The translations under genes were made by a program, and so were the position numbers. Shown here one piece after another: positions 1 through 64,000 of a stretch of DNA of 64,000 nucleotides (positions are counted from its first letter, which is position 1; each line of letters opens with the position of its first letter). The stretch comes from Terrirhizobium terrae. Lineage in GTDB: Bacteria; Pseudomonadota; Alphaproteobacteria; Rhizobiales; Rhizobiaceae. The DNA is taken from contig NZ_CP104990.1 in NCBI RefSeq assembly GCF_030323265.1, positions 186,001 through 250,000 on the forward strand, written 5' to 3'. The notes beneath the pieces are model-generated. The model saw nothing but the letters and a program-made list of their open reading frames with translations. It ran no database searches and was not told where the DNA came from.

Positions 1-54
1 GGCCGTTTCGTCCGTCCTCCCATCAGTCTCGCAATCCAGGAACATGCCGCATGA
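1..54 (+). CDS. C-terminal tail of an upstream gene (partial)
   Basis: Frame 1 is open from the window edge to a TGA at 52-54, which overlaps the ATG of the next gene as ATGA. Only 17 residues are visible (ending IQEHAA), so no family can be named. The ATGA overlap is the usual sign of translational coupling and is the main reason for calling it. A 54-base open frame could be chance. Confidence 0.4.
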   Translation, partial: GRFVRPPISLAIQEHAA

Positions 55-1301
55 CATCGAATATCGCCGTCAACGCCGATCGGATCGCAACCGATATCGA
101 CGCGCTTGCGGCAATCACCGAGCCCGACCGGCCCTGGACCCGGCGTGCCTTCACCCCGATGTTTCTGCGCGGCCGTGACTATGCGGAAAAGATCTTTCGC
201 GAGGCAGGACTTGAGACCCGCATCGATGCCGCCGGCAACCTGATCGGGCGTCGCAAGGGCAAGGCCGAAGGCAAGGGCACGCTGATGCTCGGCTCCCATA
301 CCGATACGGTCCCGAATGGCGGACGCTTCGACGGCATTGCCGGCGTCATCGCCGCGCTCGAAGTGGCACGCGCCCTGAGTGACGCCGGCATCGAACTGGA
401 GCATGATCTGGAAATCGTCGATTTCCTCGCCGAGGAAGTGTCTATCTTCGGCGTCTCCTGCATCGGCAGCCGCGGCATGACAGGGGTCAGGCCGCAGGAA
501 TGGCTGGAGCGCACGGCCGATACGGACGACGGCAATATCGACCTCGCCGAAGGCATTCGCAGGGTCGGCGGCGATCCGGCCGATGCCGGTGGCCGCACCG
601 ATATCAAGGCCTTCCTCGAACTGCATATCGAGCAGGGCACGGTGCTGGAGCGCGAGAAGATCGATATCGGCATTGTCGGCGCGATCACCGGCATTTCCCG
701 CTACGAAATCCTCATCGAGGGCCGCGCGGATCACGCCGGCACGACCCCGATGAATGCGCGTTACGATGCGCTGAGCGCTGCCTCGCTGGTCGTGCTCGGC
801 ATCGAACGCATCGCGCGTGAACTGGCCGCCGGACCGAGCTATTTCGCCGGCACCGTCGGCGAATTCTCGATGGAGCCGAATGCGGCCAACGTCATTCCTT
901 CCCATGTCCGCATGCTGATCGACGCCCGCGCCGTCGAGCCCGCCGTGATGGAGAGTTTTGTCACGCAGCTTTCCGAGCTTTGCGCCGAGACCGCCACCGC
1001 GCGCCAAGTGACGATCGCCGAACCGCGCCGGGTCTCCAATGCCGCGCCGACGCCGATGTCTGAGATGATGACCGATCTTCTGGCGTCAAGTGCCGCGCGC
1101 ATCGGTGCCACCAGCCGACCGATGGTGTCCGGCGCAGGTCACGACGCGGCCTTCCTCTCCAAGGTCGCCCCTGCTGCGATGATCTTCATCGCCAGCAAGG
1201 ATGGTCGCAGCCACGCCGCGGAAGAGTGGTCGGAAAACGATGCCATCACGCTCGGCGCCGCGGTACTCTACGAAGCCGTTCTCGAACTCGACAGGAAATA
1301 G
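51..1301 (+). CDS. M20-family Zn amidase (N-carbamoyl-amino acid hydrolase / allantoate amidohydrolase-like)
   Basis: Predicted cytoplasmic binuclear zinc hydrolase that cleaves a carbamoyl or ureido group from an N-carbamoyl amino acid or similar ureide. Metal-site motifs are visible: SHTDTVPNGG near residue 83, FDGIAG near 94, FLAEEVSIFGVSC near 128, ELHIEQG near 192 and GHDAAFLSK near 363. The 416-residue length fits the HyuC/AllC group. It is intact and begins at an ATG overlapping a possible upstream stop. It is followed 12 bases later by a DUF917 gene and then a urocanase-like gene. That context suggests the last step of a pathway that opens a hydantoin-like ring to an N-carbamoyl amino acid. 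The exact substrate (carbamoyl-glutamate, allantoate or other) cannot be told from sequence alone. Confidence 0.85.
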   Translation: MTSNIAVNADRIATDIDALAAITEPDRPWTRRAFTPMFLRGRDYAEKIFREAGLETRIDAAGNLIGRRKGKAEGKGTLMLGSHTDTVPNGGRFDGIAGVIAALEVARALSDAGIELEHDLEIVDFLAEEVSIFGVSCIGSRGMTGVRPQEWLERTADTDDGNIDLAEGIRRVGGDPADAGGRTDIKAFLELHIEQGTVLEREKIDIGIVGAITGISRYEILIEGRADHAGTTPMNARYDALSAASLVVLGIERIARELAAGPSYFAGTVGEFSMEPNAANVIPSHVRMLIDARAVEPAVMESFVTQLSELCAETATARQVTIAEPRRVSNAAPTPMSEMMTDLLASSAARIGATSRPMVSGAGHDAAFLSKVAPAAMIFIASKDGRSHAAEEWSENDAITLGAAVLYEAVLELDRK

Positions 1302-1313
1302 GGAGATAGCAAG

Positions 1314-2400
1314 ATGGGCCGCATATTGACGGAAAAGGATGTCGAGGCTGCGGTCCGCGGGGTTCGGTCTATGCCGCGGGCGGCGGCGGATGGTCGGATC
1401 ACGGGCGCATGCTGGGCTATGCCGCCGTCTCGATCGGCAAGCCGGAGCTGATCTCCATCGACGAACTCGAAGACAATGATTGGGTCGCCACCGCCGCGGC
1501 GATCGGCGCCCCGGCCTCGACCACCGCCTGGGAAATGCAGGGCATCGATTACGTCAAGGCGGTCCAGCTGCTGCAGGATGCGCTCGGCGAAAAGGTCTCG
1601 GCGCTGATGATCGGCCAGAACGGAAAATCCTCTACGCTGAACGGCTGGCTGCCGTCGGCCATCCTCGGCACCAAGGTGCTGGATGCCGTGGGCGACGTCC
1701 GCGCCCACCCGACCGGCGACATGGGCTCGATCGGCATGGCCAATTCCCTGAACAGATGATCCAGACCGCCGTCGGCGGCAACCGTGCTGAAAACCGCTAT
1801 ATCGAACTCGTCGTGCGCGGCGCAACCGCCAAGGTCTCGCCGGTCCTGCGCACGGCCTCGGACATGTCCGGCGGCTTCATCGCCTCCTGCCGCAATCCAC
1901 TGCGCGCCTCTTACGTCCGCCAGAACGCAGCCCTCGGCGGCATCAGCCTAGCACTCAAGCTTGGCGAGGCGATCATCGAGGCGGACAAAAAGGGCGGCCA
2001 CGCGATCATCGACGCGATCGTCAAGACGACCGGCGGCACGATCATCGGTGAGGGCCATGTCACGGACAAATCAGTGGTCTACACGAAGGAAGCCTTCGAT
2101 ATTGGCACGATCACGCTTGGCAGCGGCGACAGCGCCGTGAAGCTGCATGTGATGAACGAATACATGGCGGTGGACGGTGCTGACGGAAAGCGCTTGGCGA
2201 CTTTCCCCGACATCATCGCGACGCTATCGGCTGAGGGCGAGCCGATGAGCGTCGGCCAACTGGAGGTCGGCATGGCCGTCTTCCTGCTGCATGTGCCGAA
2301 GACGATCATTCCGCTGTCGTCGAGCGTCAAGGATCCGTCGGTTTATCCGGTCGTCGAGAAGGCGCTGGGTATCAGCATCGCGGATTATGCGCTGGGGTAG
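1314..2400 (+). CDS. DUF917 family protein, two frameshifts
   Basis: Joined reading of about 360 residues starting MGRILTEKDVEAAVRG, preceded by GGGAGATAGCAAG. The frame breaks near 1361 (a G run one base short, RGGSVYAAGGGGWSDHGR restored) and near 1747 (CCC where CCCC restores ANSPEQMIQT). The rest runs open to TAG at 2400. DUF917 proteins often lie beside hydantoinase/oxoprolinase-type genes; their reaction is poorly defined. Visible features are the glycine-rich N-terminal loop, the GDMGSIGMANS segment and a C-terminal domain ending SIADYALG. The neighbours, an M20 amidase upstream and a urocanase-like enzyme downstream, suggest a role on a cyclic ureide or thio-ureide intermediate. Both breaks look like sequencing errors, because sequence identity to the family continues across them. 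Confidence 0.75.
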
Positions 2401-2406
2401 CGGTAG

Positions 2407-2757
2407 ATGAAGCCTACACGCGTAACCATAGCAGAATCCGGTAGGTTACTGATTGAGTTGGGTTCTCTATCCGAAGCTCCCCGATTTTCATCGCTAGGAT
2501 TCAATAGGAACGAAAGTGAACATTACAAACATCTGAACCTCTTTGAGTTCAGATCACATGAGAAGAATTGCGTGTTTCGTATGTGTGAAACTCTTCGAGA
2601 CATTGGCATCCCCTTTTCAACTCATCGAACCGGCGGCGCTGATTATTTTATCGAGGTCTTTCGTGAGAGGGGCCATTTGACCGGCAAGTTCAAGCGCATG
2701 AATTTCTTTGACAATGATTTCGATGATGAAGCTCCGTTCGTCATCGAAGAATTCTGA
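2407..2757 (+). CDS. hypothetical protein, lower GC than neighbours
   Basis: A 116-residue ORF of no family I recognise. It begins 7 bases after the DUF917 stop and ends 11 bases before the urocanase-like start, so it sits inside the operon. It is acidic at the C-terminus (DNDFDDEAPFVIEEF), has several aromatic residues and no membrane segment. Its base composition is clearly more AT-rich than the flanking genes, and it uses codons rare in them (for example TTA, ATA, AGG), which points to separate acquisition. It may be an immunity-like or accessory protein, but nothing in the sequence shows a function. Confidence 0.6.
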   Translation: MKPTRVTIAESGRLLIELGSLSEAPRFSSLGFNRNESEHYKHLNLFEFRSHEKNCVFRMCETLRDIGIPFSTHRTGGADYFIEVFRERGHLTGKFKRMNFFDNDFDDEAPFVIEEF

Positions 2758-2768
2758 TGGAGTAGATC

Positions 2769-4430
2769 ATGCCGAAGCCGAACCCGCGCCATCCGAAATT
2801 CCCGATCCCCGGCGGTTCAGACCTGCGCGCGAGAGGCTGGCGTCAGGAGGCACTGCTGCGGCTTCTGGAAAACGTCCTGTCGGTCGGCGAGGATCCGGAC
2901 AATCTCATCGTCTATGCCGCGCTCGGCAAGGCGGCGCGCAATTGGGCGGCACATGACGCGATCGTCAAGGCGCTGAAGGAGATGGACGAAGATCAGACGC
3001 TGATCATCCAGTCCGGCAAGCCGGTGGGCCTTCTGAAAACCCATGCCAAGGCGCCGCTCGTCATCATGGCTAATTGCAACATCGTCGGCCAATGGGCGAA
3101 GGCGGAATATTTCTACGACCTGCAGGACAAGGGGCTGATCTGCTGGGGCGGGCTGACGGCTGGCGCCTGGCAATATATCGGCAGCCAGGGTGTCATCCAG
3201 GGCACCTACGAGATCTTCATGCGCATCGCCGAAAAGCGTTTCGGCGGCACGCTGGCCGGCCGCTTCGTGCTGACCGCCGGTCTCGGCGGCATGGGCGGGG
3301 CACAGCCGCTCGCCGGCCGAATGGCGGGGGCCGCGATCCTGGTGGTCGATATCGATCCCGACCGGGTCGAAAAGCGAAAGCAGATCGGCTTCCTCGACGA
3401 GGTGGCGCCCGATCTCGATGCCGCGCTCGCGATGATCGACGCGGCGGTGAAGGAGAAGCGAGCCGTTTCCATCGGCCTCGTCGGCAATGCCGCCGATATC
3501 TATCCGCAGATCGTCAGGCGCGGCATCGTGCCGGATGTCGTCTCGGACCAGACCTCGGCGCATGATCTCGTCTACGGTTATGTGCCGAAGGGCATGAGCC
3601 TCGAAGAAGTCCGCCGGCTGCGAAAAGAGGGGCAGGGGCAGTTGATGGCGGCGAGCCGCGCCTCGATCGCAGACCACGTCCGCGCAATGCTCACCCTGCA
3701 GGAAGAAGGCGCGGAAGTCTTCGACAACGGCAATCTCATCCGTACCCAGGCCAAACAGGGCGGCATCGAGAACGCCTTCGATATCCCGATCTTCACCGAG
3801 GCCTATCTGCGACCGCTGTTCTGCCAGGCGATCGGCCCGTTCCGCTGGATGGCGCTCTCGGGCGAGGAGAGCGATATCGCCCGGATCGACGATCTGGTTC
3901 TGGAGCTTTTCCCGGACAATCACATCGTCACCAACTGGATCCGGCTGGCGCGGGAGAACGTGCCCTTCGAAGGCCTGCCGGCGCGCATCGCCTGGCTCGG
4001 CCATGGCGAGCGGACAAAGCTGGCGCTGGCGGTCAACGATCTGGTGGCGAATGGCGAGCTGAAAGGCCCGGTCGCCTTCTCCCGCGACCATCTCGATGCC
4101 GGCGCCATGGCGCATCCCAACATCATGACCGAGAACATGAAGGACGGCTCGGACGCGATCGCCGACTGGCCGCTGATCAATGCCATGACGCTCTGCTCGT
4201 CACAGGCCGATCTCGTCGTCATCCATTCGGGCGGTGGCGGTTATGCCGGCTACATGACGAGCGCCGGGGTCACTATCGTCGCCGACGGCACGGAGGCTGC
4301 GGCCGAGCGGCTCGACATGGCGATCACCAACGACACCTCGCTTGGCATCATCCGCTATGCGGATGCCGGCTATGACGAGGCGGAGAAAGCCGCGGAGCGC
4401 GGCGACGTCCCGCATATACGGCTGGGCTGA
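2769..4430 (+). CDS. urocanase-family hydratase, divergent
   Basis: 553 residues, full length for the urocanate hydratase family. The NAD-binding segment LTAGLGGMGGAQP lies at 168-180, with GSQGVIQGTYE at 138-148 and QSGKPVG near 81. The family normally adds water to urocanate (4-imidazolone-5-propanoate as product) using NAD as electrophile. Regions around the active site differ from canonical HutU as I remember it: canonical HHGGGVGMG is HSGGGGYAG here, and canonical GSVASP is GAMAHP. No hutH, hutI or hutG lies nearby; the partners are DUF917 and an M20 amidase. I therefore prefer a related substrate, such as thiourocanate from ergothioneine or another imidazole acrylate, over histidine utilisation. 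Automated annotation would probably call it hutU. Confidence 0.8.
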   Translation: MPKPNPRHPKFPIPGGSDLRARGWRQEALLRLLENVLSVGEDPDNLIVYAALGKAARNWAAHDAIVKALKEMDEDQTLIIQSGKPVGLLKTHAKAPLVIMANCNIVGQWAKAEYFYDLQDKGLICWGGLTAGAWQYIGSQGVIQGTYEIFMRIAEKRFGGTLAGRFVLTAGLGGMGGAQPLAGRMAGAAILVVDIDPDRVEKRKQIGFLDEVAPDLDAALAMIDAAVKEKRAVSIGLVGNAADIYPQIVRRGIVPDVVSDQTSAHDLVYGYVPKGMSLEEVRRLRKEGQGQLMAASRASIADHVRAMLTLQEEGAEVFDNGNLIRTQAKQGGIENAFDIPIFTEAYLRPLFCQAIGPFRWMALSGEESDIARIDDLVLELFPDNHIVTNWIRLARENVPFEGLPARIAWLGHGERTKLALAVNDLVANGELKGPVAFSRDHLDAGAMAHPNIMTENMKDGSDAIADWPLINAMTLCSSQADLVVIHSGGGGYAGYMTSAGVTIVADGTEAAAERLDMAITNDTSLGIIRYADAGYDEAEKAAERGDVPHIRLG

Positions 4431-4440
4431 GGCCCAGCCG
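4419..4440. terminator. hairpin between convergent genes
   Basis: Perfect 9-bp inverted repeat CGGCTGGGC / GCCCAGCCG with a 4-base loop, overlapping the stop codon of the urocanase-like gene and 15 bases from the psuG stop on the other strand. There is no T tract on either side, so termination is inferred only from position. Confidence 0.4.
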
Positions 4441-4454
4441 TAGGCGTCGGGAGG

Positions 4455-5376
4455 TCAGGCCTTCTTCAGGGCGGAATAGGCGACGGCCATCTTGGCGGCC
4501 AGCGTCGCGTTGTTCTTCACCAGCTCGATATTGGACTTCAGGCTCTCGCCCCTGGAAAGCTCGTTGATGCGGGCGAGCAGGAAGGGCGTCAGTTCCTTGC
4601 GGCCGATGCCGCGCTCGTCCGCCTCGCGCACCGCGTCGGCAATCGTGCCGTCGATGAATTCCGGCGTCAGTGCCGCGGCTTCCGGGATCGGGTTGGCGAT
4701 CAGCAGGCCGGTGCCGGTTCCGAGTTGGTGGTGCAGCCACATCGCCTTGGCGATCTCGGCGGCGCTGTCCAGCTTGTGGTCGGCCTTGTAGCCGCTCTTG
4801 CGCGTGAAGAAGGCCGGAAAATCCTCGGTGCCGTAAGCGATGACCGGCACGCGCTGGGTTTCCAGATATTCGAGCGTCTTGGCGATATCGAGGATCGACT
4901 TCACGCCGGCGCAGACGACCGCTGTCTTCGTGCGGCCGAGTTCGGTCAGGTCGGCGGAAATGTCGAAAGTCTGCTCGGCACCGCGATGCACGCCGCCGAC
5001 GCCGCCGGTCGCGAAAATGTCGATGCCGGCGAGATCGGCAAGCAGCATGGTGGCCGACACCGTCGTGCCGGCCGTCTGGCCGCGCACCATGGCAACGGCG
5101 AGGTCACGGCCGGAGGCCTTCACGACGTTTTTCGCCTGAGCAAGCGTTTCCAGTTCCTCCGGGTCGAGGCCGGCGCGCAGCTCGCCGTCGATGACGGCGA
5201 TCGTCGCGGGCACGGCACCGTTTGCGCGCACTACGGCCTCGACGGCCTTTGCCGTTTCGAGGTTCGCCGGATAGGGCATGCCGTGGGTGATGATCGTCGA
5301 TTCCAGCGCGACGACCGGGCCGCCCTTGGCGACGGCATCGGCGACTTCCTTGTTGAGCTTCGGCTTCAAGAGCTGC
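4455..5376 (-). CDS. psuG: pseudouridine-5'-phosphate glycosidase
   Basis: About 307 residues, the usual PsuG/IndA length. It splits pseudouridine 5'-phosphate into ribose 5-phosphate and uracil. Family signatures include GPVVALESTIITHGMPYP near residue 20, the GGVGGVHRGAE loop and the central LTPFLLARINELS segment near the C-terminus. I chose the ATG at 5376 (MQLLKPK) because AAAGGAC lies about 8-10 bases upstream; an in-frame ATG at 5384 is too close to that site. It lies 16 bases downstream of the PfkB kinase on the same strand, the standard psuK-psuG pairing. Confidence 0.9.
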
Positions 5377-5392
5377 ATGTCGGCATGTCCTT

Positions 5393-6504
5393 TCAAGATT
5401 TGAGCCTGTGCCGATGTTCCTCGAGGAACGCGGCGGAGAGGCCGGGATGCACACTCGATGCGCATTCCGTTGTCAGTGTGGCAGCGAGCGCGCCTGTGCG
5501 CGCCGCATCAAAAATGTCGTCGCCTTCGAGAAGGCGGTGAAGTGTTGCTGCGATCATCGCGTCGCCGGCTCCGGTCATGTCGACGGGCGTTGCCTTGACC
5601 GCCTCGATGAAGGTCTCGGTTTCAGATCCTGCAACGGCCATGCCCCGGGCCCCGGCGCTGACGACGGCCATTGCCGCGCCTGTCTGCTGCAGCGCGAGCG
5701 CCGCCTGCCGAGCGCCATCCGGCGTATGCTCGTTCGAGAGACCAAGAATGGCATTCGCCTCGTCGATATTCATGAACAGAAGGTCGATGCCGGCGAGATC
5801 CTTCGGCAGGCGCGCCGCCTTGTGGGTGGAGACCGCGTCGATCGCGAGCCTGCAGGATGCAGATCTGCACTTGGTGATCAGCGTCGAAAGCGCATCGGCC
5901 GAAAGATTGCAGTCGGCAAACACCCAGCCGGCGGAAGCCAGATGCGGCCAGGCGCGCTCGATGTGGTCGGGCTGGAACAGGTCGAAAATGCTCATGTCGG
6001 CAATGCCGAGCACAAGATCGCCAGCGGCATCGAGGATTGCCGCATATTCTGCCGTCGGGCGCTCGTTCGTCGTCACCACCTGGCTGACATCGATGCCGAT
6101 CTCGCGCATGTATTTGAGAAGCGCGTGCCCGCCATCATCGTCACCGACGATCGAGATGAAGCCGGTGGAAGACCCGAGCCGGGCAAGGTTTTCCGCGACA
6201 TTGCGGGCGACGCCACCGAGGCTGCGGGTGCTGTCGACCGGATTGGAGGTCTCCAGCACGATCTTCGCCCGCGCGTGATACTTGCGGTCGAGAACCGCGC
6301 CGCCGATGCAGACCGCCCGTGCTTCCGAGGCCAGCAGATAGCCGCGCCCGAGAATGTGCCCCTTGTTCATCAGCTGGACGATATGCGCCGCCACCGTCGA
6401 TCGCGCGAGGCCGAGCGCATCGGCGATTTCCTGCTGCCCGACAAAGGGGTTTTCCTGATCAGCGCCAGGACGGCGCTTTCCTGCGGTGCAAGCGGCTGGT
6501 TCAT
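5393..6504 (-). CDS. psuK: HTH-fused PfkB sugar kinase (pseudouridine kinase), one frameshift
   Basis: Joined product of about 370 residues. The first 60 or so form a winged-helix module (NPFVGQQEIADALGLARSTVAAHIVQLMNKGHI), followed by a PfkB kinase domain starting near AVCIGGAVLDRK and ending with the ATP/catalytic motif DMTGAGDAMIA. It should phosphorylate pseudouridine for PsuG. The frame breaks near 6450, where an A run is one base short; restoring it joins MNQPLAPQESAVLALIRK to NPFVGQQ. The start at 6504 has GAGG 8 bases upstream. The fused DNA-binding module suggests self-regulation, and a 9-bp inverted repeat lies just upstream at 6592-6622. Confidence 0.85.
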
Positions 6505-6552
6505 CGCATGGGCCTCGGCATGTCTTATCAGTGACATGCGCAGAAACGAAAT

Positions 6553-6580
6553 CGGAGCGGAAGGCATTGCCTCCGCTCCG
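6553..6580 (-). terminator. probable gnd terminator
   Basis: Inverted repeat CGGAGCGGAAGGC / GCCTCCGCTCCG with one bulged base. On the minus strand it lies about 65 bases after the gnd stop and is followed by the T-rich ATTTCGTTTCT. It would separate gnd transcription from psuKG. Confidence 0.5.
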
Positions 6581-6591
6581 GTTATTCATGC

Positions 6592-6622
6592 AAACATCTG
6601 ACTATCGTGTCAACAGATGTTT
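6592..6622. promoter_or_regulatory. inverted repeat upstream of psuK, candidate operator
   Basis: Perfect 9-bp arms AAACATCTG / CAGATGTTT separated by 13 bases, 88 bases upstream of the psuK start. The spacing (about two helical turns between half-site centres) suits a dimeric winged-helix protein. The likeliest ligand is the HTH domain fused to PsuK, by inference only. Confidence 0.5.
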
Positions 6623-6644
6623 ATACAAGCGCCACTGCTAGGCG

Positions 6645-7643
6645 TCACTTGTTGTGCGGCTTCTCGACGTGACCGCCGAAAGCCTTGCGCATCGCAGACA
6701 GCATCTTGTTGGCATAGTCGGCATTGCCCTGGCTGTCGAAGCGGCTGAATACGGCTGCGGAGAGAACCGGAACCGGAACGCCCATGTCGATCGCCGCCTT
6801 CATCGTCCAGCGGCCTTCGCCGGAATCCGAAACGCGTCCGCTGAATGCGCTAAGCGACGGGTCGCCCTTCAGCGCATCGGCAGTGAGGTCGAGCAGCCAG
6901 GAGCCGACGACGCTGCCGTGCCGCCAGACTTCGCTGATCGCCTCGATATCCATGTCGAACTGGTAATACTGCTTGTCCGGCAGCGGCGTGGTTTCGGCAT
7001 CGGCCTCGCGATGGCTGTGGCCGGCATTGGCCTGTTTCAGCACGTTGAAGCCTTCGGCATATGCCTGCATCATGCCGTATTCGATGCCGTTATGGACCAT
7101 CTTGACGAAGTGGCCGGCGCCGCTCGGGCCGCAATGCAGGTAGCCGCGCTCGGCCGGGCGAAGCGAAGGATCCAGATCTGCTCCCGGCGCCAGGGCCGCG
7201 AAGATCGGGTCGAGCGTCTGGACGGCCTTGTCCGGTCCGCCGATCATCAGGCAGAAGCCGCGCTCCAGGCCCCAGACACCGCCGCTCGTGCCGACGTCGA
7301 CATAGGAAATGCCTTTTTCGGAAAGCTTGGCGCTCTGGTCGACCGCTTCGCGATAGTTGGAATTGCCGCCGTCGATGATGATGTCGCCTGGTTCCATGAA
7401 GGTGGCGAGCTGGTCGACGATGGCTGGCGTGATCGCTGCCGGCAGCATCACCCAGACGGCGCGCGGGGGCGTAAGCTTCTCAAGGAACTGTTCGACGGAC
7501 GAAATGCCGGTCGCGCCTTCGCCGACCAGCGTCTGAACGGCTGCCGGGTTGACGTCGTAGACGATGCATTCATGGCCGGCGCGCATCAGGCGTCGCACCA
7601 TATTGCCGCCCATGCGGCCAAGTCCCATCATTCCGATCTGCAT
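6645..7643 (-). CDS. gnd: 6-phosphogluconate dehydrogenase, short (YqeC/GndA) type
   Basis: 332 residues. It oxidatively decarboxylates 6-phosphogluconate to ribulose 5-phosphate. The N-terminal Rossmann motif is GLGRMGGNMVRR (residues 7-18), followed by DIIIDGGNSNY, GTSGGVWGLERG and the substrate/catalytic segment GPSGAGHFVKMVHNGIEYG near 180. The length matches the short, often NAD-preferring class rather than the 470-residue Gnd. It is intact, lies 135 bases downstream of anmK on the same strand, and has a palindrome (7714-7725) in that gap. Confidence 0.9.
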   Translation of the reverse strand: MQIGMMGLGRMGGNMVRRLMRAGHECIVYDVNPAAVQTLVGEGATGISSVEQFLEKLTPPRAVWVMLPAAITPAIVDQLATFMEPGDIIIDGGNSNYREAVDQSAKLSEKGISYVDVGTSGGVWGLERGFCLMIGGPDKAVQTLDPIFAALAPGADLDPSLRPAERGYLHCGPSGAGHFVKMVHNGIEYGMMQAYAEGFNVLKQANAGHSHREADAETTPLPDKQYYQFDMDIEAISEVWRHGSVVGSWLLDLTADALKGDPSLSAFSGRVSDSGEGRWTMKAAIDMGVPVPVLSAAVFSRFDSQGNADYANKMLSAMRKAFGGHVEKPHNK

Positions 7644-7713
7644 GTGTAAGCCTCTCGATGCAGTTTTAGAGTCGGCAGGACACTAGGGCGATGTGTCGCA
7701 GGTCTCAAGTTTT

Positions 7714-7725
7714 TAAATCGATTTA
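7714..7725. promoter_or_regulatory. TAAATCGATTTA palindrome upstream of gnd
   Basis: Perfect 12-bp palindrome with a central CG, 71 bases upstream of the gnd ATG in an AT-rich stretch. The pattern resembles LacI-family operators. No cognate regulator gene is adjacent. Confidence 0.45.
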
Positions 7726-7778
7726 CTTTTTTGTGGTGCGATGCAGTCGCGATTGTCACAGAAATATGACGAAAAATA

Positions 7779-8897
7779 TCAAGGTTTTGCCAGCCGGCCG
7801 CCGGTCTGAGCTTTCGGAACGCCGGTCGTGGTCGGAAAGCTGATTGGCAATCCGCGCGCCGCGCGGACGGCAAGAAACGCAAAACACTCGGCTTCCACGG
7901 CATCGCCGCGCCATCCGAACCTGTCGGCGGAGACTGCCTTCACCCGCGCCCGATCTTCCAGCATCGCCATGATCGTCGGGTTATGTCGCCCGCCGCCGCT
8001 GACGATCAGCTGTTTCGGCCGCCGGGGCAGGAGATCCAGCGCCTTGCCGACGGCGGAGGCTGTGAAGGCGGAGAGCGTAGCGGCACCATCGGTCGCATTA
8101 AGCCCATCCGCCATGGCCGCAGTGAAATCGAACCGGTCGAGCGACTTGGGGTAGGGCGCCGCCAGATAGGGATGCTGCAGCAAGCGTTCGAGCCTCTCTT
8201 CGTCGACCGTGCCTGAGGCGCCGAGCGCGCCGTCGCGGTCCATCTCGCCGAGGCCCAGCCCTTTGATGAAGTCGTTGAGCGGCGCATTGGCAGGGCCCGT
8301 GTCGAAGGCGACGAGCAGATCCTCGCCGTCCCACCATGTGATATTGCCGACGCCGCCGAGATTGAGGATGGCGCTGTCGCCGCTCCGGTCGACGCCGCGC
8401 AAAAGCGCCGTGTGATAGATCGCGGCAAGCGGCGCGCCCTGTCCGCCAGCCCGGACATCGGCGGTCCGGAAATCATAGGCAACATCGGTGCCGACTATCC
8501 TGGCCATTAACTGCCCGTCGCCGAGCTGGCGCGTATCGCCCAGGCGATCCTTTGTCGGTGCGCGGTGAAGCACCGTCTGTCCGTGGAAGCCGACGATGCC
8601 GACATCCTTCATCGACAACCCGGCACTCGCCACAAGATCCTGCACTGCCTTCGACTGGGCGCGGGTCAAGGCCTCTTCCGCCTGTGCGAAGATCGCTGGC
8701 TCCGGTCCGTCGAAATTCCACAGACGGGCCTGTCGAAGAGCTTCCTCCAACATCCTCAAGGTCTCGGTCGAATACGGGGCGAGCGTATAGGCGCCGAAGG
8801 TTTCCACGCTTTCGCCGTCGGTCTTGATGAGGGCAACATCGATATTGCCGTCCAGCACCGTTCCCGTCATCAGGCCGACCGCCCAGATTGGCTCCAT
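7779..8897 (-). CDS. anmK: anhydro-N-acetylmuramic acid kinase
   Basis: 372 residues, full length. It phosphorylates and opens 1,6-anhydro-MurNAc to MurNAc 6-phosphate in peptidoglycan recycling. The N-terminal phosphate-binding motif is [12 protein letters not shown] (residues 12-23), followed by GFHGQTV near 100, the [11 protein letters not shown] loop and the ATP-site motif SGGGRHNP near 300. It starts at the ATG at 8897 and is intact. It heads a minus-strand group with gnd. Being chromosomal in many rhizobia, its presence next to a repABC locus fits a chromid or large plasmid. Confidence 0.9.
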
Positions 8898-9257
8898 TTG
8901 CTGATCTCCACCTCAAGCCGCACCGAATCATATTTCCTCTTTATAATGGGAACGGCACGCTCGAGGCAGCGGAATGGGCATGAGTTTCGAATGCGCTTGT
9001 GTCAACGGAACGTAAATTTCGGTCCTTTTGGGCCTCGGAGCGCCATCAAGGCGCAAATGTGACAGAAATTTCTTGACGCGACTCAAGCTTACGTCCACCG
9101 TCCGTAACGGTTGCAGGCGATTATCTTGCTTTTTGGCGTAACCGGATCGCTCCGCTGTTAATTCGAGTTTGGAGCGTATGGCGCCTGCGAGATCGCTGTC
9201 TGTCAATGTCCCTTCGCATCCGCGGTCCATGGTGGTCACGGATACCAGGAGGGGCTG
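8898..9257. other. intergenic region upstream of repA
   Basis: 360 bases between divergent anmK and repA. It contains small dyads at 9072-9087 (CTTGA / TCAAG) and 9097-9111 (ACCGT / ACGGT), which could be part of the repA promoter/operator. I found no convincing gene and no clear rhizobial parS 16-mer here. Confidence 0.4.
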
Positions 9258-10547
9258 ATGGACATCAAGGAGACGTTGGGGATGGCCGTATCGGCTAAGA
9301 AATCTGGAGCGCCGAAGGGCGCGGGCATGCTGGAGGAGCGCCAGCTCGCGGACGAGACGATCGCCCGTGACGCACGCGCGCTGTCCGAGCAGCTGAAGGC
9401 GATGCGCGAGCGGCTGTTCCCGCCACTGTCAAGCAAGACGCTGCGCAGTTTCTCCTCAGGCGAGGCCGCCAAGCTCATCGGCGTCTCGGACGGCTATCTG
9501 CGCCAGCTCTCGCTTGCCGGCGAGGGGCCGCAGCCGGAGACCGGCGCCGGCGGCCGTCGCTTCTATTCCCTGGCGGATATCAACGCCCTGCGCGCCCATC
9601 TGGCCGAGCAGGCGATTGCCAAGGGCAATGTCGCCAAGGCGAAAGGATATCTGCCCCGCCGCGATGCGGCCGAGGGCGAACACCTGCAGGTCATTTCCGT
9701 CACCAACTTCAAGGGCGGCTCCGGCAAGACGACGTCGGCCGCCCATCTCGCCCAGCATCTGGCGCTTACTGGTCACCGGGTGCTCGCGATCGATCTCGAT
9801 CCGCAGGCTTCGCTGTCTGCCCTGTTCGGCTACCAGCCGGAGCTCGACCTTACCGGCAACGATACGCTCTATGGCGCGATCCGCTACGACGACGAGCAGC
9901 GCGCTCTGTCCGATATCATTCGCGGCACCTATTTCCCGGGCCTCGATCTCATTCCGGGCAATATCGAACTGCAGGAATTCGAGCATGTGACGCCCCAGGC
10001 GCTGGCCGACCGGCAGAACGGCAAGGATCGCGGGCCGATGTTCTTTGCCCGCATCCAGGCGGTGCTTGCGACCGTCCAGGACGATTACGACATCGTCGTC
10101 ATCGACTGCCCGCCGCAGCTCGGCTACCTGACGCTGTCGGCGCTCTGCGCCTCTACGTCGGTCATCGTCACCGTTCATCCGCAGATGCTCGACGTTGCGT
10201 CGATGAACCAGTTCCTGTTCATGACCTCCGACCTTCTGTCGGTGGTGCGCGAAGCAGGCGGCACGCTCAATTTCGATTTCCTCCGCTATCTGGTCACCCG
10301 CTTCGAGCCCAATGACGGACCGCAGGCGCAGATCGTCGGCTTCATGCGTTCGCTTTTCGGCGACCGCGTGCTGACGGCACCGATGCTGAAATCCACGGCG
10401 GTCTCCGATGCGGGCCTGACCAAGCAGACGCTTTACGAGGTCGGTCGCGAGAATTTCACCCGCTCCACCTATGACCGCGCCGTCGAGGCGATGAACGCGG
10501 TCAATGGCGAAGTCGAGGCACTGATTCATGCGGCCTGGGGCCGATAG
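9258..10547 (+). CDS. repA: plasmid partitioning protein RepA (ParA ATPase)
   Basis: 429 residues. The N-terminal DNA-binding region has FSSGEAAKLIGVSDGYLRQL near 73-92. The deviant Walker A motif is NFKGGSGKTTSAAH near 152, with the downstream IDLDPQASLSALFGY and VIDCPPQLGYLTL motifs. RepA segregates replicon copies with RepB and represses the repABC promoter. It begins with an ATG preceded by CCAGGAGGGGCTG. It is intact and lies 46 bases before repB. Its last bases are almost exactly duplicated in that gap (10527-10571). Confidence 0.95.
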   Translation: MDIKETLGMAVSAKKSGAPKGAGMLEERQLADETIARDARALSEQLKAMRERLFPPLSSKTLRSFSSGEAAKLIGVSDGYLRQLSLAGEGPQPETGAGGRRFYSLADINALRAHLAEQAIAKGNVAKAKGYLPRRDAAEGEHLQVISVTNFKGGSGKTTSAAHLAQHLALTGHRVLAIDLDPQASLSALFGYQPELDLTGNDTLYGAIRYDDEQRALSDIIRGTYFPGLDLIPGNIELQEFEHVTPQALADRQNGKDRGPMFFARIQAVLATVQDDYDIVVIDCPPQLGYLTLSALCASTSVIVTVHPQMLDVASMNQFLFMTSDLLSVVREAGGTLNFDFLRYLVTRFEPNDGPQAQIVGFMRSLFGDRVLTAPMLKSTAVSDAGLTKQTLYEVGRENFTRSTYDRAVEAMNAVNGEVEALIHAAWGR

Positions 10548-10571
10548 AGGGCATGCGGCCTTGGGCCGATA
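10527..10571 (+). repeat. 20-bp tandem direct repeat at the repA stop
   Basis: CATGCGGCCTGGGGCCGATA at 10527-10546 recurs at 10552-10571 with one mismatch (period 25). Each copy holds a 5-bp hairpin CGGCC/GGCCG. The first copy covers the last codons of repA and the second lies in the repA-repB gap. Confidence 0.7.
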
Positions 10572-10593
10572 AACGGAAGGAAGGTTTTCGGAC

Positions 10594-11672
10594 ATGGCAG
10601 GCAGCCGCAAGAACGAGTTGAAAGCGCTTTTCGGAGGCGGGCTTGCGCCCGGCGCCGATCCTGCGCCCGAGACCACGTCGGTGCCGAAGCCGGTTGCCGA
10701 AACGCCGCCGGTGCAGACCGGACCCGGCGCCAATCAGGGTGCGCGAACCTCTTCCGGCGCGGTTAAGGCCATGGGGCTGTCGCTCAATGCGATGAGCCGC
10801 GAGGTCGAGGAGGCCCGCCTTCTGCGCCAGGCGCTGAGTGAGGGCGAACGCGTCGTCACCATCCATCCCGACAAGATCGACTCCTCCTTCGTCGAAGACC
10901 GGCTGCGGTTGGGCGAACAGGATGACGAGGATCTTGCGGCGCTGATCGACAGCATGCGCGAAAGCGGCCAGCAGGTGCCGGTCCTGTTGCGCAATCATCC
11001 GGAAAAGCCGGGCCGCTACCAGACCGCCTACGGTCACCGTCGTATCCGTGCTGCATCGCGGCTCGGCATCGAGGTCAAGGCGATCGTCCGCGCCCTGTCC
11101 GATGACGAACTGGTTCTGGCGCAGGGCAAGGAGAATGCCGAGCGCCGCAACCTCTCCTTCATCGAGCGCGCGGTCTTTGCGAAGAACCTTTGACCCACGG
11201 TTTCGACCGCAAGGTCATCGGTGACGCGCTGTCGGTGCAGAAGAGCGAGCTGTCGCGACTGCTGCAGGTGGTTGAAAGCGTTCCGGATACGGTCATCCGC
11301 GCCGTTGGTGCCGCGCCGAAGGCCGGGCGCGATCGCTGGATGAAACTCGGCGAGTTGCTCGGCTCCGCAAAGGCGCAGGCCTCGGCCGGCGAGGAAACCG
11401 GAAGCCAGGCCTTCCAGATGGCCGGCAGCGACGAGCGTTTCCAGCGCCTGTTCGACCGGCTGTCGTCCAAGCCGCAGAAGGTGGAGCGCGCCGAACCTCT
11501 GGCGCTCACCGACCGCAACGGCAAGATGTTTGCCCAGCTGCGCAGGGACGGCAAGGCGAGCCGTATCGAGTTTGCCGCAGGCGTGGACAGGGATTTCGTC
11601 GACGAGGCCGCCAAGGCTCTGGTCGAACATTACAACGCATTTCTCGCCGGCCGATCCCCGAACAAGGGATAG
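10594..11672 (+). CDS. repB: plasmid partitioning protein RepB (ParB), one frameshift
   Basis: Joined product of about 360 residues. The N-terminal part has the ParB-like segment DDEDLAALIDSMRESGQQVPVL and the GHRRIRAASRLG motif, followed by the HTH region FDRKVIGDALSVQKSELSRLLQ. RepB binds parS and works with RepA. The frame breaks near 11190: NLSFIERAVFAKNL ends at a premature TGA, and adding one T (AACCTTTTGACC) restores NLLTHGFDRKVIG. As the protein is needed for stable inheritance, the break is more likely a read error than a mutation. The gene lies between repA and repC in the canonical order. Confidence 0.9.
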
Positions 11673-11726
11673 GGCGGAGAAAACGAAGGTTTATCGAGAG
11701 AAAGAAAAGGAAGCCAAGAGAGCAAG

Positions 11727-11780
11727 AAAAAAGGCCCCCAAAACGTCACCGTCCTGGAAGCCCTCTTCAATCTAAGCAGT
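11727..11780 (-). ncRNA. counter-transcribed RNA of repABC (incA-like)
   Basis: The repB-repC gap carries, on the minus strand, a near-ideal intrinsic terminator at 11727-11762. It has a 13-bp stem (GGCTTCCAGGACG / CGTTTTGGGGGCC, with G-U pairs), a GUGA tetraloop and six U. About 45 bases upstream on that strand is TTGACT (11812-11807) as a possible -35; the -10 is weak (TTCTCT near 11784). A roughly 50-nt RNA fits the ctRNA known from repABC plasmids, which represses repC. The 5' end is estimated only. Confidence 0.7.
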
Positions 11781-11814
11781 TCAAGAGAATCACTTCCAAT
11801 GCCCAAAGTCAAGA

Positions 11815-11890
11815 GTCGACGGCAGTAATGCCGGCTTCGGCACGATGATTTATGGCTGAAAGGTACGTCTGCCGGGCACTTGCCTCCGCA
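11815..11890 (+). promoter_or_regulatory. structured repC leader
   Basis: Upstream of repC the top strand holds nested stem-loops: GGCA-GTAA-TGCC, TGCCG-GCTT-CGGCA, and a possible longer pairing of CGGCAG with CTGCCG near 11870. In repABC systems the leader fold that hides the repC start is controlled by the ctRNA; this region is in the right place for that role. Confidence 0.4.
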
Positions 11891-11901
11891 CGGAGACGCA
11901 G

Positions 11902-13106
11902 ATGGTAGAGAGAATGGCAACGACGCCTTTCGGCGGCGCGCGCTTTACTGCGCGAATTTTTGCCCTCCAGGCCGAAGTCGAGCGCCGGCAGGAAAGCCTG
12001 CGCTCGGGTGACGCCGGAAATTACAAGGGCAAGGCTGAAAAGTGGCAACTGATACGGGCGCTGAGCGAGGCGCGCGAGGTCTATGGTCTTTCCGACCGGT
12101 CGATCTGCGTGCTTGAGGCGCTGACCAGCTTCCACCAGGACCGGGAACTAGACGGCAGCGCGCCGATTATCGTCTTCCCGTCTAATGTGGAACTGTCGAT
12201 CCGTTCGCGCGGCATGTCGCCGCCGACGCTGCGCCGGCATCTGGCGGCACTGGTCGAGGGTGGCTTCATCTTCCGCCGCGACAGCGCCAACGGCAAGCGC
12301 TTCTGCAGGCGTGACGGTGACGGCAAGGTCGAGGATGCGTTCGGATTCGACCTCGCGCCCTTCGCGTTGCGTGCCGAGGAAATCCTGGCATCGGCCGAGA
12401 AGGTGAGGAGGAGACCAAGCGTCTTGCTGCGCTGAGGGCCGAGATGACCCTTCACCTGCGCGACGTGGCCAAGATCATCGAGGCGGCACTGCACGAAGAG
12501 CGCCGGGGCGACTGGATGGAGTTTCAGGAGCGGCTGGCGGCACTCTCAGGACGGTACATGCGCCTGCTGGACCAGGAAACGCTCAAGGCACGCTGCACCG
12601 AGCTCGTCCGTCTTCGTGCAGAGGTGGAGACCGAATACCTCAATTCTCTCTCTGAGCAGGAAATGAGCGCCAATGAGGTACTTTTTGAGCGCCATATTCA
12701 GAATTCAAACACAGAGCTAAATCTTGAATTAAACGGCAATGAACAAAATAGGCGGGCGGCGGCACCTGCATCGCCCAAGCGGAAGTCGAAGGAGGAGGCG
12801 ATCCCGCTGGAGGAATTCCTGCAGCGCTGCCCGCAGATAGCCGATTACGTGAAGGGCGGCGTCAAGGATTGGCGCGATGTGCTGTCGGCGGCCGAACTGG
12901 TCCGCTCGATGCTGGGGGTCAGCCCGAGCGCCTGGGCGGAAGCACGACAGGCCATGGGGGATAGAACCGCGGCCATCGTCATCGCGGCCATGCTCGAAAA
13001 AGCTGATTCAATTCGGTCCGCCGGCGGATATCTGCGCGAACTGACCCGCAAGGCGCAGCTCAACCGCTTCTCGATCCGGCCGATGCTCAATGCGCTGCGG
13101 GTTTAA
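11902..13106 (+). CDS. repC: replication initiator RepC, one frameshift
   Basis: Joined product of about 400 residues, the usual RepC size. The N-terminus MATTPFGGARFTARIFALQ is typical, with the conserved YGLSDRSICVLEALTSFH and MSPPTLRRHLAAL (winged-helix DNA binding) following. The C-terminal half has YVKGGVKDWRDVLSAAELVRSMLG and AGGYLRELTRKAQ. The frame breaks near 12410 in GTGAGGAGGAG; one added G restores EKVREETKRLAALRAEM. RepC binds the origin lying within its own gene. Starts at 11902 or 11914 are both possible. Confidence 0.9.
12690..12755 (+). other. AT-rich segment within repC, probable oriV
   Basis: A stretch inside repC (around AGAATTCAAACACAGAGC and ATCTTGAATTAAACGG) is much richer in AT than the rest of the gene. 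Origins of repABC replicons have been mapped to such an AT-rich region in the middle of repC. The location is an inference from composition and family knowledge. Confidence 0.55.
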
Positions 13107-13116
13107 AGCCCGCAGC
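13094..13116 (+). terminator. hairpin over the repC stop
   Basis: Perfect 8-bp stem GCTGCGGG / CCCGCAGC with a 7-base loop spanning the repC TAA. There is no U tract, so it may protect the 3' end rather than terminate. Confidence 0.4.
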
Positions 13117-13209
13117 GTCCACCCGGCCGGATTGCGTCATTGTTGACGTTGATCAAGGCCGGGGCATCGGGTTCATGTAGAGGTGACGCATCACCAATCG
13201 GGTAAGACC

Positions 13210-14715
13210 ATGATTGAACACCGCATACGCCGTCCCGAACTGCTTGACCGCATGATGAGCCCGGCGGAGGCGGCATCCTTGATAAGCGATGGTATGATCG
13301 TTGGGATGAGTGGCTTCACCCGCGCCGGGGATGCAAAGGCGGTGCCTTTCGCCATGGCCGACCGGGCGAAGGTCGATCCGTTCCAGATCACGCTGATCAC
13401 CGGCGCGTCGCTCGGCCACGATATCGACCGGGTGCTGACCGAAGCCAATGTCCTGGCGCGGCGCATGCCCTTCCAGTCGGACGCGGTTCTGCGTGCAGCG
13501 ATCAATCGCGGCGAGGTCATGTTCATCGACCAGCATCTGTCGGAAACCGTCGAGCATCTTCGCTCCAATCAGCTCGGCCCAATGGACTATGCGATCGTCG
13601 AGGCGGCGGCGATCAACGAAATGGGTGGCATCGTGCCGACGACGTCGATCGGCAATTCGGCAAGTTTCGCGATCCTCGCGAAAAAGATCATCGTCGAAAT
13701 CAATCTCGGCCAGTCGGCTGGGCTCGAAGGCCTGCACGACATCTATATTCCCGGCCGGCGCCCGACGCGCGTTCCCATTCCGGTCGTCGCCTGCGACAGC
13801 AGGGTGGGGTTCAACTATGTGCCGATCGATCCTGAAAAGATCGCGGCGATCGTCGTCACCAACGAAAAGGACAGTGCCTCTACCGTCGAGCCGGAAGACG
13901 ACGAGACCCGGGCGATCGCGGCGCATCTCGTCAGCTTCTTCGAACGCGAAGTCGAGGCCGGCAGGCTGGATCTGACGCTGCAGCCCCTGCAGGCCGGGAT
14001 CGGCACGGTCGCCAACTCGGTTCTCAAAGGATTGGCCGCCGGTCCCTTCCATCATCTGCGGATGTATAGCGAAGTCCTGCAGGACAGCACGTTCGACCTG
14101 TTCGACGAAGGGAAGCTCTCATTTGCCTCGGGATCGTCCATCACCCTGTCATCGGCTTGCGCGGAGCGGGTGTTTGGCAATTTCGAACGTTATAAGGATC
14201 GTCTCGTCCTCAGACCGCAGGAGATCAGCAACCACCCGGAAGTGATCCGAAGGCTCGGTGTGATCGGCATCAACACGGCGCTCGAAGTGGATATCTACGG
14301 CAACGTCAACTCGACCCATGTCAACGGCACCCACATGATGAACGGGATCGGCGGATCGGGAGATTTCGCCCGCAACGCCTATGTTTCGATCTTCGTCACC
14401 AAATCGCTTGCCAAGAACGGCCGGCTTTCCGCCATTGTGCCGATGGTCCCGCATGTCGACCATACGGAGCATGATGTCGATATCATCGTCACCGAACAGG
14501 GACTGGCGGATCTACGGGAACTCGCGCCGCGTGAGCGGGCGTCAAGGATCATCGAGAACTGTTGTCACCCAGACTTCCGTGCCGAGTTGCAAGATTACTT
14601 CGCTCGCGCCTGCGCCCGCGGCGGACATACGCCGCACCTGCTGGAGGAAGCCTTGTCCTGGCATGAACGAGGGCGTCGGACGGGCGATATGCGCTTTTCC
14701 GTTCCGATAATCTAA
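13210..14715 (+). CDS. acetyl-CoA hydrolase / succinate CoA-transferase family
   Basis: 501 residues from the ATG at 13210 (MIEHRIRRPELLDRMMSP); a GTG at 13183 is an alternative. The protein belongs to the class I CoA-transferases of the Ach1/Cat1/AarC group, which exchange CoA between succinyl-CoA or propionyl-CoA and acetate. Visible segments are VGMSGFTRAGDAKAVP near 35, NEMGGIVPTTSIGNS near 145, SNHPEVIRRLGVIGIN (probable active-site glutamate region) and GIGGSGDFARNA near 390. It is intact. It follows repC by about 100 bases with no shared operon evidence. Hydrolase and transferase activities cannot be separated here. Confidence 0.85.
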   Translation: MIEHRIRRPELLDRMMSPAEAASLISDGMIVGMSGFTRAGDAKAVPFAMADRAKVDPFQITLITGASLGHDIDRVLTEANVLARRMPFQSDAVLRAAINRGEVMFIDQHLSETVEHLRSNQLGPMDYAIVEAAAINEMGGIVPTTSIGNSASFAILAKKIIVEINLGQSAGLEGLHDIYIPGRRPTRVPIPVVACDSRVGFNYVPIDPEKIAAIVVTNEKDSASTVEPEDDETRAIAAHLVSFFEREVEAGRLDLTLQPLQAGIGTVANSVLKGLAAGPFHHLRMYSEVLQDSTFDLFDEGKLSFASGSSITLSSACAERVFGNFERYKDRLVLRPQEISNHPEVIRRLGVIGINTALEVDIYGNVNSTHVNGTHMMNGIGGSGDFARNAYVSIFVTKSLAKNGRLSAIVPMVPHVDHTEHDVDIIVTEQGLADLRELAPRERASRIIENCCHPDFRAELQDYFARACARGGHTPHLLEEALSWHERGRRTGDMRFSVPII

Positions 14716-14738
14716 GTCAGATGATCTGTCGCGGGAGA

Positions 14739-15581
14739 CTATTCTCGCCAGTTATCGGCAACCCATGGGGCAGGCCGGATATAGTGACGCAAGTGCCGGA
14801 AGGCAGATTTCTTCGGCCGCTTGCTCTTGTCGAATACATTCATGAAATGGGAGAGCGGCGAAAGAACTTGCCCGCTCTGGCCGAAGATGCCCTTGGCGGC
14901 ATTCTGCGGATGAAAGTTGCGCGGGAAGAGAACGATCTTCGCATTCTTCGGCAGTGAAGGCGCAAAGAAATAGTTGAGCGGGAAGGGCCAGCGGCAATCC
15001 TGCTTGAAATGAAGCACGGATTTGCGCGGGAAGAGCTTGATGCCGCCCGGCGCGTTGCGCGTGACATAGCGCTGCTCGAATTTGTACTCGTCTGCGACCG
15101 CCTGCGGGTTGGCACGGAATTTTTCCTGGATCGACACCAGCTTGCCGACCGGAAAGCGGAAGACCGAGGTCTGGCCGAGACGCTCGAACGGCGTCGTCTG
15201 ATTGCGGGCGAGAACCACGTCATCGGCCTGGCCGATGGTGAAGAATTCGTCGAGCGAGCCGACGATCACCAGATCGAGGTCGAGAAAGAGAACCGGGCCG
15301 CGCAATGATCCGAGCGTTGGCCCCCAGAGGCGCGACTTCTGCCAAATGCCCTTTGTATTGGTTGGCATGTTCTCGATACCGAGCGGCGGCAGGTCTTCGC
15401 AAAGGATTTCCGGGTGCAGGCCTTCGCGGCTGTCGGTGAAGCAGGTGAAGGTAAACGGCGGCGTGATGTTGCGCTTCACCATGCCGTAGAGCTTGTTGAT
15501 GAAGACAGGTCCGTATTTGGTGCCCCAGCTGATGCAGATTACCTGTTTGACGCCGTTGCTTGCAGCCAGAACATCACTCAT
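14739..15581 (-). CDS. glycosyltransferase-like protein (DXD-type), putative
   Basis: About 280 residues from the ATG at 15581. It starts VKQVICISWGTKYGPVFINKLY near residue 10, then FTFTCFTDSREGL, and has GPVLFLDLDLVIVGSLD near 95. The DLD triad resembles the metal/nucleotide-sugar motif of GT-A glycosyltransferases. The rest has many basic and aromatic residues and no membrane segment. The acceptor and sugar are unknown; a capsule or LPS role would be a guess. It is convergent with the CoA-transferase gene and divergent from the GntR regulator. Confidence 0.65.
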   Translation of the reverse strand: MSDVLAASNGVKQVICISWGTKYGPVFINKLYGMVKRNITPPFTFTCFTDSREGLHPEILCEDLPPLGIENMPTNTKGIWQKSRLWGPTLGSLRGPVLFLDLDLVIVGSLDEFFTIGQADDVVLARNQTTPFERLGQTSVFRFPVGKLVSIQEKFRANPQAVADEYKFEQRYVTRNAPGGIKLFPRKSVLHFKQDCRWPFPLNYFFAPSLPKNAKIVLFPRNFHPQNAAKGIFGQSGQVLSPLSHFMNVFDKSKRPKKSAFRHLRHYIRPAPWVADNWRE

Positions 15582-15772
15582 GAACGCACCCGATACCTTG
15601 GATTTATTAGTCTTATGCCGAACGCTGGGCATCAGCGATGCGTGCCACCTGCGACAGGCCGCTATTTAGGCGCCGCGGCGGCGCGACGCAAGCTTTGCCG
15701 CGCAGCTCACCTATGAAGAAACGCGCCGATGCGTTAAGGGCATGGTACATCATGTCGACAAGAGGGAAGCGG

Positions 15773-16477
15773 ATGGCGGACAATGATCAGGGTCTGACGA
15801 TCGAACGCAAACGCGGGTCCGGCGTAAAGCTGGTCTACGACCTGCTGCGGGACGAAATCCTCGACCTGAAGCTGGCGCCCGGCAGTGCCATCGACGAGGT
15901 ACAGCTCGCGGCCCGTTTCGGCATGTCGCGCACACCGATCCGCGAGGCATTGGTACGACTTGCCGGCGAGGGCCTGATCGAGACGCTGCCCAACCGTTCG
16001 ACCATGGTGTCGAATATCGATTTCCTCGGCATGCCGGCCTATTTCGATGCGCTCGTCCTGATGTATCGCGTGACCACGCGGCTGGCGGCTCAGCACCACC
16101 GGGCGGAAGATCTCGAAATCATCCGCGAGCACCAGGCCGAGTTCACGGCGGCCGTCGAGGCGCAGGATGCGCTGGCGATGATCGCGACCAATGCGGCCTT
16201 CCATTCCGCCATCGCGGCTGCGGCCCGCAACAGCTATTACGCGGCCTTCTTCGATCGGCTGCTCGGCGAGGGGCGTCGCATGCTGCGGCTCTACTACCAG
16301 TCCTATGATGATCGTCTGCCACCGCGTTTTGTCGATGAACACGAGGAACTCATTGCAGCCATCAAGGCCCGCGATGTCGCGTCCGCCGACCGTCTCGGCA
16401 ACGCCCATGGTGAGCAGATCGTCGAGCAGATCGGCCGTCTTCTGACGCGCAACGACCGCGTCGATATCGAACTTTGA
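15773..16477 (+). CDS. GntR-family (FCD) regulator of hydroxyproline genes
   Basis: About 234 residues. An N-terminal winged helix (VYDLLRDEILDLKLAPGSAIDE ... RFGMSRTPIREALVRLAGEGL) is followed by an all-helical FCD effector domain with metal-type histidines (AFHSAIAAAARN near 140). The start at 15773 has GAGGGAAGCGG directly upstream; ATG 15752 is also in frame. It lies 100 bases upstream of a DapA-family deaminase on the same strand, with a TTGTCGACAA palindrome in the gap. The context fits HypR-like control of hydroxyproline catabolism. Confidence 0.85.
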   Translation: MADNDQGLTIERKRGSGVKLVYDLLRDEILDLKLAPGSAIDEVQLAARFGMSRTPIREALVRLAGEGLIETLPNRSTMVSNIDFLGMPAYFDALVLMYRVTTRLAAQHHRAEDLEIIREHQAEFTAAVEAQDALAMIATNAAFHSAIAAAARNSYYAAFFDRLLGEGRRMLRLYYQSYDDRLPPRFVDEHEELIAAIKARDVASADRLGNAHGEQIVEQIGRLLTRNDRVDIEL

Positions 16478-16490
16478 TCTCTTGTATTTT

Positions 16491-16521
16491 TTGTCGACAA
16501 CGCTTCTGGAAGGAGTATTCT
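16491..16521 (+). promoter_or_regulatory. promoter with overlapping GntR-type operator
   Basis: TTGTCGACAA at 16491-16500 is a perfect 10-bp palindrome of the form common for FadR/FCD-type GntR proteins. Its left half doubles as a -35-like TTGTCG, with TATTCT at 16516-16521 (19-base spacing) as a -10. Binding there would block the promoter of the deaminase gene. Confidence 0.5.
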
Positions 16522-16532
16522 CTCTTCCAGAA
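16504..16532 (+). promoter_or_regulatory. 9-bp inverted repeat in the deaminase leader
   Basis: TTCTGGAAG / CTTCCAGAA, 11-base spacer, overlapping the proposed -10 element. It could be a second operator or an RNA hairpin at the 5' end of the message. Confidence 0.45.
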
Positions 16533-16578
16533 AACGCGGGATGTCATGCCCGTCAGTTGCTTCAAGGAGTTCTGAGAG

Positions 16579-17546
16579 ATGAAGGCCAGTATCTTTTCCG
16601 GCGTCGTGCCGGCCCTGATGACCCCTGCAAGGCGGATCGCAGCCCGGATTTTGACGCGCTGGTCGCCAAGGCCAAGCAGCTGATCGCAGCCGGCATGTCG
16701 GCCGTCGTCTATTGCGGTTCGATGGGCGACTGGCCGCTTCTGACGGATGCGCAGCGCATGGAAGGCGTCGAGCGCCTGGTCAAGGCCGGCATTCCGGTCA
16801 TCGTCGGCACGGGTGCGATCAACTCGGCTTCCGCCGTGGCACTCGCCGCCCATGCCCAGAAGGTTGGCGCCCAGGGCCTCATGGTCATCCCGCGCGTTCT
16901 TTCCCGCGGCTCTGTCATCTCCGCCCAGAAGGCCCACTTCAAGGCGATCCTCTCGGCCGCACCAGATCTGCCGGCCGTCATCTACAACAGCCCCTATTAC
17001 GGCTTCGCCACCCGCGCCGACCTGTTCTTCGCGCTGCGCGCCGAACACCCGAACCTCGTCGGCTTCAAGGAATTCGGCGGCCCTGCGGACATGCGCTATG
17101 CGGCCGAAAACATCACCAGCCGCGATGATGACGTCACCCTGATGATCGGCGTCGATACCGCCGTCTTCCACGGCTATGTCAACTGCGGCGCGACGGGTGC
17201 GATCACCGGTATCGGCAATGTCCTGCCGAAGGAAGTGCTGCATCTGTGCAACCTCGCCCAAGCGGCTGCTGCCGGCGACGCCGACGCCCGCGCCCGTGCC
17301 AAGGAACTCGAAGAAGCGCTCGGCGTGCTTTCCTCCTTCGACGAAGGCCCGGATCTGGTTCTCTACTTCAAGCACATGATGGTACTGAAGGGGGACAAGG
17401 AATACGCGCTGAACTTTATCGAGACCGACGTGCTGAGCGACAGCCAGCGAGGTTATGTCGAAGCGCAGCTCGCGCTCTTCGATAAGTGGTACGCCGACTG
17501 GAGCAAGCTGCCTGGCGCGGTGCAGGCCTGCAAGGCTGCGGCCTGA
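16579..17546 (+). CDS. DapA-family deaminase (pyrroline-4-hydroxy-2-carboxylate deaminase-like), one frameshift
   Basis: Joined product of about 322 residues, starting MKASIFSGVVPALMTP with AAGGAG 8 bases upstream. The frame breaks near 16622 where CCCC should be CCCCC; restoring it gives TPCKADRSPDFDAL. It belongs to the dihydrodipicolinate synthase/N-acetylneuraminate lyase family. The catalytic tyrosine (VIYNSPYYG) and Schiff-base lysine (LVGFKEFGG) are present, as is the GSMGDWPLL loop. In hydroxyproline catabolism such enzymes deaminate pyrroline-4-hydroxy-2-carboxylate to alpha-ketoglutarate semialdehyde. The neighbouring D-amino acid oxidoreductase and epimerase support that role. Confidence 0.8.
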
Positions 17547-17604
17547 TATTTGGGAGCCCTTCGCGAGAAAGGTTCCATCTGTCAAAGAGTGGCATACGAC
17601 GTTT

Positions 17605-17698
17605 CCGCCGTCATCCTCGGGCTTGTCCCGAGGATCTGCAACGGTGAGGTTTTATCGACGTGATTGGATCCTCGCCACAAGGGCGAGGATGACGGCGG
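17605..17698. repeat. composite palindromic extragenic repeat
   Basis: Outer perfect 15-bp arms CCGCCGTCATCCTCG (17605-17619) and its complement (17684-17698) enclose two nested hairpins: CCTCGGG-CTTGT-CCCGAGG at 17615-17633 and ATCCTCGCC-ACAAG-GGCGAGGAT at 17668-17690. The GTCATCCTCGGGCTTG core is of a kind widely scattered between genes in Rhizobiales. Confidence 0.8.
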
Positions 17699-17809
17699 TG
17701 GATTTTCGAGCTTCGTTCGATACCTCCGCGAGACGGGTTTTCCATCTATACAGATACAATGCCTAGGCTTCATCGAAACGCAGGCATGACAGCCGGGAAG
17801 CATGAGAGA

Positions 17810-19054
17810 ATGATGAGATCGGATGTCGTCGTGATCGGTGCAGGCGTGGTTGGCCTGTCGGCGGCAATTGCTGCGCAGATGCGTGGCCTCAGCGTCATGG
17901 TGGTCGATCGTGAAGGCCCGGCGGCGGGCGCGTCTGCCGGCAATGCCGGAGCCTTCGCCTTTACCGACATCCTGCCGCTCGCCTCTCCGGGCATCCTGAA
18001 GAAGGCGCCGAAGTGGCTGCTTGATCCGCTCGGCCCATTGTCGATCCCGCCGGCCTATGCGCTGAACATCGCGCCGTGGATGTACCGTTTCTGGCGGGCC
18101 TGCCAACCGTCGCGGGTCGATCATTCGGTCGCAGCGCAGACCTCGTTGATGGATCTCTCCAAGGCGGCGCTCGAAGACTTTCTGTCCGCCACCGAAACGC
18201 TTTCCATGCTGCGCAAGGAAGGCAATCTCCAGGTCTATGAAAGCAATGCCGAGCTGCAGGCCTCGATGCCCGGCTGGGAGGCGAGGGCCCGCCACGGGAT
18301 CGAGTTCAGCCATATGGACGCGACGGAGATGGCCGCGATCCAGCCGGGACTTGCCCCGCGCTTCACCCATGGCACCTTCACGCCGGGCTGGTATTCGATT
18401 GCCGATCCGAAATTCTACACGCTCGCGCTGGCCGAGAATTTTCGCGCCCGCGGCGGAGTGATCGAGATTGCTAACGTCAAGGCGCTGCGTCCGGTCGGAG
18501 ACGGCGTCGAGATCGTCACCGCGACCGGCACAGTGATGAAGACAGGCAAGGTCGTGCTTTCTGCCGGCGCCTTTTCCCATCAGATCGCCCGCTCGCTCGG
18601 TGAAAATATCCCGCTGGAGACCGAGCGCGGCTATAACACCACGCTTCCGACCGATGCCTTCGACCTGCGCACCCAGGTCACGTTCGGCGGCCACGGCTTC
18701 GTCGTCACCCGGCTGACAAGCGGCATACGCGTCGGTGGCGCGGTCGAACTCGGCGGCCTCAAACTGCCGCCGAATTTCGCCCGCTCGGATGCGATGCTGA
18801 AAAAGGCCCAGGCTTTCCTGCCGGGTCTCAAGCCGCATGGCGGCACCCAGTGGATGGGTTTCCGTCCGTCATTGCCCGACAGCCTGCCGGCGATTGGCCG
18901 CTCGAAGGCAACTGCGAGCGTCGTCTACGCATTCGGCCATGGCCATCTTGGCCTGACCCAATCGGCCGGAACGGCGCGTCTCGTTGCCGATATCCTGACC
19001 GGCCAGGCGCCATCGGTCGATCTGGCGCCATTCTCACCGCAGCGGTTCGGCTGA
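17810..19054 (+). CDS. FAD-dependent D-amino acid (D-hydroxyproline) dehydrogenase
   Basis: About 414 residues of the DadA/DAO family. The N-terminal FAD dinucleotide motif is VVVIGAGVVGLSAAIAAQMRG, with GASAGNAGAFAF following and a C-terminal GHGHLGLTQSAGTARL. It should oxidise cis-4-hydroxy-D-proline or another D-amino acid to the imine and pass electrons to the respiratory chain. The start is one of two adjacent ATGs (17810, 17813), with GAGAGA upstream. It lies downstream of the DapA-family deaminase after the palindromic repeat, and converges on the epimerase gene at 19058. The substrate is inferred from this neighbourhood. Confidence 0.8.
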   Translation: MMRSDVVVIGAGVVGLSAAIAAQMRGLSVMVVDREGPAAGASAGNAGAFAFTDILPLASPGILKKAPKWLLDPLGPLSIPPAYALNIAPWMYRFWRACQPSRVDHSVAAQTSLMDLSKAALEDFLSATETLSMLRKEGNLQVYESNAELQASMPGWEARARHGIEFSHMDATEMAAIQPGLAPRFTHGTFTPGWYSIADPKFYTLALAENFRARGGVIEIANVKALRPVGDGVEIVTATGTVMKTGKVVLSAGAFSHQIARSLGENIPLETERGYNTTLPTDAFDLRTQVTFGGHGFVVTRLTSGIRVGGAVELGGLKLPPNFARSDAMLKKAQAFLPGLKPHGGTQWMGFRPSLPDSLPAIGRSKATASVVYAFGHGHLGLTQSAGTARLVADILTGQAPSVDLAPFSPQRFG

Positions 19055-19057
19055 GAT

Positions 19058-20091
19058 TTAGCCGCCGATCTTAGGCCATGTATCCGACAGCCGATAGCCG
19101 CCCGGCCACGGATCGGACGGGTCGAGCATCAGCTGATGCGTGCCGGTAATCCAGGCGCGGCCGGAAATCAGCGGGTAGATCGCATCCCGCTCACCGATCC
19201 TCGTCACCGCATCGATGCTGCAGTGAAATTCCGAGCCGATGATCGAGCGACCGATATAGGTCTCACCGACGGCCATCTCGCCGCGGGCATGCAGCACTGC
19301 CATCCGCGCCGAGCATCCGGTTCCGGTCGGTGAGCGGTCGATCTTGCCCGGCTGGATGACGACGGCGTTGGCACCGGTCAGCACGCCGTTCTCGCGGGTA
19401 AGGGAGCAGCGATCTGGCAGAAGGAGATGTGGTCCCAACCGGCATTTTCCGGATGGGTGAAGCCAAGCTGCTCGTTGGCGGCATTGGTGATCTTCACGCC
19501 CGCTTCCGCGATCTCGCGCGCCTCATCCGGCTTCACCTCGAAACCGAGTGCCTTGGCATCGACGATCACAAAACTGTCGCCGCCATAGGCGGTATCAACC
19601 GTCAGCGTCCCGAGCCCCGCGACTTCGAGCGAAACGCCGAGTTTGTCGGCAAAGGAGGGGACGTTTCGCACGGTAATCCGCTCGGCCTTGCCGTTCCTGC
19701 ATTCCGCGGTGACGTCCACCAGCCCGCCCGGTGCTTCCAGCACCATCTTCGTGACCGGTTCGGTCATCGGGATGATGCCGCTGTCGAGCAGGACGGTGGA
19801 GACGCAGATCGAGTTGGAACCGGACATGGGCGGCGTATCGGCCGGCTCCATGATGATCCAGCCCATCTGCGCCCGCGGGTCCTTCGGCGGCACCAGCAGG
19901 TTGACGTGGCGGAAGACGCCGCCGCGCGGTTCGTTCAGCACGAAATTGCGTAAGCTCTCGTCCGTGGCGATGAACCGCGACTGCTCCCAGATCGTCTCGC
20001 CCGGGGGAGGGGCGACGCCGCCGACGATGACATCGCCCACCTCGCCTTCGGCATGGCAGCTGACGACATGGATGATTTTTGACGTACGCAT
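19058..20091 (-). CDS. proline racemase family: probable 4-hydroxyproline 2-epimerase, one frameshift
   Basis: Joined product of about 345 residues beginning [21 protein letters not shown]. The frame breaks near 19408 (CCC where CCCC restores [18 protein letters not shown]). The first active-site position lies in [11 protein letters not shown], where serine replaces the usual cysteine; the second is in PTGTGCSAR and keeps cysteine. From memory, Ser/Cys members of this family have 4-hydroxyproline 2-epimerase activity, whereas Cys/Thr members are trans-3-hydroxy-L-proline dehydratases. With the D-amino acid dehydrogenase and the deaminase it would start the trans-4-hydroxy-L-proline pathway. 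It follows the Ldh2-type reductase on the same strand. Confidence 0.85.
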
Positions 20092-20128
20092 CGCGGCTCC
20101 TCCCAGAGGGGATCTGTCATTGGATCGA

Positions 20129-21145
20129 TCAGGCTTCGGCCAGTGCCTTCAGCTTATCGTAGTTCTCGGCCGAAAGCGGAATGCCGTCCTTCTCTGCCTT
20201 GGCGCGGGTCACATGGCGGCGATCGCCAGGCAGACGCTCCTGGCCAGCTTCGAGCACGAGGTCGCAGATGCCGGCGACGCGTTCGGCGAATACGTCATTG
20301 CCACCGCGCGTCGGATCGATGACGATGAAGAACTGGCCGGTAAACGGCGTCTGCGCGCCCTTATGTCCGCTCCAGTCGAACTCGCCTGAGAAATAGCCAC
20401 CGGTCAGCGCGGCGCTGAGGATCTCTACCATCAGCGCGATCGAGTTGCCCTTGTGGCCACCGAAGGGCAGAAGCGCGCCACCATCGAGAATTTCCTTGGG
20501 GTCATTGGTCGGCTGGCCGTCCCGGTCGACGCCCATGCCGGGCTTCAGGTCGTGGCCGGCGCGGGCGGCGATCTGCACGTCGCCATGGGCGATGGCGGAA
20601 GATGCCTGGTCGAAGACGAAGGGTGCTGCACCCGCACGCGGCGAGGCGAACGCGACCGGATTTGTGCCGAATACCGCCTTCTTGCCGCCATGGGGCACGA
20701 CGCAGGCCATGCTGTTGACGACGCTGAGCGCGACGAAACCCTCGTCGGCAAACGGCTCGACATCCGGCCAGAGCGCGCTGAAATGATGCGAGCGGCGGAT
20801 GGCAAGCACGGCGACGCCGTTGGCCTTTACCTTCTCCATCAGCAAAGGCCGCGCAGCCAGCATGGCCGGTTGGGTAAAGCCGCCCTTGGCATCGACGCGG
20901 ACGAAGGCCGGTCCGACATCCTCGACTTCCGGGACGGCCTTGCCGTCGACCCAGCCGCTGTTCAGCGAAGACACATAGCCCGCCATGCGAAAAATGCCGT
21001 GGCTCAGCGAGCCGTCGCGTTCGCAGCTCGCGCAATTCTCCGCCAGGATCTTTGCGTTGTGGTCCGAGACGCCGTTCTTCGTGAAGATGCGTTCGAGCAG
21101 GGCAACGAGGTCTGAATAGGACAGGCGAACGGTGTCGAGGGTCAT
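20129..21145 (-). CDS. Ldh2/malate-lactate dehydrogenase family oxidoreductase
   Basis: 338 residues from [13 protein letters not shown]. Family motifs include [15 protein letters not shown] near 44, [15 protein letters not shown] near 113, the [11 protein letters not shown] segment and [17 protein letters not shown] near 230. These NAD(P)H enzymes act on 2-oxo acids or cyclic imines; in proline and hydroxyproline clusters they are typically delta1-pyrroline-2-carboxylate reductases (compare rhizobial hypS). It is intact, 37 bases upstream of the epimerase and 90 bases downstream of the Lrp gene, so the three may form one minus-strand unit. Confidence 0.8.
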
Positions 21146-21235
21146 GCGAGCTCCGGATTTTTCGGCGAATGCGGCCCGTCTCGAGGGCACACCGACCATA
21201 TCCGTTGACGGGCCGGTTTCAACCGGTTTTCCCAT

Positions 21236-21691
21236 TTATTTCAGGCGGGTGACCAGCACGTTGCGGATGGAAAAGCTGGAATGGATGCGTAGCACGCCCG
21301 GCAGGGCAGAGAGGATGGTCTTGTGGATGCGCTCGAACTCGCCGGCATTGGCCACCTCGACGCGCAGCAGGTAGTCCGAGCCGCCTGTCATCAGAAAACA
21401 TTCGCGGATTTCCGGGTAGCGACGCACGGCGGCCTCGAAACGGTTGAGGTAATCTTCCGTCTGCCGTTCCAGCGTGATGTTGATGATGACGGCGATCGTG
21501 TTCTGCCCTTCGCCATTGTCAACGATGGCGGTGTAGCCGCGGATAATCCCCGAATCCTCCATCAGCTTGATGCGCCTAAGGCAGGCCGATGGCGACAGCC
21601 CGACGTCTGCCGCAAGGGCGGCATTTGTCGCGCGTGCATTGAGCCTTAGGAGCCGGAGAAGGTTGCGGTCGATCGCATCCAGAGCCATCAT
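21236..21691 (-). CDS. Lrp/AsnC-family regulator (DadR-like)
   Basis: 151 residues, complete. The N-terminal HTH is LDAIDRNLLRLLRLNARATNAALAADVGLSPSACLRRIKLME (split here only for description), followed by a RAM effector domain with MTGGSDYLLRVEVANAGEFER. It is divergent from alanine racemase, with 121 bases between the starts, a common layout for alanine- or D-amino acid-responsive Lrp proteins that control dadX-dadA. It could also control the downstream reductase and epimerase. Confidence 0.9.
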   Translation of the reverse strand: MMALDAIDRNLLRLLRLNARATNAALAADVGLSPSACLRRIKLMEDSGIIRGYTAIVDNGEGQNTIAVIINITLERQTEDYLNRFEAAVRRYPEIRECFLMTGGSDYLLRVEVANAGEFERIHKTILSALPGVLRIHSSFSIRNVLVTRLK

Positions 21692-21812
21692 GGAGAATAT
21701 TCCGATTTTTCGTAGAACGTTGTGACAATTGCAACATCATCGCACAAACGATCAATGATCGGCAGGAAATTCTAGGATAATTTCAATACCGTTCTCCAAA
21801 AAGGGGATCGAT

Positions 21813-22943
21813 ATGAATGCGGGTTTGTTCAAGGGCACGGGTGCTCCGTTGGCGCTGGGCGCGTCCGGCTATCTGACCATCGATCTGTCGGCCATTCGCC
21901 GCAATTACCAGAAGCTTGCTGCCATGCTGGCGCCGGCCAAAACGGCTGCCGTCGTCAAAGCGGATGCCTATGGGCTCGGCGCCGAACCGGTTTCCAGCAC
22001 GCTCTATGGCGCAGGCTGCCGCGACTTCTTCGTCGCCCAGTTCGTCGAGGCGATCCGCCTGCGGTCGGCGCTCGCCGATGACGCCCGTCTCTATGTATTG
22101 AACGGCCTGCAGCCCGGGAGCGCGCTCGAATGCGCGGCCGCTGGCATCATTCCCATTATCAACTGTCTCGAACAGCTGGACCGCTGGACGGCGGTGGCGC
22201 TGGATCAGGGCCGTCGCTTGCCCTGCGTCCTGCAGTTCGATACCGGCATGTCGCGCTTCGGCCTGACGCCGGAGGAAGCCGACCGTATCGCGGCCGATCT
22301 CGGCCGCTATTCCGCCGCCGTCGACATCCGCTTCGTCATGAGCCATCTGGCATCGGCCGACGAGCCGGAAAGCGTGCAGAACGCCGACCAGCTGGCGGCA
22401 TTTGCGGCAGTTAGTGAGAAATTTTCCGAGTTTCCGCCCTGTTTCGCCAATTCGGGCGGTGTCTTTCTTTGGTCCGGTTACCACTCCGTACTCGCAAGGC
22501 CCGGCATCGCGCTCTACGGCGGCAATCCGACGGGGCTGCCTGAAAATCCCATGGAACCTGTGGTCGAGCTCAAGGTCGCGGTCGCCCAGACCCGCACGGT
22601 CCAGGCGGGCGCCAGGATCGGTTACGGCGGCGCCTATGTCGCGACCAAGGAGATGCGGCTAGCAACGCTCGCCGCCGGTTATGCCGATGGCCTGCCGCGT
22701 TGCTTGGGCGATCGCGGGGCCGTCTATTTCGGCGATACCCGTCTCCCGATCGTCGGTCGCGTGTCGATGGACAGCATGACGGTGGATGTGAGCGCGCTGC
22801 CGGAAGGCACGCTGTCGCTCGGCAGTCTCGTCGAGGTCATCGGCCCGCATCAGTCGATAGAGGATCTTGCGGCAGCCGCAGGCACGATCGCCTACGAGAT
22901 CCTGACCAGCCTCGGCTGGCGTTATCACCGTCAATATCTATGA
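21813..22943 (+). CDS. dadX: alanine racemase, catabolic
   Basis: 376 residues. The PLP lysine lies in [15 protein letters not shown] near residue 49, the second catalytic region in [13 protein letters not shown], and the catalytic tyrosine in [13 protein letters not shown] near 270. It ends GWRYHRQYL. It interconverts L- and D-alanine to feed the downstream D-amino acid dehydrogenase, 28 bases away. It starts at an ATG with AAAAGGGGATCGAT upstream. The partner dehydrogenase and divergent Lrp gene argue for the catabolic rather than the biosynthetic (alr) enzyme. Confidence 0.92.
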
Positions 22944-22971
22944 TCACCAGAACAAAAGAAGCGGGAACATC

Positions 22972-24222
22972 ATGAAAGTCATCGTATTGGGAGCCGGCGT
23001 CATCGGCGTCACCACGGCCTACCAGCTGGCCAAGGCCGGCTATGAGGTGACGGTCATCGACCGCCAGGCCGGCCCGGCGCTGGAAACCAGCTTTGCCAAT
23101 GCCGGCGAAGTCTCCTTCGGTTACTGCTCGCCCTGGGCCGCGCCCGGCATTCCGATGAAGGCGATGAAATGGATCTTCATGGAGCATGCGCCGCTGATCC
23201 TGCGCCCGAAGATGGATGCGGCCATGCTGTCCTGGATGGTCAAGATGCTCTCCAACTGCACGTCGGAGCGCTATGCGATCAACAAGAGCCGCATGCTGCG
23301 CCTTGCCGACTACAGCCGCATCGCGCTTGCCGATGTCCGCCAGGAAACCGGCATCGCCTATGACGAGCGGATGCAGGGCACGCTGCAGCTCTTCCGTACC
23401 GAGCAGCAGCTCGAAGCTTCGGCCAAGGACGTGAAGGCGCTCGCCGCCGACGGCATTCCCTATGAAGTGCTCGACCCCGAAGGCTGCATCCGCGTCGAGC
23501 CGGCGCTGAAGCATGTGCGCGAAAAGATCGTCGGCGGCCTGCTGACCCCGAAGGACGAGACGGGCGACTGCTTCAAGTTCACCAATGCGCTGGCGCTGAA
23601 GGCGAAGGAGTTGGGCGTCACCTTTTCCTACGGCACCCATATCAAGGCGCTCGATGTCGAGGCGGGGAAGGTCCGCGGTGTCGTGACCGACCGCGAGACG
23701 CTCCGCGCCGACGCTATCGTCGTCGCACTCGGCAGCTATTCGCCGCTATTGTTGAAGCCGCTCGGCATTTCGCTGCCGGTCTATCCGGTCAAGGGCTATT
23801 CCCTGACGATCCCGATCACCGATGCCTCGCGCGCACCGGAATCGACGGTCATGGACGAGACCTACAAGATCGCCATCACCCGTCTCGGCGACCGCATCCG
23901 TGTGGGCGGCATGGCGGAAATCTCCGGCTATACCAACGATCTTGGCCAGAAGCGCCGCTCCACGCTGGAGCATTCGGTGACTGATCTCTTCCCGGGTGGC
24001 GATGTGAGCCAGGCGAATTTCTGGTCGGGCCTCCGGCCAATGACGCCGGACGGCACGCCGGTGATCGGCGCCACCAATGTCGGCGGTCTCTTCCTCAATA
24101 CCGGCCACGGCACGCTCGGCTGGACGATGAGTTGCGGCTCGGCCAGGGTCATCAGCGATGTCGTCAGCGGCAAGCGACCGGAAATCGACGCGACGGATCT
24201 TGCCGTCGCCCGTTATGCCTGA
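22972..24222 (+). CDS. dadA: D-amino acid dehydrogenase
   Basis: 416 residues, the DadA length. The FAD motif [20 protein letters not shown] is at the N-terminus, then [20 protein letters not shown] near 42, and the C-terminal [16 protein letters not shown]. It oxidises D-alanine and other D-amino acids to 2-oxo acids and ammonia, delivering electrons to quinone at the membrane. The start follows GCGGGAACATC. It is co-directional with dadX and intact. Confidence 0.93.
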
Positions 24223-24238
24223 CCTAGGGGCATAAGCT

Positions 24239-24266
24239 TTCGGCGGGTGCAGCTTTGCCCGCCGAA
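24239..24266 (+). terminator. dadXA terminator
   Basis: Perfect 9-bp stem TTCGGCGGG / CCCGCCGAA with a 10-base loop, 17 bases after the dadA stop. The downstream stretch is only moderately T-rich, so it is a probable but not ideal intrinsic terminator. Confidence 0.55.
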
Positions 24267-24404
24267 CCTATATGACTTCCCTATTTCTTAGGCTTCCTCG
24301 TCCAATCGAAAGCCTATGAACCTCCCGCTACCTTCTGATCAGACATCGCGATTGATGTCCGGCTTCGCCTCGCGGCGGGGCCATCCTTCAGAAGGAGTAG
24401 AACC

Positions 24405-24623
24405 ATGTATGGTCGTTTGGGAGGCATGTACTTCCTGCACCTCACGGAAGCCAGCGCGCAGCGTCGCCGTCTCGCGCAATCCAGTCATGCAGAGTCCAGT
24501 CATTCCGTCGGCACTGCGGGCGCGAGCCGCCCGGCGGAAGGCTTCGGCATGTTCATCCGGCTCATTGCCGTCCTAGGCGTCGCCTTCGCGGCGATTGCCG
24601 CGCTCGCAATCATGATCGAGTAA
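24405..24623 (+). CDS. small protein with C-terminal membrane helix
   Basis: 72 residues, preceded by AGAAGGAGTAGAACC. The first 45 residues are polar and rich in Ser, Arg and His; the last 22 (FIRLIAVLGVAFAAIAALAI) form a membrane helix. No family is recognised. It is the first of four closely spaced small ORFs. Confidence 0.6.
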   Translation: MYGRLGGMYFLHLTEASAQRRRLAQSSHAESSHSVGTAGASRPAEGFGMFIRLIAVLGVAFAAIAALAIMIE

Positions 24624-24635
24624 GGAGAGATCCCG

Positions 24636-24914
24636 ATGGGCAAGTTTGCAATGACAGATCGGGAGCCTCCCGCGACAGGTATCCGCTTCACTGTAGGCCG
24701 CGATGTCAGTGGTCGCTGGATCGTCACCGATACGCTCGGCAAGGTCGGCGGACTGTTCACCGACCGCGCCTCGGCCGTCCATTTCGCCATGTTCGAGAGC
24801 GATCACACGCCGGGCGCCGTCTGGTGCCTGCCTGAGCATGTCGTCGTCAAATTCGGCGAGGCCTTCGACGGCCGCAGGCTCAGCGCGACCAGCAGGGTCG
24901 CCGGCAGGGCGTAA
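24636..24914 (+). CDS. small hypothetical soluble protein
   Basis: 92 residues, with TAAGGAGAGATCCCG as a strong ribosome binding site 12 bases after the previous stop. It contains IRFTVGRDVSGRWIVTDTLG and GGLFTDRASAVHFAMFES, which look like a compact beta-rich domain seen in short rhizobial hypotheticals. There is no membrane segment. Function is unknown. Confidence 0.65.
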   Translation: MGKFAMTDREPPATGIRFTVGRDVSGRWIVTDTLGKVGGLFTDRASAVHFAMFESDHTPGAVWCLPEHVVVKFGEAFDGRRLSATSRVAGRA

Positions 24915-24924
24915 GGCCAAGGCC

Positions 24925-25092
24925 ATGTTCCACCCGATCCGGTATCTGCGGGGATATGTCTATCCCCGCCACGAAGCGCCCTTTTCAGGGAGCCTTCACA
25001 CCAGCGCAACGGACGCGGTTCTGGGCGTTGTTGCCGTGCTCTCGTCCGTGCTTGCCGTCGCCTACGGGCTGACCATTCTCGCCGGGCTCTAA
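24925..25092 (+). CDS. small membrane protein
   Basis: 55 residues starting MFHPIRYLRGYVYPRHEAPF, with one C-terminal helix (VLGVVAVLSSVLAVAYGLTI). It begins 11 bases after the previous stop, with a weak ribosome binding site (AAGGCCAAGGCC). No family is recognised. Confidence 0.5.
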   Translation: MFHPIRYLRGYVYPRHEAPFSGSLHTSATDAVLGVVAVLSSVLAVAYGLTILAGL

Positions 25093-25223
25093 GCCCGGCA
25101 TTCCGGCGCAGAATCCCTACGAAATCTTAATATCTTCGGGCGTTCTTCGCTCTCGAACTCCTATGCGGACAGACCCCATATATAGGGTCAAAGGACGATG
25201 TCGTCCTGAGTTGGAGTAATATC

Positions 25224-25388
25224 ATGAGTATCCGTCAGGCCCTTCGAAAACAGGCCACCCTCGCATCCCAGCCGCGCAGCAGGAAGTCTCCCGGCGCGCG
25301 CGAAAGATGGTGTGGATCCAACGCGATCCTTGCCCTCATGAGCGCTGTCCTGGTGGTCATCTGCGCAGTCGAACTGCTTCACGGCTAA
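25224..25388 (+). CDS. small membrane protein
   Basis: 54 residues starting MSIRQALRKQATLASQPRSR, basic at the N-terminus, with a C-terminal helix (AILALMSAVLVVICAVELL). GAGTTGGAGTAATATC lies upstream. It has the same architecture as the proteins at 24405 and 24925 (charged head, one C-terminal helix) and no recognised family. Confidence 0.5.
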   Translation: MSIRQALRKQATLASQPRSRKSPGARERWCGSNAILALMSAVLVVICAVELLHG

Positions 25389-25398
25389 AGCAATTCCG

Positions 25399-25421
25399 GC
25401 AAAACCGGAAACCGGTTTTGC
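25399..25421. terminator. GCAAAACCGG palindrome between convergent genes
   Basis: Perfect 10-bp stem GCAAAACCGG / CCGGTTTTGC with an AAA loop, between the last small ORF and corA, which converge on it. Near-identical CCGG/AAAACCGG palindromes are common between rhizobial genes. Its position suits a bidirectional terminator. Confidence 0.55.
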
Positions 25422-25434
25422 GTAAATCAGAACG

Positions 25435-26400
25435 TCAGAGCCAGCCGGTCTTCTTGAAGCGATAGTAGAGAATACCGCAGAACATAATGATCACAGCGAG
25501 TACGACATAATAGCCGTACTCGGTCTTGAGCTCCGGCATATTCTCGAAATTCATCCCGTATATGCCGGCCACGGCCGTCGGCACGGCCAGAATTGCAGCC
25601 CAGGAGGCAAGCTGCCGGGTCATGACGCCCTGCCGCTGCTGTTCCAGGAGGTTGGAGGCTTCGAAGACCGAGGTCATGACTTCGCGAAGCCCGCCGACCA
25701 TGCTTTCCACCCGCCGGATGTGATCGAAAACGTCGCGAAAATAGGGTTTGGCATGCTTGTCGATGCAGGGGAGGTCGAGATTGACCAGCTTGCCGACAAG
25801 CTCCGACATCGGCCCCAGAATACGGCCGAAAAGGATCAGCTGCCGCCGCAGGCGGAAAAGCCGGCGGATCTGGTCGCGCTCAAGGAAATTGGCGAGCATC
25901 TTCTGCTCCATTTCCAGAACCCGGTCCTCGATCGTCTGGACGGTCGGCAGATAGCCGTCGACGATGAAATCGAGAATGCCGTGCAGCACGTAGTCCGGTC
26001 CCTGTGCCAGAAGCCTCGGCGAGGCCTCGAGCTGCGCGCGGACACCGCTATGGGTACGCATCGAGCCGTGGCGGACGCTGATGATATGGTGGCGTCCGAC
26101 GAAGATCGCGGTCTCGCCATAACAGATCTTGTCGCCTTCCAGATGCGCGGTCTTGGCCACGACGAAGAGCTGCTCGCCATAGACCTCGACCTTGGGGATC
26201 TGGTGGGCATGCAGCGCATCCTCGACCGCCAGCTCATGCAGTCCGTAGGTCTTTGCCAGGATCTTCAACTGGTCGTCGGTCGGCTCGTGCAGGCCGATCC
26301 AGACGAATTCATCGCCGGTGAGCGCCGGACATTGGTCTTCGATCGAGAGCGCGCGGCCCCGCTTGCCGTTGCTGTAGACGTAGGAGGCGACGACGGTCAT
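25435..26400 (-). CDS. corA: CorA-family magnesium/cobalt transporter
   Basis: 321 residues with a large N-terminal cytoplasmic domain. Two C-terminal membrane helices flank the selectivity motif YGMNFENMPE near residue 284; the chain ends FKKTGWL. It forms a pentameric inner-membrane channel for Mg2+ or other divalent ions. It lies 17 bases downstream of kup on the same strand, so the two cation transporters are probably co-transcribed. Confidence 0.92.
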   Translation of the reverse strand: MTVVASYVYSNGKRGRALSIEDQCPALTGDEFVWIGLHEPTDDQLKILAKTYGLHELAVEDALHAHQIPKVEVYGEQLFVVAKTAHLEGDKICYGETAIFVGRHHIISVRHGSMRTHSGVRAQLEASPRLLAQGPDYVLHGILDFIVDGYLPTVQTIEDRVLEMEQKMLANFLERDQIRRLFRLRRQLILFGRILGPMSELVGKLVNLDLPCIDKHAKPYFRDVFDHIRRVESMVGGLREVMTSVFEASNLLEQQRQGVMTRQLASWAAILAVPTAVAGIYGMNFENMPELKTEYGYYVVLAVIIMFCGILYYRFKKTGWL

Positions 26401-26417
26401 GGCGCTCGCCTCCGATC

Positions 26418-28331
26418 CTAGATCGCAACCTGTTCGCCGAGTTCAACGACGCGGTTCGGCGGCAGCTTGAAATAGGCGGACGGATCGATGCCGAAATCGG
26501 CGAGCACGATATAAAGCTTTTCCTGCCAGCGGGGCAGGCCGGTATTCGGCGTCTCGATCAGGTTGCGCCGTCCGAGATAGAAGGAGGTCTGCATGATCTC
26601 GAACTTGAAGCCCTTCTTCTTGCAGACGGTCAGCGCCTTCGCCACGTTTGGCTCGTCCATGAAGCCGAAGGTGATGTCGAGGCGGATGAAGCGCTTGGAC
26701 AGCCGTGTCATCTCGACCCGTTCCTCGGCCGGCACATAGGGCTTGTCCTGCGTCCAGATGGTGAGGATCACGTTCTGCTCGTGCAGGACGTGGTTGTGCT
26801 TGAGATTGTGCAGCAGGACGGCCGGCGTGCGATCGGGCACGCTGGTCAGGAAGATCGCGGTCCCGGGCACGGTCGCCGGCGCGCTGGCGGACTCCCGATC
26901 GATCGAGCTTTCGATCGACGCGATGAAGGTTTCGAGCGGGATATCGTTCTTGGCCGTTTTTTCCTTCAGGTACCGTGACCCCTTGGTCCAGGTCCACATG
27001 GTCAGCATGATGACCAGCGCCAGCATGACCGGCACCCAGCCGCCGTCATGAATCTTCAGTAGGTTCGCGGCCAGGAACACAGCCTCGATCGCGAAGAGCG
27101 GTCCGAGGATGATGGCTGCGGTGATTGCCTTGTAACCCCAGACGGCGCGCAGGAACTGGAACGACATGAGAGTCGTCACCACCATCGCGCCGGTGACCGA
27201 GATGCCGTAGGCAGTTGCCAGCGACTCGGAATCGCCGAAGGCGAAGATCAGCACGATGACGCCGAGGAACAGCAGCATGTTGACGGCCGGAACGTAGATC
27301 TGCCCGGTATTCGTTTCCGAGGTGAACTTGATCGCCAGACGCGGCAGGAAGCCTAGATGGACGGCCTGGCGTGCAAGCGAGAAGGCGCCGGTGATGACGG
27401 CCTGGCTGGCGATGATCGTCGCCATGGTCGCAAGGATGACCATCGGCAGCAGCGCCCATTCCGGATAGAGCAGGTAGAACGGGTTCTCGATCGCCGACGG
27501 ATCGGTCAGGACCAGAGCGCCCTGGCCGAGATAGTTGAGCGCCAGAGCCGGGAAGACCAGGATGAACCAGGCCCAGCTGATCGGCTTGCGGCCGAAATGG
27601 CCGAGGTCCGCGTAAAGTGCCTCCGCGCCCGTCACCGTCAGGAAGACCGCGCCGAGCACGATAAGCCCGGCCCAGCCGGCATGGGTGATGAACCAGAGCG
27701 CGTTGATGGGATTGAGTGCTTCCAGGATCGTCCAGTCGTCGCCGATATGGATGAGCCCGCCCCAGGCCATGGCCAGGAACCAAACGACGGTGATCGGGCC
27801 GAAGAATTTGGCGACGGCTTCCGTACCCTTCGACTGCACCATGAACAGGCCTACCATGATCGCGGCCGAGAGCGGCAGCACGTAGTCGGAGAAAGCGGGC
27901 GTCACCAGCTTCATGCCTTCAAGCGCCGACATGACCGACAGGGCAGGGGTAATCATCGCATCGCCGATGAAGAGTGCCGCGCCGATCAGGCCGGCGAAGA
28001 ACAGCACGGGCATATAGCCGCCAGTCTTCTTCATCAGAAGCGCCAGGAGAGACAGGGTCCCGCCCTCGCCATCATTGTCGGCACGCAACAGGAAGAGGAC
28101 ATATTTGACCGTCACGATGACCGTCAGCGTCCAGACCATCAAGGAGATCAGGCCGATAACATGCTCCGGCTGCACCCCGTTGGCGGCGAAAGGTCGAAGC
28201 GACTCGCGAAAGGCATAGAGAGGGCTGGTCCCGATGTCGCCGTAAACGACCCCCACCGATCCAATCAGCAATCCGAGGAACTTGCGGGTCTCCGATTGGC
28301 TATCCGGAGCGGCGGCATGCGTAGCAGTCAT
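26418..28331 (-). CDS. kup: Kup potassium uptake protein
   Basis: About 637 residues with roughly 12 membrane helices and a C-terminal cytoplasmic domain. The N-terminal signature [19 protein letters not shown] is near residue 30, followed by [18 protein letters not shown]. It imports K+ with protons across the inner membrane. I chose the ATG at 28331 ([10 protein letters not shown]) since GGAGATCTT lies just upstream. Rhizobial genomes often carry several kup paralogues. Confidence 0.93.
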
Positions 28332-28500
28332 AAGATCTCCAGGCACAAGGCCAAGATGGTGTGTTGCCGCGCAATATGGTGCACTGCCGCGGCCAAGGCA
28401 AATGGATGCTTATAAGACTTTGATGTCATAGTCTCCTCTCCCCTATCGAAATCCTATGCGACACGGATCACCTTGTTTCTGTCAAACAGGAGCAAGTGAC

Positions 28501-29406
28501 ATGACACCGTTCCATCGCGCCGCCCGTCAGACCTTTACCCCTCTGCTCACGCCGTTCGGCGAAAAGGGCGTGGATCTCAAGGCTTTCAACGCGGCGATCG
28601 ACCGGCAGATCATCGCCGGGACGGACGGCATTGTCGTTGGCGACGCGATCGGTGAGGGCCCGGTCCTCACCGCCGAAGAACACGATGCGCTGCTGCGCGC
28701 CGCAGTCGGCCATGCCAAGCCGCATCTCAGCATCATCGCCGCGACCGGCACGAATTGCACGCGCACAACGATTGAACGGTCCCGTCGCGCGGAAGCTCTC
28801 GGCGCCGATGCGCTGCTGGTCACGGTTCCCTATTATTCCAAACCGACGCTTGCCGGTGTGGTGGATCATTTCCGCCAGGTGGCGGCCGCAGTCGGCCTGC
28901 CGATCCTGATCGACGACGACCCGGGCCGCACGGCGAAGGATTTCGGCCAGGCCTTGCTGGAGTCGCTTGCCGATTGCCATGCGATCGCCGGTGTCTGCCA
29001 TGGCGCGGATCGCCTTGCCCATTTCGCCGGCCTGCCGTCCAAGCTCGAAACCCGTTTCCTGCATCTGACGCGCGACGATGCCCACCTGCCGCAATTTCTG
29101 GCGCTTGGCGGCAATGGTGCGATTTCGCCCATTGCCAACATCATTCCGTCGCCGATCCAGACCATGGTGGGACTGCGCGGCAGCGTCGACACATGCAGTT
29201 CCTTCGGCATGGCCGTATCCGGCGCCATTGCCGCGCTTGGGCAGGACGACATTGCAGCCCTCAAGGAAGCAGCGTCCTTCATTCATCAATATCCGGCGGA
29301 TATGCGCCTGCCCCTGGTGCCTGCCGAACCCGAGACCGTGATCCGCATCCGCCACGCCTTTGCACCGTTTGCCCGTTGCGAGACCGGCAGACCGATGGCG
29401 GCGTGA
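28501..29406 (+). CDS. DapA-family protein lacking the catalytic lysine
   Basis: 301 residues with the full (beta/alpha)8 DapA-like frame, and AGGAG 8 bases before the ATG. Key residues are altered. The usual GTTGE loop reads GDAIGEGPVL, the YNVPGRT tyrosine motif reads LIDDDPGRT, and the Schiff-base lysine of IxGxKEATG is cysteine (IAGVCHGAD). The structural motif GGNGAISPIANIIPS is kept. It therefore cannot run classical Schiff-base aldolase chemistry and may be a regulator, a binding protein or a new enzyme. The frame is intact with ordinary base composition, so it is not a decaying gene. It stands alone between kup and an AraC gene. Confidence 0.85.
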   Translation: MTPFHRAARQTFTPLLTPFGEKGVDLKAFNAAIDRQIIAGTDGIVVGDAIGEGPVLTAEEHDALLRAAVGHAKPHLSIIAATGTNCTRTTIERSRRAEALGADALLVTVPYYSKPTLAGVVDHFRQVAAAVGLPILIDDDPGRTAKDFGQALLESLADCHAIAGVCHGADRLAHFAGLPSKLETRFLHLTRDDAHLPQFLALGGNGAISPIANIIPSPIQTMVGLRGSVDTCSSFGMAVSGAIAALGQDDIAALKEAASFIHQYPADMRLPLVPAEPETVIRIRHAFAPFARCETGRPMAA

Positions 29407-29500
29407 GGTCGTCACAAGTCCGGCAAGCCGTGCCGAACTGCAACATCCGTCCGCCATCTGCGGGCTCCGGATGTGCCGGCGGCTTGCGGCTTGCGGGAAA

Positions 29501-29517
29501 GATGATAATTGTCATCA
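29501..29517. promoter_or_regulatory. candidate iron-responsive box
   Basis: ATGATAATTGTCATCAT is a near-palindrome about 145 bases upstream of the AraC regulator. It contains TGA-N9-TCA, the pattern reported for rhizobial RirA (IRO) boxes, and also resembles a Fur site. Control of siderophore genes by iron would be expected. Confidence 0.45.
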
Positions 29518-29663
29518 TAATATGACCGTGTCGATTGCAGGCCAATGGGTGTCGCATCGACAGATTGCCATCCATTGCCCCGTCCGTTCTCCGTTGTGAG
29601 TTCGGAGGGCCTGAGATCGTGTCGTGACGGCGGGTAGATGACGAATTGAGCTATTGGCATTCC

Positions 29664-30539
29664 ATGGAATGGAGCACGGAGGGCATTCAGGTGGTTGCCC
29701 CGCCGAAGTGGCGCTGCTTTGACGGTCTCGTCACGGTCCATTGGCAGGCGGAAAGCCAGCTCGGCGCGAAGGGCTACTATCTCGCCGAAGACCCGCGCAT
29801 CATGATCTTCTTCAATGACGTGTCTTCGCGCGTGCGGATTTCCAACGAAAACGGAGATTTTTCACGCAATTACCGGCCGATGACACGCGCGATATACATA
29901 CCGGCCGGCGTGCCCATGTGGACGACCAGCCGTTGCATGCACCGCTTCTCGCATCTCAATCTTCATATGCACCGGGACAGGCTGTTGCGTTTCCTGTCGC
30001 CTTCGGTCGGGCGATCCGCTGCGCTGACGGCCCTTCGCCGCCCGGTCGAGATCCAGGATATCGGCCCGATCGAGACCCTGGCAGGTCTGCTCGTGGACGA
30101 GATCGCCGCCCCGTCGCGCCACGCCGTCTATGCCGAAAATCTGGTCGGCAGCATTGTCGCCGGGCTGCTCAATATCCCGTCCGAGGACGACAAGCCACAG
30201 AATGGCCGGCTGACCCAGGCGCAGATGAACAAGCTGATGTCCCGCGTCGATGCCTGCGGCGACTACAAGCTGACGATTTCCGAAATGGCGAAGACTGTCG
30301 GACTGTCGGAAAGCTGGTTTGCAAATGTCTTCAAGCAGACCACCGGCAAGAGCCCGCTTCAGTGGCAATTGGCCAAGCGTATAGAGCTGGCCCAGAAACT
30401 GTTGCTGGAAAGGGATCTCTCCGTTGCGGAGATCGCGGTGCAGCTCGGCTTCACCGATCAGGCCCACCTGACCAAGGCATTCAGACAGGTCGTGGGAGAT
30501 ACGCCGGCCGCATGGCGGCGGATACAGATCGCCCACTGA
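29664..30539 (+). CDS. AraC-family regulator of siderophore uptake
   Basis: About 291 residues. The C-terminal double HTH domain begins near TISEMAKTVGLSESWFANVF and includes LAQKLLLERDLSVAEIAVQLGFTDQAHLTKAF. The N-terminal effector domain (GYYLAEDPRIMIFFND, YIPAGVPMWT) is like those that sense ferric siderophores. It is convergent with the TonB receptor gene and separated from it by a strong terminator. The ATG at 29664 is preferred; a TTG at 29646 is in frame. AraC proteins of this type activate the adjoining receptor and transporter when their siderophore is present. Confidence 0.85.
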   Translation: MEWSTEGIQVVAPPKWRCFDGLVTVHWQAESQLGAKGYYLAEDPRIMIFFNDVSSRVRISNENGDFSRNYRPMTRAIYIPAGVPMWTTSRCMHRFSHLNLHMHRDRLLRFLSPSVGRSAALTALRRPVEIQDIGPIETLAGLLVDEIAAPSRHAVYAENLVGSIVAGLLNIPSEDDKPQNGRLTQAQMNKLMSRVDACGDYKLTISEMAKTVGLSESWFANVFKQTTGKSPLQWQLAKRIELAQKLLLERDLSVAEIAVQLGFTDQAHLTKAFRQVVGDTPAAWRRIQIAH

Positions 30540-30589
30540 GAACGAGTGGCGCGCACCATTCCTGCAATTCTTGACGTTCTCTTACGAGA

Positions 30590-30619
30590 AAGGCCCGCTC
30601 GGTTTAACGAGCGGGCCTT
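30590..30619. terminator. bidirectional intrinsic terminator
   Basis: Perfect 12-bp stem AAGGCCCGCTCG / CGAGCGGGCCTT with a GTTTAA loop, between the convergent AraC and TonB-receptor genes. It is followed on both strands by short T-containing tails (GATCTTG on plus, TTTCTCG on minus). Confidence 0.8.
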
Positions 30620-30627
30620 GATCTTGT

Positions 30628-32772
30628 TTACCAGGTCTGACGCAGCGTTGCGTAGATAGCCCGGCCAGGATTGTAATATTCCGATCCGAAGCCGCCCTGC
30701 GCGACGTGCTTTTCGTCGAAGAGATTGGTGGCATTCAGCTGGAACGTGGTGTTCTCGCGGATCTTGTAGCTGAAGGCTGCGTCAAAGATCACGCTGGAGT
30801 CCGTCTTCGAAGTGTTGGCGTCGCTGAAGTAGTACGAGCTCATGTATCGGCCGCCGAAACCGAAGGTCATATCACCCAGGAAGCCGTTGGCCGGTACGGT
30901 GTAGTTGACCCAGGCGGATGCCTGATGCTCGGGGATGCGTTCGGGAGTATTGCCTTCGTTTACGCCCGCGTTCTCGACGATTTCTCCGTCCAGATAGGCA
31001 TAGGCCGCCGTCAGGCTGATATTGTTTGTGATTTCCGCTTTGGCTTCCAGCTCGAAGCCTCTGACGCGAACTTCACCCGTCGTTGTTTCGGTGAACGGCG
31101 GATTGGGGTTCGTGTAGCTGATGTCGTTCTTGGTAAGATCGAACACCGAGGCCGTGAACAGCGCAGGAAATGCCTCCGGCTGATATTTCACGCCGATCTC
31201 GTACTGCCTGCCGCGTTCCGGCTTGTTGCCGTTTGTCGGAGGAGCGACGGATTCGGAATAGCTGGCATAGGGCGCGATCTCATCGGTGACCTTGTAGGAG
31301 ACGCCGACGCGCTTGGTAAACTCGCTGAGATCTGTCTCGCTGGCCGATGCTCCGGTAAACGCGTTCCAATCGTCCCGCGAAATATCCATCCAGTCATTGC
31401 GGGCCCCAAGCGAAACGGTCAGCCTTTCATCAAAGGTGAAATTCTGCTGAGCGTAGATCGCCTTGGTGTTCTGCTTCACCCGTTCGGTGGAGTAGGGGCC
31501 AGGATAGTCGGGAGCACCGAAATAGACCGGATCTGCCCAATTGATGGGATCCGCAGGCATGTAGTAGGTGACACCGTCGGAATCTGTCTTGCTGTACTCG
31601 AAGCCTGCGAGCGTCGTGCTGTCGAATTGGTCGGCGCTGAAGTCATACTTCAGATGGCTGTTGATGATGAAACGCTCTTCCGAACTTCTGTTTCCATAAT
31701 AATCCCGGTTGGCGAGCGTATCGCTGATAACCGGGTCTCCGGAAATATAAGCGTAGCCGAAGCCCGTGTTGGACTTGCTGTAACGGGCTGTGGAGCCGAA
31801 GCTCAGGCCATTGCCAAAGTCGTGGTCGAACATCACGCTGACCGTGTTTCGGTTCGTGTCGTCGTAATTATAGTCGGGCTCGCCGAGGAACAGTTCCCGG
31901 TCCAAGTCCCTGTTGACGGGATGTCCGCCTGCGCCGGGGGAGCCATCCTTGTTCAGGTGGTCATAGGTCACCGTCAGGCTGGTGACGTCGGTCGGGCGCC
32001 AGGTGAGGCCACCCATGAAGAACTTCTCGTTGTTCTGACCATAGTCATATTCAGTGTCGGCATCGCGGACCTTCCCGGTCAGGCGATAGGAAAGCGTATC
32101 ATCTTCGGTGATGTTGTCGCCGAAATCAAAACCTGCCTCTTTGTGGCTGAACGATCCACCAGTCGCATATACCTCACCGAAGCGCTCGCTCTTAGGCCGC
32201 TTGGAGACGTAGTTTATGGAGCCGCCGGGATCTGCGACGCCGAAGATCGTCGAATTGGCGCCCTTCAGCACTTCGACACGTTCATAGGCATAGGGCTCTT
32301 CTCGAATTCCTCCGAAGGGGTCGCCGACGGCAATGCCATCCCGATAGACGAAGGCATCGAACCCACGGATCCTGACATAATCGAAGCGGTCGTCAGTGCC
32401 GTAAAAGTCGGTGGTGACGCCTGGCGTATACTGGAGAATCTGCTCGAGATCCTGCGCGGCCCGTTCCTGGATTTCCTTTGCGGTGACGATGGAGACGGAG
32501 GCAGGCGTCACGAGAATATCGGTCGGGATGCCGCTACCAACAGTCGTCTGGGTCGCAACGATGGAATTTGAATCGTTGCTGGTATCGAGGACATTACCGG
32601 TACCCTGGATGACGATCGGTGCGAGCGTCGTATCCGAGTTCGCGGCTTCGGCCTCCTGGCCGATTGCAAAACGAGGCGCGAGCGCGACGAGCGCGGTGCA
32701 GCCGAGAAGGATCGCTTTGCGGTAACGCTTAAGGGATCGTTTCGTGGTTCCGCCGGTGGTTTCCATGTCCAT
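30628..32772 (-). CDS. TonB-dependent siderophore receptor
   Basis: About 714 residues. It has a long signal peptide (KAILLGCTALVALAP, cleavage near IGQEAE), then the plug domain with PASVSIVTAKEIQERAAQDL, GVTTDFYGTD and YVRIRGFDAFVYRDG near 120-150. A 22-strand barrel ends in a terminal aromatic strand (YATLRQTW). The FhuA/FpvA-like type imports ferric hydroxamate or mixed siderophores across the outer membrane. I favour the third in-frame ATG (32772), since GGAAG is 6 bases upstream; 32778 is also possible. It is divergent from a FecBCDE-like ABC transporter. Confidence 0.92.
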   Translation of the reverse strand: MDMETTGGTTKRSLKRYRKAILLGCTALVALAPRFAIGQEAEAANSDTTLAPIVIQGTGNVLDTSNDSNSIVATQTTVGSGIPTDILVTPASVSIVTAKEIQERAAQDLEQILQYTPGVTTDFYGTDDRFDYVRIRGFDAFVYRDGIAVGDPFGGIREEPYAYERVEVLKGANSTIFGVADPGGSINYVSKRPKSERFGEVYATGGSFSHKEAGFDFGDNITEDDTLSYRLTGKVRDADTEYDYGQNNEKFFMGGLTWRPTDVTSLTVTYDHLNKDGSPGAGGHPVNRDLDRELFLGEPDYNYDDTNRNTVSVMFDHDFGNGLSFGSTARYSKSNTGFGYAYISGDPVISDTLANRDYYGNRSSEERFIINSHLKYDFSADQFDSTTLAGFEYSKTDSDGVTYYMPADPINWADPVYFGAPDYPGPYSTERVKQNTKAIYAQQNFTFDERLTVSLGARNDWMDISRDDWNAFTGASASETDLSEFTKRVGVSYKVTDEIAPYASYSESVAPPTNGNKPERGRQYEIGVKYQPEAFPALFTASVFDLTKNDISYTNPNPPFTETTTGEVRVRGFELEAKAEITNNISLTAAYAYLDGEIVENAGVNEGNTPERIPEHQASAWVNYTVPANGFLGDMTFGFGGRYMSSYYFSDANTSKTDSSVIFDAAFSYKIRENTTFQLNATNLFDEKHVAQGGFGSEYYNPGRAIYATLRQTW

Positions 32773-33079
32773 GTTCATCTTCCAACGTTGATCCGACGAC
32801 GACAGGCCCGTGGGAGTCAGGCCCGCAATCGATATCTGGCGGGGAAAAACATGGATGCATAAGGCTGGCCCAGCGATCGAGGTTTCCTCGATCCGGATGA
32901 ACCGAACGCTTCATATTTGTGTCCCCAATGTGGCCAATAACCTGACCGCTTTTATCCAGTATTGTAATTTTTTGGAGTTTTGTAGGATTCAACGGAAAGA
33001 TAATAAAACTTTTTGGTACCCATCGGTGCTGCGGTTGACTGAATCTGATTAACCTGAAACTGGAAGTCCACTTATCGTC
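32773..33079. other. divergent promoter region of the siderophore genes
   Basis: About 300 bases without a gene, between the receptor (minus) and the binding protein (plus). The central 100 bases (32935-33055) are AT-rich, with TTGACT near 33034 and runs such as TTTTTTGGAG. No clear operator was recognised. Confidence 0.4.
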
Positions 33080-34098
33080 ATGTCAGGCGGAGGCTTCGCC
33101 ATGTTTTCTTCGTTTCGCGCTGTGCTGCGCGCGATTGTCCTGTTCATTCTTTTCGCTTCGGCCGGATTTGCCAGGGCGGAAGAGGGGTAACCTATCCGAT
33201 CACCATCAAGCATGCCTTCGGCACCACGGTGATCGAGAAGAAACCGGTACGCGTGGCAACGGTCGACTGGGCGAATTACGAGGTCCCTCTGGCGCTCGGC
33301 ATCGTTCCCGTCGGTTTCGCCAAGGCCAATTTCGGCGATGAGGACGGCGATGGGCTGCTGCCCTGGGTGAAGCAGCGGCTGACCGAGCTCAATGCCGAAA
33401 CGCCGGTGCTCTTCGATGAAGGCGACGGCGTCGATTTCGAGGCGATGGCGGCTGCGCGTCCGGACGTCATTCTTGCCGCCTATTCGGGCATCAGCAAACA
33501 GGACTACGAGACGCTCAGCCAGATCGCGCCGGTCGTAGCCTATCCCGAGGCGCCCTGGTCGACCGACTGGCGCACGATGATCAAGATGAACAGTCTCGGC
33601 CTTGGCATGCCCGCCGAAGGGGACGCACTGATCGCAAAGCTGGAGGCGGAGATTGCCGAAACGGTCGCCGGACATCCGGAACTGCGCGGCAAGTCGGCGA
33701 TGTTCATCACCCATCTCAACGCGTCCGATCTGAGCACCATCAATTTCTACACGACCAACGACACGCGGGTGAAATATTTCGCCGATCTCGGCCTGAATTC
33801 TCCCAAGAGCGTGCTGAAGGCCTCGCAGCCCGGCAAGTTCGCCGGTTCCGTCAGCGCCGAGCGGATCGACGATTTCGACGATGTCGATATCGTCGTGACC
33901 TATGGCGACGAGAGACTGCTTCACGCCTTGCTGGCCAATCCACTGACGGCGAGAATGCCGGCAGTTCAGCGCGGCGCGCTGGTGACGCTCCCGGGCGGTA
34001 CACTGGGGACGGCCGCCAATCCGACGCCGCTTTCGATTTCCTGGGTACTGAAAGACTACGTTGAGCTGCTGGCCAACGCCGTCAAGAAAGCCCAATGA
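33080..34098 (+). CDS. ferric siderophore ABC transporter, substrate-binding protein, one frameshift
   Basis: Joined product of about 340 residues. A signal peptide (AVLRAIVLFILFASAGFARA) is followed by VTYPITIKHAFGTTVIEKKP and a FepB/FecB-type domain (MAAARPDVILAAYSGI, VAYPEAPW). The frame breaks near 33187, where GGGG should be GGGGG. It is periplasmic, delivering the siderophore to the FecCD-like permeases. The start may be 33080 or 33101 (both in frame). It overlaps the next permease gene by 4 bases. Confidence 0.85.
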
Positions 34099-35159
34099 CA
34101 TCCGACAGCATAACATCTTCCCGCGCGGGCTCACGCAAGGCCGCTCCGCCGCCGATGCGCAATCGATCGAACCGCACACGAAGCTTCTGGCTGCTGGGCG
34201 TTATCGCGCTTCTGGGGCTCCTGTGCTTCGCCTCGGTAACGATAGGCACGCGCGACGTGGCGTGGGCTGACATCGGGGCGGCGCTCCAGGGCCATGTCGA
34301 CAGCATCGGCCAGGCGGCAGTGGCGCTGCGCATTCCGCGCACCGTGCTCGGCCTGCTCGCCGGTGCAGCCCTCGGGCTTGCAGGTGCCATCATGCAGGGC
34401 GTGACACGCAATCCGCTTGCCGATCCCGGCATTCTCGGCGTCAACATGGGCGCCTCGCTTGCCGTCGTCGTGGGCGTTGCCTGGTACGGCATGACCTCCG
34501 CCGAGGCCTATATCTGGACCGCGATCACAGGCGCCGGTATCGCCGCCGTCTTCGTCTACACCATCGGCTCGCTCGGGCGGGGAGGGGCGACACCCCTGAA
34601 ACTCGCGCTTGCCGGTGCCGCGACCTCCGTCGCCTTTTCCTCCATGGTCATCGCCGTCGTGCTGCCACGCGCCGACATTGCCGGCGGCATCCGCTCCTGG
34701 CAGATCGGTGGGATCGGCGGCGCGACGTTCGAGCGCATCGTGCCGGTTCTGCCCTTTCTCGCGGTCGGCTTTCTCATCAGCCTCCTGTCTGCGCGCAAGC
34801 TGAATTCGCTGGCGCTCGGGGATGATCTCGCGGCCGGGCTTGGCGAACGCGTCGCGTTTGCGCGCGCGACGGCCTCGCTCGGCGCCATCCTGCTCTGTGG
34901 TGCAACGACCGCGGTCTGTGGCCCGATCGGCTTTCTCGGCCTCGTCGTGCCGCATGTCTGCCGCCTGCTCGTAGGCGTCGATCATCGCTGGCTCTTGCCT
35001 TTCTCGGCGCTCGGCGGCGCCTGTCTCCTGCTCGCCGCCGATGTCGTCGGGCGCATTGCCGCGCGGCCGGCCGAGCTCGATGTCGGCATCGTCACTGCGC
35101 TGGTCGGCGCGCCCTTCTTCATCTGGATCGTCAGGCGTCAGAGGGTGCGCGAACTGTGA
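34095..35159 (+). CDS. FecCD-family siderophore ABC permease
   Basis: 354 residues with about nine membrane helices. Conserved segments are LRIPRTVLGLLAGAALGLAGAIMQGVTRNPLADPGILGVN near 75-115 (given in parts in the family) and GPIGFLGLVVPHVCRLLVG near 275. It forms half of the heterodimeric inner-membrane channel. The start overlaps the binding-protein stop (ATGA), and the end overlaps the second permease (GTGA). Intact. Confidence 0.92.
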   Translation: MTSDSITSSRAGSRKAAPPPMRNRSNRTRSFWLLGVIALLGLLCFASVTIGTRDVAWADIGAALQGHVDSIGQAAVALRIPRTVLGLLAGAALGLAGAIMQGVTRNPLADPGILGVNMGASLAVVVGVAWYGMTSAEAYIWTAITGAGIAAVFVYTIGSLGRGGATPLKLALAGAATSVAFSSMVIAVVLPRADIAGGIRSWQIGGIGGATFERIVPVLPFLAVGFLISLLSARKLNSLALGDDLAAGLGERVAFARATASLGAILLCGATTAVCGPIGFLGLVVPHVCRLLVGVDHRWLLPFSALGGACLLLAADVVGRIAARPAELDVGIVTALVGAPFFIWIVRRQRVREL

Positions 35160-36196
35160 CTATGCCATCCTCCACCCTCGACCGGATCGTCACCGACCGC
35201 CGCCGCCGCCAGCGCGGCTATCGCCTGGCGATCGCCATATTGCTGCTTCTCGTCATCGGCGTCTTCGCGCTGACCCTGTCGCTCGGCCAGTCCTTCACGC
35301 CGCCCGGAGACGTGATCCGCGTGCTGCTCGGCCATGACGTTCCGGGCGCGAGCTTCACCGTCGGAACACTACGGCTGCCGCGTGTTGTCCTTGCCATTCT
35401 CGCCGGCCTGAGCTTCGGGCTGGGCGGCGTGGCTTTCCAGATCATGCTGCGCAATCCGCTGGCGAGCCCGGACATTATCGGCATCAGCTCAGGCGCCAGT
35501 GCTGCCGCCGTGTTCGCTATCGTCGTCTTGTCGCTGAAGGGGCCGATCGTTTCCGTTATGGCGGTGGTTTCCGGCCTCGGCGTTTCGGTGCTGGTCTACG
35601 GCCTGTCCTTCCGCAATGGCGTGGCAGGCACGCGGCTGATCCTGGTCGGGATCGTTGTCTCGGCCATGCTCGAAAGCGTCGTCGCCTATATCCTCTCCCA
35701 GGCCCCAGCCTATACGCTGCAGGAGGCGATGCGCTGGCTGACGGGTAGCGTCAACGGCGCGCAACTTAATCAGTCCCTTTCGCTGCTGCTTTCGCTCGTC
35801 GTCTTCGGCGGCCTGCTGCTCAGTCGGTCGCGGGATCTGGAAGCGCTGCGGCTCGGCGACGACATGGCAGCGGCCCTGGGCGTCCGAGTATCGGCAACCC
35901 GGGTGATCGTCATCATCGCCACCGTCGGCATGATTGCCTGCGCCACTGCGGTGACGGGTCCGATCGCCTTTGTCGCCTTCTTGTCCGGTCCGATCGCGGC
36001 GCGGCTCATCGGCAACAGGGGATCGCTTCTCATTCCTTCGGCACTCGTCGGGGCGGTTCTTGTCGTGGCCGGTGACTATGTCGGCCAGTTCCTGCTGACG
36101 ACCCGCTATCCCGTCGGCGTCGTCACCGGCGCGCTCGGCGCTCCCTATCTCATCTACCTGATCATCAGGGTCAACCGGGCCGGAGGTTCGCTATGA
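35156..36196 (+). CDS. FecCD-family siderophore ABC permease, second subunit
   Basis: 346 residues, about nine membrane helices. Family segments are LRLPRVVLAILAGLSFGLGG, FQIMLRNPLASPDIIGISSG and GPIAFVAFLSGPIAARLIG. It starts at the GTG at 35156 overlapping the previous stop, or at the ATG at 35162. It overlaps the ATPase gene by 4 bases. It is the partner of the preceding permease. Confidence 0.92.
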   Translation: MTMPSSTLDRIVTDRRRRQRGYRLAIAILLLLVIGVFALTLSLGQSFTPPGDVIRVLLGHDVPGASFTVGTLRLPRVVLAILAGLSFGLGGVAFQIMLRNPLASPDIIGISSGASAAAVFAIVVLSLKGPIVSVMAVVSGLGVSVLVYGLSFRNGVAGTRLILVGIVVSAMLESVVAYILSQAPAYTLQEAMRWLTGSVNGAQLNQSLSLLLSLVVFGGLLLSRSRDLEALRLGDDMAAALGVRVSATRVIVIIATVGMIACATAVTGPIAFVAFLSGPIAARLIGNRGSLLIPSALVGAVLVVAGDYVGQFLLTTRYPVGVVTGALGAPYLIYLIIRVNRAGGSL

Positions 36197-36998
36197 CCAG
36201 CCATTCCCTGGATATCAAGCATCTGTCGGCCGGCTATGGCGACACCGATATCCTTCGCGATCTCGACCTTCAGGTGCCGCAGGGCAGGATCACCGTGATC
36301 GTCGGCGCCAATGCCTGCGGCAAATCTACCCTGTTGCGCACCATGTCGCGGTTGCTTTCGCCGAAACATGGCGAAGTGCTGCTCGACGGCAGGTCGATTC
36401 ACCGTATGCCGCCGCGGGAACTCGCCCGCACGATGGGGCTTTTGCCGCAGTCGCCGATCGCGCCGGAAGGCATCACGGTGGCCGATCTCGTCAGCCGCGG
36501 CCGCCACCCACACCAGAGCCTGTTCTCCCGCTGGACGCGCAAGGACGAGGAGGCCGTCGAGGCGGCGCTCGACGCGACCAAGACCGCCGATCTTGCAGAG
36601 CGCTCGGTCGACGAACTGTCCGGCGGGCAGCGCCAGAGGGTCTGGATCGCCATGGCGCTTGCCCAGGAGACCGACATCCTCCTGCTCGACGAACCAACGA
36701 CATTTCTGGACATCAACCATCAGATCGAGGTTCTCGATCTCCTGACCGACCTCAACCATACGCGCGGCACGACTGTCGTGATGGTGCTGCACGACCTTAA
36801 CCTGGCGGCACGCTATGCGGATTATCTGGTGACGTTGCTCGATGGCCGCGTGCACAGGGCGGGGAGCCGGAAGAGGTGCTGACCGAGGACAATGTTCGGG
36901 AGGTCTTCGGGCTCGACAGCCGGATCGTCACCGACCCGACCTCGGGCCGACCGATGATGCTTCCGCTGGGGCGCCATCGTATCGCTGCATCGCCTTGA
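36193..36998 (+). CDS. siderophore ABC transporter ATPase, one late frameshift
   Basis: Joined product of about 268 residues. Walker A is GANACGKSTLLR near residue 38, the signature ELSGGQRQRVWIAMALAQ is near 141, and Walker B is ILLLDEPTTFLD. The frame breaks near 36862 (GGGG where GGGGG is needed). Restoring it gives AGEPEEVLTEDNVREVFGL and a proper C-terminus ending at TGA 36996-36998. Without the correction the protein stops at 36882. The FecE/FepC type powers uptake of ferric siderophore. Confidence 0.88.
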
Positions 36999-37007
36999 GC
37001 CGGACTT

Positions 37008-38044
37008 TCAATCTCCAAGGCTCATTTCGGACTTTGCGGGGTTGGTCTGCAGCGCCTGGCCTTTGTAATTGCCGGTCAGCGAGGAGAGGAACTGCACGAT
37101 GGCGTCGATATCCTCCTTCGGCATGTCCTGGCCGACCTGGGTCTGGGCCATCACCCTGACGGCCTCCTCCAGTGTCGCCGCCCGGCCGTCATGGAAGTAG
37201 GGGGCGGTTACGGCGACATTGCGCAGGCTCGGTACTCGGAAGTATCCCCGGTCCTTGTCGTTGCGGGTCGTCGTGAAACGGCCGAGATTCCCGTCATTGC
37301 TCGGATCTCCTCCCGGCGGGGAGGAAAACACCCCGAACTTCTGGAACAGGTTTCCCCTATATTCGAGCCCTGGTGGCAGGATATGCAACCGTAGTCCTGA
37401 AACAGCCGATAGCCACGTTTCTCGGTTGCCGAAAGAACCTCGAGAGAGCCCTCCAGATACTGGTCGAAACGGGATCCGGTGGTCGCCAGTGATTGCTGGA
37501 ATGTGGTCAGGACATCGAGCACATTGTCCTTGTTCGGTTCCTGTCCATAAATGGCGAGGAAGTCGCGATTGTAGTTTGGCGACATCTTCAGCCGCTGGAG
37601 AAGACCGTCCCAGCTGTTTGCCATGATGTTGGCGTCGAGAAGGATCTGCTCGTTCTGGAACGTCAGAGACGTGAAATTGCCTCTCCAGCCAAGCCTGTAA
37701 TTGTTGGCGACGTTGAAAATGGTCGGCGCATTGAAGCGATGGACCCGTCCGTCATATCCAATCGTTCGCTTGAGGCCGATCGTGCCGCTCGTCTGCAAAT
37801 CATGGCAGGTGGCACAAGCAAGCTTGCCCTTGCCCGACATGATCGTGTCGGTAAACAGCCTGCCGCCGAGGTCGAGTTTCCTCGGATCCAGTTCGGGGCT
37901 CTCCTCAAGCGGCGTTATCTTGTTTTGCGGCCGTTCGTCGGCATGCACGATCGTCAGCCCGGTTGTCAGTCTGACGCTGAACATCAGGGCGAATACGGCC
38001 ATGAAGATGATAGCAAAAACGCTGGCCGCTTTGGGTAGTGACAT
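37008..38044 (-). CDS. diheme cytochrome c peroxidase (CcpA/MauG family), one frameshift
   Basis: Joined product of about 345 residues. An N-terminal signal/anchor helix is followed by two heme c sites, CATCH near 78 and CISCH near 215. MauG/CCP motifs include FNAPTIFNVAN and YFRVPSLRNVAVTAPYFHDG. The frame breaks near 37366: after CHQGSNIG the G run is one short, and adding G restores GNLFQKFGVF. It is periplasmic, and reduces H2O2 with electrons from a small cytochrome c. Its ATG shares a base with the stop of the response regulator gene (TAATG), so the two are coupled. Confidence 0.85.
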
Positions 38045-38773
38045 TACTGGGTACCGTTTCGCCGATTCACTTCGACGTCCACTTCGGCATTGAAGAAATA
38101 TCCGACGCCGCGTTCGGTCTTGATCAGGTCAGGCTTGGACAGAATCCGTTTCGAGCTTTCGTCGCAGGCGCAGAATGAGAACGTCGATGCTGCGGTCGAA
38201 CACTTCCTCGTCGTGCACGCGGCTTGCCGACAGGAGCTGCTCGCGGCTCAGTACCTGCTTCGGGGAGCGCAGGAATGCGACCAGAAGATTGAACTCCCCC
38301 GCGGTCAGCTTGATTTCCTCGCCTTCCGGGGTGCCGAGCCTGCGATGCTTGAGGCTCAGTCTCCAGCCGTTGAAAAGATAGGCCTTACGGTCCTTGTCGA
38401 CAACGCGTTTGGGGCGGTCGCGCAGGCCCGCGCGCACGCGTGCGAGGAATTCGCGCATACCGAATGGCTTGGTGATGTAGTCGACAGCGCCGAGTTCAAG
38501 CCCGACAACCTTGTCGGCCTCATCGAGCCTGTCGCCGCTGATGATGATGATCGGCGCGTCCGATTTGCTCGCCAGGCCACGAACGATTTCCAGGCCGTCC
38601 TCGTGCCCGAGATTGAGGTCGACCACAACCAGGTCGACGGTTTCAGTCGACATGACGCGCGTTACTTCCACGCTGCTGGCAACCGCGGTGACCCGCATGG
38701 CGAACTGGCTGAGGTAATCAGTCAACAGGCCGCGAATGGCATTATCATCGTCTACAATAAGTACGTGTTTCAA
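38044..38773 (-). CDS. OmpR-family response regulator, one late frameshift
   Basis: About 240 residues. The receiver domain starts KHVLIVDDDNAIRGLL with the phosphoacceptor in LVVVDLNLGHEDG, and the winged-helix output has LTAGEFNLLVAFLRSPKQVLSREQLL. The frame breaks near 38145: GATTCTGTCCAAG carries one extra base, and removing it restores KPDLIKTERGVGYFF, the conserved C-terminal wing. The corrected stop (TAA at 38046-38044) overlaps the peroxidase start. I prefer the TTG at 38773 since the receiver begins there; the ATG at 38830 adds 19 unlikely residues. Its kinase is probably the hybrid protein at 41330. Confidence 0.8.
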
Positions 38774-38830
38774 AATCTTGCCCTTGTCGTTTCCTCTGCA
38801 ACGAGGCGAAACCGCTAGGCTCAGTGTCAT

Positions 38831-39194
38831 GCGCAACTGTTACGGAACAGGGAATTTTGACTACAAGTGAAATAAACGCCTACCGGTAACGAGTCTATCA
38901 TAATAGCGCGTAAGTTGCAGTTCGGATAGTTGTTCCTGATACTCTGTCGGCATTTCTGATCGCCGCGTGGGATGAGAAAACTTTGGGACAGGCTTTAGGC
39001 TTGTTCGCGATCAATCAGCAATTTCCTCACGGCCTAGCGTGGCGATCGATAGACTGCGTTTGCTACGATGCTGCCCATTTGGACGATTTGGCTTTCGATC
39101 GGTTCAGAAAGGTATCCCGGATACAAAAGCAATTCATTTGCAACCAATCTAGCGGATAAATTGTAATCATCGGCAAGTGCGTGCCTCGTAGCAC
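38831..39194. other. intergenic region, no gene seen
   Basis: About 365 bases between the divergent response regulator and cytochrome c genes. It is more AT-rich than average and has scattered stops in all frames. It should contain both promoters, but no convincing -35/-10 pair or dyad was picked out by eye. Confidence 0.4.
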
Positions 39195-39224
39195 TGAATG
39201 GTCATCAATATGAGGAACCATTCA
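39195..39224 (+). promoter_or_regulatory. inverted repeat enclosing the cytochrome c ribosome binding site
   Basis: TGAATGGT (39195-39202) and ACCATTCA (39217-39224) are perfect 8-bp arms. The right arm ends on the A of the start codon, and the SD-like GAGGA lies in the 14-base loop. It could be an operator or an RNA hairpin affecting initiation. Confidence 0.5.
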
Positions 39225-39742
39225 TGCCCTTTCGCCCGACATTGCAGAAATCCAGCATCCTATGTCTATATGCCGGCATTGTATCCCTGGCTCTCGCCGG
39301 CCAATCTGCTGCCGGAGGCTCCGTCGAGCGGGGCCGCTACCTGGTAAACCTAGGCGGCTGCAATGACTGTCATACACCCGGGTACTTCGTGGGCAAGCCG
39401 GATATGGAGCGCTTCCTGGGCGGTTCCGACGTCGGCTTCTTCATTCCCGGGCTCGGGGCGTTCGTCGGACCGAACCTTACGCCCGATCCAGAGACGGGGT
39501 TGGGAAAGTGGAGCCGGGACGAGATCGTCACGGCACTGCAGACCGGCGTTACTCCGGAAGGGAGAGAACTGTCGCCGCTCATGCCGTGGCGGGCCTTTGC
39601 CAACCTGACCAGGCAGGACGCCTACGCGATCGCCGACTATCTGCGCTCGCTGCCGCCCACCAAGCATGAGGTGGCCGGTCCTTTCGGCCCTTCGGAGACG
39701 CCGACCGTTCCCGTCATGAAGCTTCTTGCCCCGCCGAATTGA
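39224..39742 (+). CDS. c-type cytochrome, monoheme
   Basis: 172 residues. A signal peptide (LCLYAGIVSLALAGQSAAG) is followed by the heme motif CNDCH near residue 46 and a C-terminal helix (DAYAIADYLRSLPPT). The methionine ligand is probably in LSPLMPWRAF near 122. It is periplasmic, a likely electron donor or acceptor for the nearby diheme peroxidase. It resembles the cytochrome domains of alcohol/aldehyde dehydrogenase complexes. Intact. Confidence 0.85.
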   Translation: MPFRPTLQKSSILCLYAGIVSLALAGQSAAGGSVERGRYLVNLGGCNDCHTPGYFVGKPDMERFLGGSDVGFFIPGLGAFVGPNLTPDPETGLGKWSRDEIVTALQTGVTPEGRELSPLMPWRAFANLTRQDAYAIADYLRSLPPTKHEVAGPFGPSETPTVPVMKLLAPPN

Positions 39743-39784
39743 TGGGCCACATAAAGGCAAAATCCACATGCTGCCCGTCGCTCA

Positions 39785-39818
39785 ATTGGCCCCGTATTTA
39801 TGTAAATAAGGGGCCAAT
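39785..39818. promoter_or_regulatory. 34-base near-perfect palindrome
   Basis: ATTGGCCCC-G-TATTTA-TG-TAAATA-A-GGGGCCAAT pairs over 15 of 16 positions per arm around a 2-base centre. It lies 42 bases after the cytochrome c stop, between that gene and the convergent MFS gene. There is no T tract; it could be a bidirectional terminator or a protein site. Confidence 0.6.
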
Positions 39819-39909
39819 CCTTCCCCTGCATCATGCGGGTCTGAGTAGGCGCGAACTGAGGGATGGACGATGTCAGGATTATGCTTGTGGCGATGTCGAA
39901 CTTGCGAAA

Positions 39910-41333
39910 CTATTTCCTGATTGCCGGCATCTCTGCCTTGATCCCATAAAGAAAAACGTAGAGCCCAGCCAGGAATGCTATGCCGCAAAGGGCTGTGAGA
40001 TAATAGGCGTAGCTCATCGGTTCGAATTGCATCAGCCAGTTGACCCCGAATGGCGTCAAGCCGCCGAAGACGGCGAGCGGGATATTGTAGCACAGTGATA
40101 CGCCGGTATAGCGAACCTGCGTCGGGAAAGCGGTGACGAGCACGTAGGGTATCGCTCCGCAGACGCCGACACTGGCGCCAAGAAGGCTGTTCAGCAGTAG
40201 TAAATGCGTTCGGGAAAGAGGCGCATGGCCATAAAACAGCATGGCGGAGACGGCAAGGATGGTGCTTCCGATCATGATCACCGGACCGGGACCATAGCGG
40301 TCGACGAGAAGGCCTACCGGACAGGTAGCAATCGTCAGCGCGAGCGCGCAGCAGCCCGTGGCGAGCAGCGCGTCAAAGGTCGAATATCCGACAAATCGGT
40401 GGAGGTAACTGACATTGAGCACCGTAGTCATTACCAAGGTGGCGGAGAGCAGCCACATCAATGCGATGCAGATGGTCATGTTCAGCCGGAAATCGCGCAG
40501 GACGATCTCCAGCGGCAGATGCGGGATAAGCGCGGCTTTTCCCCGCGCCTCATGAAATACCGGTGTCTCCAGGAGAGACCGCCGCGCCGCCATGGCAATA
40601 AGGCCGAGAGCGCCTCCGAGGATGAAGGGATATCTCCAGCCTTCCCTGTCGAACCATCCGGAATCCATGAAGGTCTCGAACAACAAGGCAGTGCTGCAGC
40701 CGAGCAAAATGCCGAATGAAAGGCCCGAACATATGATGCCACACGCCAGGCCACGACGTTCGGGGGCACATGCTCCGAGATGAAGGTCCAACTGCCGGGA
40801 ACTTCGCCGCCGATGGCTATACCCTGAAGGCAACGGAGGAGCATCAGCAGAATGGGGGCCGCCATACCGATCGTCTCGTAAGTCGGCATGCAGGCGACGC
40901 AGAACGTCGCGAAGGTCATTAGGCCGATCGAGAACAGGAAAATATGCCTCCGGCCGAAAATGTCGCCGAAATTGGCGAGCACTAGGCCACCGAGCGGCCT
41001 GGCGAGATAGGCGGCGGCGAAGACACCGAGGGCCTCGAAGGTTCCGAGCCATGTCGGGGCCACAGGTGGGATGAACGCCTTTGCCAACGTCGTGGACAGG
41101 AATGCGAACAGCGTGAAATCGTAAAATTCCATTGCTCCGCCCAGCGATGTCAGCAGAATGAGCCGCAGATCCAGCGGCTTGGGCTTGTGGACGAGGGATG
41201 AAGCGGCGGGCGCGTTGCTTGTCCCACGCTCTCCAGTCGCGGCAATCTCCGGCGCACCGCCTTGGCGAGCCGTCTGGGCGGTGGCGATACGTTTTCCTTT
41301 CACGTTTTCTGCCCCTCGTGCTACCGCAGTCAC
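39910..41333 (-). CDS. MFS transporter (metabolite:H+ symporter type), one frameshift
   Basis: Joined product of about 474 residues with 12 predicted helices. Early segments are GGAMEFYDFTLFAFLS and ARPLGGLVLANFGDIFGRR, then GIAIGGEVPGSWTFISEHVPP, typical of the MHS (ProP/KgtP/ShiA) group. The frame breaks near 40767 where CCCCC should be CCCCCC, restoring PPERRGLACGIICSGLSFG. It starts at a GTG overlapping the stop of the histidine kinase (GTGA), so it is translationally coupled to that gene. The substrate is unknown; organic acids or betaines are common for the group. Confidence 0.82.
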
Positions 41334-43894
41334 AATTCACTCGCGTTCAACATCAGCGCCTGTCGGTTCCGCCCATTCTGCATTCCGGACCGGATCGCCA
41401 AAGCCATCGTTGTGGAGGCAACCGGCTTTCGCAAGATCATGGTCTTGTGGGGTTCAAGGCCGCGGTCTTCGGTTTGCTCGGACATGAACAGGTAAGGGGT
41501 CGACCGGAGGAAACGTTCGATATCGCCATGGCTCAATTCGTCGGTCTTGATAGCCTCGTCGATCAGCACCAGGTCGGCCGTGTGATTGGCGGCGGAAAGC
41601 CATTTCGTCAGTTCGTCCCAACTTGTGAAACCAACGGGCTCGTAGCCGAGTGCGGCAACCTGATCTTCAAGAAATGCGAGCCCCGTATTGTCGTCGTCGA
41701 CGACGACGGCGACGATCTCGCCGCGGCCGAGGGGAACCTGCTCCTGCTCGAAAATCTGACTGAGTGGAACCGGCTTGGACACCGAGCGCGGCATGTAAAT
41801 TTCGAACTTGGTGCCCACGCCGGGAACGCTGGTGACATTGATGCGCCCACCGAGCGCTTCGACATTGCCGTGTACTGCTGCCAATCCGAGGCCGGTTCCG
41901 CCGGATTTGGCGCGGGTCGTGTAGAAGGGCTCGAAGATCTTGGGAAGCACGGACGGCGGAATGCCTCTGCCCGTGTCCGCGACGGTAAGAACGACGTATT
42001 GCCCGGCGGGCAGAAGCCCGTGCGAGATTACCTGTTGAGATGAAATCGTTACCCGCTGCAATGCGATCGATATCACGCCGCCCGAGCCGTTCATCGCTTC
42101 GGCAGCATTTTTGCAGAGGTTCATCAGGATATGCTGGATATCGACGGCATTGCCTTCGACGACGTTGTCGGAGGTCATGTCCTGGATCTGCAGCTCGACG
42201 CCGTTGGGTAGCGAGACCTGCAACAGAGGTGCGATGTCCTCGATGATATCGACGAGATCGATCGGCTTGCTGATATAATCCCTCGTCCGGCTGAGAGCCA
42301 GGATCTGGTCTATGACCAGCCGGGCCCGCTGGGCGGCTTTGACGATTTCCTCGACATACTGGCGCGTCGTCGAACGCCTGCGCAGCAGGTCGAGGATCAT
42401 CTCGGCATAGCCCAGGATGGCGACGAGAATGTTGTTGAACTCATGCGCGATGCCGCTTGCCAGCGTGCCAACCGATTGCAGCCTTTCGGCATGCTCGAGG
42501 CGCCTCTCCAGCGTCTCGCGCTCGTCCTGCTTTCGGTGATAGTCGAATGTCTGAAAAAGCAGCCGGACGGCGGCCTCCAACAGGGATATCTCATCGCTGC
42601 TTGGCCGTAGCCGCGGATGGGAGAACTCGACGATACAGAGGGCCGCAAGCCTGTCGGAGGTGCGCAGGCCCAGAGCACTTCCGGAATAGGCTGCATCGAT
42701 GGCAAAGTTCATCGCGTCCGGCTTCTGCAGGTTTCGGTAGGTCGCGCTATCGGTCTCGCTGAGCACTTCGGCAATGCGCGCGGGATCGCTCAGCAGTTCG
42801 AAATCGTCGCCGAACGCCATTTCCACGGTCATCGTGTTCGTGTCGATCAGGGCGAAGCCACAGCGGCTGCCCTCGAAGAAGACCCTGATGATCTGCACGG
42901 CATTTTCCATGGAGATGGCGCGGCTTTCCTGCGTTGCCGCACTCTCGGCGAAGCAGCCTTCGACGTCGCGCCGCATCCGTTCGAAATCCAGGCGCCGCCT
43001 CAGCCGTTCCGTCTGGCGTCGCAGCCGATCGACGAGGACCACCACATAGGCGCAGAGAAAGATCGAGACCGAGCCAAGGAAGACGCGGCTCCACTGGGAG
43101 CGGACATTGGCGGTGCCATAGGCATCCAGGTAATCGTGCTGAAGGCGTTGGGCGCGGCTGATCGTATCGGAGGCCTGGACGTCGCCGACGGTTGCCCTCA
43201 CCTCGGGAAGAACGGACAGGATCAACCGGCCGTGGATCTCCAGCAGGCGGACATAGGGCGAGGATGCGCTGCCCCTGCTTGCGAGCGTGTCGAGTTCCGA
43301 TGAAATCTGATCCGCGATGGCGGGATTATATTGCAGCGTATATTGCAGCATCAGGTTGCCGAGATCATCCAGCCCGTCCAACGCCAGGCGGGCCTCGCCG
43401 GTATCGTTCAGATGCAGGTTGGTCAGGGCATGGCTGAAGATATTCAGTGAGTTCTGCAGCAAGGCGTTCTGGGTCTTGAACGTCTCGACGGCCGTCTCGT
43501 CCGTGTCGATCGACTGCTGGACCTCGTTCAGTTGCTTCTCGATATTATCGGCCTTGACCGTTTCCGGCATTGAAAACAGGGAATGCAGTGCCGCGACGTT
43601 CCGGTGCAAGGCAACAACGGAATCAACCAGCGGATCGTAGTTTTCCAGAAGCCCGGCGCGCGCGCGCAATACGTCGCGCTGCAGGGACGCGTTGTTGAGA
43701 TCCAGCCCGCGCAACTCCGTCAGGATGGCCTGGTGCGTTTCCTTGTCCTGCCCGCGGCCGATGGCCATCAGGGCGAATGCAATGGCCGCCACGATCAGCA
43801 CGACGATCGAAAACGGTGTTGCGACAAGGGTCAGATCATGGCGCAGGGTCGCAGGTGAAGTGGTGACTTCCTTTGCTAGGTTCAACTTCGGCAC
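41330..43894 (-). CDS. hybrid sensor histidine kinase
   Basis: 854 residues. Transmembrane helix 1 is near 28-48. A roughly 220-residue all-helical periplasmic domain follows (possibly a DAHL-type double helical bundle), then helix 2 near 275-295, a GAF-like segment, and a HisKA domain with GIAHEFNNILVAILGYAEM (His near 480). The ATPase motifs are NLCKNAAEAM, DTGRGIPPSVLPKIFEPFYTT and GGTGLGLAAVHG. A C-terminal receiver keeps the acidic pair VVDDD, the phospho-Asp (LVLIDE) and the lysine (LRKP). It starts with GTG and is coupled to the MFS gene. The cognate regulator is probably at 38044. Confidence 0.88.
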   Translation of the reverse strand: MPKLNLAKEVTTSPATLRHDLTLVATPFSIVVLIVAAIAFALMAIGRGQDKETHQAILTELRGLDLNNASLQRDVLRARAGLLENYDPLVDSVVALHRNVAALHSLFSMPETVKADNIEKQLNEVQQSIDTDETAVETFKTQNALLQNSLNIFSHALTNLHLNDTGEARLALDGLDDLGNLMLQYTLQYNPAIADQISSELDTLASRGSASSPYVRLLEIHGRLILSVLPEVRATVGDVQASDTISRAQRLQHDYLDAYGTANVRSQWSRVFLGSVSIFLCAYVVVLVDRLRRQTERLRRRLDFERMRRDVEGCFAESAATQESRAISMENAVQIIRVFFEGSRCGFALIDTNTMTVEMAFGDDFELLSDPARIAEVLSETDSATYRNLQKPDAMNFAIDAAYSGSALGLRTSDRLAALCIVEFSHPRLRPSSDEISLLEAAVRLLFQTFDYHRKQDERETLERRLEHAERLQSVGTLASGIAHEFNNILVAILGYAEMILDLLRRRSTTRQYVEEIVKAAQRARLVIDQILALSRTRDYISKPIDLVDIIEDIAPLLQVSLPNGVELQIQDMTSDNVVEGNAVDIQHILMNLCKNAAEAMNGSGGVISIALQRVTISSQQVISHGLLPAGQYVVLTVADTGRGIPPSVLPKIFEPFYTTRAKSGGTGLGLAAVHGNVEALGGRINVTSVPGVGTKFEIYMPRSVSKPVPLSQIFEQEQVPLGRGEIVAVVVDDDNTGLAFLEDQVAALGYEPVGFTSWDELTKWLSAANHTADLVLIDEAIKTDELSHGDIERFLRSTPYLFMSEQTEDRGLEPHKTMILRKPVASTTMALAIRSGMQNGRNRQALMLNASEL

Positions 43895-44651
43895 AACTCG
43901 TCATGGCTTGGCTGGGAATATGGTTTTACATACCGATGGTTTAGCATGCGGCAATATTGCGAAGTAGTCTTATCGGGAAAAACCGGCTTACAAATGAAAT
44001 GGATATGAAGCCTTCCTGAACCGCTTTCCGCGACCAGGCGTTGAGATCGAGACTGGCGTCGATGATGGTGACGGAAGCGGTACTCAAGGCGCACATCTAG
44101 GTACTCACCGACTGTCGCGCCAGTACCCTGCTAAATCCCGGGCAGCAGGAAATGCCACGACGGAACTTTCCGTCATGGTGTGGCCTCTCGATAGCCCGTC
44201 AAACAGGGAGGGGCAGGCAGTCGGTATGCGATGGTATGCTGATGAATTATCTGCCTGCCCCGGCCGTTTCGATCGGTCTTTCGAGACGTGTCAGTTCCCG
44301 TTCGACCTTGTCACGACCATCACCGGAACCGAGCCTTTGGAACCCGAGGAGGAGGAGGCCGGTTCGCGAACCCGGTTTCCCGTCCGATGACGATGGCATT
44401 GTTGCAACGGTCGATAGGGCGGGGACGATCGAGCCGACGGTGGCCGGTTAAGCGACTGACGTTGCGTGGAGATATTTTTCTTAAGCGTCCAGGCTTCCAC
44501 GGGACAGCAAACTGTGATCCTGGACAAATCACCTCCTATCGGCCTGCGGCACGGGCACGGCATTTTTGAAGATGGTCATATGATTATGGTCATCCGCGCG
44601 GAGGGGATGTATCGCTTGGGACAGCCGCACAGACTCATGAAGGATGAACCG
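43895..44651. other. long intergenic region, no supported gene
   Basis: 757 bases with short overlapping ORFs only, none with a family resemblance or a ribosome binding site worth calling. It holds two notable dyads: GACGGA-ACTT-TCCGTC at 44159-44174 and GGGGCAGGCAG/CTGCCTGCCCC at 44210-44261. It must include the kinase promoter. Confidence 0.5.
44210..44261. repeat. 11-bp inverted repeat
   Basis: Perfect arms GGGGCAGGCAG (44210-44220) and CTGCCTGCCCC (44251-44261) with a 30-base AT-richer spacer, inside the long intergenic region. Confidence 0.6.
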
Positions 44652-44885
44652 ATGCCGCATATCGTGGTGAAGATGATCGAGGGGCGCACCGAGGAGCAGA
44701 AGCGGATGCTGACCGAGGAGCTTTCCAAGACCCTGATGGCCGTGCTTGGCAGCCGCGAGGAATCCGTGTCGGTCGCGATCGAGGACGTGCCCGCCGACCG
44801 CTGGCAGCCGGATGTCTTCGAGCCCGAGATCAAGGGCCGGAAAGAGACGCTCTACAAGAAGCCTGGTTACGCTTCGGTCGACTGA
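44652..44885 (+). CDS. 4-oxalocrotonate tautomerase family protein
   Basis: 77 residues starting MPHIVVKMIEGRTEEQKRML. After removal of Met the catalytic Pro1 is exposed, which fixes the start at 44652 despite longer open sequence upstream. The helix TEELSKTLMAVLGS and VSVAIEDVPADRW follow. It is slightly longer than the 62-residue 4-OT, matching the YdcE/PptA-like subgroup. It catalyses keto-enol tautomerisation of a 2-hydroxydienoate or a related compound; the substrate is unknown. It stands just upstream of the mod operon, with no obvious functional link. Confidence 0.85.
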   Translation: MPHIVVKMIEGRTEEQKRMLTEELSKTLMAVLGSREESVSVAIEDVPADRWQPDVFEPEIKGRKETLYKKPGYASVD

Positions 44886-44950
44886 CGACCGAACATCGGA
44901 CGGTCGTTTTTGGATGGCAGGACCGCCCAAGGCTTCAATAATGCGCGAGC

Positions 44951-44974
44951 CTTTATATCCCGTGAAATATATCG
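44951..44974 (+). promoter_or_regulatory. distal ModE-like box
   Basis: CTTTATAT-N8-ATATATCG, the 8-8-8 arrangement of molybdate-responsive ModE operators (CGnTATAT-N8-ATATAnCG), with one mismatch in the left half. Centred 44 bases upstream of the second box. Confidence 0.5.
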
Positions 44975-44994
44975 CTGGCCAAACCGATGGCTCT

Positions 44995-45018
44995 CGATAT
45001 ATTCCGGTCGATATTTCG
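44995..45018 (+). promoter_or_regulatory. proximal ModE-like box of modABC
   Basis: CGATATAT-N8-ATATTTCG ends 20 bases before the modA start. The layout equals that of the E. coli modA operator as I remember it. ModE with molybdate would repress here. No modE gene is in the window. Confidence 0.6.
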
Positions 45019-45038
45019 TATGCTTGAGGAGTTTTCCA

Positions 45039-45828
45039 ATGAAGATCGTCTGTTCACTCAAGAAAACGGCAATGCTGGTCGCTGCGGCATTCGTCATTGT
45101 GGCCGGGGCAATCGGCCCCGTGGCGGCGCAAGAAAAGGTGACGGTATTTGCCGCCGCCAGCATGAAGAATGCGCTCGATGCAGCGAACAAGGCCTGGAGC
45201 GGCGAGACGTCCAAGGAAGTGACCGCTTCCTACGCGGCAAGCTCGGCGCTCGCCAAGCAGATCGAGGCAGGCGCTCCGGCCGATGTGTTCATCTCCGCCG
45301 ACCTCGACTGGATGAAATACGTCTCCGACAAGAAGTTGGTGAAGGAAGACACCAAGTCGAACTGGCTCGGCAACCGAGATCGTGCTGGTGGCGCCGAAGG
45401 ACAATGCCAAGCCGGTCGATATCAAGGCTGGCTTCGATCTTGCCGGCCTCCTGAACGGCGGCAAGCTCGCCATGGGCGCACCGGACAGCGTTCCGGCCGG
45501 CAAGTACGGCAAGGCAGCGCTCGAAAAGCTCGGCACCTGGGCGTCCGTCGAAAAGAGCGTTGTCGGCGCGGAAAGCGTGCGCGCGGCACTCGCTCTCGTT
45601 TCCCGCGGCGAAGCGCCCTATGGCATCGTCTACGCCACCGACGCCGCTGCCGATCCGGGCGTCGCCGTCGTCGGGACCTTCCCGGAAGATACGCATCCGC
45701 CGATCATCTATCCAATCGCGATCCTGTCGGAATCGAAGTCGGCAGATGCAAGCGCCTATGTCGACTACCTGAAGTCGGCCAAGGCTGCGCCTTTCTTTGA
45801 AAAAGAGGGCTTTACGGTTCTGAAGTAA
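45039..45828 (+). CDS. modA: molybdate ABC transporter, substrate-binding protein, one frameshift
   Basis: Joined product of about 262 residues. The signal peptide ends near GPVAAQEKVTVFAAASMKNAL; the latter part is the ModA N-terminal motif. It continues with SYAASSALAKQIEAGAPADVFISAD and YGIVYATDA. The frame breaks near 45377, where GGCAACCGAG carries one extra C; removing it restores LGNEIVLVAPKDNAKPVDI. It is periplasmic and binds molybdate or tungstate. TGAGGAGTTTTCC is the ribosome binding site. Confidence 0.9.
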
Positions 45829-45848
45829 ACAGATCTGGCATAATGCTT

Positions 45849-45878
45849 CGGCTTCCGCTTTCGACGGAAGCCGTTTTC
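45849..45878 (+). terminator. intercistronic terminator between modA and modB
   Basis: Perfect 9-bp stem CGGCTTCCG / CGGAAGCCG, 7-base loop, followed by TTTTC. It lies 20 bases after the modA stop and just before modB. It probably lowers permease expression relative to the binding protein. Confidence 0.7.
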
Positions 45879-45894
45879 ATGCGGGGTGAGCGGG

Positions 45895-46596
45895 TTGGAC
45901 TGGCTGACATTAAGCGATGAGGAATGGGGGCGATCAGGCTCAGCCTGTGGGTGTCGGGCGTCGCCATGGTCGTCAGCCTGCCCTTCGGCATCGTCGTCGC
46001 CTATCTGCTGGCGCGGGGGAAGTTCTGGGGCAAGTCGATCCTGAACGGCATCGTCCACCTGCCGCTGATCCTGCCGCCGGTGGTGACCGGTTTCCTTCTG
46101 CTCGTGATGTTCGGCCGTCGCGGCGTGATCGGTGGTTTCCTCTATGACTATCTCGGTATCGTCTTTTCCTTCCGCTGGACGGGGGCGGCACTTGCCTGCG
46201 GCGTGATGGGCTTTCCACTGATGGTCCGCTCGATCCGGCTTTCGATCGAGATCCGTCGATCGTAAGCTCGAAGAGGCGGCCGGCACGCTCGGCGCGAGCC
46301 CCGCCTGGGTGTTCATGACCGTTACCCTGCCGCTGATCCTGCCCGGCGTGATCGCTGGCATGATCCTCGCCTTCGCCAAGGCGATGGGCGAGTTCGGCGC
46401 GACGATCACCTTTGTCTCCAACATCCCCGGCGAGACGCAGACGCTGTCTGCCGCCATCTATACCTTCACCCAGGTTCCGGGCGGCGATCTCGGCGCCATG
46501 CGGTTGACGTTGGTCGCGATCGTCATATCGTTTGCGGCGCTGCTGGCGTCCGAACTGCTTGCCCATGTCGTCGGCAGAAGGGTGAGCCCGGAATGA
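45895..46596 (+). CDS. modB: molybdate ABC transporter permease, two frameshifts
   Basis: Joined product of about 234 residues with five predicted helices ([39 protein letters not shown]). Frame breaks: near 45929, a G run one short ([11 protein letters not shown] restored), and near 46252, an extra C in GAGATCCGTCGATCG ([20 protein letters not shown] restored; the EAA loop of binding-protein-dependent permeases). The start is taken as TTG 45895 ([10 protein letters not shown]); GTG 45886 is possible. It overlaps modC by 4 bases. Confidence 0.85.
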
Positions 46597-47653
46597 CGCT
46601 GATCGTGGAAGCCAGGCAAAGGCTTGGCGCATTTTCGCTGGATGCGGGTTTCACCTCCGAAGGCGGCGTCACCGCGCTGTTCGGACGCTCGGGTTCCGGC
46701 AAGACATCGCTGGTGCGGATCATTGCCGGTCTGGCAAAGCCCGATCAGGGCAGACTGGTGATCGATGACGAGGTTCTGGTCGATACGCAGAAGCGCATCT
46801 TTGTGCCGAAGCACCGCCGCCGTTTTGGCTATGTCTTCCAGGAGGGAAGGCTGTTTCCGCATCTCTCGGTGCGCCAGAACCTGATCTATGGGCGCTGGTT
46901 TGCGCCGAAGACTGCCGCTGCCGCCGATTTCGATCGCATCGTCGACATGCTCGGTATTGAGGCACTGCTCGAGCGCCGGCCGGGGGCGCTTTCCGGCGGC
47001 GAAAAACAGCGTGTGGCGATCGGGCGGGCGCTTCTTTCTGCGCCGCGGCTGTTGCTGATGGACGAGCCGCTTGCCGCGCTGGATGAGGCTCGCAAGGCCG
47101 AAATCCTGCCCTATCTTCAGCGCCTTCGCGACGAGACGACGACGCCGATCGTCTATGTCAGCCATTCGGTGGCGGAGGTTGCGCAACTCGCCGACAAGGT
47201 TGTGATGATGAAGGACGGGCGCGTTGAGGCCGTGGGCACACCGTCCGAGATCCTGTCGCTTCCTCCACCGACCGGCGCGAGGCCGGTGCCGTCCTTGCGG
47301 GTGTCGTCGAGCGTGTCGATGCCGCCCATCGGCTGGCGACGATCACGCTTTCGAGTGCATCCCTGACCGTGCCGAATGCCCGGGTGCTGGAGGGGCAGCA
47401 GGTGCGCGTCCATATTCCCGAGCGGGACGTGATGGTCGCGACCATCCGGCCGGAGGGCTTGAGCGCGCTCAACATCATCGAGGGCGTCGTCGCGGCCATC
47501 GAGCCGGACGGGGAGGGGATGGCGCGGATCCGGATCCGGTCTGGCAGTGACGTGCTGCTCGCCCGCATCACGCTTTTGTCGGTCGAGCGGCTGGTGCTGG
47601 CGATCGGCAGGCCCGTCTTCGCAGTCATCAAGACGGTCGCACTGGAACGATAA
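46593..47653 (+). CDS. modC: molybdate ABC transporter ATPase, one frameshift
   Basis: Joined product of about 353 residues. Walker A is [13 protein letters not shown] near 31, the signature [16 protein letters not shown] near 131 and Walker [16 protein letters not shown]-terminal TOBE/MOP molybdate-binding domain ([21 protein letters not shown]) follows. The frame breaks near 47280, where one G is missing ([16 protein letters not shown] restored). The start overlaps modB as ATGA. It drives molybdate import. Confidence 0.9.
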
Positions 47654-47711
47654 TTTCGAGTGAATTCATGAGGATGAGTACCTCGCATCGGAATCCGTCC
47701 ACAAGCACAGA

Positions 47712-47747
47712 TTGACGGCGGCTCATTCGGCACACTTATATGTGCCG
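47712..47747 (+). promoter_or_regulatory. lacI-family gene promoter with dyad
   Basis: TTGACG (47712-47717), 18-base spacer and TTATAT (47736-47741) form a sigma70-like promoter. The -10 sits within the perfect inverted repeat CGGCACA-CTTATA-TGTGCCG (47728-47747), which may be an operator for this gene. Confidence 0.5.
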
Positions 47748-47780
47748 CGAACTGGCCCGCCATGCGAAGTGATTCCTGCC

Positions 47781-48835
47781 ATGACACCCGACCAGCGAAA
47801 GAAGAACCGCGTCACCCTGCTCGATGTCGCCCGCCATGCCGGCGTATCGCGGGCGACCGCATCTCTCGTCATCCGCAAGAGCCCGCTTGTCGGCGCCGAC
47901 ACCCGCGCCCGCGTGGAAGCCTCGATGGAGGCGCTGGGCTATGTCTACAATATGGGGGCCGCACGGTTGAGGGCCGATCGCAGCCTGACGATCGGGGTCG
48001 TCATCCCGAACCTCACCAATCCTTTCTTTGCCGAATTGCTGGCAGGCATCGAGACCGTGATCGACGCCGCCGGCATGGTGGTGATCCTCGTCAACAGCGG
48101 CGACCAGGTGGATCGGCAGGACATTCTGATGACCCGTATGCGCGAACACGGCGTCGACGGCATCATTCTCTGCCCGGCCGCCGGTACGGGCGAGGAAGTG
48201 CTCGACCGCCTCGGCGAATGGCATCTGCCACTCGTACAGGTCCTGCGCCGGGTCTCCGATCAGGTCGACTATGCCGGCGTCGACTATGCGCAGGGCATGC
48301 GCCAGGCCGTGGATCATCTGTCGGAGCTCGGTCATACCGACATTGCCTTCGCCGTGCATGGGCCGGTTCACTCGGCGTATGAGGAGCGGGTCGAAGGGTT
48401 TCAGCAGGCGATGCAGGCGAAGGGCCTGTGCGCCGAAAGGGTCGTGCGCGTGCCGCACCAGATCTCAGCGATCGCCGATGCCGCGCATCTCTTCTCCGAG
48501 GGGCCACGGCATCCACCGCCGTGATCTGCTTCAACGACGTTGTGGCGCTCGGCCTTTCCGCAGGGCTCTACGATCTCGGCATCCAGGTCGGCCGGGATTT
48601 CTCGCTGATCGGCTTCGACGACGTGGCTGATGCGGATGCCATGCGGCCAAAGCTGACCTCCGTCTCGACCTTTCCCGAGGCGGTCGGCGAGAACGCCGCC
48701 AACCTTCTGCTCGACCGGCTGGCGCAGCCAGAGATCGGGCCTCGCAGACTTGTGAAGGCGACGAAACTGCGGATCCGCCAGTCGAGCGCGCCTTGCAGTG
48801 GTGGCGGGCATGATTTACGCAAAGCCCGGGGTTGA
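47781..48835 (+). CDS. LacI-family regulator, one frameshift
   Basis: Joined product of about 350 residues. The N-terminal HTH is VTLLDVARHAGVSRATASLV, the hinge region is MGAARLRADRSLTIGVVIPNLTNPF, and a periplasmic-binding-like effector domain follows. The frame breaks near 48506, where GGGG should be GGGGG, restoring FSEGATASTAVICFNDVVALG. It precedes and points towards the amino acid ABC operon. A perfect 14-bp palindrome with central CG (48854-48867) lies between them, so it probably represses that operon. Confidence 0.87.
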
Positions 48836-48853
48836 CGTTGTCTGACAACCCAA

Positions 48854-48867
48854 TTAGATCGATCTAA
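48854..48867. promoter_or_regulatory. LacI-type operator TTAGATCGATCTAA
   Basis: Perfect 14-bp palindrome with central CG, 48 bases upstream of the first permease gene and directly after the LacI-family gene. This is the form expected for a LacI operator. Confidence 0.65.
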
Positions 48868-48914
48868 AGCGTTGCGGGGAGTGCGGCGCGACAAGCGACG
48901 GTGGAGGAGCCTCG

Positions 48915-49583
48915 TTGTACGATTTCAACTTTGCACCGGTATTGGCAGGTTTCGACAAGCTCTTGCTTGGCGCGTGGGTGACTGTTCAGCTCTCCTGCGG
49001 CGCAATGATCCTCGGCCTGATCGTCTCGATCCTCTGTGCGGCGGGCAAGACCTCCCGCGTCGCGCCGCTACGCTGGGTGATCGATGCCTATATCGAGATC
49101 ATCCGCAACACGCCCTTCCTGGTGCAGATCTTCTTCATCTTCTTCGGCCTGCCGGCCCTCGGCCTGCGCCTGTCGCCGAATAGCGCCGCACTGCTGGCGC
49201 TCGTCGTCAATTTCGGCGCCTACGGCACGGAAATCATCCGCGCCGGTATCGAGTCGATCCAGAAGGGGCAGGTGGAAGCGGGCACGGCGCTGGGCCTCTC
49301 CAAGCTGCAGATCTTCCGCTACATCATCATGAAGCCGGCGCTGAGGACCGTCTATCCGGCGCTGACCAGCCAGTTCATCTACCTGATGCTGACATCGAGC
49401 GTCGTCTCGGCAATCTCCGCCGATGATCTTGCCGCAGCCGGCAACGACTTGCAGTCGGCGACTTTCGCGAGCTTCGAGGTCTATATCGTCATCACCGCCA
49501 TGTATCTGGTCATGTCGATCGGTTTTTCCGCCGTCTTTTCGCTGATCGAGAAGGCCGCTTTCCGCTATCCGTTGAGCCGCTGA
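48915..49583 (+). CDS. polar amino acid ABC transporter permease
   Basis: 222 residues starting with TTG, preceded by GGAGGAGCCTCG. HisM/GlnP-type sequence includes AYIEIIRNTPFLVQIFFIFFG near 60 and the EAA loop QVEAGTALGLSKLQIFRYIIMKPA near 125. About five helices. Intact, and first gene of a five-gene unit with a second permease, a binding protein, an ATPase and a dehydrogenase. Confidence 0.9.
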   Translation: MYDFNFAPVLAGFDKLLLGAWVTVQLSCGAMILGLIVSILCAAGKTSRVAPLRWVIDAYIEIIRNTPFLVQIFFIFFGLPALGLRLSPNSAALLALVVNFGAYGTEIIRAGIESIQKGQVEAGTALGLSKLQIFRYIIMKPALRTVYPALTSQFIYLMLTSSVVSAISADDLAAAGNDLQSATFASFEVYIVITAMYLVMSIGFSAVFSLIEKAAFRYPLSR

Positions 49584-49596
49584 GGAGGACTGGACC

Positions 49597-50257
49597 ATGC
49601 TGATCAGACCTTTCGGCTGGAATGAATTCATGATCATCGTCATGGCGGCGCAGTGGACGATCGCGCTGTCGGCGATCGCCTTTGCCGGCGGTGGCATAGG
49701 CGGCCTGTTCATAGCGCTGGTGCGCGTGTCGGACGCCAAATGGCCGCGGCTGATCGCGACCGGCTTCATCCGGGTCTTCCAGGGAACGCCGCTGCTGATG
49801 CAGCTCTTCCTGGTGTTCTTCGGCATGAACATCATGGGCTTTGCCATCAATCCATGGCTTGCGGCGGCCGTCGCCTTGACGCTGCATGCCAGCGCCTTCC
49901 TTGGTGAAATCTGGCGCGGCTGCGTCGAGGCGGTGGCGCCCGGCCAGCGGGAAGCCGCAACCGCACTCGGCCTGCGCTATTATGACCGCATGCGCTACGT
50001 GATCCTGCCCCAGGCGGCGCGAGATCGCAGTGGCGCCGACCGTCGGCTTCCTCGTACAGCTGATCAAGGGCACGTCGCTTGCCGCGATCATCGGCTTCAC
50101 CGAGCTGACGCGGCAGGGCCAGATCATCAACAATGCGACATTCAGCCCGTTCATGGTGTTCGGCACGGTAGCGGCGGTCTACTTCATCTTGTGCTGGCCG
50201 CTGTCTCTGCTGGCGCGGCGCATGGAAGTGAAATTTTCCCGGTCGACAGCACGTTGA
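49597..50257 (+). CDS. polar amino acid ABC transporter permease, second subunit, one frameshift
   Basis: Joined product of about 220 residues, MLIRPFGWNEFMIIV, with GAGGAGGACTGGACC upstream. FIRVFQGTPLLMQLFLVFFG and the EAA loop QREAATALGLRYYDRMRYVILPQAA are followed by a break near 50022. One extra base in CGCGAGATCGCAG shifts the frame; correction continues as AVAPTVGFLVQLIKGTSLAAIIG. Partner of the preceding permease. Confidence 0.87.
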
Positions 50258-50307
50258 CCGGCCCGACCCGGCGGGAGGATGCCGGTAAATCAGAAGGGTA
50301 GGAGCAA

Positions 50308-51110
50308 ATGAATATTACACGACGCATCGCAATGGCAGGCATCGGCGCGGCAATGGTGCTCGGAGCAACGGCTTCGTTCGCTTCCGCGCAGACGGTCGAC
50401 AGCATCAAGCAGGCCGGCACGGTCAAGGTCGGCATGATGGTCGACTTCCCGCCCTTCGGCATCATGAACACGTCGAACGAGCCGGACGGCTATGACGCCG
50501 ACGTTGCCAAGCTTCTCGGCGAGGCATGGGGCGTCAAGGTGCAGATCGTTCCGGTGACCGGCCCGAACCGTATTCCCTACCTGCAGAGCAACCAGGTCGA
50601 CCTGCTCGTCGCCTCGCTCGGCATCACCGAGGAGCGCGCCAAGAATGTCGACTTCTCGCAGCCCTATGCCGGCATTTCGATCGGCGTCTTCGGCGCCGCC
50701 GACACCGCGGTCTCCAAGCCGGAAGACCTGTCCGGCAAGACGATCGGCGTCGCCCGCGCCTCGACCCAGGACACGGCCGTGACCAAGATCGCGCCGCAGG
50801 ATGCCAAGATCCAGCGTTTCGACGATGATGCGAGCGCCGTGCAGGCACTTCTCTCGGGCCAGGTCGAGCTGATCGGCGTCTCCAACGTCGTCGCGACCCA
50901 GATCGAACAGGCGGCACCCGGCCGTTTCGACCAGAAGCTTCAGCTCAGCCAGCAGGTTCAGGAATCGCGGTGCGCAAGGGCTCGGCCGAATTGTTGACGG
51001 CTGTCAACGCTTTTGTCGAAAAGGCCAAGGCGGATGGCGATCTGAACAAGATCCACGAAAAGTGGCTCGGTTCGCCGCTTCCGGATTTCGTCACGGAAGC
51101 CAAGAAGTAA
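50308..51110 (+). CDS. amino acid ABC transporter, substrate-binding protein, one frameshift
   Basis: Joined product of about 267 residues. The signal peptide ends near ASFASAQTVDSIKQAG, followed by the family 3 binding-protein motifs VGMMVDFPPFGIM and LLVASLGITEERAKNVDFSQPY. The frame breaks near 50962, where a G is missing (QQVQGIAVRKGSAELLTAVN restored), and the chain ends PDFVTEAKK. It is periplasmic; ligand specificity cannot be told. Confidence 0.88.
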
Positions 51111-51134
51111 GTCAGAACTAAAGGAGTTCCTCGC

Positions 51135-51914
51135 ATGACCGAGGCAAAAGCAAACGCAGCTGCGGCGGCCGTGCCGGGGAGCTCCGATCTGGCGGTGCGT
51201 ATGGAAGGCGTCAACAAGTGGTATGGCGCCTACCACGCCCTGAAGGACGTCAATCTGGCGGTCAATCGCGGCGAGCGGATCGTCATTTGCGGGCCTTCGG
51301 GCTCCGGCAAGTCGACGCTGATCCGCTGCATCAACCAGTTGGAAGTGATCCAGCGGGGCAAGATCGTCGTCGATGGTCACGACCTGAGCGCCGGGGCTAA
51401 GACTGTCGACCTGGTGCGCCAGGAAACCGGCATGGTATTCCAGAGCTTCAACCTCTTTCCTCATATGACCGTTTTGGAAAACTGCACGCTCGCGCCGATG
51501 AAGGTGCGCGGGATTTCCAAGGCTGAAGCCGAGAAGACCGCGCGGCGTTTTCTGGAGCGCGTGCGTATCCCGGAGCAGGCCGAAAAATATCCCGCCCAGC
51601 TTTCCGGCGGGCAGCAGCAGCGTGTGGCGATTGCCCGGGCGCTCTGCATGAACCCGAAGATCATGCTGTTCGATGAGCCGACCTCGGCGCTCGACCCGGA
51701 AATGGTCAAGGAAGTGCTCGACACGATGATCGACCTCGCCAAGGAAGGCATGACCATGCTTTGCGTGACCCACGAAATGGGCTTTGCGCGCCAGGTTGCC
51801 GACCGGGTGATCTTCATGGATCGCGGCGAAATCCTTGAAATGGGCCCGCCCGACACGTTCTTCGGCAACCCGCAGAACGAGCGGCTGAAGAACTTTCTCG
51901 GGCAGATCTCCTGA
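51135..51914 (+). CDS. amino acid ABC transporter ATPase
   Basis: 259 residues, HisP/GlnQ type. Walker A is [18 protein letters not shown] near 54, Q-loop [18 protein letters not shown], signature [17 protein letters not shown] and Walker [16 protein letters not shown]. Intact, with AAAGGAGTTCCTCGC before the ATG. It powers the preceding permeases. Confidence 0.93.
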
Positions 51915-51954
51915 CCTCAGCCCGGTCGGGATACAGACAAGCAGGATATAAGTG

Positions 51955-52889
51955 ATGAAACCGGATATTCTTCTGGTCGAACCGATGATGCAGGCGATCG
52001 AGGTTGAGCTCGACACGCTCTACACCGTCCACCGCCTCTATAACGAGGCCGAAAAGTCGACGATCGAGTCGGCGCTGCCAACGATCCGCGCCGTGGCAAC
52101 CGGGGTGGGACTGGGCTTTCCAGTGATTGGATCGAGAAGCTGCCCAAGCTCGGCGTGATCGCCGTCAACGGCGTGGGGACCGACCGGATCGATCTCAAGC
52201 TTGCCCGTTCCCGCAATATCGACGTTGCGACCACGCTCGGCGTGCTGACCGATGATGTTGCCGATACCGGGATCGCGCTGATGCTGGCGCTGCTGCGGCT
52301 TGTCGCGGCCGGTGATGCGTATGTCCGCAATGGCCAGTGGCCGAAGGGCGGGTTTCCGCTCGGGACCAGCCCCAAGGGCAAGCGGCTCGGCATTCTCGGC
52401 CTCGGCCAGATCGGCAAGGCTTTCGGCCGCAAGGCGGAAGCCTTCGGCATGTCGGTGCGCTACTGGAACCGCTCGCCGGTTGCCGACAGCGACTGGAAGG
52501 CCTGCGCCTCGCCGATCGAACTGGCGGAAGACAGCGATGTGCTCTGCGTCGTGATCGCGGCGACCGCCGAAACGCGCAATATCGTCGATGCCGAGATGCT
52601 GAAGGCGCTCGGGCCGAAGGGGTATCTGATCAACATCGCCCGCGGCACGGTCGTCGACGAGGAGGCGCTGCTGGCCGCCCTCAACAATGGCGAGATCGCC
52701 GGGGCGGGCCTCGACGTCTTCGTCAACGAGCCGAACATTCGCGAGGAGTTTCTCACCGCACCGAACACGGTTCTGATGCCCCATGTCGGTAGCGCGACGC
52801 TCGAAACCCGCATGGCGATGGGCGATCTCGTGCTGAAGAACCTCGCCGCCCACTTCGCCGGCGAAAAGCCGCCGACCACCATCAACTGA
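51955..52889 (+). CDS. D-isomer-specific 2-hydroxyacid dehydrogenase, one frameshift
   Basis: Joined product of about 311 residues starting MKPDILLVEPMMQAIE. The Rossmann motif is LGILGLGQIGKAFGRKAEAFG. Other catalytic-family segments are GYLINIARGTVVDEEALLAAL (arginine included) and LMPHVGSATLETR (catalytic His). The frame breaks near 52107, one base missing (ATGG...TGLSSDWIEKLPKLGV restored). It reduces a 2-oxo acid such as glyoxylate or hydroxypyruvate with NAD(P)H, or the reverse. It lies 40 bases after the ATPase gene, suggesting it acts on a product derived from the imported amino acid. Confidence 0.85.
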
Positions 52890-52901
52890 AAGCATCAAGT
52901 C

Positions 52902-53224
52902 ATGATCATTCGTGAGGCCTTCTTCGAAGGCGCAATCCATGCCGGCAAGGAAGACGCGTTCAAGGCCTATGTGGCCGAGAAACTGATGCCCATGTGGCTC
53001 AAATTCCCGGGCATCCGCGAGGTGAAGGTGCTCTACAATGTCGAGCGGGATGAGGGGCTCCGTCCTATCCGATGGCGCTGTGGACCGCCTATGACAGCCG
53101 CGAGGCACTGGCCGCCGCGCTGGAATCTCCGGTGCGCTACGAAAGCCGGGAAATGACCAAGGGCCTCATGGAAATGTTCGACGGGCACATTCATCACCAC
53201 GTCTTCGATCTCGCGCTGAGCTGA
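52902..53224 (+). CDS. small EthD-like dimeric alpha/beta-barrel protein, one frameshift
   Basis: Joined product of about 107 residues, MIIREAFFEGAIHAGKEDAF. The frame breaks near 53055, where GGGG should be GGGGG, restoring EGAPSYPMALWTAYDSREALA; the chain ends HHHVFDLALS. The size, the ferredoxin-like pattern and the C-terminal histidines suggest the ABM/EthD superfamily. Function is unknown. It is the last gene of the unit and is followed by a strong terminator. Confidence 0.65.
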
Positions 53225-53260
53225 GCATTTAGGCGCCAACCAAAGATCCGAACTTTCATG

Positions 53261-53294
53261 AGCCGCGGACGGGCATTCCCGTCCGCGGCTTTTT
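53261..53294 (+). terminator. strong intrinsic terminator of the amino acid operon
   Basis: Perfect 13-bp stem AGCCGCGGACGGG / CCCGTCCGCGGCT with a CATT loop, followed by TTTTT, 36 bases after the last stop codon. Confidence 0.9.
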
Positions 53295-53333
53295 CGTATT
53301 TCGCGCATGTTTGCCGGATCGCCAGGAAGCGCA

Positions 53334-53361
53334 TTGACACGGGGTGCGATCGCGATATTCT
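53334..53361 (+). promoter_or_regulatory. sigma70-type promoter of the peptide ABC operon
   Basis: TTGACA (53334-53339), 16-base spacer, TATTCT (53356-53361), 47 bases before the binding-protein ATG. Confidence 0.65.
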
Positions 53362-53380
53362 GTAATTAGGTTCTATGTTT

Positions 53381-53397
53381 CATAATAATGTAATAGC
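53381..53397 (+). promoter_or_regulatory. candidate IclR operator, site 1
   Basis: CATAATAATGTAATAGC matches, at 16 of 17 bases, the reverse strand of 59469-59485 next to the IclR gene. It lies just downstream of the predicted transcription start, where a bound repressor would block elongation. Confidence 0.6.
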
Positions 53398-53407
53398 GGG
53401 AACGACA

Positions 53408-54934
53408 ATGAACTTGAAGATCGCACTGCTTGTGGCCGCTGCGGCCATCGTAACACCTCAATCTCTCTGGGCACAGGAAAAGGGCGGCGTGCTGAACGTC
53501 GCCACGATCGGCGAGCCGCCGACACTCGATCCGATGGCCTCGACGGCCGATCTGGTCGGCATCGTCACCCAGCACATGTTCGAGACGCTCTACACGTTCG
53601 ACAAGGGCTGGAACGTGACGCCGCTTCTGGCCGAGAGCCTTCCGGAGATCTCCGCCGACGGCAAGACCTATACGATCAAGCTCAGGTCCGGCATCAAGTT
53701 CCACGACGGTTCGGACATGGCATCCGACGATGTGGTGGCGTCGCTCAACCGCTGGATCAAGCTTGCCTCGCGCGGCAAGCAGGTTGCCGGTTTCGTCGAC
53801 ACGATCGCTGCAACCGACCCTTCGACGGTGACGATCACGCTGAAGCAGCCCTATGCGCCGCTGACCTCGCTGCTTGCCTTCAACAATTCCGCCGCGATCG
53901 TGCTTCCGGCCGAAAAGCAGGACGAGCCGATGAAGGAATTCGTCGGGACCGGTCCCTATATGCTCAAGGAGCGCAAGGCCGACCAGTATATCCAGCTCGT
54001 CCGCTTCGACGGCTACAAGTCGCGCAGCGAAGAGGCGACGGGTTATGGCGGCGCGCGTCACCAGTATCTCGATGAGATCCGCTTCGTGCCGGTGCCCGAC
54101 GCCAATACCCGCGTCGAAGCGGCGATTTCCGGACAGTATGACTATATCGATTCCCTGCCGGTTGAATCCTTCGATCGCCTGAAAGGCTCCTCGGCCACCC
54201 AGCCGGTGGTGCTGAAGCCGTTCGGCTACCCGGTCTTCGTTTTCAACACGGCCGAAGGTTCGGCGAAGAACGTCGCGATCCGCAAGGCGATCCGCCAGGC
54301 GCTCAGCATGGAGGACATGCTGGCGGCCGCCTTCGGTAGCACGGAATTCTACGCGCTCGACGGCAATATCTATCCGAGCAATTTTTCCTGGAGCACGGAC
54401 GCCGGCGTCGAGGGCAACTATAACGTTGCCGATCCGGAAGGTGCCGCAGAGGCTGCCAAGGAGGCCGGATATAACGGCGAGCCGATCCGCATCCTGACCA
54501 GCCGTCAGTACGAATTCCACTACAAGATGGCGCAGGTCGCGGCGGAATATCTGAAGCTTGCCGGCTTCACCGTCGACATGCAGGTGGTCGACTGGGCGAC
54601 GCTGACCCAGCGCCGCGCCGACAAGGGCCTCTGGGACATCTACATCACCCACAGCCCGTTCCTGCCGGAACCGGCGCTGATCGGCTCGCTCTCGACCAGC
54701 TCACCGGGATGGTGGGATACGCCGGCCCGCAAGACGGCCGTCGATGCCTTTACCTCGGAAGTCGACCCTGCCAAGCGCGTGGCGCTGTGGGCCGACGTCC
54801 AGAAGGCGATGTATGAGGACATTCCCTTCATGAAAATCGGCGACTTCAACGGCGTGTCGGCCAAGTCGACGAAGCTCGAAGGGGTCGAGGCCGCTCCATG
54901 GCCCTATTTCTGGAACGCATCCCTGACGAAGTAA
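53408..54934 (+). CDS. peptide/opine-type ABC transporter, substrate-binding protein
   Basis: About 508 residues from MNLKIALLVAAAAIVTPQSLWAQ (signal peptide). The family 5 extracellular binding domain shows LNVATIGEPPTLDPMASTADL near 28, YTIKLRSGIKFHDGSDMASDDVV and MKEFVGTGPYMLKE. It is periplasmic. Such proteins bind peptides, opines, glycans or other oligomers. It is the first gene of a unit with two permeases and an amidohydrolase, and no ATPase gene follows in the window's unit. Intact. Confidence 0.9.
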   Translation: MNLKIALLVAAAAIVTPQSLWAQEKGGVLNVATIGEPPTLDPMASTADLVGIVTQHMFETLYTFDKGWNVTPLLAESLPEISADGKTYTIKLRSGIKFHDGSDMASDDVVASLNRWIKLASRGKQVAGFVDTIAATDPSTVTITLKQPYAPLTSLLAFNNSAAIVLPAEKQDEPMKEFVGTGPYMLKERKADQYIQLVRFDGYKSRSEEATGYGGARHQYLDEIRFVPVPDANTRVEAAISGQYDYIDSLPVESFDRLKGSSATQPVVLKPFGYPVFVFNTAEGSAKNVAIRKAIRQALSMEDMLAAAFGSTEFYALDGNIYPSNFSWSTDAGVEGNYNVADPEGAAEAAKEAGYNGEPIRILTSRQYEFHYKMAQVAAEYLKLAGFTVDMQVVDWATLTQRRADKGLWDIYITHSPFLPEPALIGSLSTSSPGWWDTPARKTAVDAFTSEVDPAKRVALWADVQKAMYEDIPFMKIGDFNGVSAKSTKLEGVEAAPWPYFWNASLTK

Positions 54935-55032
54935 GCACGAGGAAGCGGGTGCCGGAACCGTCCGGCGCCCGTCTCGGCGTCCCTCTGCCTGAGAACGGGC
55001 GGAGGGAAGGGGACACGTGAACAGGTAAGTGA

Positions 55033-55973
55033 ATGGTACGGTATATTCTCCAGCGCCTTGCAGGCATGGTCGTGGTGATGTTTCTCGTTGTCACCATCGT
55101 CTTCGTGATTCTGCGCGTCACGCCGGGCGATCCAGCCGCCGTGATGCTCGGCCCGGATGCGAACCCGCAGGATATCGAGGCGCTGCGTTCTCGTCTGGGG
55201 CTCGATCGGAACCTGCTGGTGCAATATGTCTTCTATCTCGGCCAGCTGCTGAAGGGCGATCTCGGCCAGTCGATCTTCCTCAACATGCCGGTGACGTCAG
55301 CTCTTCTTGACCGGGCCGAACCGACCTTCTTCCTGACGCTCTTCTCGCTGGCGATCGCCAGCATCATCGCGCTGCCGATCGGCATTTATGCAGCATACAA
55401 GCGTGGCTCCTTCGTCGACCAGGCAGCGACCACGATCGCCATGCTGGCGGCGAGCATTCCGAGCTTCTGGCTCGGTCTCGTGCTGATGCAGTTCTTTTCC
55501 GTGCGCCTCGGCCTGTTTCCGGTGTCGGGCTATGGCGGGCCGGGCAGCAGCTTTCTGGAGCGGATGTATCACCTGACGCTTCCGGCCTTTGCGCTCGGGA
55601 TCGTGTCGTCGGCGCTGATCCTGCGTTTCACCCGCGCCTCGATGCTGGACGTGCTTGGCGATGATTACATCCGCACCGCCCGGGCTAAGGGCGTGACGGA
55701 GCGGACGGTGATCCTGCGCCACGCGCTGAAGAATGCGCTGATCCCGATCCTGACCGTGATCGGCCTGACGGCCGCCGTGCTGATTTCCGGCGCGGTCGTG
55801 ACCGAAACCGTCTTCGGCCTGCCGGGTGTTGGAAACCTTGTCGTGTCCGCCGTGCTTCGCCGCGACTATCCGGTCATCCAGGAGCGCTGCTGATTATCGC
55901 CGGGCTCTACGTGCTCATCAACTTCATCATCGACATGCTCTACCTGCTGGTCGATCCGAGGGTGCGCTACTGA
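55033..55973 (+). CDS. DppB-type ABC permease, one late frameshift
   Basis: Joined product of about 313 residues. The start MVRYILQRLAGMVVVMFLVV is typical, with RVTPGDPAAVMLGPDA near 35, and the EAA-loop segment DDYIRTARAKGVTERTVILRHALKNALIP near 220. The frame breaks near 55880: GGAGCG needs one more G, restoring VIQGALLIIAGLYVLINF. The chain then ends DPRVRY with TGA overlapping the next ATG (TGATG). About six helices. Confidence 0.9.
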
Positions 55974-56860
55974 TGACGGATATAAGCTCGACCAATCGCT
56001 CCACAGTCGACCGCTCGCCCGGCGCGCTGTCGCAATTCCTTCGCCGCCTGTTCCGGCGCCGCACGGTTGCGGTCGGCATCATCGTCCTTGCGATCTTCGT
56101 GATCCTGGCGGTTCTGGCGCCGTGGATCGCACCTTATTCGCCGTCAAAACTTTCGATCGTCAACCGGCTGAAGCCGCCCGGCGAAATGTTCTGGTTCGGG
56201 ACCGACGAGTTCGGCCGCGACGTGTTTTCGCGCACGATCTATTCCGGTCGGCTGTCGCTGCTGATCGGTGCCGCTGTGGTGACGCTTTCGGCCCTGATCG
56301 GCGTCACGCTCGGGCTGCTGGCGGGCTTTTTCCGCCGCCTCGACACGCCGATCGCACGGCTGATCGATGCGATGATGGCCTTTCCGGATATCCTGCTAGC
56401 GATTGCGCTAGTGGCGGCGCTCGGCCCGTCATTGCTGACCGTCATCATCGCGCTCTCAATTGTCTACGCGCCGCGGCTTGCCCGTATCGTCCGCGCCTCG
56501 ACCATCGTCATCCGTGAACTGCCCTATGTGGAGGCGGCGCAGGCGCTCGGCATCTCGACCTTCCACATCATGACCCGGCATGTGCTTCGCAACCTCGTCT
56601 CGCCGATCCTGGTGCAGGGCACGTTCCTGTTTGCCAGCGCCATGCTGGCCGAGGCGAGCCTCTCCTTTCTCGGGCTCGGTGTGAGCCCGGACATTCCGAC
56701 CTGGGGAACCATGATCGCAGCCGGCCGACAATATGTCGGGCAGGCGGACTGGATGACCTACTTCCCCGGCATCGCCATCGTTCTATCCGTCCTGTCGCTG
56801 CAAATGGTCGGCGACGGCCTTCGAGACCTGCTTGATCCCAAAATTGGAAGGGAAATGTAA
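55973..56860 (+). CDS. DppC-type ABC permease
   Basis: About 295 residues starting MTDISSTNRSTVDRS at the ATG that overlaps the dppB-like stop. GTDEFGRDVFSRTIYSGRLSLLIG near 85 and the EAA loop LPYVEAAQALGISTFHIMTRHVL are typical. It ends DPKIGREM. Intact. No ATPase gene (DppD/F) follows, so the transporter must borrow one from elsewhere, or the genes are separate. Confidence 0.92.
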   Translation: MTDISSTNRSTVDRSPGALSQFLRRLFRRRTVAVGIIVLAIFVILAVLAPWIAPYSPSKLSIVNRLKPPGEMFWFGTDEFGRDVFSRTIYSGRLSLLIGAAVVTLSALIGVTLGLLAGFFRRLDTPIARLIDAMMAFPDILLAIALVAALGPSLLTVIIALSIVYAPRLARIVRASTIVIRELPYVEAAQALGISTFHIMTRHVLRNLVSPILVQGTFLFASAMLAEASLSFLGLGVSPDIPTWGTMIAAGRQYVGQADWMTYFPGIAIVLSVLSLQMVGDGLRDLLDPKIGREM

Positions 56861-56862
56861 TC

Positions 56863-58071
56863 ATGAGATCCGGAGAAAAGGCGCAACCGCTTCTCCTCGC
56901 CAATGTGAAGCCGATGGCATTCGGTTCCAATGCGCATGAGGGTAGCACCGACATTCTTGTCGGTTCTGACGGCAAGATCGTCGCAATCGGCCCCTCACTT
57001 GCTGCACCCGCCGATGCCCGCCGCATCGATGCCGCCGGCGCCTGGATCTCGCCGGGCTGGGTCGATCTGCATGTGCATATCTGGCATGGCGGAACCGACA
57101 TTTCGATCCGCCCATCCGAATGCGGCGCGGAGCGTGGCGTGACGACGCTGGTCGATGCGGGCTCTGCCGGCGAAGCGAATTTCCACGGTTTTCGCGAATA
57201 TATCATCGAGCCGTCCAAGGAACGCATCAAGGCCTTTCTCAACCTTGGTTCGATCGGCCTCGTGGCCTGCAATCGCGTCGCGGAGCTGCGGGATATCCGC
57301 GATATCGACCTCGACCGCATTCTCGAATGCTATGCGGAAAACAGCGAGCATATCGTCGGCCTCAAGGTGCGCGCCAGCCATGTGATCACCGGCTCCTGGG
57401 GTGTTACGCCGGTCAAGCTTGGCAAGAAGATCGCCAAGATCCTGAAGATCCCGATGATGGTGCATGTCGGCGAGCCGCCGGCGCTTTATGACGAAGTGCT
57501 CGAAATCCTCGGTCCCGGCGACGTCGTCACCCATTGCTTCAACGGCAAGGCCGGATCCTCGATCATGGAGGACGACGACCTGTTCAACCTCGCCGAACGC
57601 TGCGCTTCCGAAGGCGTGCGCCTCGATATCGGCCATGGCGGTGCCTCCTTCTCCTTCAAGGTAGCGGAAGCGGCGATCGCGCGCGGGCTCTTGCCGCATT
57701 CGATTTCGACCGACCTGCACGGCCATTCGATGAATTTCCCGGTTTGGGATCTGGCGACAACCATGTCGAAGCTTCTCTCGGTCGGCATGCCGTTCGACAA
57801 GGTGGTCAATGCGGTTACCCATGCGCCGGCGGAAGTCATCAAGCTCGATATGGAAAATCGTCTTTCGGTCGGCCAGCGGGCGGATTTCACCATTTTCGAC
57901 CTGATCGATTCCGATCTCGAAGCGACCGATTCCAATGGTGATGTCTCGCAGCTCAAGCAGCTGTTCGAGCCGCGCTATGCGGTGATCGGTTCCGAGGCGA
58001 TCACGTCCAGCCGCTACATCCCGCGGGCCCGCAAACTCGTGCGTCACAGCCACGGTTATTCGTGGCGGTGA
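56863..58071 (+). CDS. amidohydrolase/deacetylase family metallohydrolase (EF_0837-like)
   Basis: 402 residues, 2 bases after the permease stop. Metal ligands of the amidohydrolase barrel are visible: HVHIWHGG near 66, probable carboxylated lysine in IVGLKVRASH near 165, MMVHVGEP near 202, THCFNGK near 224 and STDLHGHS near 285. Dihydroorotase-like overall. This subfamily often pairs with SelA-like PLP enzymes, one of which lies at 59534. The substrate is probably a cyclic or acylated amino compound delivered by the preceding transporter. Intact. Confidence 0.85.
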   Translation: MRSGEKAQPLLLANVKPMAFGSNAHEGSTDILVGSDGKIVAIGPSLAAPADARRIDAAGAWISPGWVDLHVHIWHGGTDISIRPSECGAERGVTTLVDAGSAGEANFHGFREYIIEPSKERIKAFLNLGSIGLVACNRVAELRDIRDIDLDRILECYAENSEHIVGLKVRASHVITGSWGVTPVKLGKKIAKILKIPMMVHVGEPPALYDEVLEILGPGDVVTHCFNGKAGSSIMEDDDLFNLAERCASEGVRLDIGHGGASFSFKVAEAAIARGLLPHSISTDLHGHSMNFPVWDLATTMSKLLSVGMPFDKVVNAVTHAPAEVIKLDMENRLSVGQRADFTIFDLIDSDLEATDSNGDVSQLKQLFEPRYAVIGSEAITSSRYIPRARKLVRHSHGYSWR

Positions 58072-58094
58072 GCCTTCGTTGAGACAGCATCAGC

Positions 58095-58606
58095 ATGACA
58101 GGAGTTGACGTGAGCACGTCCCCAGCCAAGGCCGGCACGGCCGCTTCCACGCCCTATGACCGCCTCGCAGCGCTCGGCATCGAACTGCCGCCGCCGCCGA
58201 AGCCGATCGCAAATTTCCTCACCCATGTACAGGAGGGAGCCTTCTCTTCCTCTCCGGCCAGGGGCCGCTGGAAGCAAGTGGGCACATGCATGTCGGTAAG
58301 GTCGGCGGCGATGTTCCGACCGAGGACGCCTACCGGCATGCCAGGGTGACGGGCATCAACCTGATCGCCGTGATGCATCATGCGCTGGGCGACCTCTCGC
58401 GGGTGAAGCGCGTCGTCAAGCTGCTCGGCATGGTCAATGCCGTGCCGGATTTCCGCGACCATCCGCAGGTGATCAACGGCTGCTCCGATCTTTTTGCCGA
58501 AGTTTTCGGCGAGGCCGGACATCATGCGCGTTCGGCTGTGGGGTTCGGCTCGCTGCCGGGCAATATCACGGTCGAGATCGAAGCAATTGTCGCCCTGCAC
58601 GAATAG
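58095..58606 (+). CDS. RidA/YjgF-family imine deaminase, one frameshift
   Basis: Joined product of about 170 residues, starting MTGVDVSTSPAKAG. The N-terminal YDRLAALGIELPPPPKPIANF is characteristic of the longer RidA subgroup. The frame breaks near 58243 (one C missing), restoring GALLFLSGQGPLEASGHMHVGKVGGD. The C-terminal RSAVGFGSLPGNITVEIEAI includes the usual active-site arginine region. RidA proteins hydrolyse reactive enamines/imines released by PLP-dependent enzymes. It lies 24 bases after the amidohydrolase. Confidence 0.87.
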
Positions 58607-58613
58607 GAACCGG

Positions 58614-59440
58614 CTAGTGGTTGCGCCATCCCATCAGCGTCTCGATCCGCTCGGCGGAAGCCCGGACCTGGCCGGCATAGAGTTCCCGGTCGCCCAGGAC
58701 TTTCTGCTCGGGCAGCACGATGGAGATCGTGGCGACGCATGCGCCGGAACGATCGCAGACGGGGAGGCGATGCAGGCGACCGAATAATCGGATTCCGCCA
58801 CCTGCACCGAGAGACGATCCTGATAGGCCCTGGCCGCCGAGTCCGACAGGGTGTGTGCATCCGTATCGGCGCGGCCCGTGGGCGAATGGCGGGCACAGCG
58901 GCTGAAAAGCTCGACGCGTTCCTGTTCGGAGAGATGGCCGACGAGAAGGCGGCCGGATGCCGTCCAATTGAGCGGCACGCGGGTGCCGACGCGCGACGAG
59001 ACCTGGAAATGGCTCGGGCCGTCGGCCATAGCCAGGACCAGCATATGGTCGCCCTCGCGGCCGCAGACCTGCACGGTCTCGCCGGCCTGGCGGCAGAGGT
59101 CATGCATCTCGTGGGTGGCGACGGCCATGAAGTCCAGCGAGCGCGCATAGGCGAGGCCGTAGTGATAAAGGCGGGGGCCGAGCCAGATCGTACCGTCGGC
59201 ATTGCGCGCCAGCATGTTCTTTTCAACGAGGTCGTCGACGATCACGTAGACGGTCGAGAGCGGCGCCTTGACCGCCTTGGCGATCGCATAGGCACCCGCC
59301 GGGCCGCCGGTTTCGTAGAGATGGTCGATGATCTGCAGCGCCCGGTCGATGCCGCTGACGCGCGAGCGTTTGCTACCGTTCGCGCCGTCGTCGCTCGGCT
59401 CGATGTCATCGGAAACTGTTGATGATGTCCTGGCGTCCAC
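58614..59440 (-). CDS. IclR-family regulator, one late frameshift
   Basis: Joined product of about 275 residues. The N-terminal HTH includes SGIDRALQIIDHLYETGGPAGAYAIAKAVKAPLSTVYVIV (in two helices), followed by the IclR effector domain with GRLLVGHLSEQE. The frame breaks near 58757, where CCCC should be CCCCC, restoring ASPVCDRSGACVATISIVLP and an end at 58614. The start is taken as GTG 59440 (VDARTSSTVSDD). It is convergent with ridA and divergent from the SelA-like gene. A 17-bp motif shared with the ABC operon lies in the divergent gap. Confidence 0.83.
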
Positions 59441-59468
59441 GCGACCGATCCCTGCATTACTCGCATGA

Positions 59469-59485
59469 GCTATTACATTACTATG
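59469..59485 (-). promoter_or_regulatory. candidate IclR operator, site 2
   Basis: On the minus strand CATAGTAATGTAATAGC, between the IclR start and the SelA-like start. It differs by one base from site 1 at 53381. Confidence 0.6.
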
Positions 59486-59533
59486 GCATAAGTGTCGATG
59501 ATGAAATCGGCTACGCCTGACTGGAGAAAGCAA

Positions 59534-60728
59534 ATGTCCGACGATATCCGCAGCAAGATCGGCCTTCGGCCCGTCATCAATGTTTCCGGCACCATGACCG
59601 GCCTTGGGGCCTCGATCGTCGTGCCCGAAGCCATCGAGGCGATGACGAAGATCCTGCCGCAATTCGTCGAGATCAATGACCTGCAGCGCAAGGCGAGCGC
59701 CGTCATCGCACGGCTGACGGGAGGAAGCGGGCTTCGTGACCGCATCCTGCTCTTCCGGCATCAGCCTGGCGGTTGCGGGTACGATCACCGGCCCGGATCT
59801 GCTCGCCATCGAAAAGCTGCCGGAAACCTCGACGCCGAAGAACGAGGTGCTTGTGCAGATGGGCCATGTCGTCAGCTACGGCGCGCCGGTGGACCAGGCG
59901 ATCCGGCTTGCCGGCGGCAAGGTGGTGATGGTCGGGCAGGCGACCTCGACCCATCGCTATCACATGGAAAATGCCATCACCGACCGCACCGCTGCGGCGG
60001 TTTACGTCGTCTCGCACCATGTGGTCGATTATGGCCTGCTGAACCTCAAGGAATTCGTCGAGATCGCCCATGCGAAGGGCGTACCGGTCATCGTCGATGC
60101 CGCCTCGGAATATGATCTCAAGCTGTTCCTGGAGCAGGGGGCGGATGTCGCACTCTATTCCGGCCACAAGTTCCTCGGCGGCCCGACCTCAGGCATCGTC
60201 GCCGGAAAGAAGGAACTCGTGCGCAACGCCTTCCTGCAGAACATGGGCATCGGCCGCGGCATGAAGGTCGGCAAGGAAAGCATCTTTGGCGTCATGGCGG
60301 CGCTGGAGGCCTGGGAGACTCGGGATCACGCCGGGATCCGCGAGCGGGAAACGGGCTATCTGAACCTCTGGAAGCAAACGCTGGACGGCCGTCCGGGTGT
60401 GACGGCACTCATCGAACCCGACCCGACCAACAATCCGCTCGACCGCATGCGGGTGATCATTTCTGCCCAGGAGGCGCATATCACCGCGTGGGATCTGGCT
60501 GCGGCTCTACGCTCGGGCAGCCCGCCGATCATCGTCCGTGATCATGAGGTGGAACACCATTATTTCTATCTCGACCCGTGCAATCTTCATCCTGGGCAGG
60601 AGGCGATCGTCGCGAGCCGGCTTGCGGAGGAACTCGACAAGGCGAGGGCGTCGAACGAGATCATCGCGACGCCCATCGAGGACCTCAGTCGTCACCGCTT
60701 TGACGGCGCGCTACGCTGGCCGGATTGA
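59534..60728 (+). CDS. SelA-like PLP-dependent enzyme, one frameshift
   Basis: Joined product of about 398 residues, starting [25 protein letters not shown]. The frame breaks near 59725 (one base missing), restoring [23 protein letters not shown]. The PLP lysine is in [13 protein letters not shown] near 227. The family is related to selenocysteine synthase but is found without selenoprotein genes, and includes D-glucosaminate-6-phosphate ammonia-lyase. With the amidohydrolase and RidA it probably eliminates ammonia from a hydroxy-amino acid or amino sugar acid. Regulated from the divergent IclR region. Confidence 0.85.
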
Positions 60729-60765
60729 TGGAGAACGCGCCCCTCTTGAGGGGCGCGTGCTATAA

Positions 60766-62307
60766 TCACTGAGCCGGAGCAGCGGTCGGCATTGGATCAC
60801 CTGCAGGTGCGGTTTGCATCTGTGCCGGCTGTGATGGTCTGTCGGTTCTTGGTGACGGTTGGTCGGCCGCGCCGGGGACTTCATTGGTGCTGCCGGGGGC
60901 CGTCGTCGCGTCAGCTGAAGCCTGAGGATTTGCCGAAACGCGATCGGTGCCGATCGGCTGGGGTATGACATTTCCATCCGAGGACGCCACCCGCCAAACA
61001 GTGTTCCCGGCATCGTCGGCGACGAGCAGCGCTCCGGTGCCGTCGATACCCAGCCCGACAGGTCGGCCGCGAGCGTTTTCGCCGTCAAGAAAGCCTGTCA
61101 CCACGTCCTGCGCCTTGCCGGAAGGTTTGCCGTTCTCGAACGGCACATAAACAACCTTGTAACCGTTGAAACTGTCGCGGTTCCAGCTGCCGTGCTCGCC
61201 GACGAACGCACCGTTGGCGTAAGCTGCCGGAAGCGCGGAATCCATCGTGAACGTCATTCCAAGTGCCGCCACATGGCTTGAAAGCGCGTAGTCAGGCGGG
61301 ATGGCTTTCTCGACCATATCGGGCCGTGGCGGGCGCACACGGACATCGACGTGGTTGCCGTAATAGCTCCAGGGCCAGCCGTAGAATGCGCCATCCTTGA
61401 CTGATGTCATGTAGTCGGGAACGAGGTTGGGGCCAAGCTCGTCGCGCTCGTTGACGACTGTCCACAATTCGCCCGTCTGCGGATTGAAGGTCAGACCGTT
61501 AGGATTACGGAGCCCTGAACCGAAGACGCGGGCAGCCCCCGTCTGGCGATCGACCTGCCAGATCGCGGCCCGTCCTTTTTCTGCTTCTATGCCGTTTTCA
61601 GCGGCATTGGAGTTGGAGCCGACGGATACGTACAGCATCTTGCCGTCCGGGCTGAGCGCCAGATCCTTCGTCCAGTGGTGGTTGATCGGCCCACCGGGCA
61701 ACGGCGTCAAAACTCTCGGCGCGGCGGTGATCTCGTTCTGCCCGAGCTCGTAGGGATAAGCCAGGATGGCGCTCGCAGAGGCGACATACAGCGTGTTGTC
61801 GATCCAGGCGACGCCGAAGGGAGAGTCGAGCTTGGTCAGGAGATCATGCCGCTCATCCACCTGGCCGTCGCGGTTGGTATCGCGCAGCAGGGTGATGAGA
61901 TTAGTTTCCTTTTGCTCCGCACTCCCGCTGCCGTGGGAGATCGACATGATCCAGCCGCGAATGATGTCCTTGGGGCGGGTGGGGGCAGACTTAGCAGGCT
62001 CCTTGGACTGGATCACGAGCACATCGCCATTGGGCAGGGTGTGGACCGTACGCGGGTTGGCGAGATCCTTCGCATAGACGGTCGCCTTCAAGCCTTCCGG
62101 TACGGCGGGCGTTTCGCCATCCTTCCATCCGACCACGCTTGCGACCTTGAGGTCGGGCATCAGATCGGCCTGGGGTTCAGGGAGAACGGGGTCGGGGCCG
62201 ATCTGCTGGGAGACGTCGAAACCGCCATCCTGTGCATAGGCGCCGACAGTTACGCTTGCCGAAAGAGCAAGGGCCGAGGCAATCAGAATTCGGGACTTTT
62301 GCATCAT
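60766..62307 (-). CDS. L-sorbosone dehydrogenase-like PQQ/beta-propeller protein
   Basis: About 513 residues. The signal peptide (ILIASALALSASVTVGAYAQ) is followed by a six-bladed propeller of the glucose/sorbosone dehydrogenase family (PSPD-like GKMLYVSVGSNSNAAENG, GLRNPNGLTFNPQTGELW, GEHGSWNRDSFNGYKVVY). The last 70 residues are a low-complexity Pro/Ala/Ser/Thr tail. It is periplasmic and should oxidise a sugar or aldose with PQQ. It starts at ATG 62307, which overlaps the stop of the DUF2231 gene (ATGA), so the two are coupled. Confidence 0.85.
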   Translation of the reverse strand: MMQKSRILIASALALSASVTVGAYAQDGGFDVSQQIGPDPVLPEPQADLMPDLKVASVVGWKDGETPAVPEGLKATVYAKDLANPRTVHTLPNGDVLVIQSKEPAKSAPTRPKDIIRGWIMSISHGSGSAEQKETNLITLLRDTNRDGQVDERHDLLTKLDSPFGVAWIDNTLYVASASAILAYPYELGQNEITAAPRVLTPLPGGPINHHWTKDLALSPDGKMLYVSVGSNSNAAENGIEAEKGRAAIWQVDRQTGAARVFGSGLRNPNGLTFNPQTGELWTVVNERDELGPNLVPDYMTSVKDGAFYGWPWSYYGNHVDVRVRPPRPDMVEKAIPPDYALSSHVAALGMTFTMDSALPAAYANGAFVGEHGSWNRDSFNGYKVVYVPFENGKPSGKAQDVVTGFLDGENARGRPVGLGIDGTGALLVADDAGNTVWRVASSDGNVIPQPIGTDRVSANPQASADATTAPGSTNEVPGAADQPSPRTDRPSQPAQMQTAPAGDPMPTAAPAQ

Positions 62308-62741
62308 ACTCTCCATGCCAGTCTGGCATATTTGCGCGACGACACTGCCGCTGCCAGAAGCAGGAGCACGAAGGTGACTGCCGACAGCGCCAACCCATAA
62401 GGCATGACCGCCGTCCAGCCGTCGCGGGCGTGGACGAAGCTGTTGAGGACGGCAATAGCCAGGATCAGGATGTAGAGAAGCACCGTCGCAAATGCCGGCC
62501 TTAATGGACGTGTGCGTGGGCGGAGATAATCGAGAATGCCTGCAAGAAGCCCTATGCCGCCCAAAACAAGGCCAGCCAACAGCAACCACGATGAGAAATT
62601 CTGCCACATGATGTCGCTGCTCATCACGTAGGCGATGTCGGTCAAGAGAGCGAGGCTGAAACAGACAAAGGGAAACGGGACAAAGATTGACTGAAACGGA
62701 TAGGCCGCCGAATCGCGGTTGGGGGAGGAGAACACAGCCAT
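62304..62741 (-). CDS. DUF2231 membrane protein
   Basis: 145 residues with four predicted helices (FVPFPFVCFSLALLTDIAYV, WLLLAGLVLGGIGLLAGILD, FATVLLYILILAIAVLNSFV, ALSAVTFVLLLLAAAV). DUF2231 proteins often accompany sorbosone dehydrogenase-type proteins and may take part in membrane electron transfer. The end overlaps the downstream start. Intact. Confidence 0.85.
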   Translation of the reverse strand: MAVFSSPNRDSAAYPFQSIFVPFPFVCFSLALLTDIAYVMSSDIMWQNFSSWLLLAGLVLGGIGLLAGILDYLRPRTRPLRPAFATVLLYILILAIAVLNSFVHARDGWTAVMPYGLALSAVTFVLLLLAAAVSSRKYARLAWRV

Positions 62742-63127
62742 GAGGATGCTCCATGGAGGAGGAACGCCGAGACGAGGAAATTAAACCCCTGCGTGACGGT
62801 TTTGTTCCCTGTTTCCGGCTGCTTGCCGTCTTCGATGGATGTTAGAGCAATTTGCGATTCCAACTTTGCAGAGAAGGGGCATCCCAACTTCGCGGCCACG
62901 TACGATGTCAAAGCTGGATAGGGCTGCGACGCTGTCGGCCAGTTAGAGATGCGACACTGGCTCCGACGATCAGCCCCCGATCCGACCGGCTGGGCCGGGT
63001 TGCAAGGGAGGAGCGGGGGCGGGTGATGACGCTCCCTTTGGGCTTTAGCTTTCTCAGTGGCAATTGTGTCGTTGTCGACTGATACTCGTTTACACCGCAT
63101 TGGGCGGGTAGGGATCAAAGCCGCGCG
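62742..63127. other. intergenic region, no gene seen
   Basis: 386 bases between the divergent DUF2231 gene and the hypothetical gene at 63128. Only short ORFs without family resemblance are present, and no clear operator or terminator was recognised. Confidence 0.4.
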
Positions 63128-63865
63128 ATGCTTCCGGAAATCAAGCTGCAGGGTAACGTCGATGTCGCCGCGCTGTCACCTCTTCTTCGCGGCATGCTGC
63201 TGTCCGTTGCCTATGCCGACGGTGAGGGCGGCATAGGATTGACCGCGACCGGCGCCATGAACCGCAAATTCGTGCATTGGGCCGCTGTGAACTTCCTCTG
63301 GCCCAACTTCACGGCCGTAGACCTCTACAGCATGAACAAAGTTCTGAACGAAAGCGACATGCCGCCGCTCTGGGTCGTGCGGGACATGACCCGCCACATG
63401 CAGCTTCTTCGCCGGAAAAAGGATGTGCTAGTGCCAACCAAACGAGGTCGCGAGTTTCTGGTGAACCCGCAAGCCTTCTTCGATCTGATCGCCACCGATT
63501 ATCTCTATTCCTATGTCCACGCCACCGAGCGCAAGCAAGAGGTCCAAGCTCGGTTTCGTTGGTGGCGCATGCTCCTCAATCTTCTCAACATCAAGGCGAG
63601 AGAGGGCTGCACGCCATTAGACATTGTTAAGATCCTTTATCCAGACATGGAACCTCTGTCAGACACCGAAATGACCCTGGAAGCCTGGGAGCTGAAATCC
63701 GATCTCCAATATGGTGTCCTGCGGCGTCTGTGCTGGCTGGGCCTGCTTTATGAGACACGAGAAGGGCTCACGCTTCTTCAAGACGGAGCCTTCCACAAGA
63801 CGCCGCTTTGGTCCGCCTGCTTGCAGCTGGAATCAGATATGCAAAGCGACATCGGCGTACACTGA
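63128..63865 (+). CDS. conserved hypothetical protein
   Basis: 245 residues, no recognised family. The N-terminus is MLPEIKLQGNVDVAALSPLL; YADGEGGIGLTATGAMNRKF follows, and HMQLLRRKKDVLVPTKRGRE near 90 looks like a winged-helix recognition segment (LTxxG-type wing). A second such pattern (LQYGVLRRLCWLGLLYETREGLTL) is near 195. It may be a DNA-binding protein with two winged helices, by inference. There is no membrane segment. Confidence 0.6.
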   Translation: MLPEIKLQGNVDVAALSPLLRGMLLSVAYADGEGGIGLTATGAMNRKFVHWAAVNFLWPNFTAVDLYSMNKVLNESDMPPLWVVRDMTRHMQLLRRKKDVLVPTKRGREFLVNPQAFFDLIATDYLYSYVHATERKQEVQARFRWWRMLLNLLNIKAREGCTPLDIVKILYPDMEPLSDTEMTLEAWELKSDLQYGVLRRLCWLGLLYETREGLTLLQDGAFHKTPLWSACLQLESDMQSDIGVH

Positions 63866-63871
63866 CGATCT

Positions 63872-64000
63872 CTATTCCGCCGCTGGCTGCCTCAATAACG
63901 CTTTCTCTCGCCGTGCAATCACCGCCGGATCGTTCATGTAATCTGTCCTCGGCTTACGGCCACGCTTCTGATAGCCGTTGGCCTTGCTGCCGTCCCGAAT
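63872..64000 (-). CDS. C-terminal part of a gene running off the window
   Basis: On the minus strand an open frame of 42 residues from the window edge ends at TAG (63874-63872), 7 bases from the stop of the hypothetical gene. Visible residues include KANGYQKRGRKPRTDYMNDP, a basic tail resembling an AT-hook-like or DNA-associated protein end. The family is unknown. Confidence 0.45.
   Translation of the reverse strand: MRDGSKANGYQKRGRKPRTDYMNDPAVIARREKALLRQPAAE

Follow-up and report, generated by a model that had tools for sequence, protein, structure and literature searches.

A DapA-family barrel without its Schiff-base lysine, and a small partner protein, near potassium-uptake genes in Hyphomicrobiales

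The locus and the DapA-like protein

We studied a window of 64,000 nucleotides from Terrirhizobium terrae (contig NZ_CP104990.1, positions 186,001 to 250,000). The features that concern us are as follows, in window coordinates.

24636..24914, + strand: small partner protein of 92 aa, motif GxWxVxDxxGxxGGxF...A..FA..E, undescribed family, the sole copy found in the genome
24915..25434, no strand: gap between the partner gene and corA, which holds kdpA, kdpB, kdpC and kdpD in G041, G014, G007, G027 and G037
25435..26400, - strand: corA, magnesium/cobalt transporter (PF01544, 198 bits)
26418..28346, - strand: kup, potassium uptake transporter, divergent from the DapA-like gene with 154 bp between (PF02705, 575 bits)
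28501..29406, + strand: DapA-like barrel protein without K161 or Y133, 301 aa
28639..28656, + strand: GDAIGE loop, residues 47-52 (canonical VGTTGE or CGTTGE)
28912..28914, + strand: codon of D138, in the place of the catalytic Tyr133
28996..28998, + strand: codon of C166, in the place of the Schiff-base Lys161

A sequence-only reading of this DNA had described a clean frame with a good ribosome binding site at 28501-29406, and we confirmed both; the ATG at 28501 is preceded by AGGAGCAAGTGAC. A second in-frame ATG lies upstream at 28456, and the start MTPFHRAARQ, common to the protein and its nearest orthologue, favours the ATG at 28501. The same reading had seen the lysine of KEATG as Cys, the tyrosine of YNVPGRT as Asp and the GTTGE loop as GDAIGE. 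Alignment against canonical Hyphomicrobiales DapA bore out all three replacements: K161 corresponds to C166, Y133 to D138, and G43-T44-T45 to D48-A49-I50. In this alignment N134 is also replaced, by D139, and Y107 (Y112), R138 (R143) and the GE glutamate (E52) are kept. Of the catalytic triad T44/Y107/Y133, only Y107 is left, as Y112; the others are A49 and D138. In the excerpts of PMC3369909 used here, mutation of any one residue of this triad severely reduces activity, and mutation of K161 largely impairs that of DHDPS.

We looked for a substitute lysine that could take over from the end of strand 6, and ruled it out, as columns 160-170 are free of lysine in the window protein and in 62 relatives. 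The sole lysines that are invariant in the window clade are K114 and K255, and both are also Lys in 10 of 10 canonical DapA rows.

The protein matched the PF00701 profile at 152.4 bits (gathering score, 22.1) and scored 161.3 bits with the NCBIfam DapA equivalog TIGR00674, under its cut-off of 206.15. An AlphaFold2 model of the barrel had a mean pLDDT of 85.9, and C166 lies near the end of a predicted strand (162-167). In a structure comparison, the predicted fold was closest to Agrobacterium tumefaciens DHDPS (4i7u) and Sinorhizobium meliloti MosA (2vc6), with Z of about 36 and 28-29% identity; for 4i7u_C, Z was 36.2 and rmsd 2.1 Å over 287 aligned residues. The window protein thus shares with DHDPS/DapA the predicted fold, PF00701, the YY pair, which lies at the tight-dimer interface in E. 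coli DHDPS according to the excerpts of PMC3369909, R138 and the GE glutamate, but K161, Y133, T44 and T45 are replaced. It is an intact DHDPS/DapA-family barrel without the Schiff-base lysine.

Two other DHDPS-family loci were observed in this genome. The window itself carries a second such gene at 16482-17546 (+ strand), which keeps the lysine (NLVGFKEFGG) and offers an in-window contrast. The only canonical dapA locus found in the genome (L196, C1:2886500-2889500) has its 5' part in three successive frames; these two frame breaks in the assembly, of which the completeness is given as 91%, could be sequence error.

Lysine-less relatives

Genome contigs were scanned with the motifs VTVPYYSK and P[VI]..DDDPxR. 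We obtained 64 loci, of which 62 were from the Rhizobium group (Rhizobium, Neorhizobium, Endobacterium and further Rhizobiales); L102 and L103, which are distant and keep the lysine, were left out. These motifs favour window-like sequences, which biases the scan, and it may have missed genomes that are very close to that of the window. A search via the partner gene instead of the motifs reached relatives that keep the lysine.

Lys161 is missing in all 62 Rhizobium-group loci, where its position holds A (19), C (14), V (14), R (10), I (4) or L (1); S, M or E stands there in other lysine-lost relatives. Tyr133 is kept in one of the 62 (L100, without the lysine), and Tyr107 in every one. All 62 frames are full-length (284-322 aa), and the closest named locus is from Rhizobium sp. 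NFR07, with 83% identity. For seven close pairs, dN/dS was 0.06-0.23, which shows purifying selection on the DapA-like protein. An isolated pseudogene is ruled out by the 62 full-length lysine-less relatives together with dN/dS well below 1.

The catalytic columns are variable where the lysine is gone. Among 50 lysine-lost tree rows, T44, Y133 and K161 were at the 80th, 68th and 76th percentiles of variability, all above the median column, and Tyr107 was invariant. This variability argues against one new chemistry common to the family. In the sub-clade of the window, D48, D138, D139, H167, G168, D192, E52 and R143 were invariant in 13 of 13 rows; thus, a specific new pocket is possible there. 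The suggestion of new chemistry made in the sequence-only reading is therefore not favoured as a family-wide statement, since the K161 position varies among A, C, V, R, I, L, S, M and E, but may survive for the window sub-clade.

Such a neofunctionalised enzyme, in which an altered mouth (D48, D138, D139, H167, D192 and Cys or Arg at 166) would carry out another, perhaps metal-dependent, reaction, is the best of the alternatives that we considered, although we regard it as unlikely. The invariant polar set speaks for it, as do the positions of these residues, which appear from the DHDPS alignment and the model to be at or near the barrel strand ends. However, other lysine-lost clades differ at several of those positions, and the old lysine position is itself mixed within the sub-clade (C in 10 and R in 3 of 13 rows).

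Three lysine-less members that were tested (L065, L081 and L122) exceed the TIGR00674 cut-off, at 240, 227 and 255 bits, respectively. A gene that bears the name dapA and a lysine-biosynthesis term in the annotation of the A. tumefaciens Ach5 plasmid pAt is a lysine-less copy, in which Val stands at K161; a partner match lies 0.4 kb and corA 1.2 kb away. These cases expose misannotation. Two Phyllobacterium plasmid copies beside a partner are likewise annotated dapA, and these keep the lysine. A tblastn search of plasmids with the window protein gave no match at E 1e-30.

The small partner protein

Clustering of neighbouring genes revealed a small gene that recurs beside the DapA-like gene. 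In the window it lies about 3.6 kb upstream, on the same strand. Within 22 rows of the partner family (A2), G26, W28, G38, G39, F41, A47, A51 and E54 are invariant, and dN/dS was 0.03-0.09 for two pairs. Searches of Pfam, NCBIfam and PDB sequences with the partner gave no match, and none of the 22 members did better than a Pfam E value of 0.05.

The predicted structure of the partner is of low confidence (pLDDT 70.8), and the best Foldseek hit of this model had an E value of 0.36. The third-ranked hit, YegP (2k8e), a small domain that we take to be the one named DUF1508, may share a beta-beta-beta-alpha outline with the partner. This is a weak lead (E 1.1, TM 0.34), with no match in sequence.

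Weaker partner homologues (L153-L156 and L161-L176) occur in several families with no DapA-like neighbour, some near kdp and others in unrelated contexts, so that the family of small proteins extends beyond the pair. In six loci of family f35 (L139-L143 and L145), the DapA-like gene is flanked by two small genes, as a second, weaker partner-like gene (43-47 bits) lies opposite the first.

Pairing of the two genes across genomes

A partner gene lies within 10 kb and on the same strand in 55 of the 62 Rhizobium-group loci, and at 0.6 kb or less in 53 of these. Among 199 family-level genomes, the partner was found in 27 (2 weak). The DapA-like gene was scored in 21 of these 199 genomes among the matches listed, by a cut-off of 303 bits that was set after viewing the list and took in the best 20 listed matches; G251, at 294.6 bits, was counted as well on account of the partner beside it. 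All 21 have the partner, at 0.6 kb or less and on the same strand in 20; the exception is the window, at about 3.6 kb. With these 21 genomes scored among the matches listed, the hypergeometric probability of the co-occurrence in the 199 genomes is 2e-23. Good partner matches without a DapA-like gene were found in G059, G126, G178 and G202 of the 199, G126 with a 42-codon remnant.

The partner was also present in 18 of 18 same-genus genomes with the DapA-like gene, although in G024 and G032 the two genes are on different contigs, and in 6 of 6 genomes reached through loci, a set that partly overlaps the same-genus one. In the adjacent pairs examined, the two genes are always on the same strand, with the partner either upstream or downstream.

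Of 397 genomes drawn from across the order, 49 have the partner. Loci of 39 were examined and gave 20 further paired genomes; the other ten, with weaker matches (G077, G381, G409, G474, G479, G502, G510, G581, G592 and G634), were outside the locus set. The total is thus at least 41 paired genomes (21 from the family draw and 20 from the order draw), and more pairs may exist. A class-wide draw of 385 genomes gave the partner in eight, namely the window genome, two others of the order and five weaker matches outside the order. We kept G197 (L129) outside the 41; its partner scores 28 bits and its DapA-like gene, with the lysine lost, 177 bits, and a kdpD match of 42% lies nearby. These data place the DapA-like gene in a family of Hyphomicrobiales DapA paralogues whose members are accompanied by a partner of about 90 residues.

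In G038 (L117 / L024), the DapA-like frame is truncated after about 140 codons and runs into partner-like sequence, and a second partner copy lies upstream of kdpABCD (L242).

That the gene is a paralogue in slow decay, retained by hitchhiking next to transporters, seems improbable to us. Frames in decay do exist (the split frame of L150, the 42-codon remnant of L126, and the truncated and fused frame of G038), and the lysine-lost rows are more variable overall. However, the 62 Rhizobium-group loci are full-length without exception, dN/dS stays well below 1 in the seven pairs, and the partner is present in all examined genomes with the gene (21 of 21 among the matches listed, and 18 of 18) while the neighbours change.

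Loss of the lysine

The lysine is kept in 18 and lost in 23 of the at least 41 paired genomes, and K161 and Y133 are kept or lost together in all 41 among the matches listed. Lysine-keeping paired paralogues from other Hyphomicrobiales (among them L133, L136, L146, L157, L205, L207-L210 and L214-L216) group with the window protein in the tree, have an adjacent partner as in the window family and in some cases lie near kdp, but they differ in retaining K161, Y133, T44, T45 and R138.

The paired family is apart from canonical DapA in the tree (100/99), more weakly in a larger tree (73/43). A second tree was built without L181, L190 and L191 (mis-framed or partial) and L129 (long branch), and a third without 12 further near-duplicate or outgroup rows; L150, with its split frame, was out of all trees. 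The lysine label changes 4 times on the best tree and 3-5 times on 200 bootstrap trees, 0% of which have a single change, and the starred branches force at least 3 changes. Repeated loss is therefore favoured over a single origin but is not proven, as an AU test did not reject one lysine-lost clade (p 0.164). K161 and Y133 went the same way in 3 of 3 independent pairs, too few for significance. The catalytic residues appear to have gone together, in what was probably more than one event.

As 18 of the 41 paired members, among the matches listed, keep both Lys and Tyr, the pairing appears to predate the loss of the lysine. These members may be active enzymes; thus, an enzymatic role is likely to be ancestral. 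The link to kdp also looks older than the loss, since it is seen in the lysine-keeping L135, L136, L146 and L148; among the matches listed, 7 of 18 lysine-keeping and 12 of 23 lysine-lost paired genomes have kdp or kup nearby.

Potassium-uptake genes around the pair

KdpA, KdpC, KdpD, Kup and CorA were assigned by Pfam, and KdpB from a P-type ATPase match and its place in the operon. Five close relatives (G041, G014, G007, G027 and G037) have the order partner, kdpA-B-C-D, corA, kup and DapA-like gene, and G004 has just a kdpD match between the partner and corA. In the window and its nearest relative (L040), the order is partner, corA, kup and DapA-like gene, and kdp is absent from the gap; the kdpA of the window genome is on another contig. 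A kup gene divergent from the DapA-like gene is also found in L040-L046 and G037.

Among the matches listed, 19 of the 41 paired genomes have kdp or kup no more than about 5 kb away (7 of 21 from the family draw and 12 of 20 from the order draw), and 8 of the 19 belong to family f35 and share one arrangement, so that these are not 19 independent events. At 20 canonical dapA loci from the same family draw, all of which keep the lysine, neither kdp or kup nor the partner is near (0 of 20 each), a control that counts dapA neighbourhoods and not the presence of kdp elsewhere in those genomes. The difference between 19 of 41, among the matches listed, and 0 of 20 has a Fisher p of 9e-5, with rows that are not independent. 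KdpD matches of 30-33% (L060, L075, L152, L170 and L213) were excluded from the counts. No kdp or kup was found in the fetched flank of 22 of 41 paired loci among the matches listed, nor in that of 53 of the 62 Rhizobium-group loci; the other nine have kup or kdp within 10 kb. The flanks are not alike, and absence of kdp is weak evidence in G223, G361 and G636, which lie near contig ends. The linkage recurs in several families with differing gene orders. For partner-only loci fetched from the draws, kdp is near in 7 of 26, and on plasmid pRACO34Ab of Rhizobium sp. ACO-34A, a partner annotated as hypothetical lies directly upstream of the annotated kdpFABC with no DapA-like gene.

Other neighbours were considered and set aside. 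Those of the R. leguminosarum group (ketopantoate-reductase-like and DUF1883 by Pfam, and genes that are presumably rarA-, degQ- and ilvD-like) were read as a conserved chromosomal site rather than as a clue to function, other clades being without them. Directly downstream of the DapA-like gene, window positions 29646-36882 hold a siderophore-uptake-like block, with an AraC regulator, a TonB-dependent receptor and a periplasmic binding protein assigned by Pfam; the two genes that come next were judged permease-like from their sequence. An AT-rich near-palindrome lies at 29502-29518 and, we presume, resembles an iron box. A siderophore pathway was set aside because L041-L046 carry different genes downstream; L040 has the block.

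The barrel might be a structural partner only, a chaperone or scaffold for a small protein that acts elsewhere, with potassium neighbours by chance or ancestry. That the pair persists at 22 of 41 loci, among the matches listed, where the fetched flank lacks both kdp and kup would agree with this. We consider it quite improbable, since the linkage is recurrent in several families and gene orders and the partner on its own also lies near kdp, in the 7 of 26 loci and on pRACO34Ab.

Proposed role

A residual DHDPS-like activity, with pyruvate still condensed without the lysine, would be helped by the kept Y107, R138 and GE glutamate and by E. coli K161 mutants that reportedly keep some activity, but it is the least credible of the alternatives: Thr44, Thr45, Tyr133 and Lys161 are gone together, the T44, Y107 and Y133 mutants in the excerpts of PMC3369909 are severely impaired, and a canonical dapA locus exists elsewhere in the genome, albeit with a broken frame in the assembly.

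The reading that we prefer, at about even chances of being right, is that of an oligomer with the DapA fold in which Schiff-base (aldolase/DHDPS) chemistry is lost and which serves with its partner as a non-catalytic component of potassium homeostasis, probably sensing or controlling uptake via Kdp and/or Kup. The barrel would no longer form Schiff bases, so could not act as DHDPS, and would still form oligomers; it and the partner would bind each other, and the pair would act on potassium uptake through a ligand or ion bound in the altered barrel mouth. The basis for the potassium role is gene order only. The sequence-only reading had offered a repurposed barrel, a sensor or a partner protein. 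The first and the last gain support from the kept fold, purifying selection, the joint loss of K161 and Y133, and the constant small partner gene, often among potassium-uptake genes; a sensor would fit the gene context.

KdpFABC-KdpDE and Kup share the locus with the DapA-like gene and its partner, and in relatives kdp follows immediately after the partner. According to excerpts of the S. fredii Kdp paper (PMC9239096), rhizobial Kdp control runs via PtsN-KdpD-KdpE, and neither 'dapA' nor 'dihydrodipicolinate' occurs in the excerpted main text. A literature search of titles and abstract starts, with partial coverage, gave nothing on a lysine-less DapA family or a DapA-Kdp link. In a more specific and quite tentative form, which we think is probably not correct in full, the barrel without catalytic residues and its partner of about 90 residues would be an undescribed Hyphomicrobiales potassium or osmotic sensor-regulator of Kdp/Kup, and the Asp/His mouth in the window clade would bind a cation or a signal metabolite.

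An intact lysine-less DapA with a small protein inside a potassium-uptake block suggests that an enzyme fold may have been reused for potassium management. A family with lysine-keeping and lysine-losing members and one partner is a natural experiment in the passage from enzyme to non-enzyme, and its genomic setting points to a possible new component of potassium control in bacteria, which is testable in standard rhizobia.
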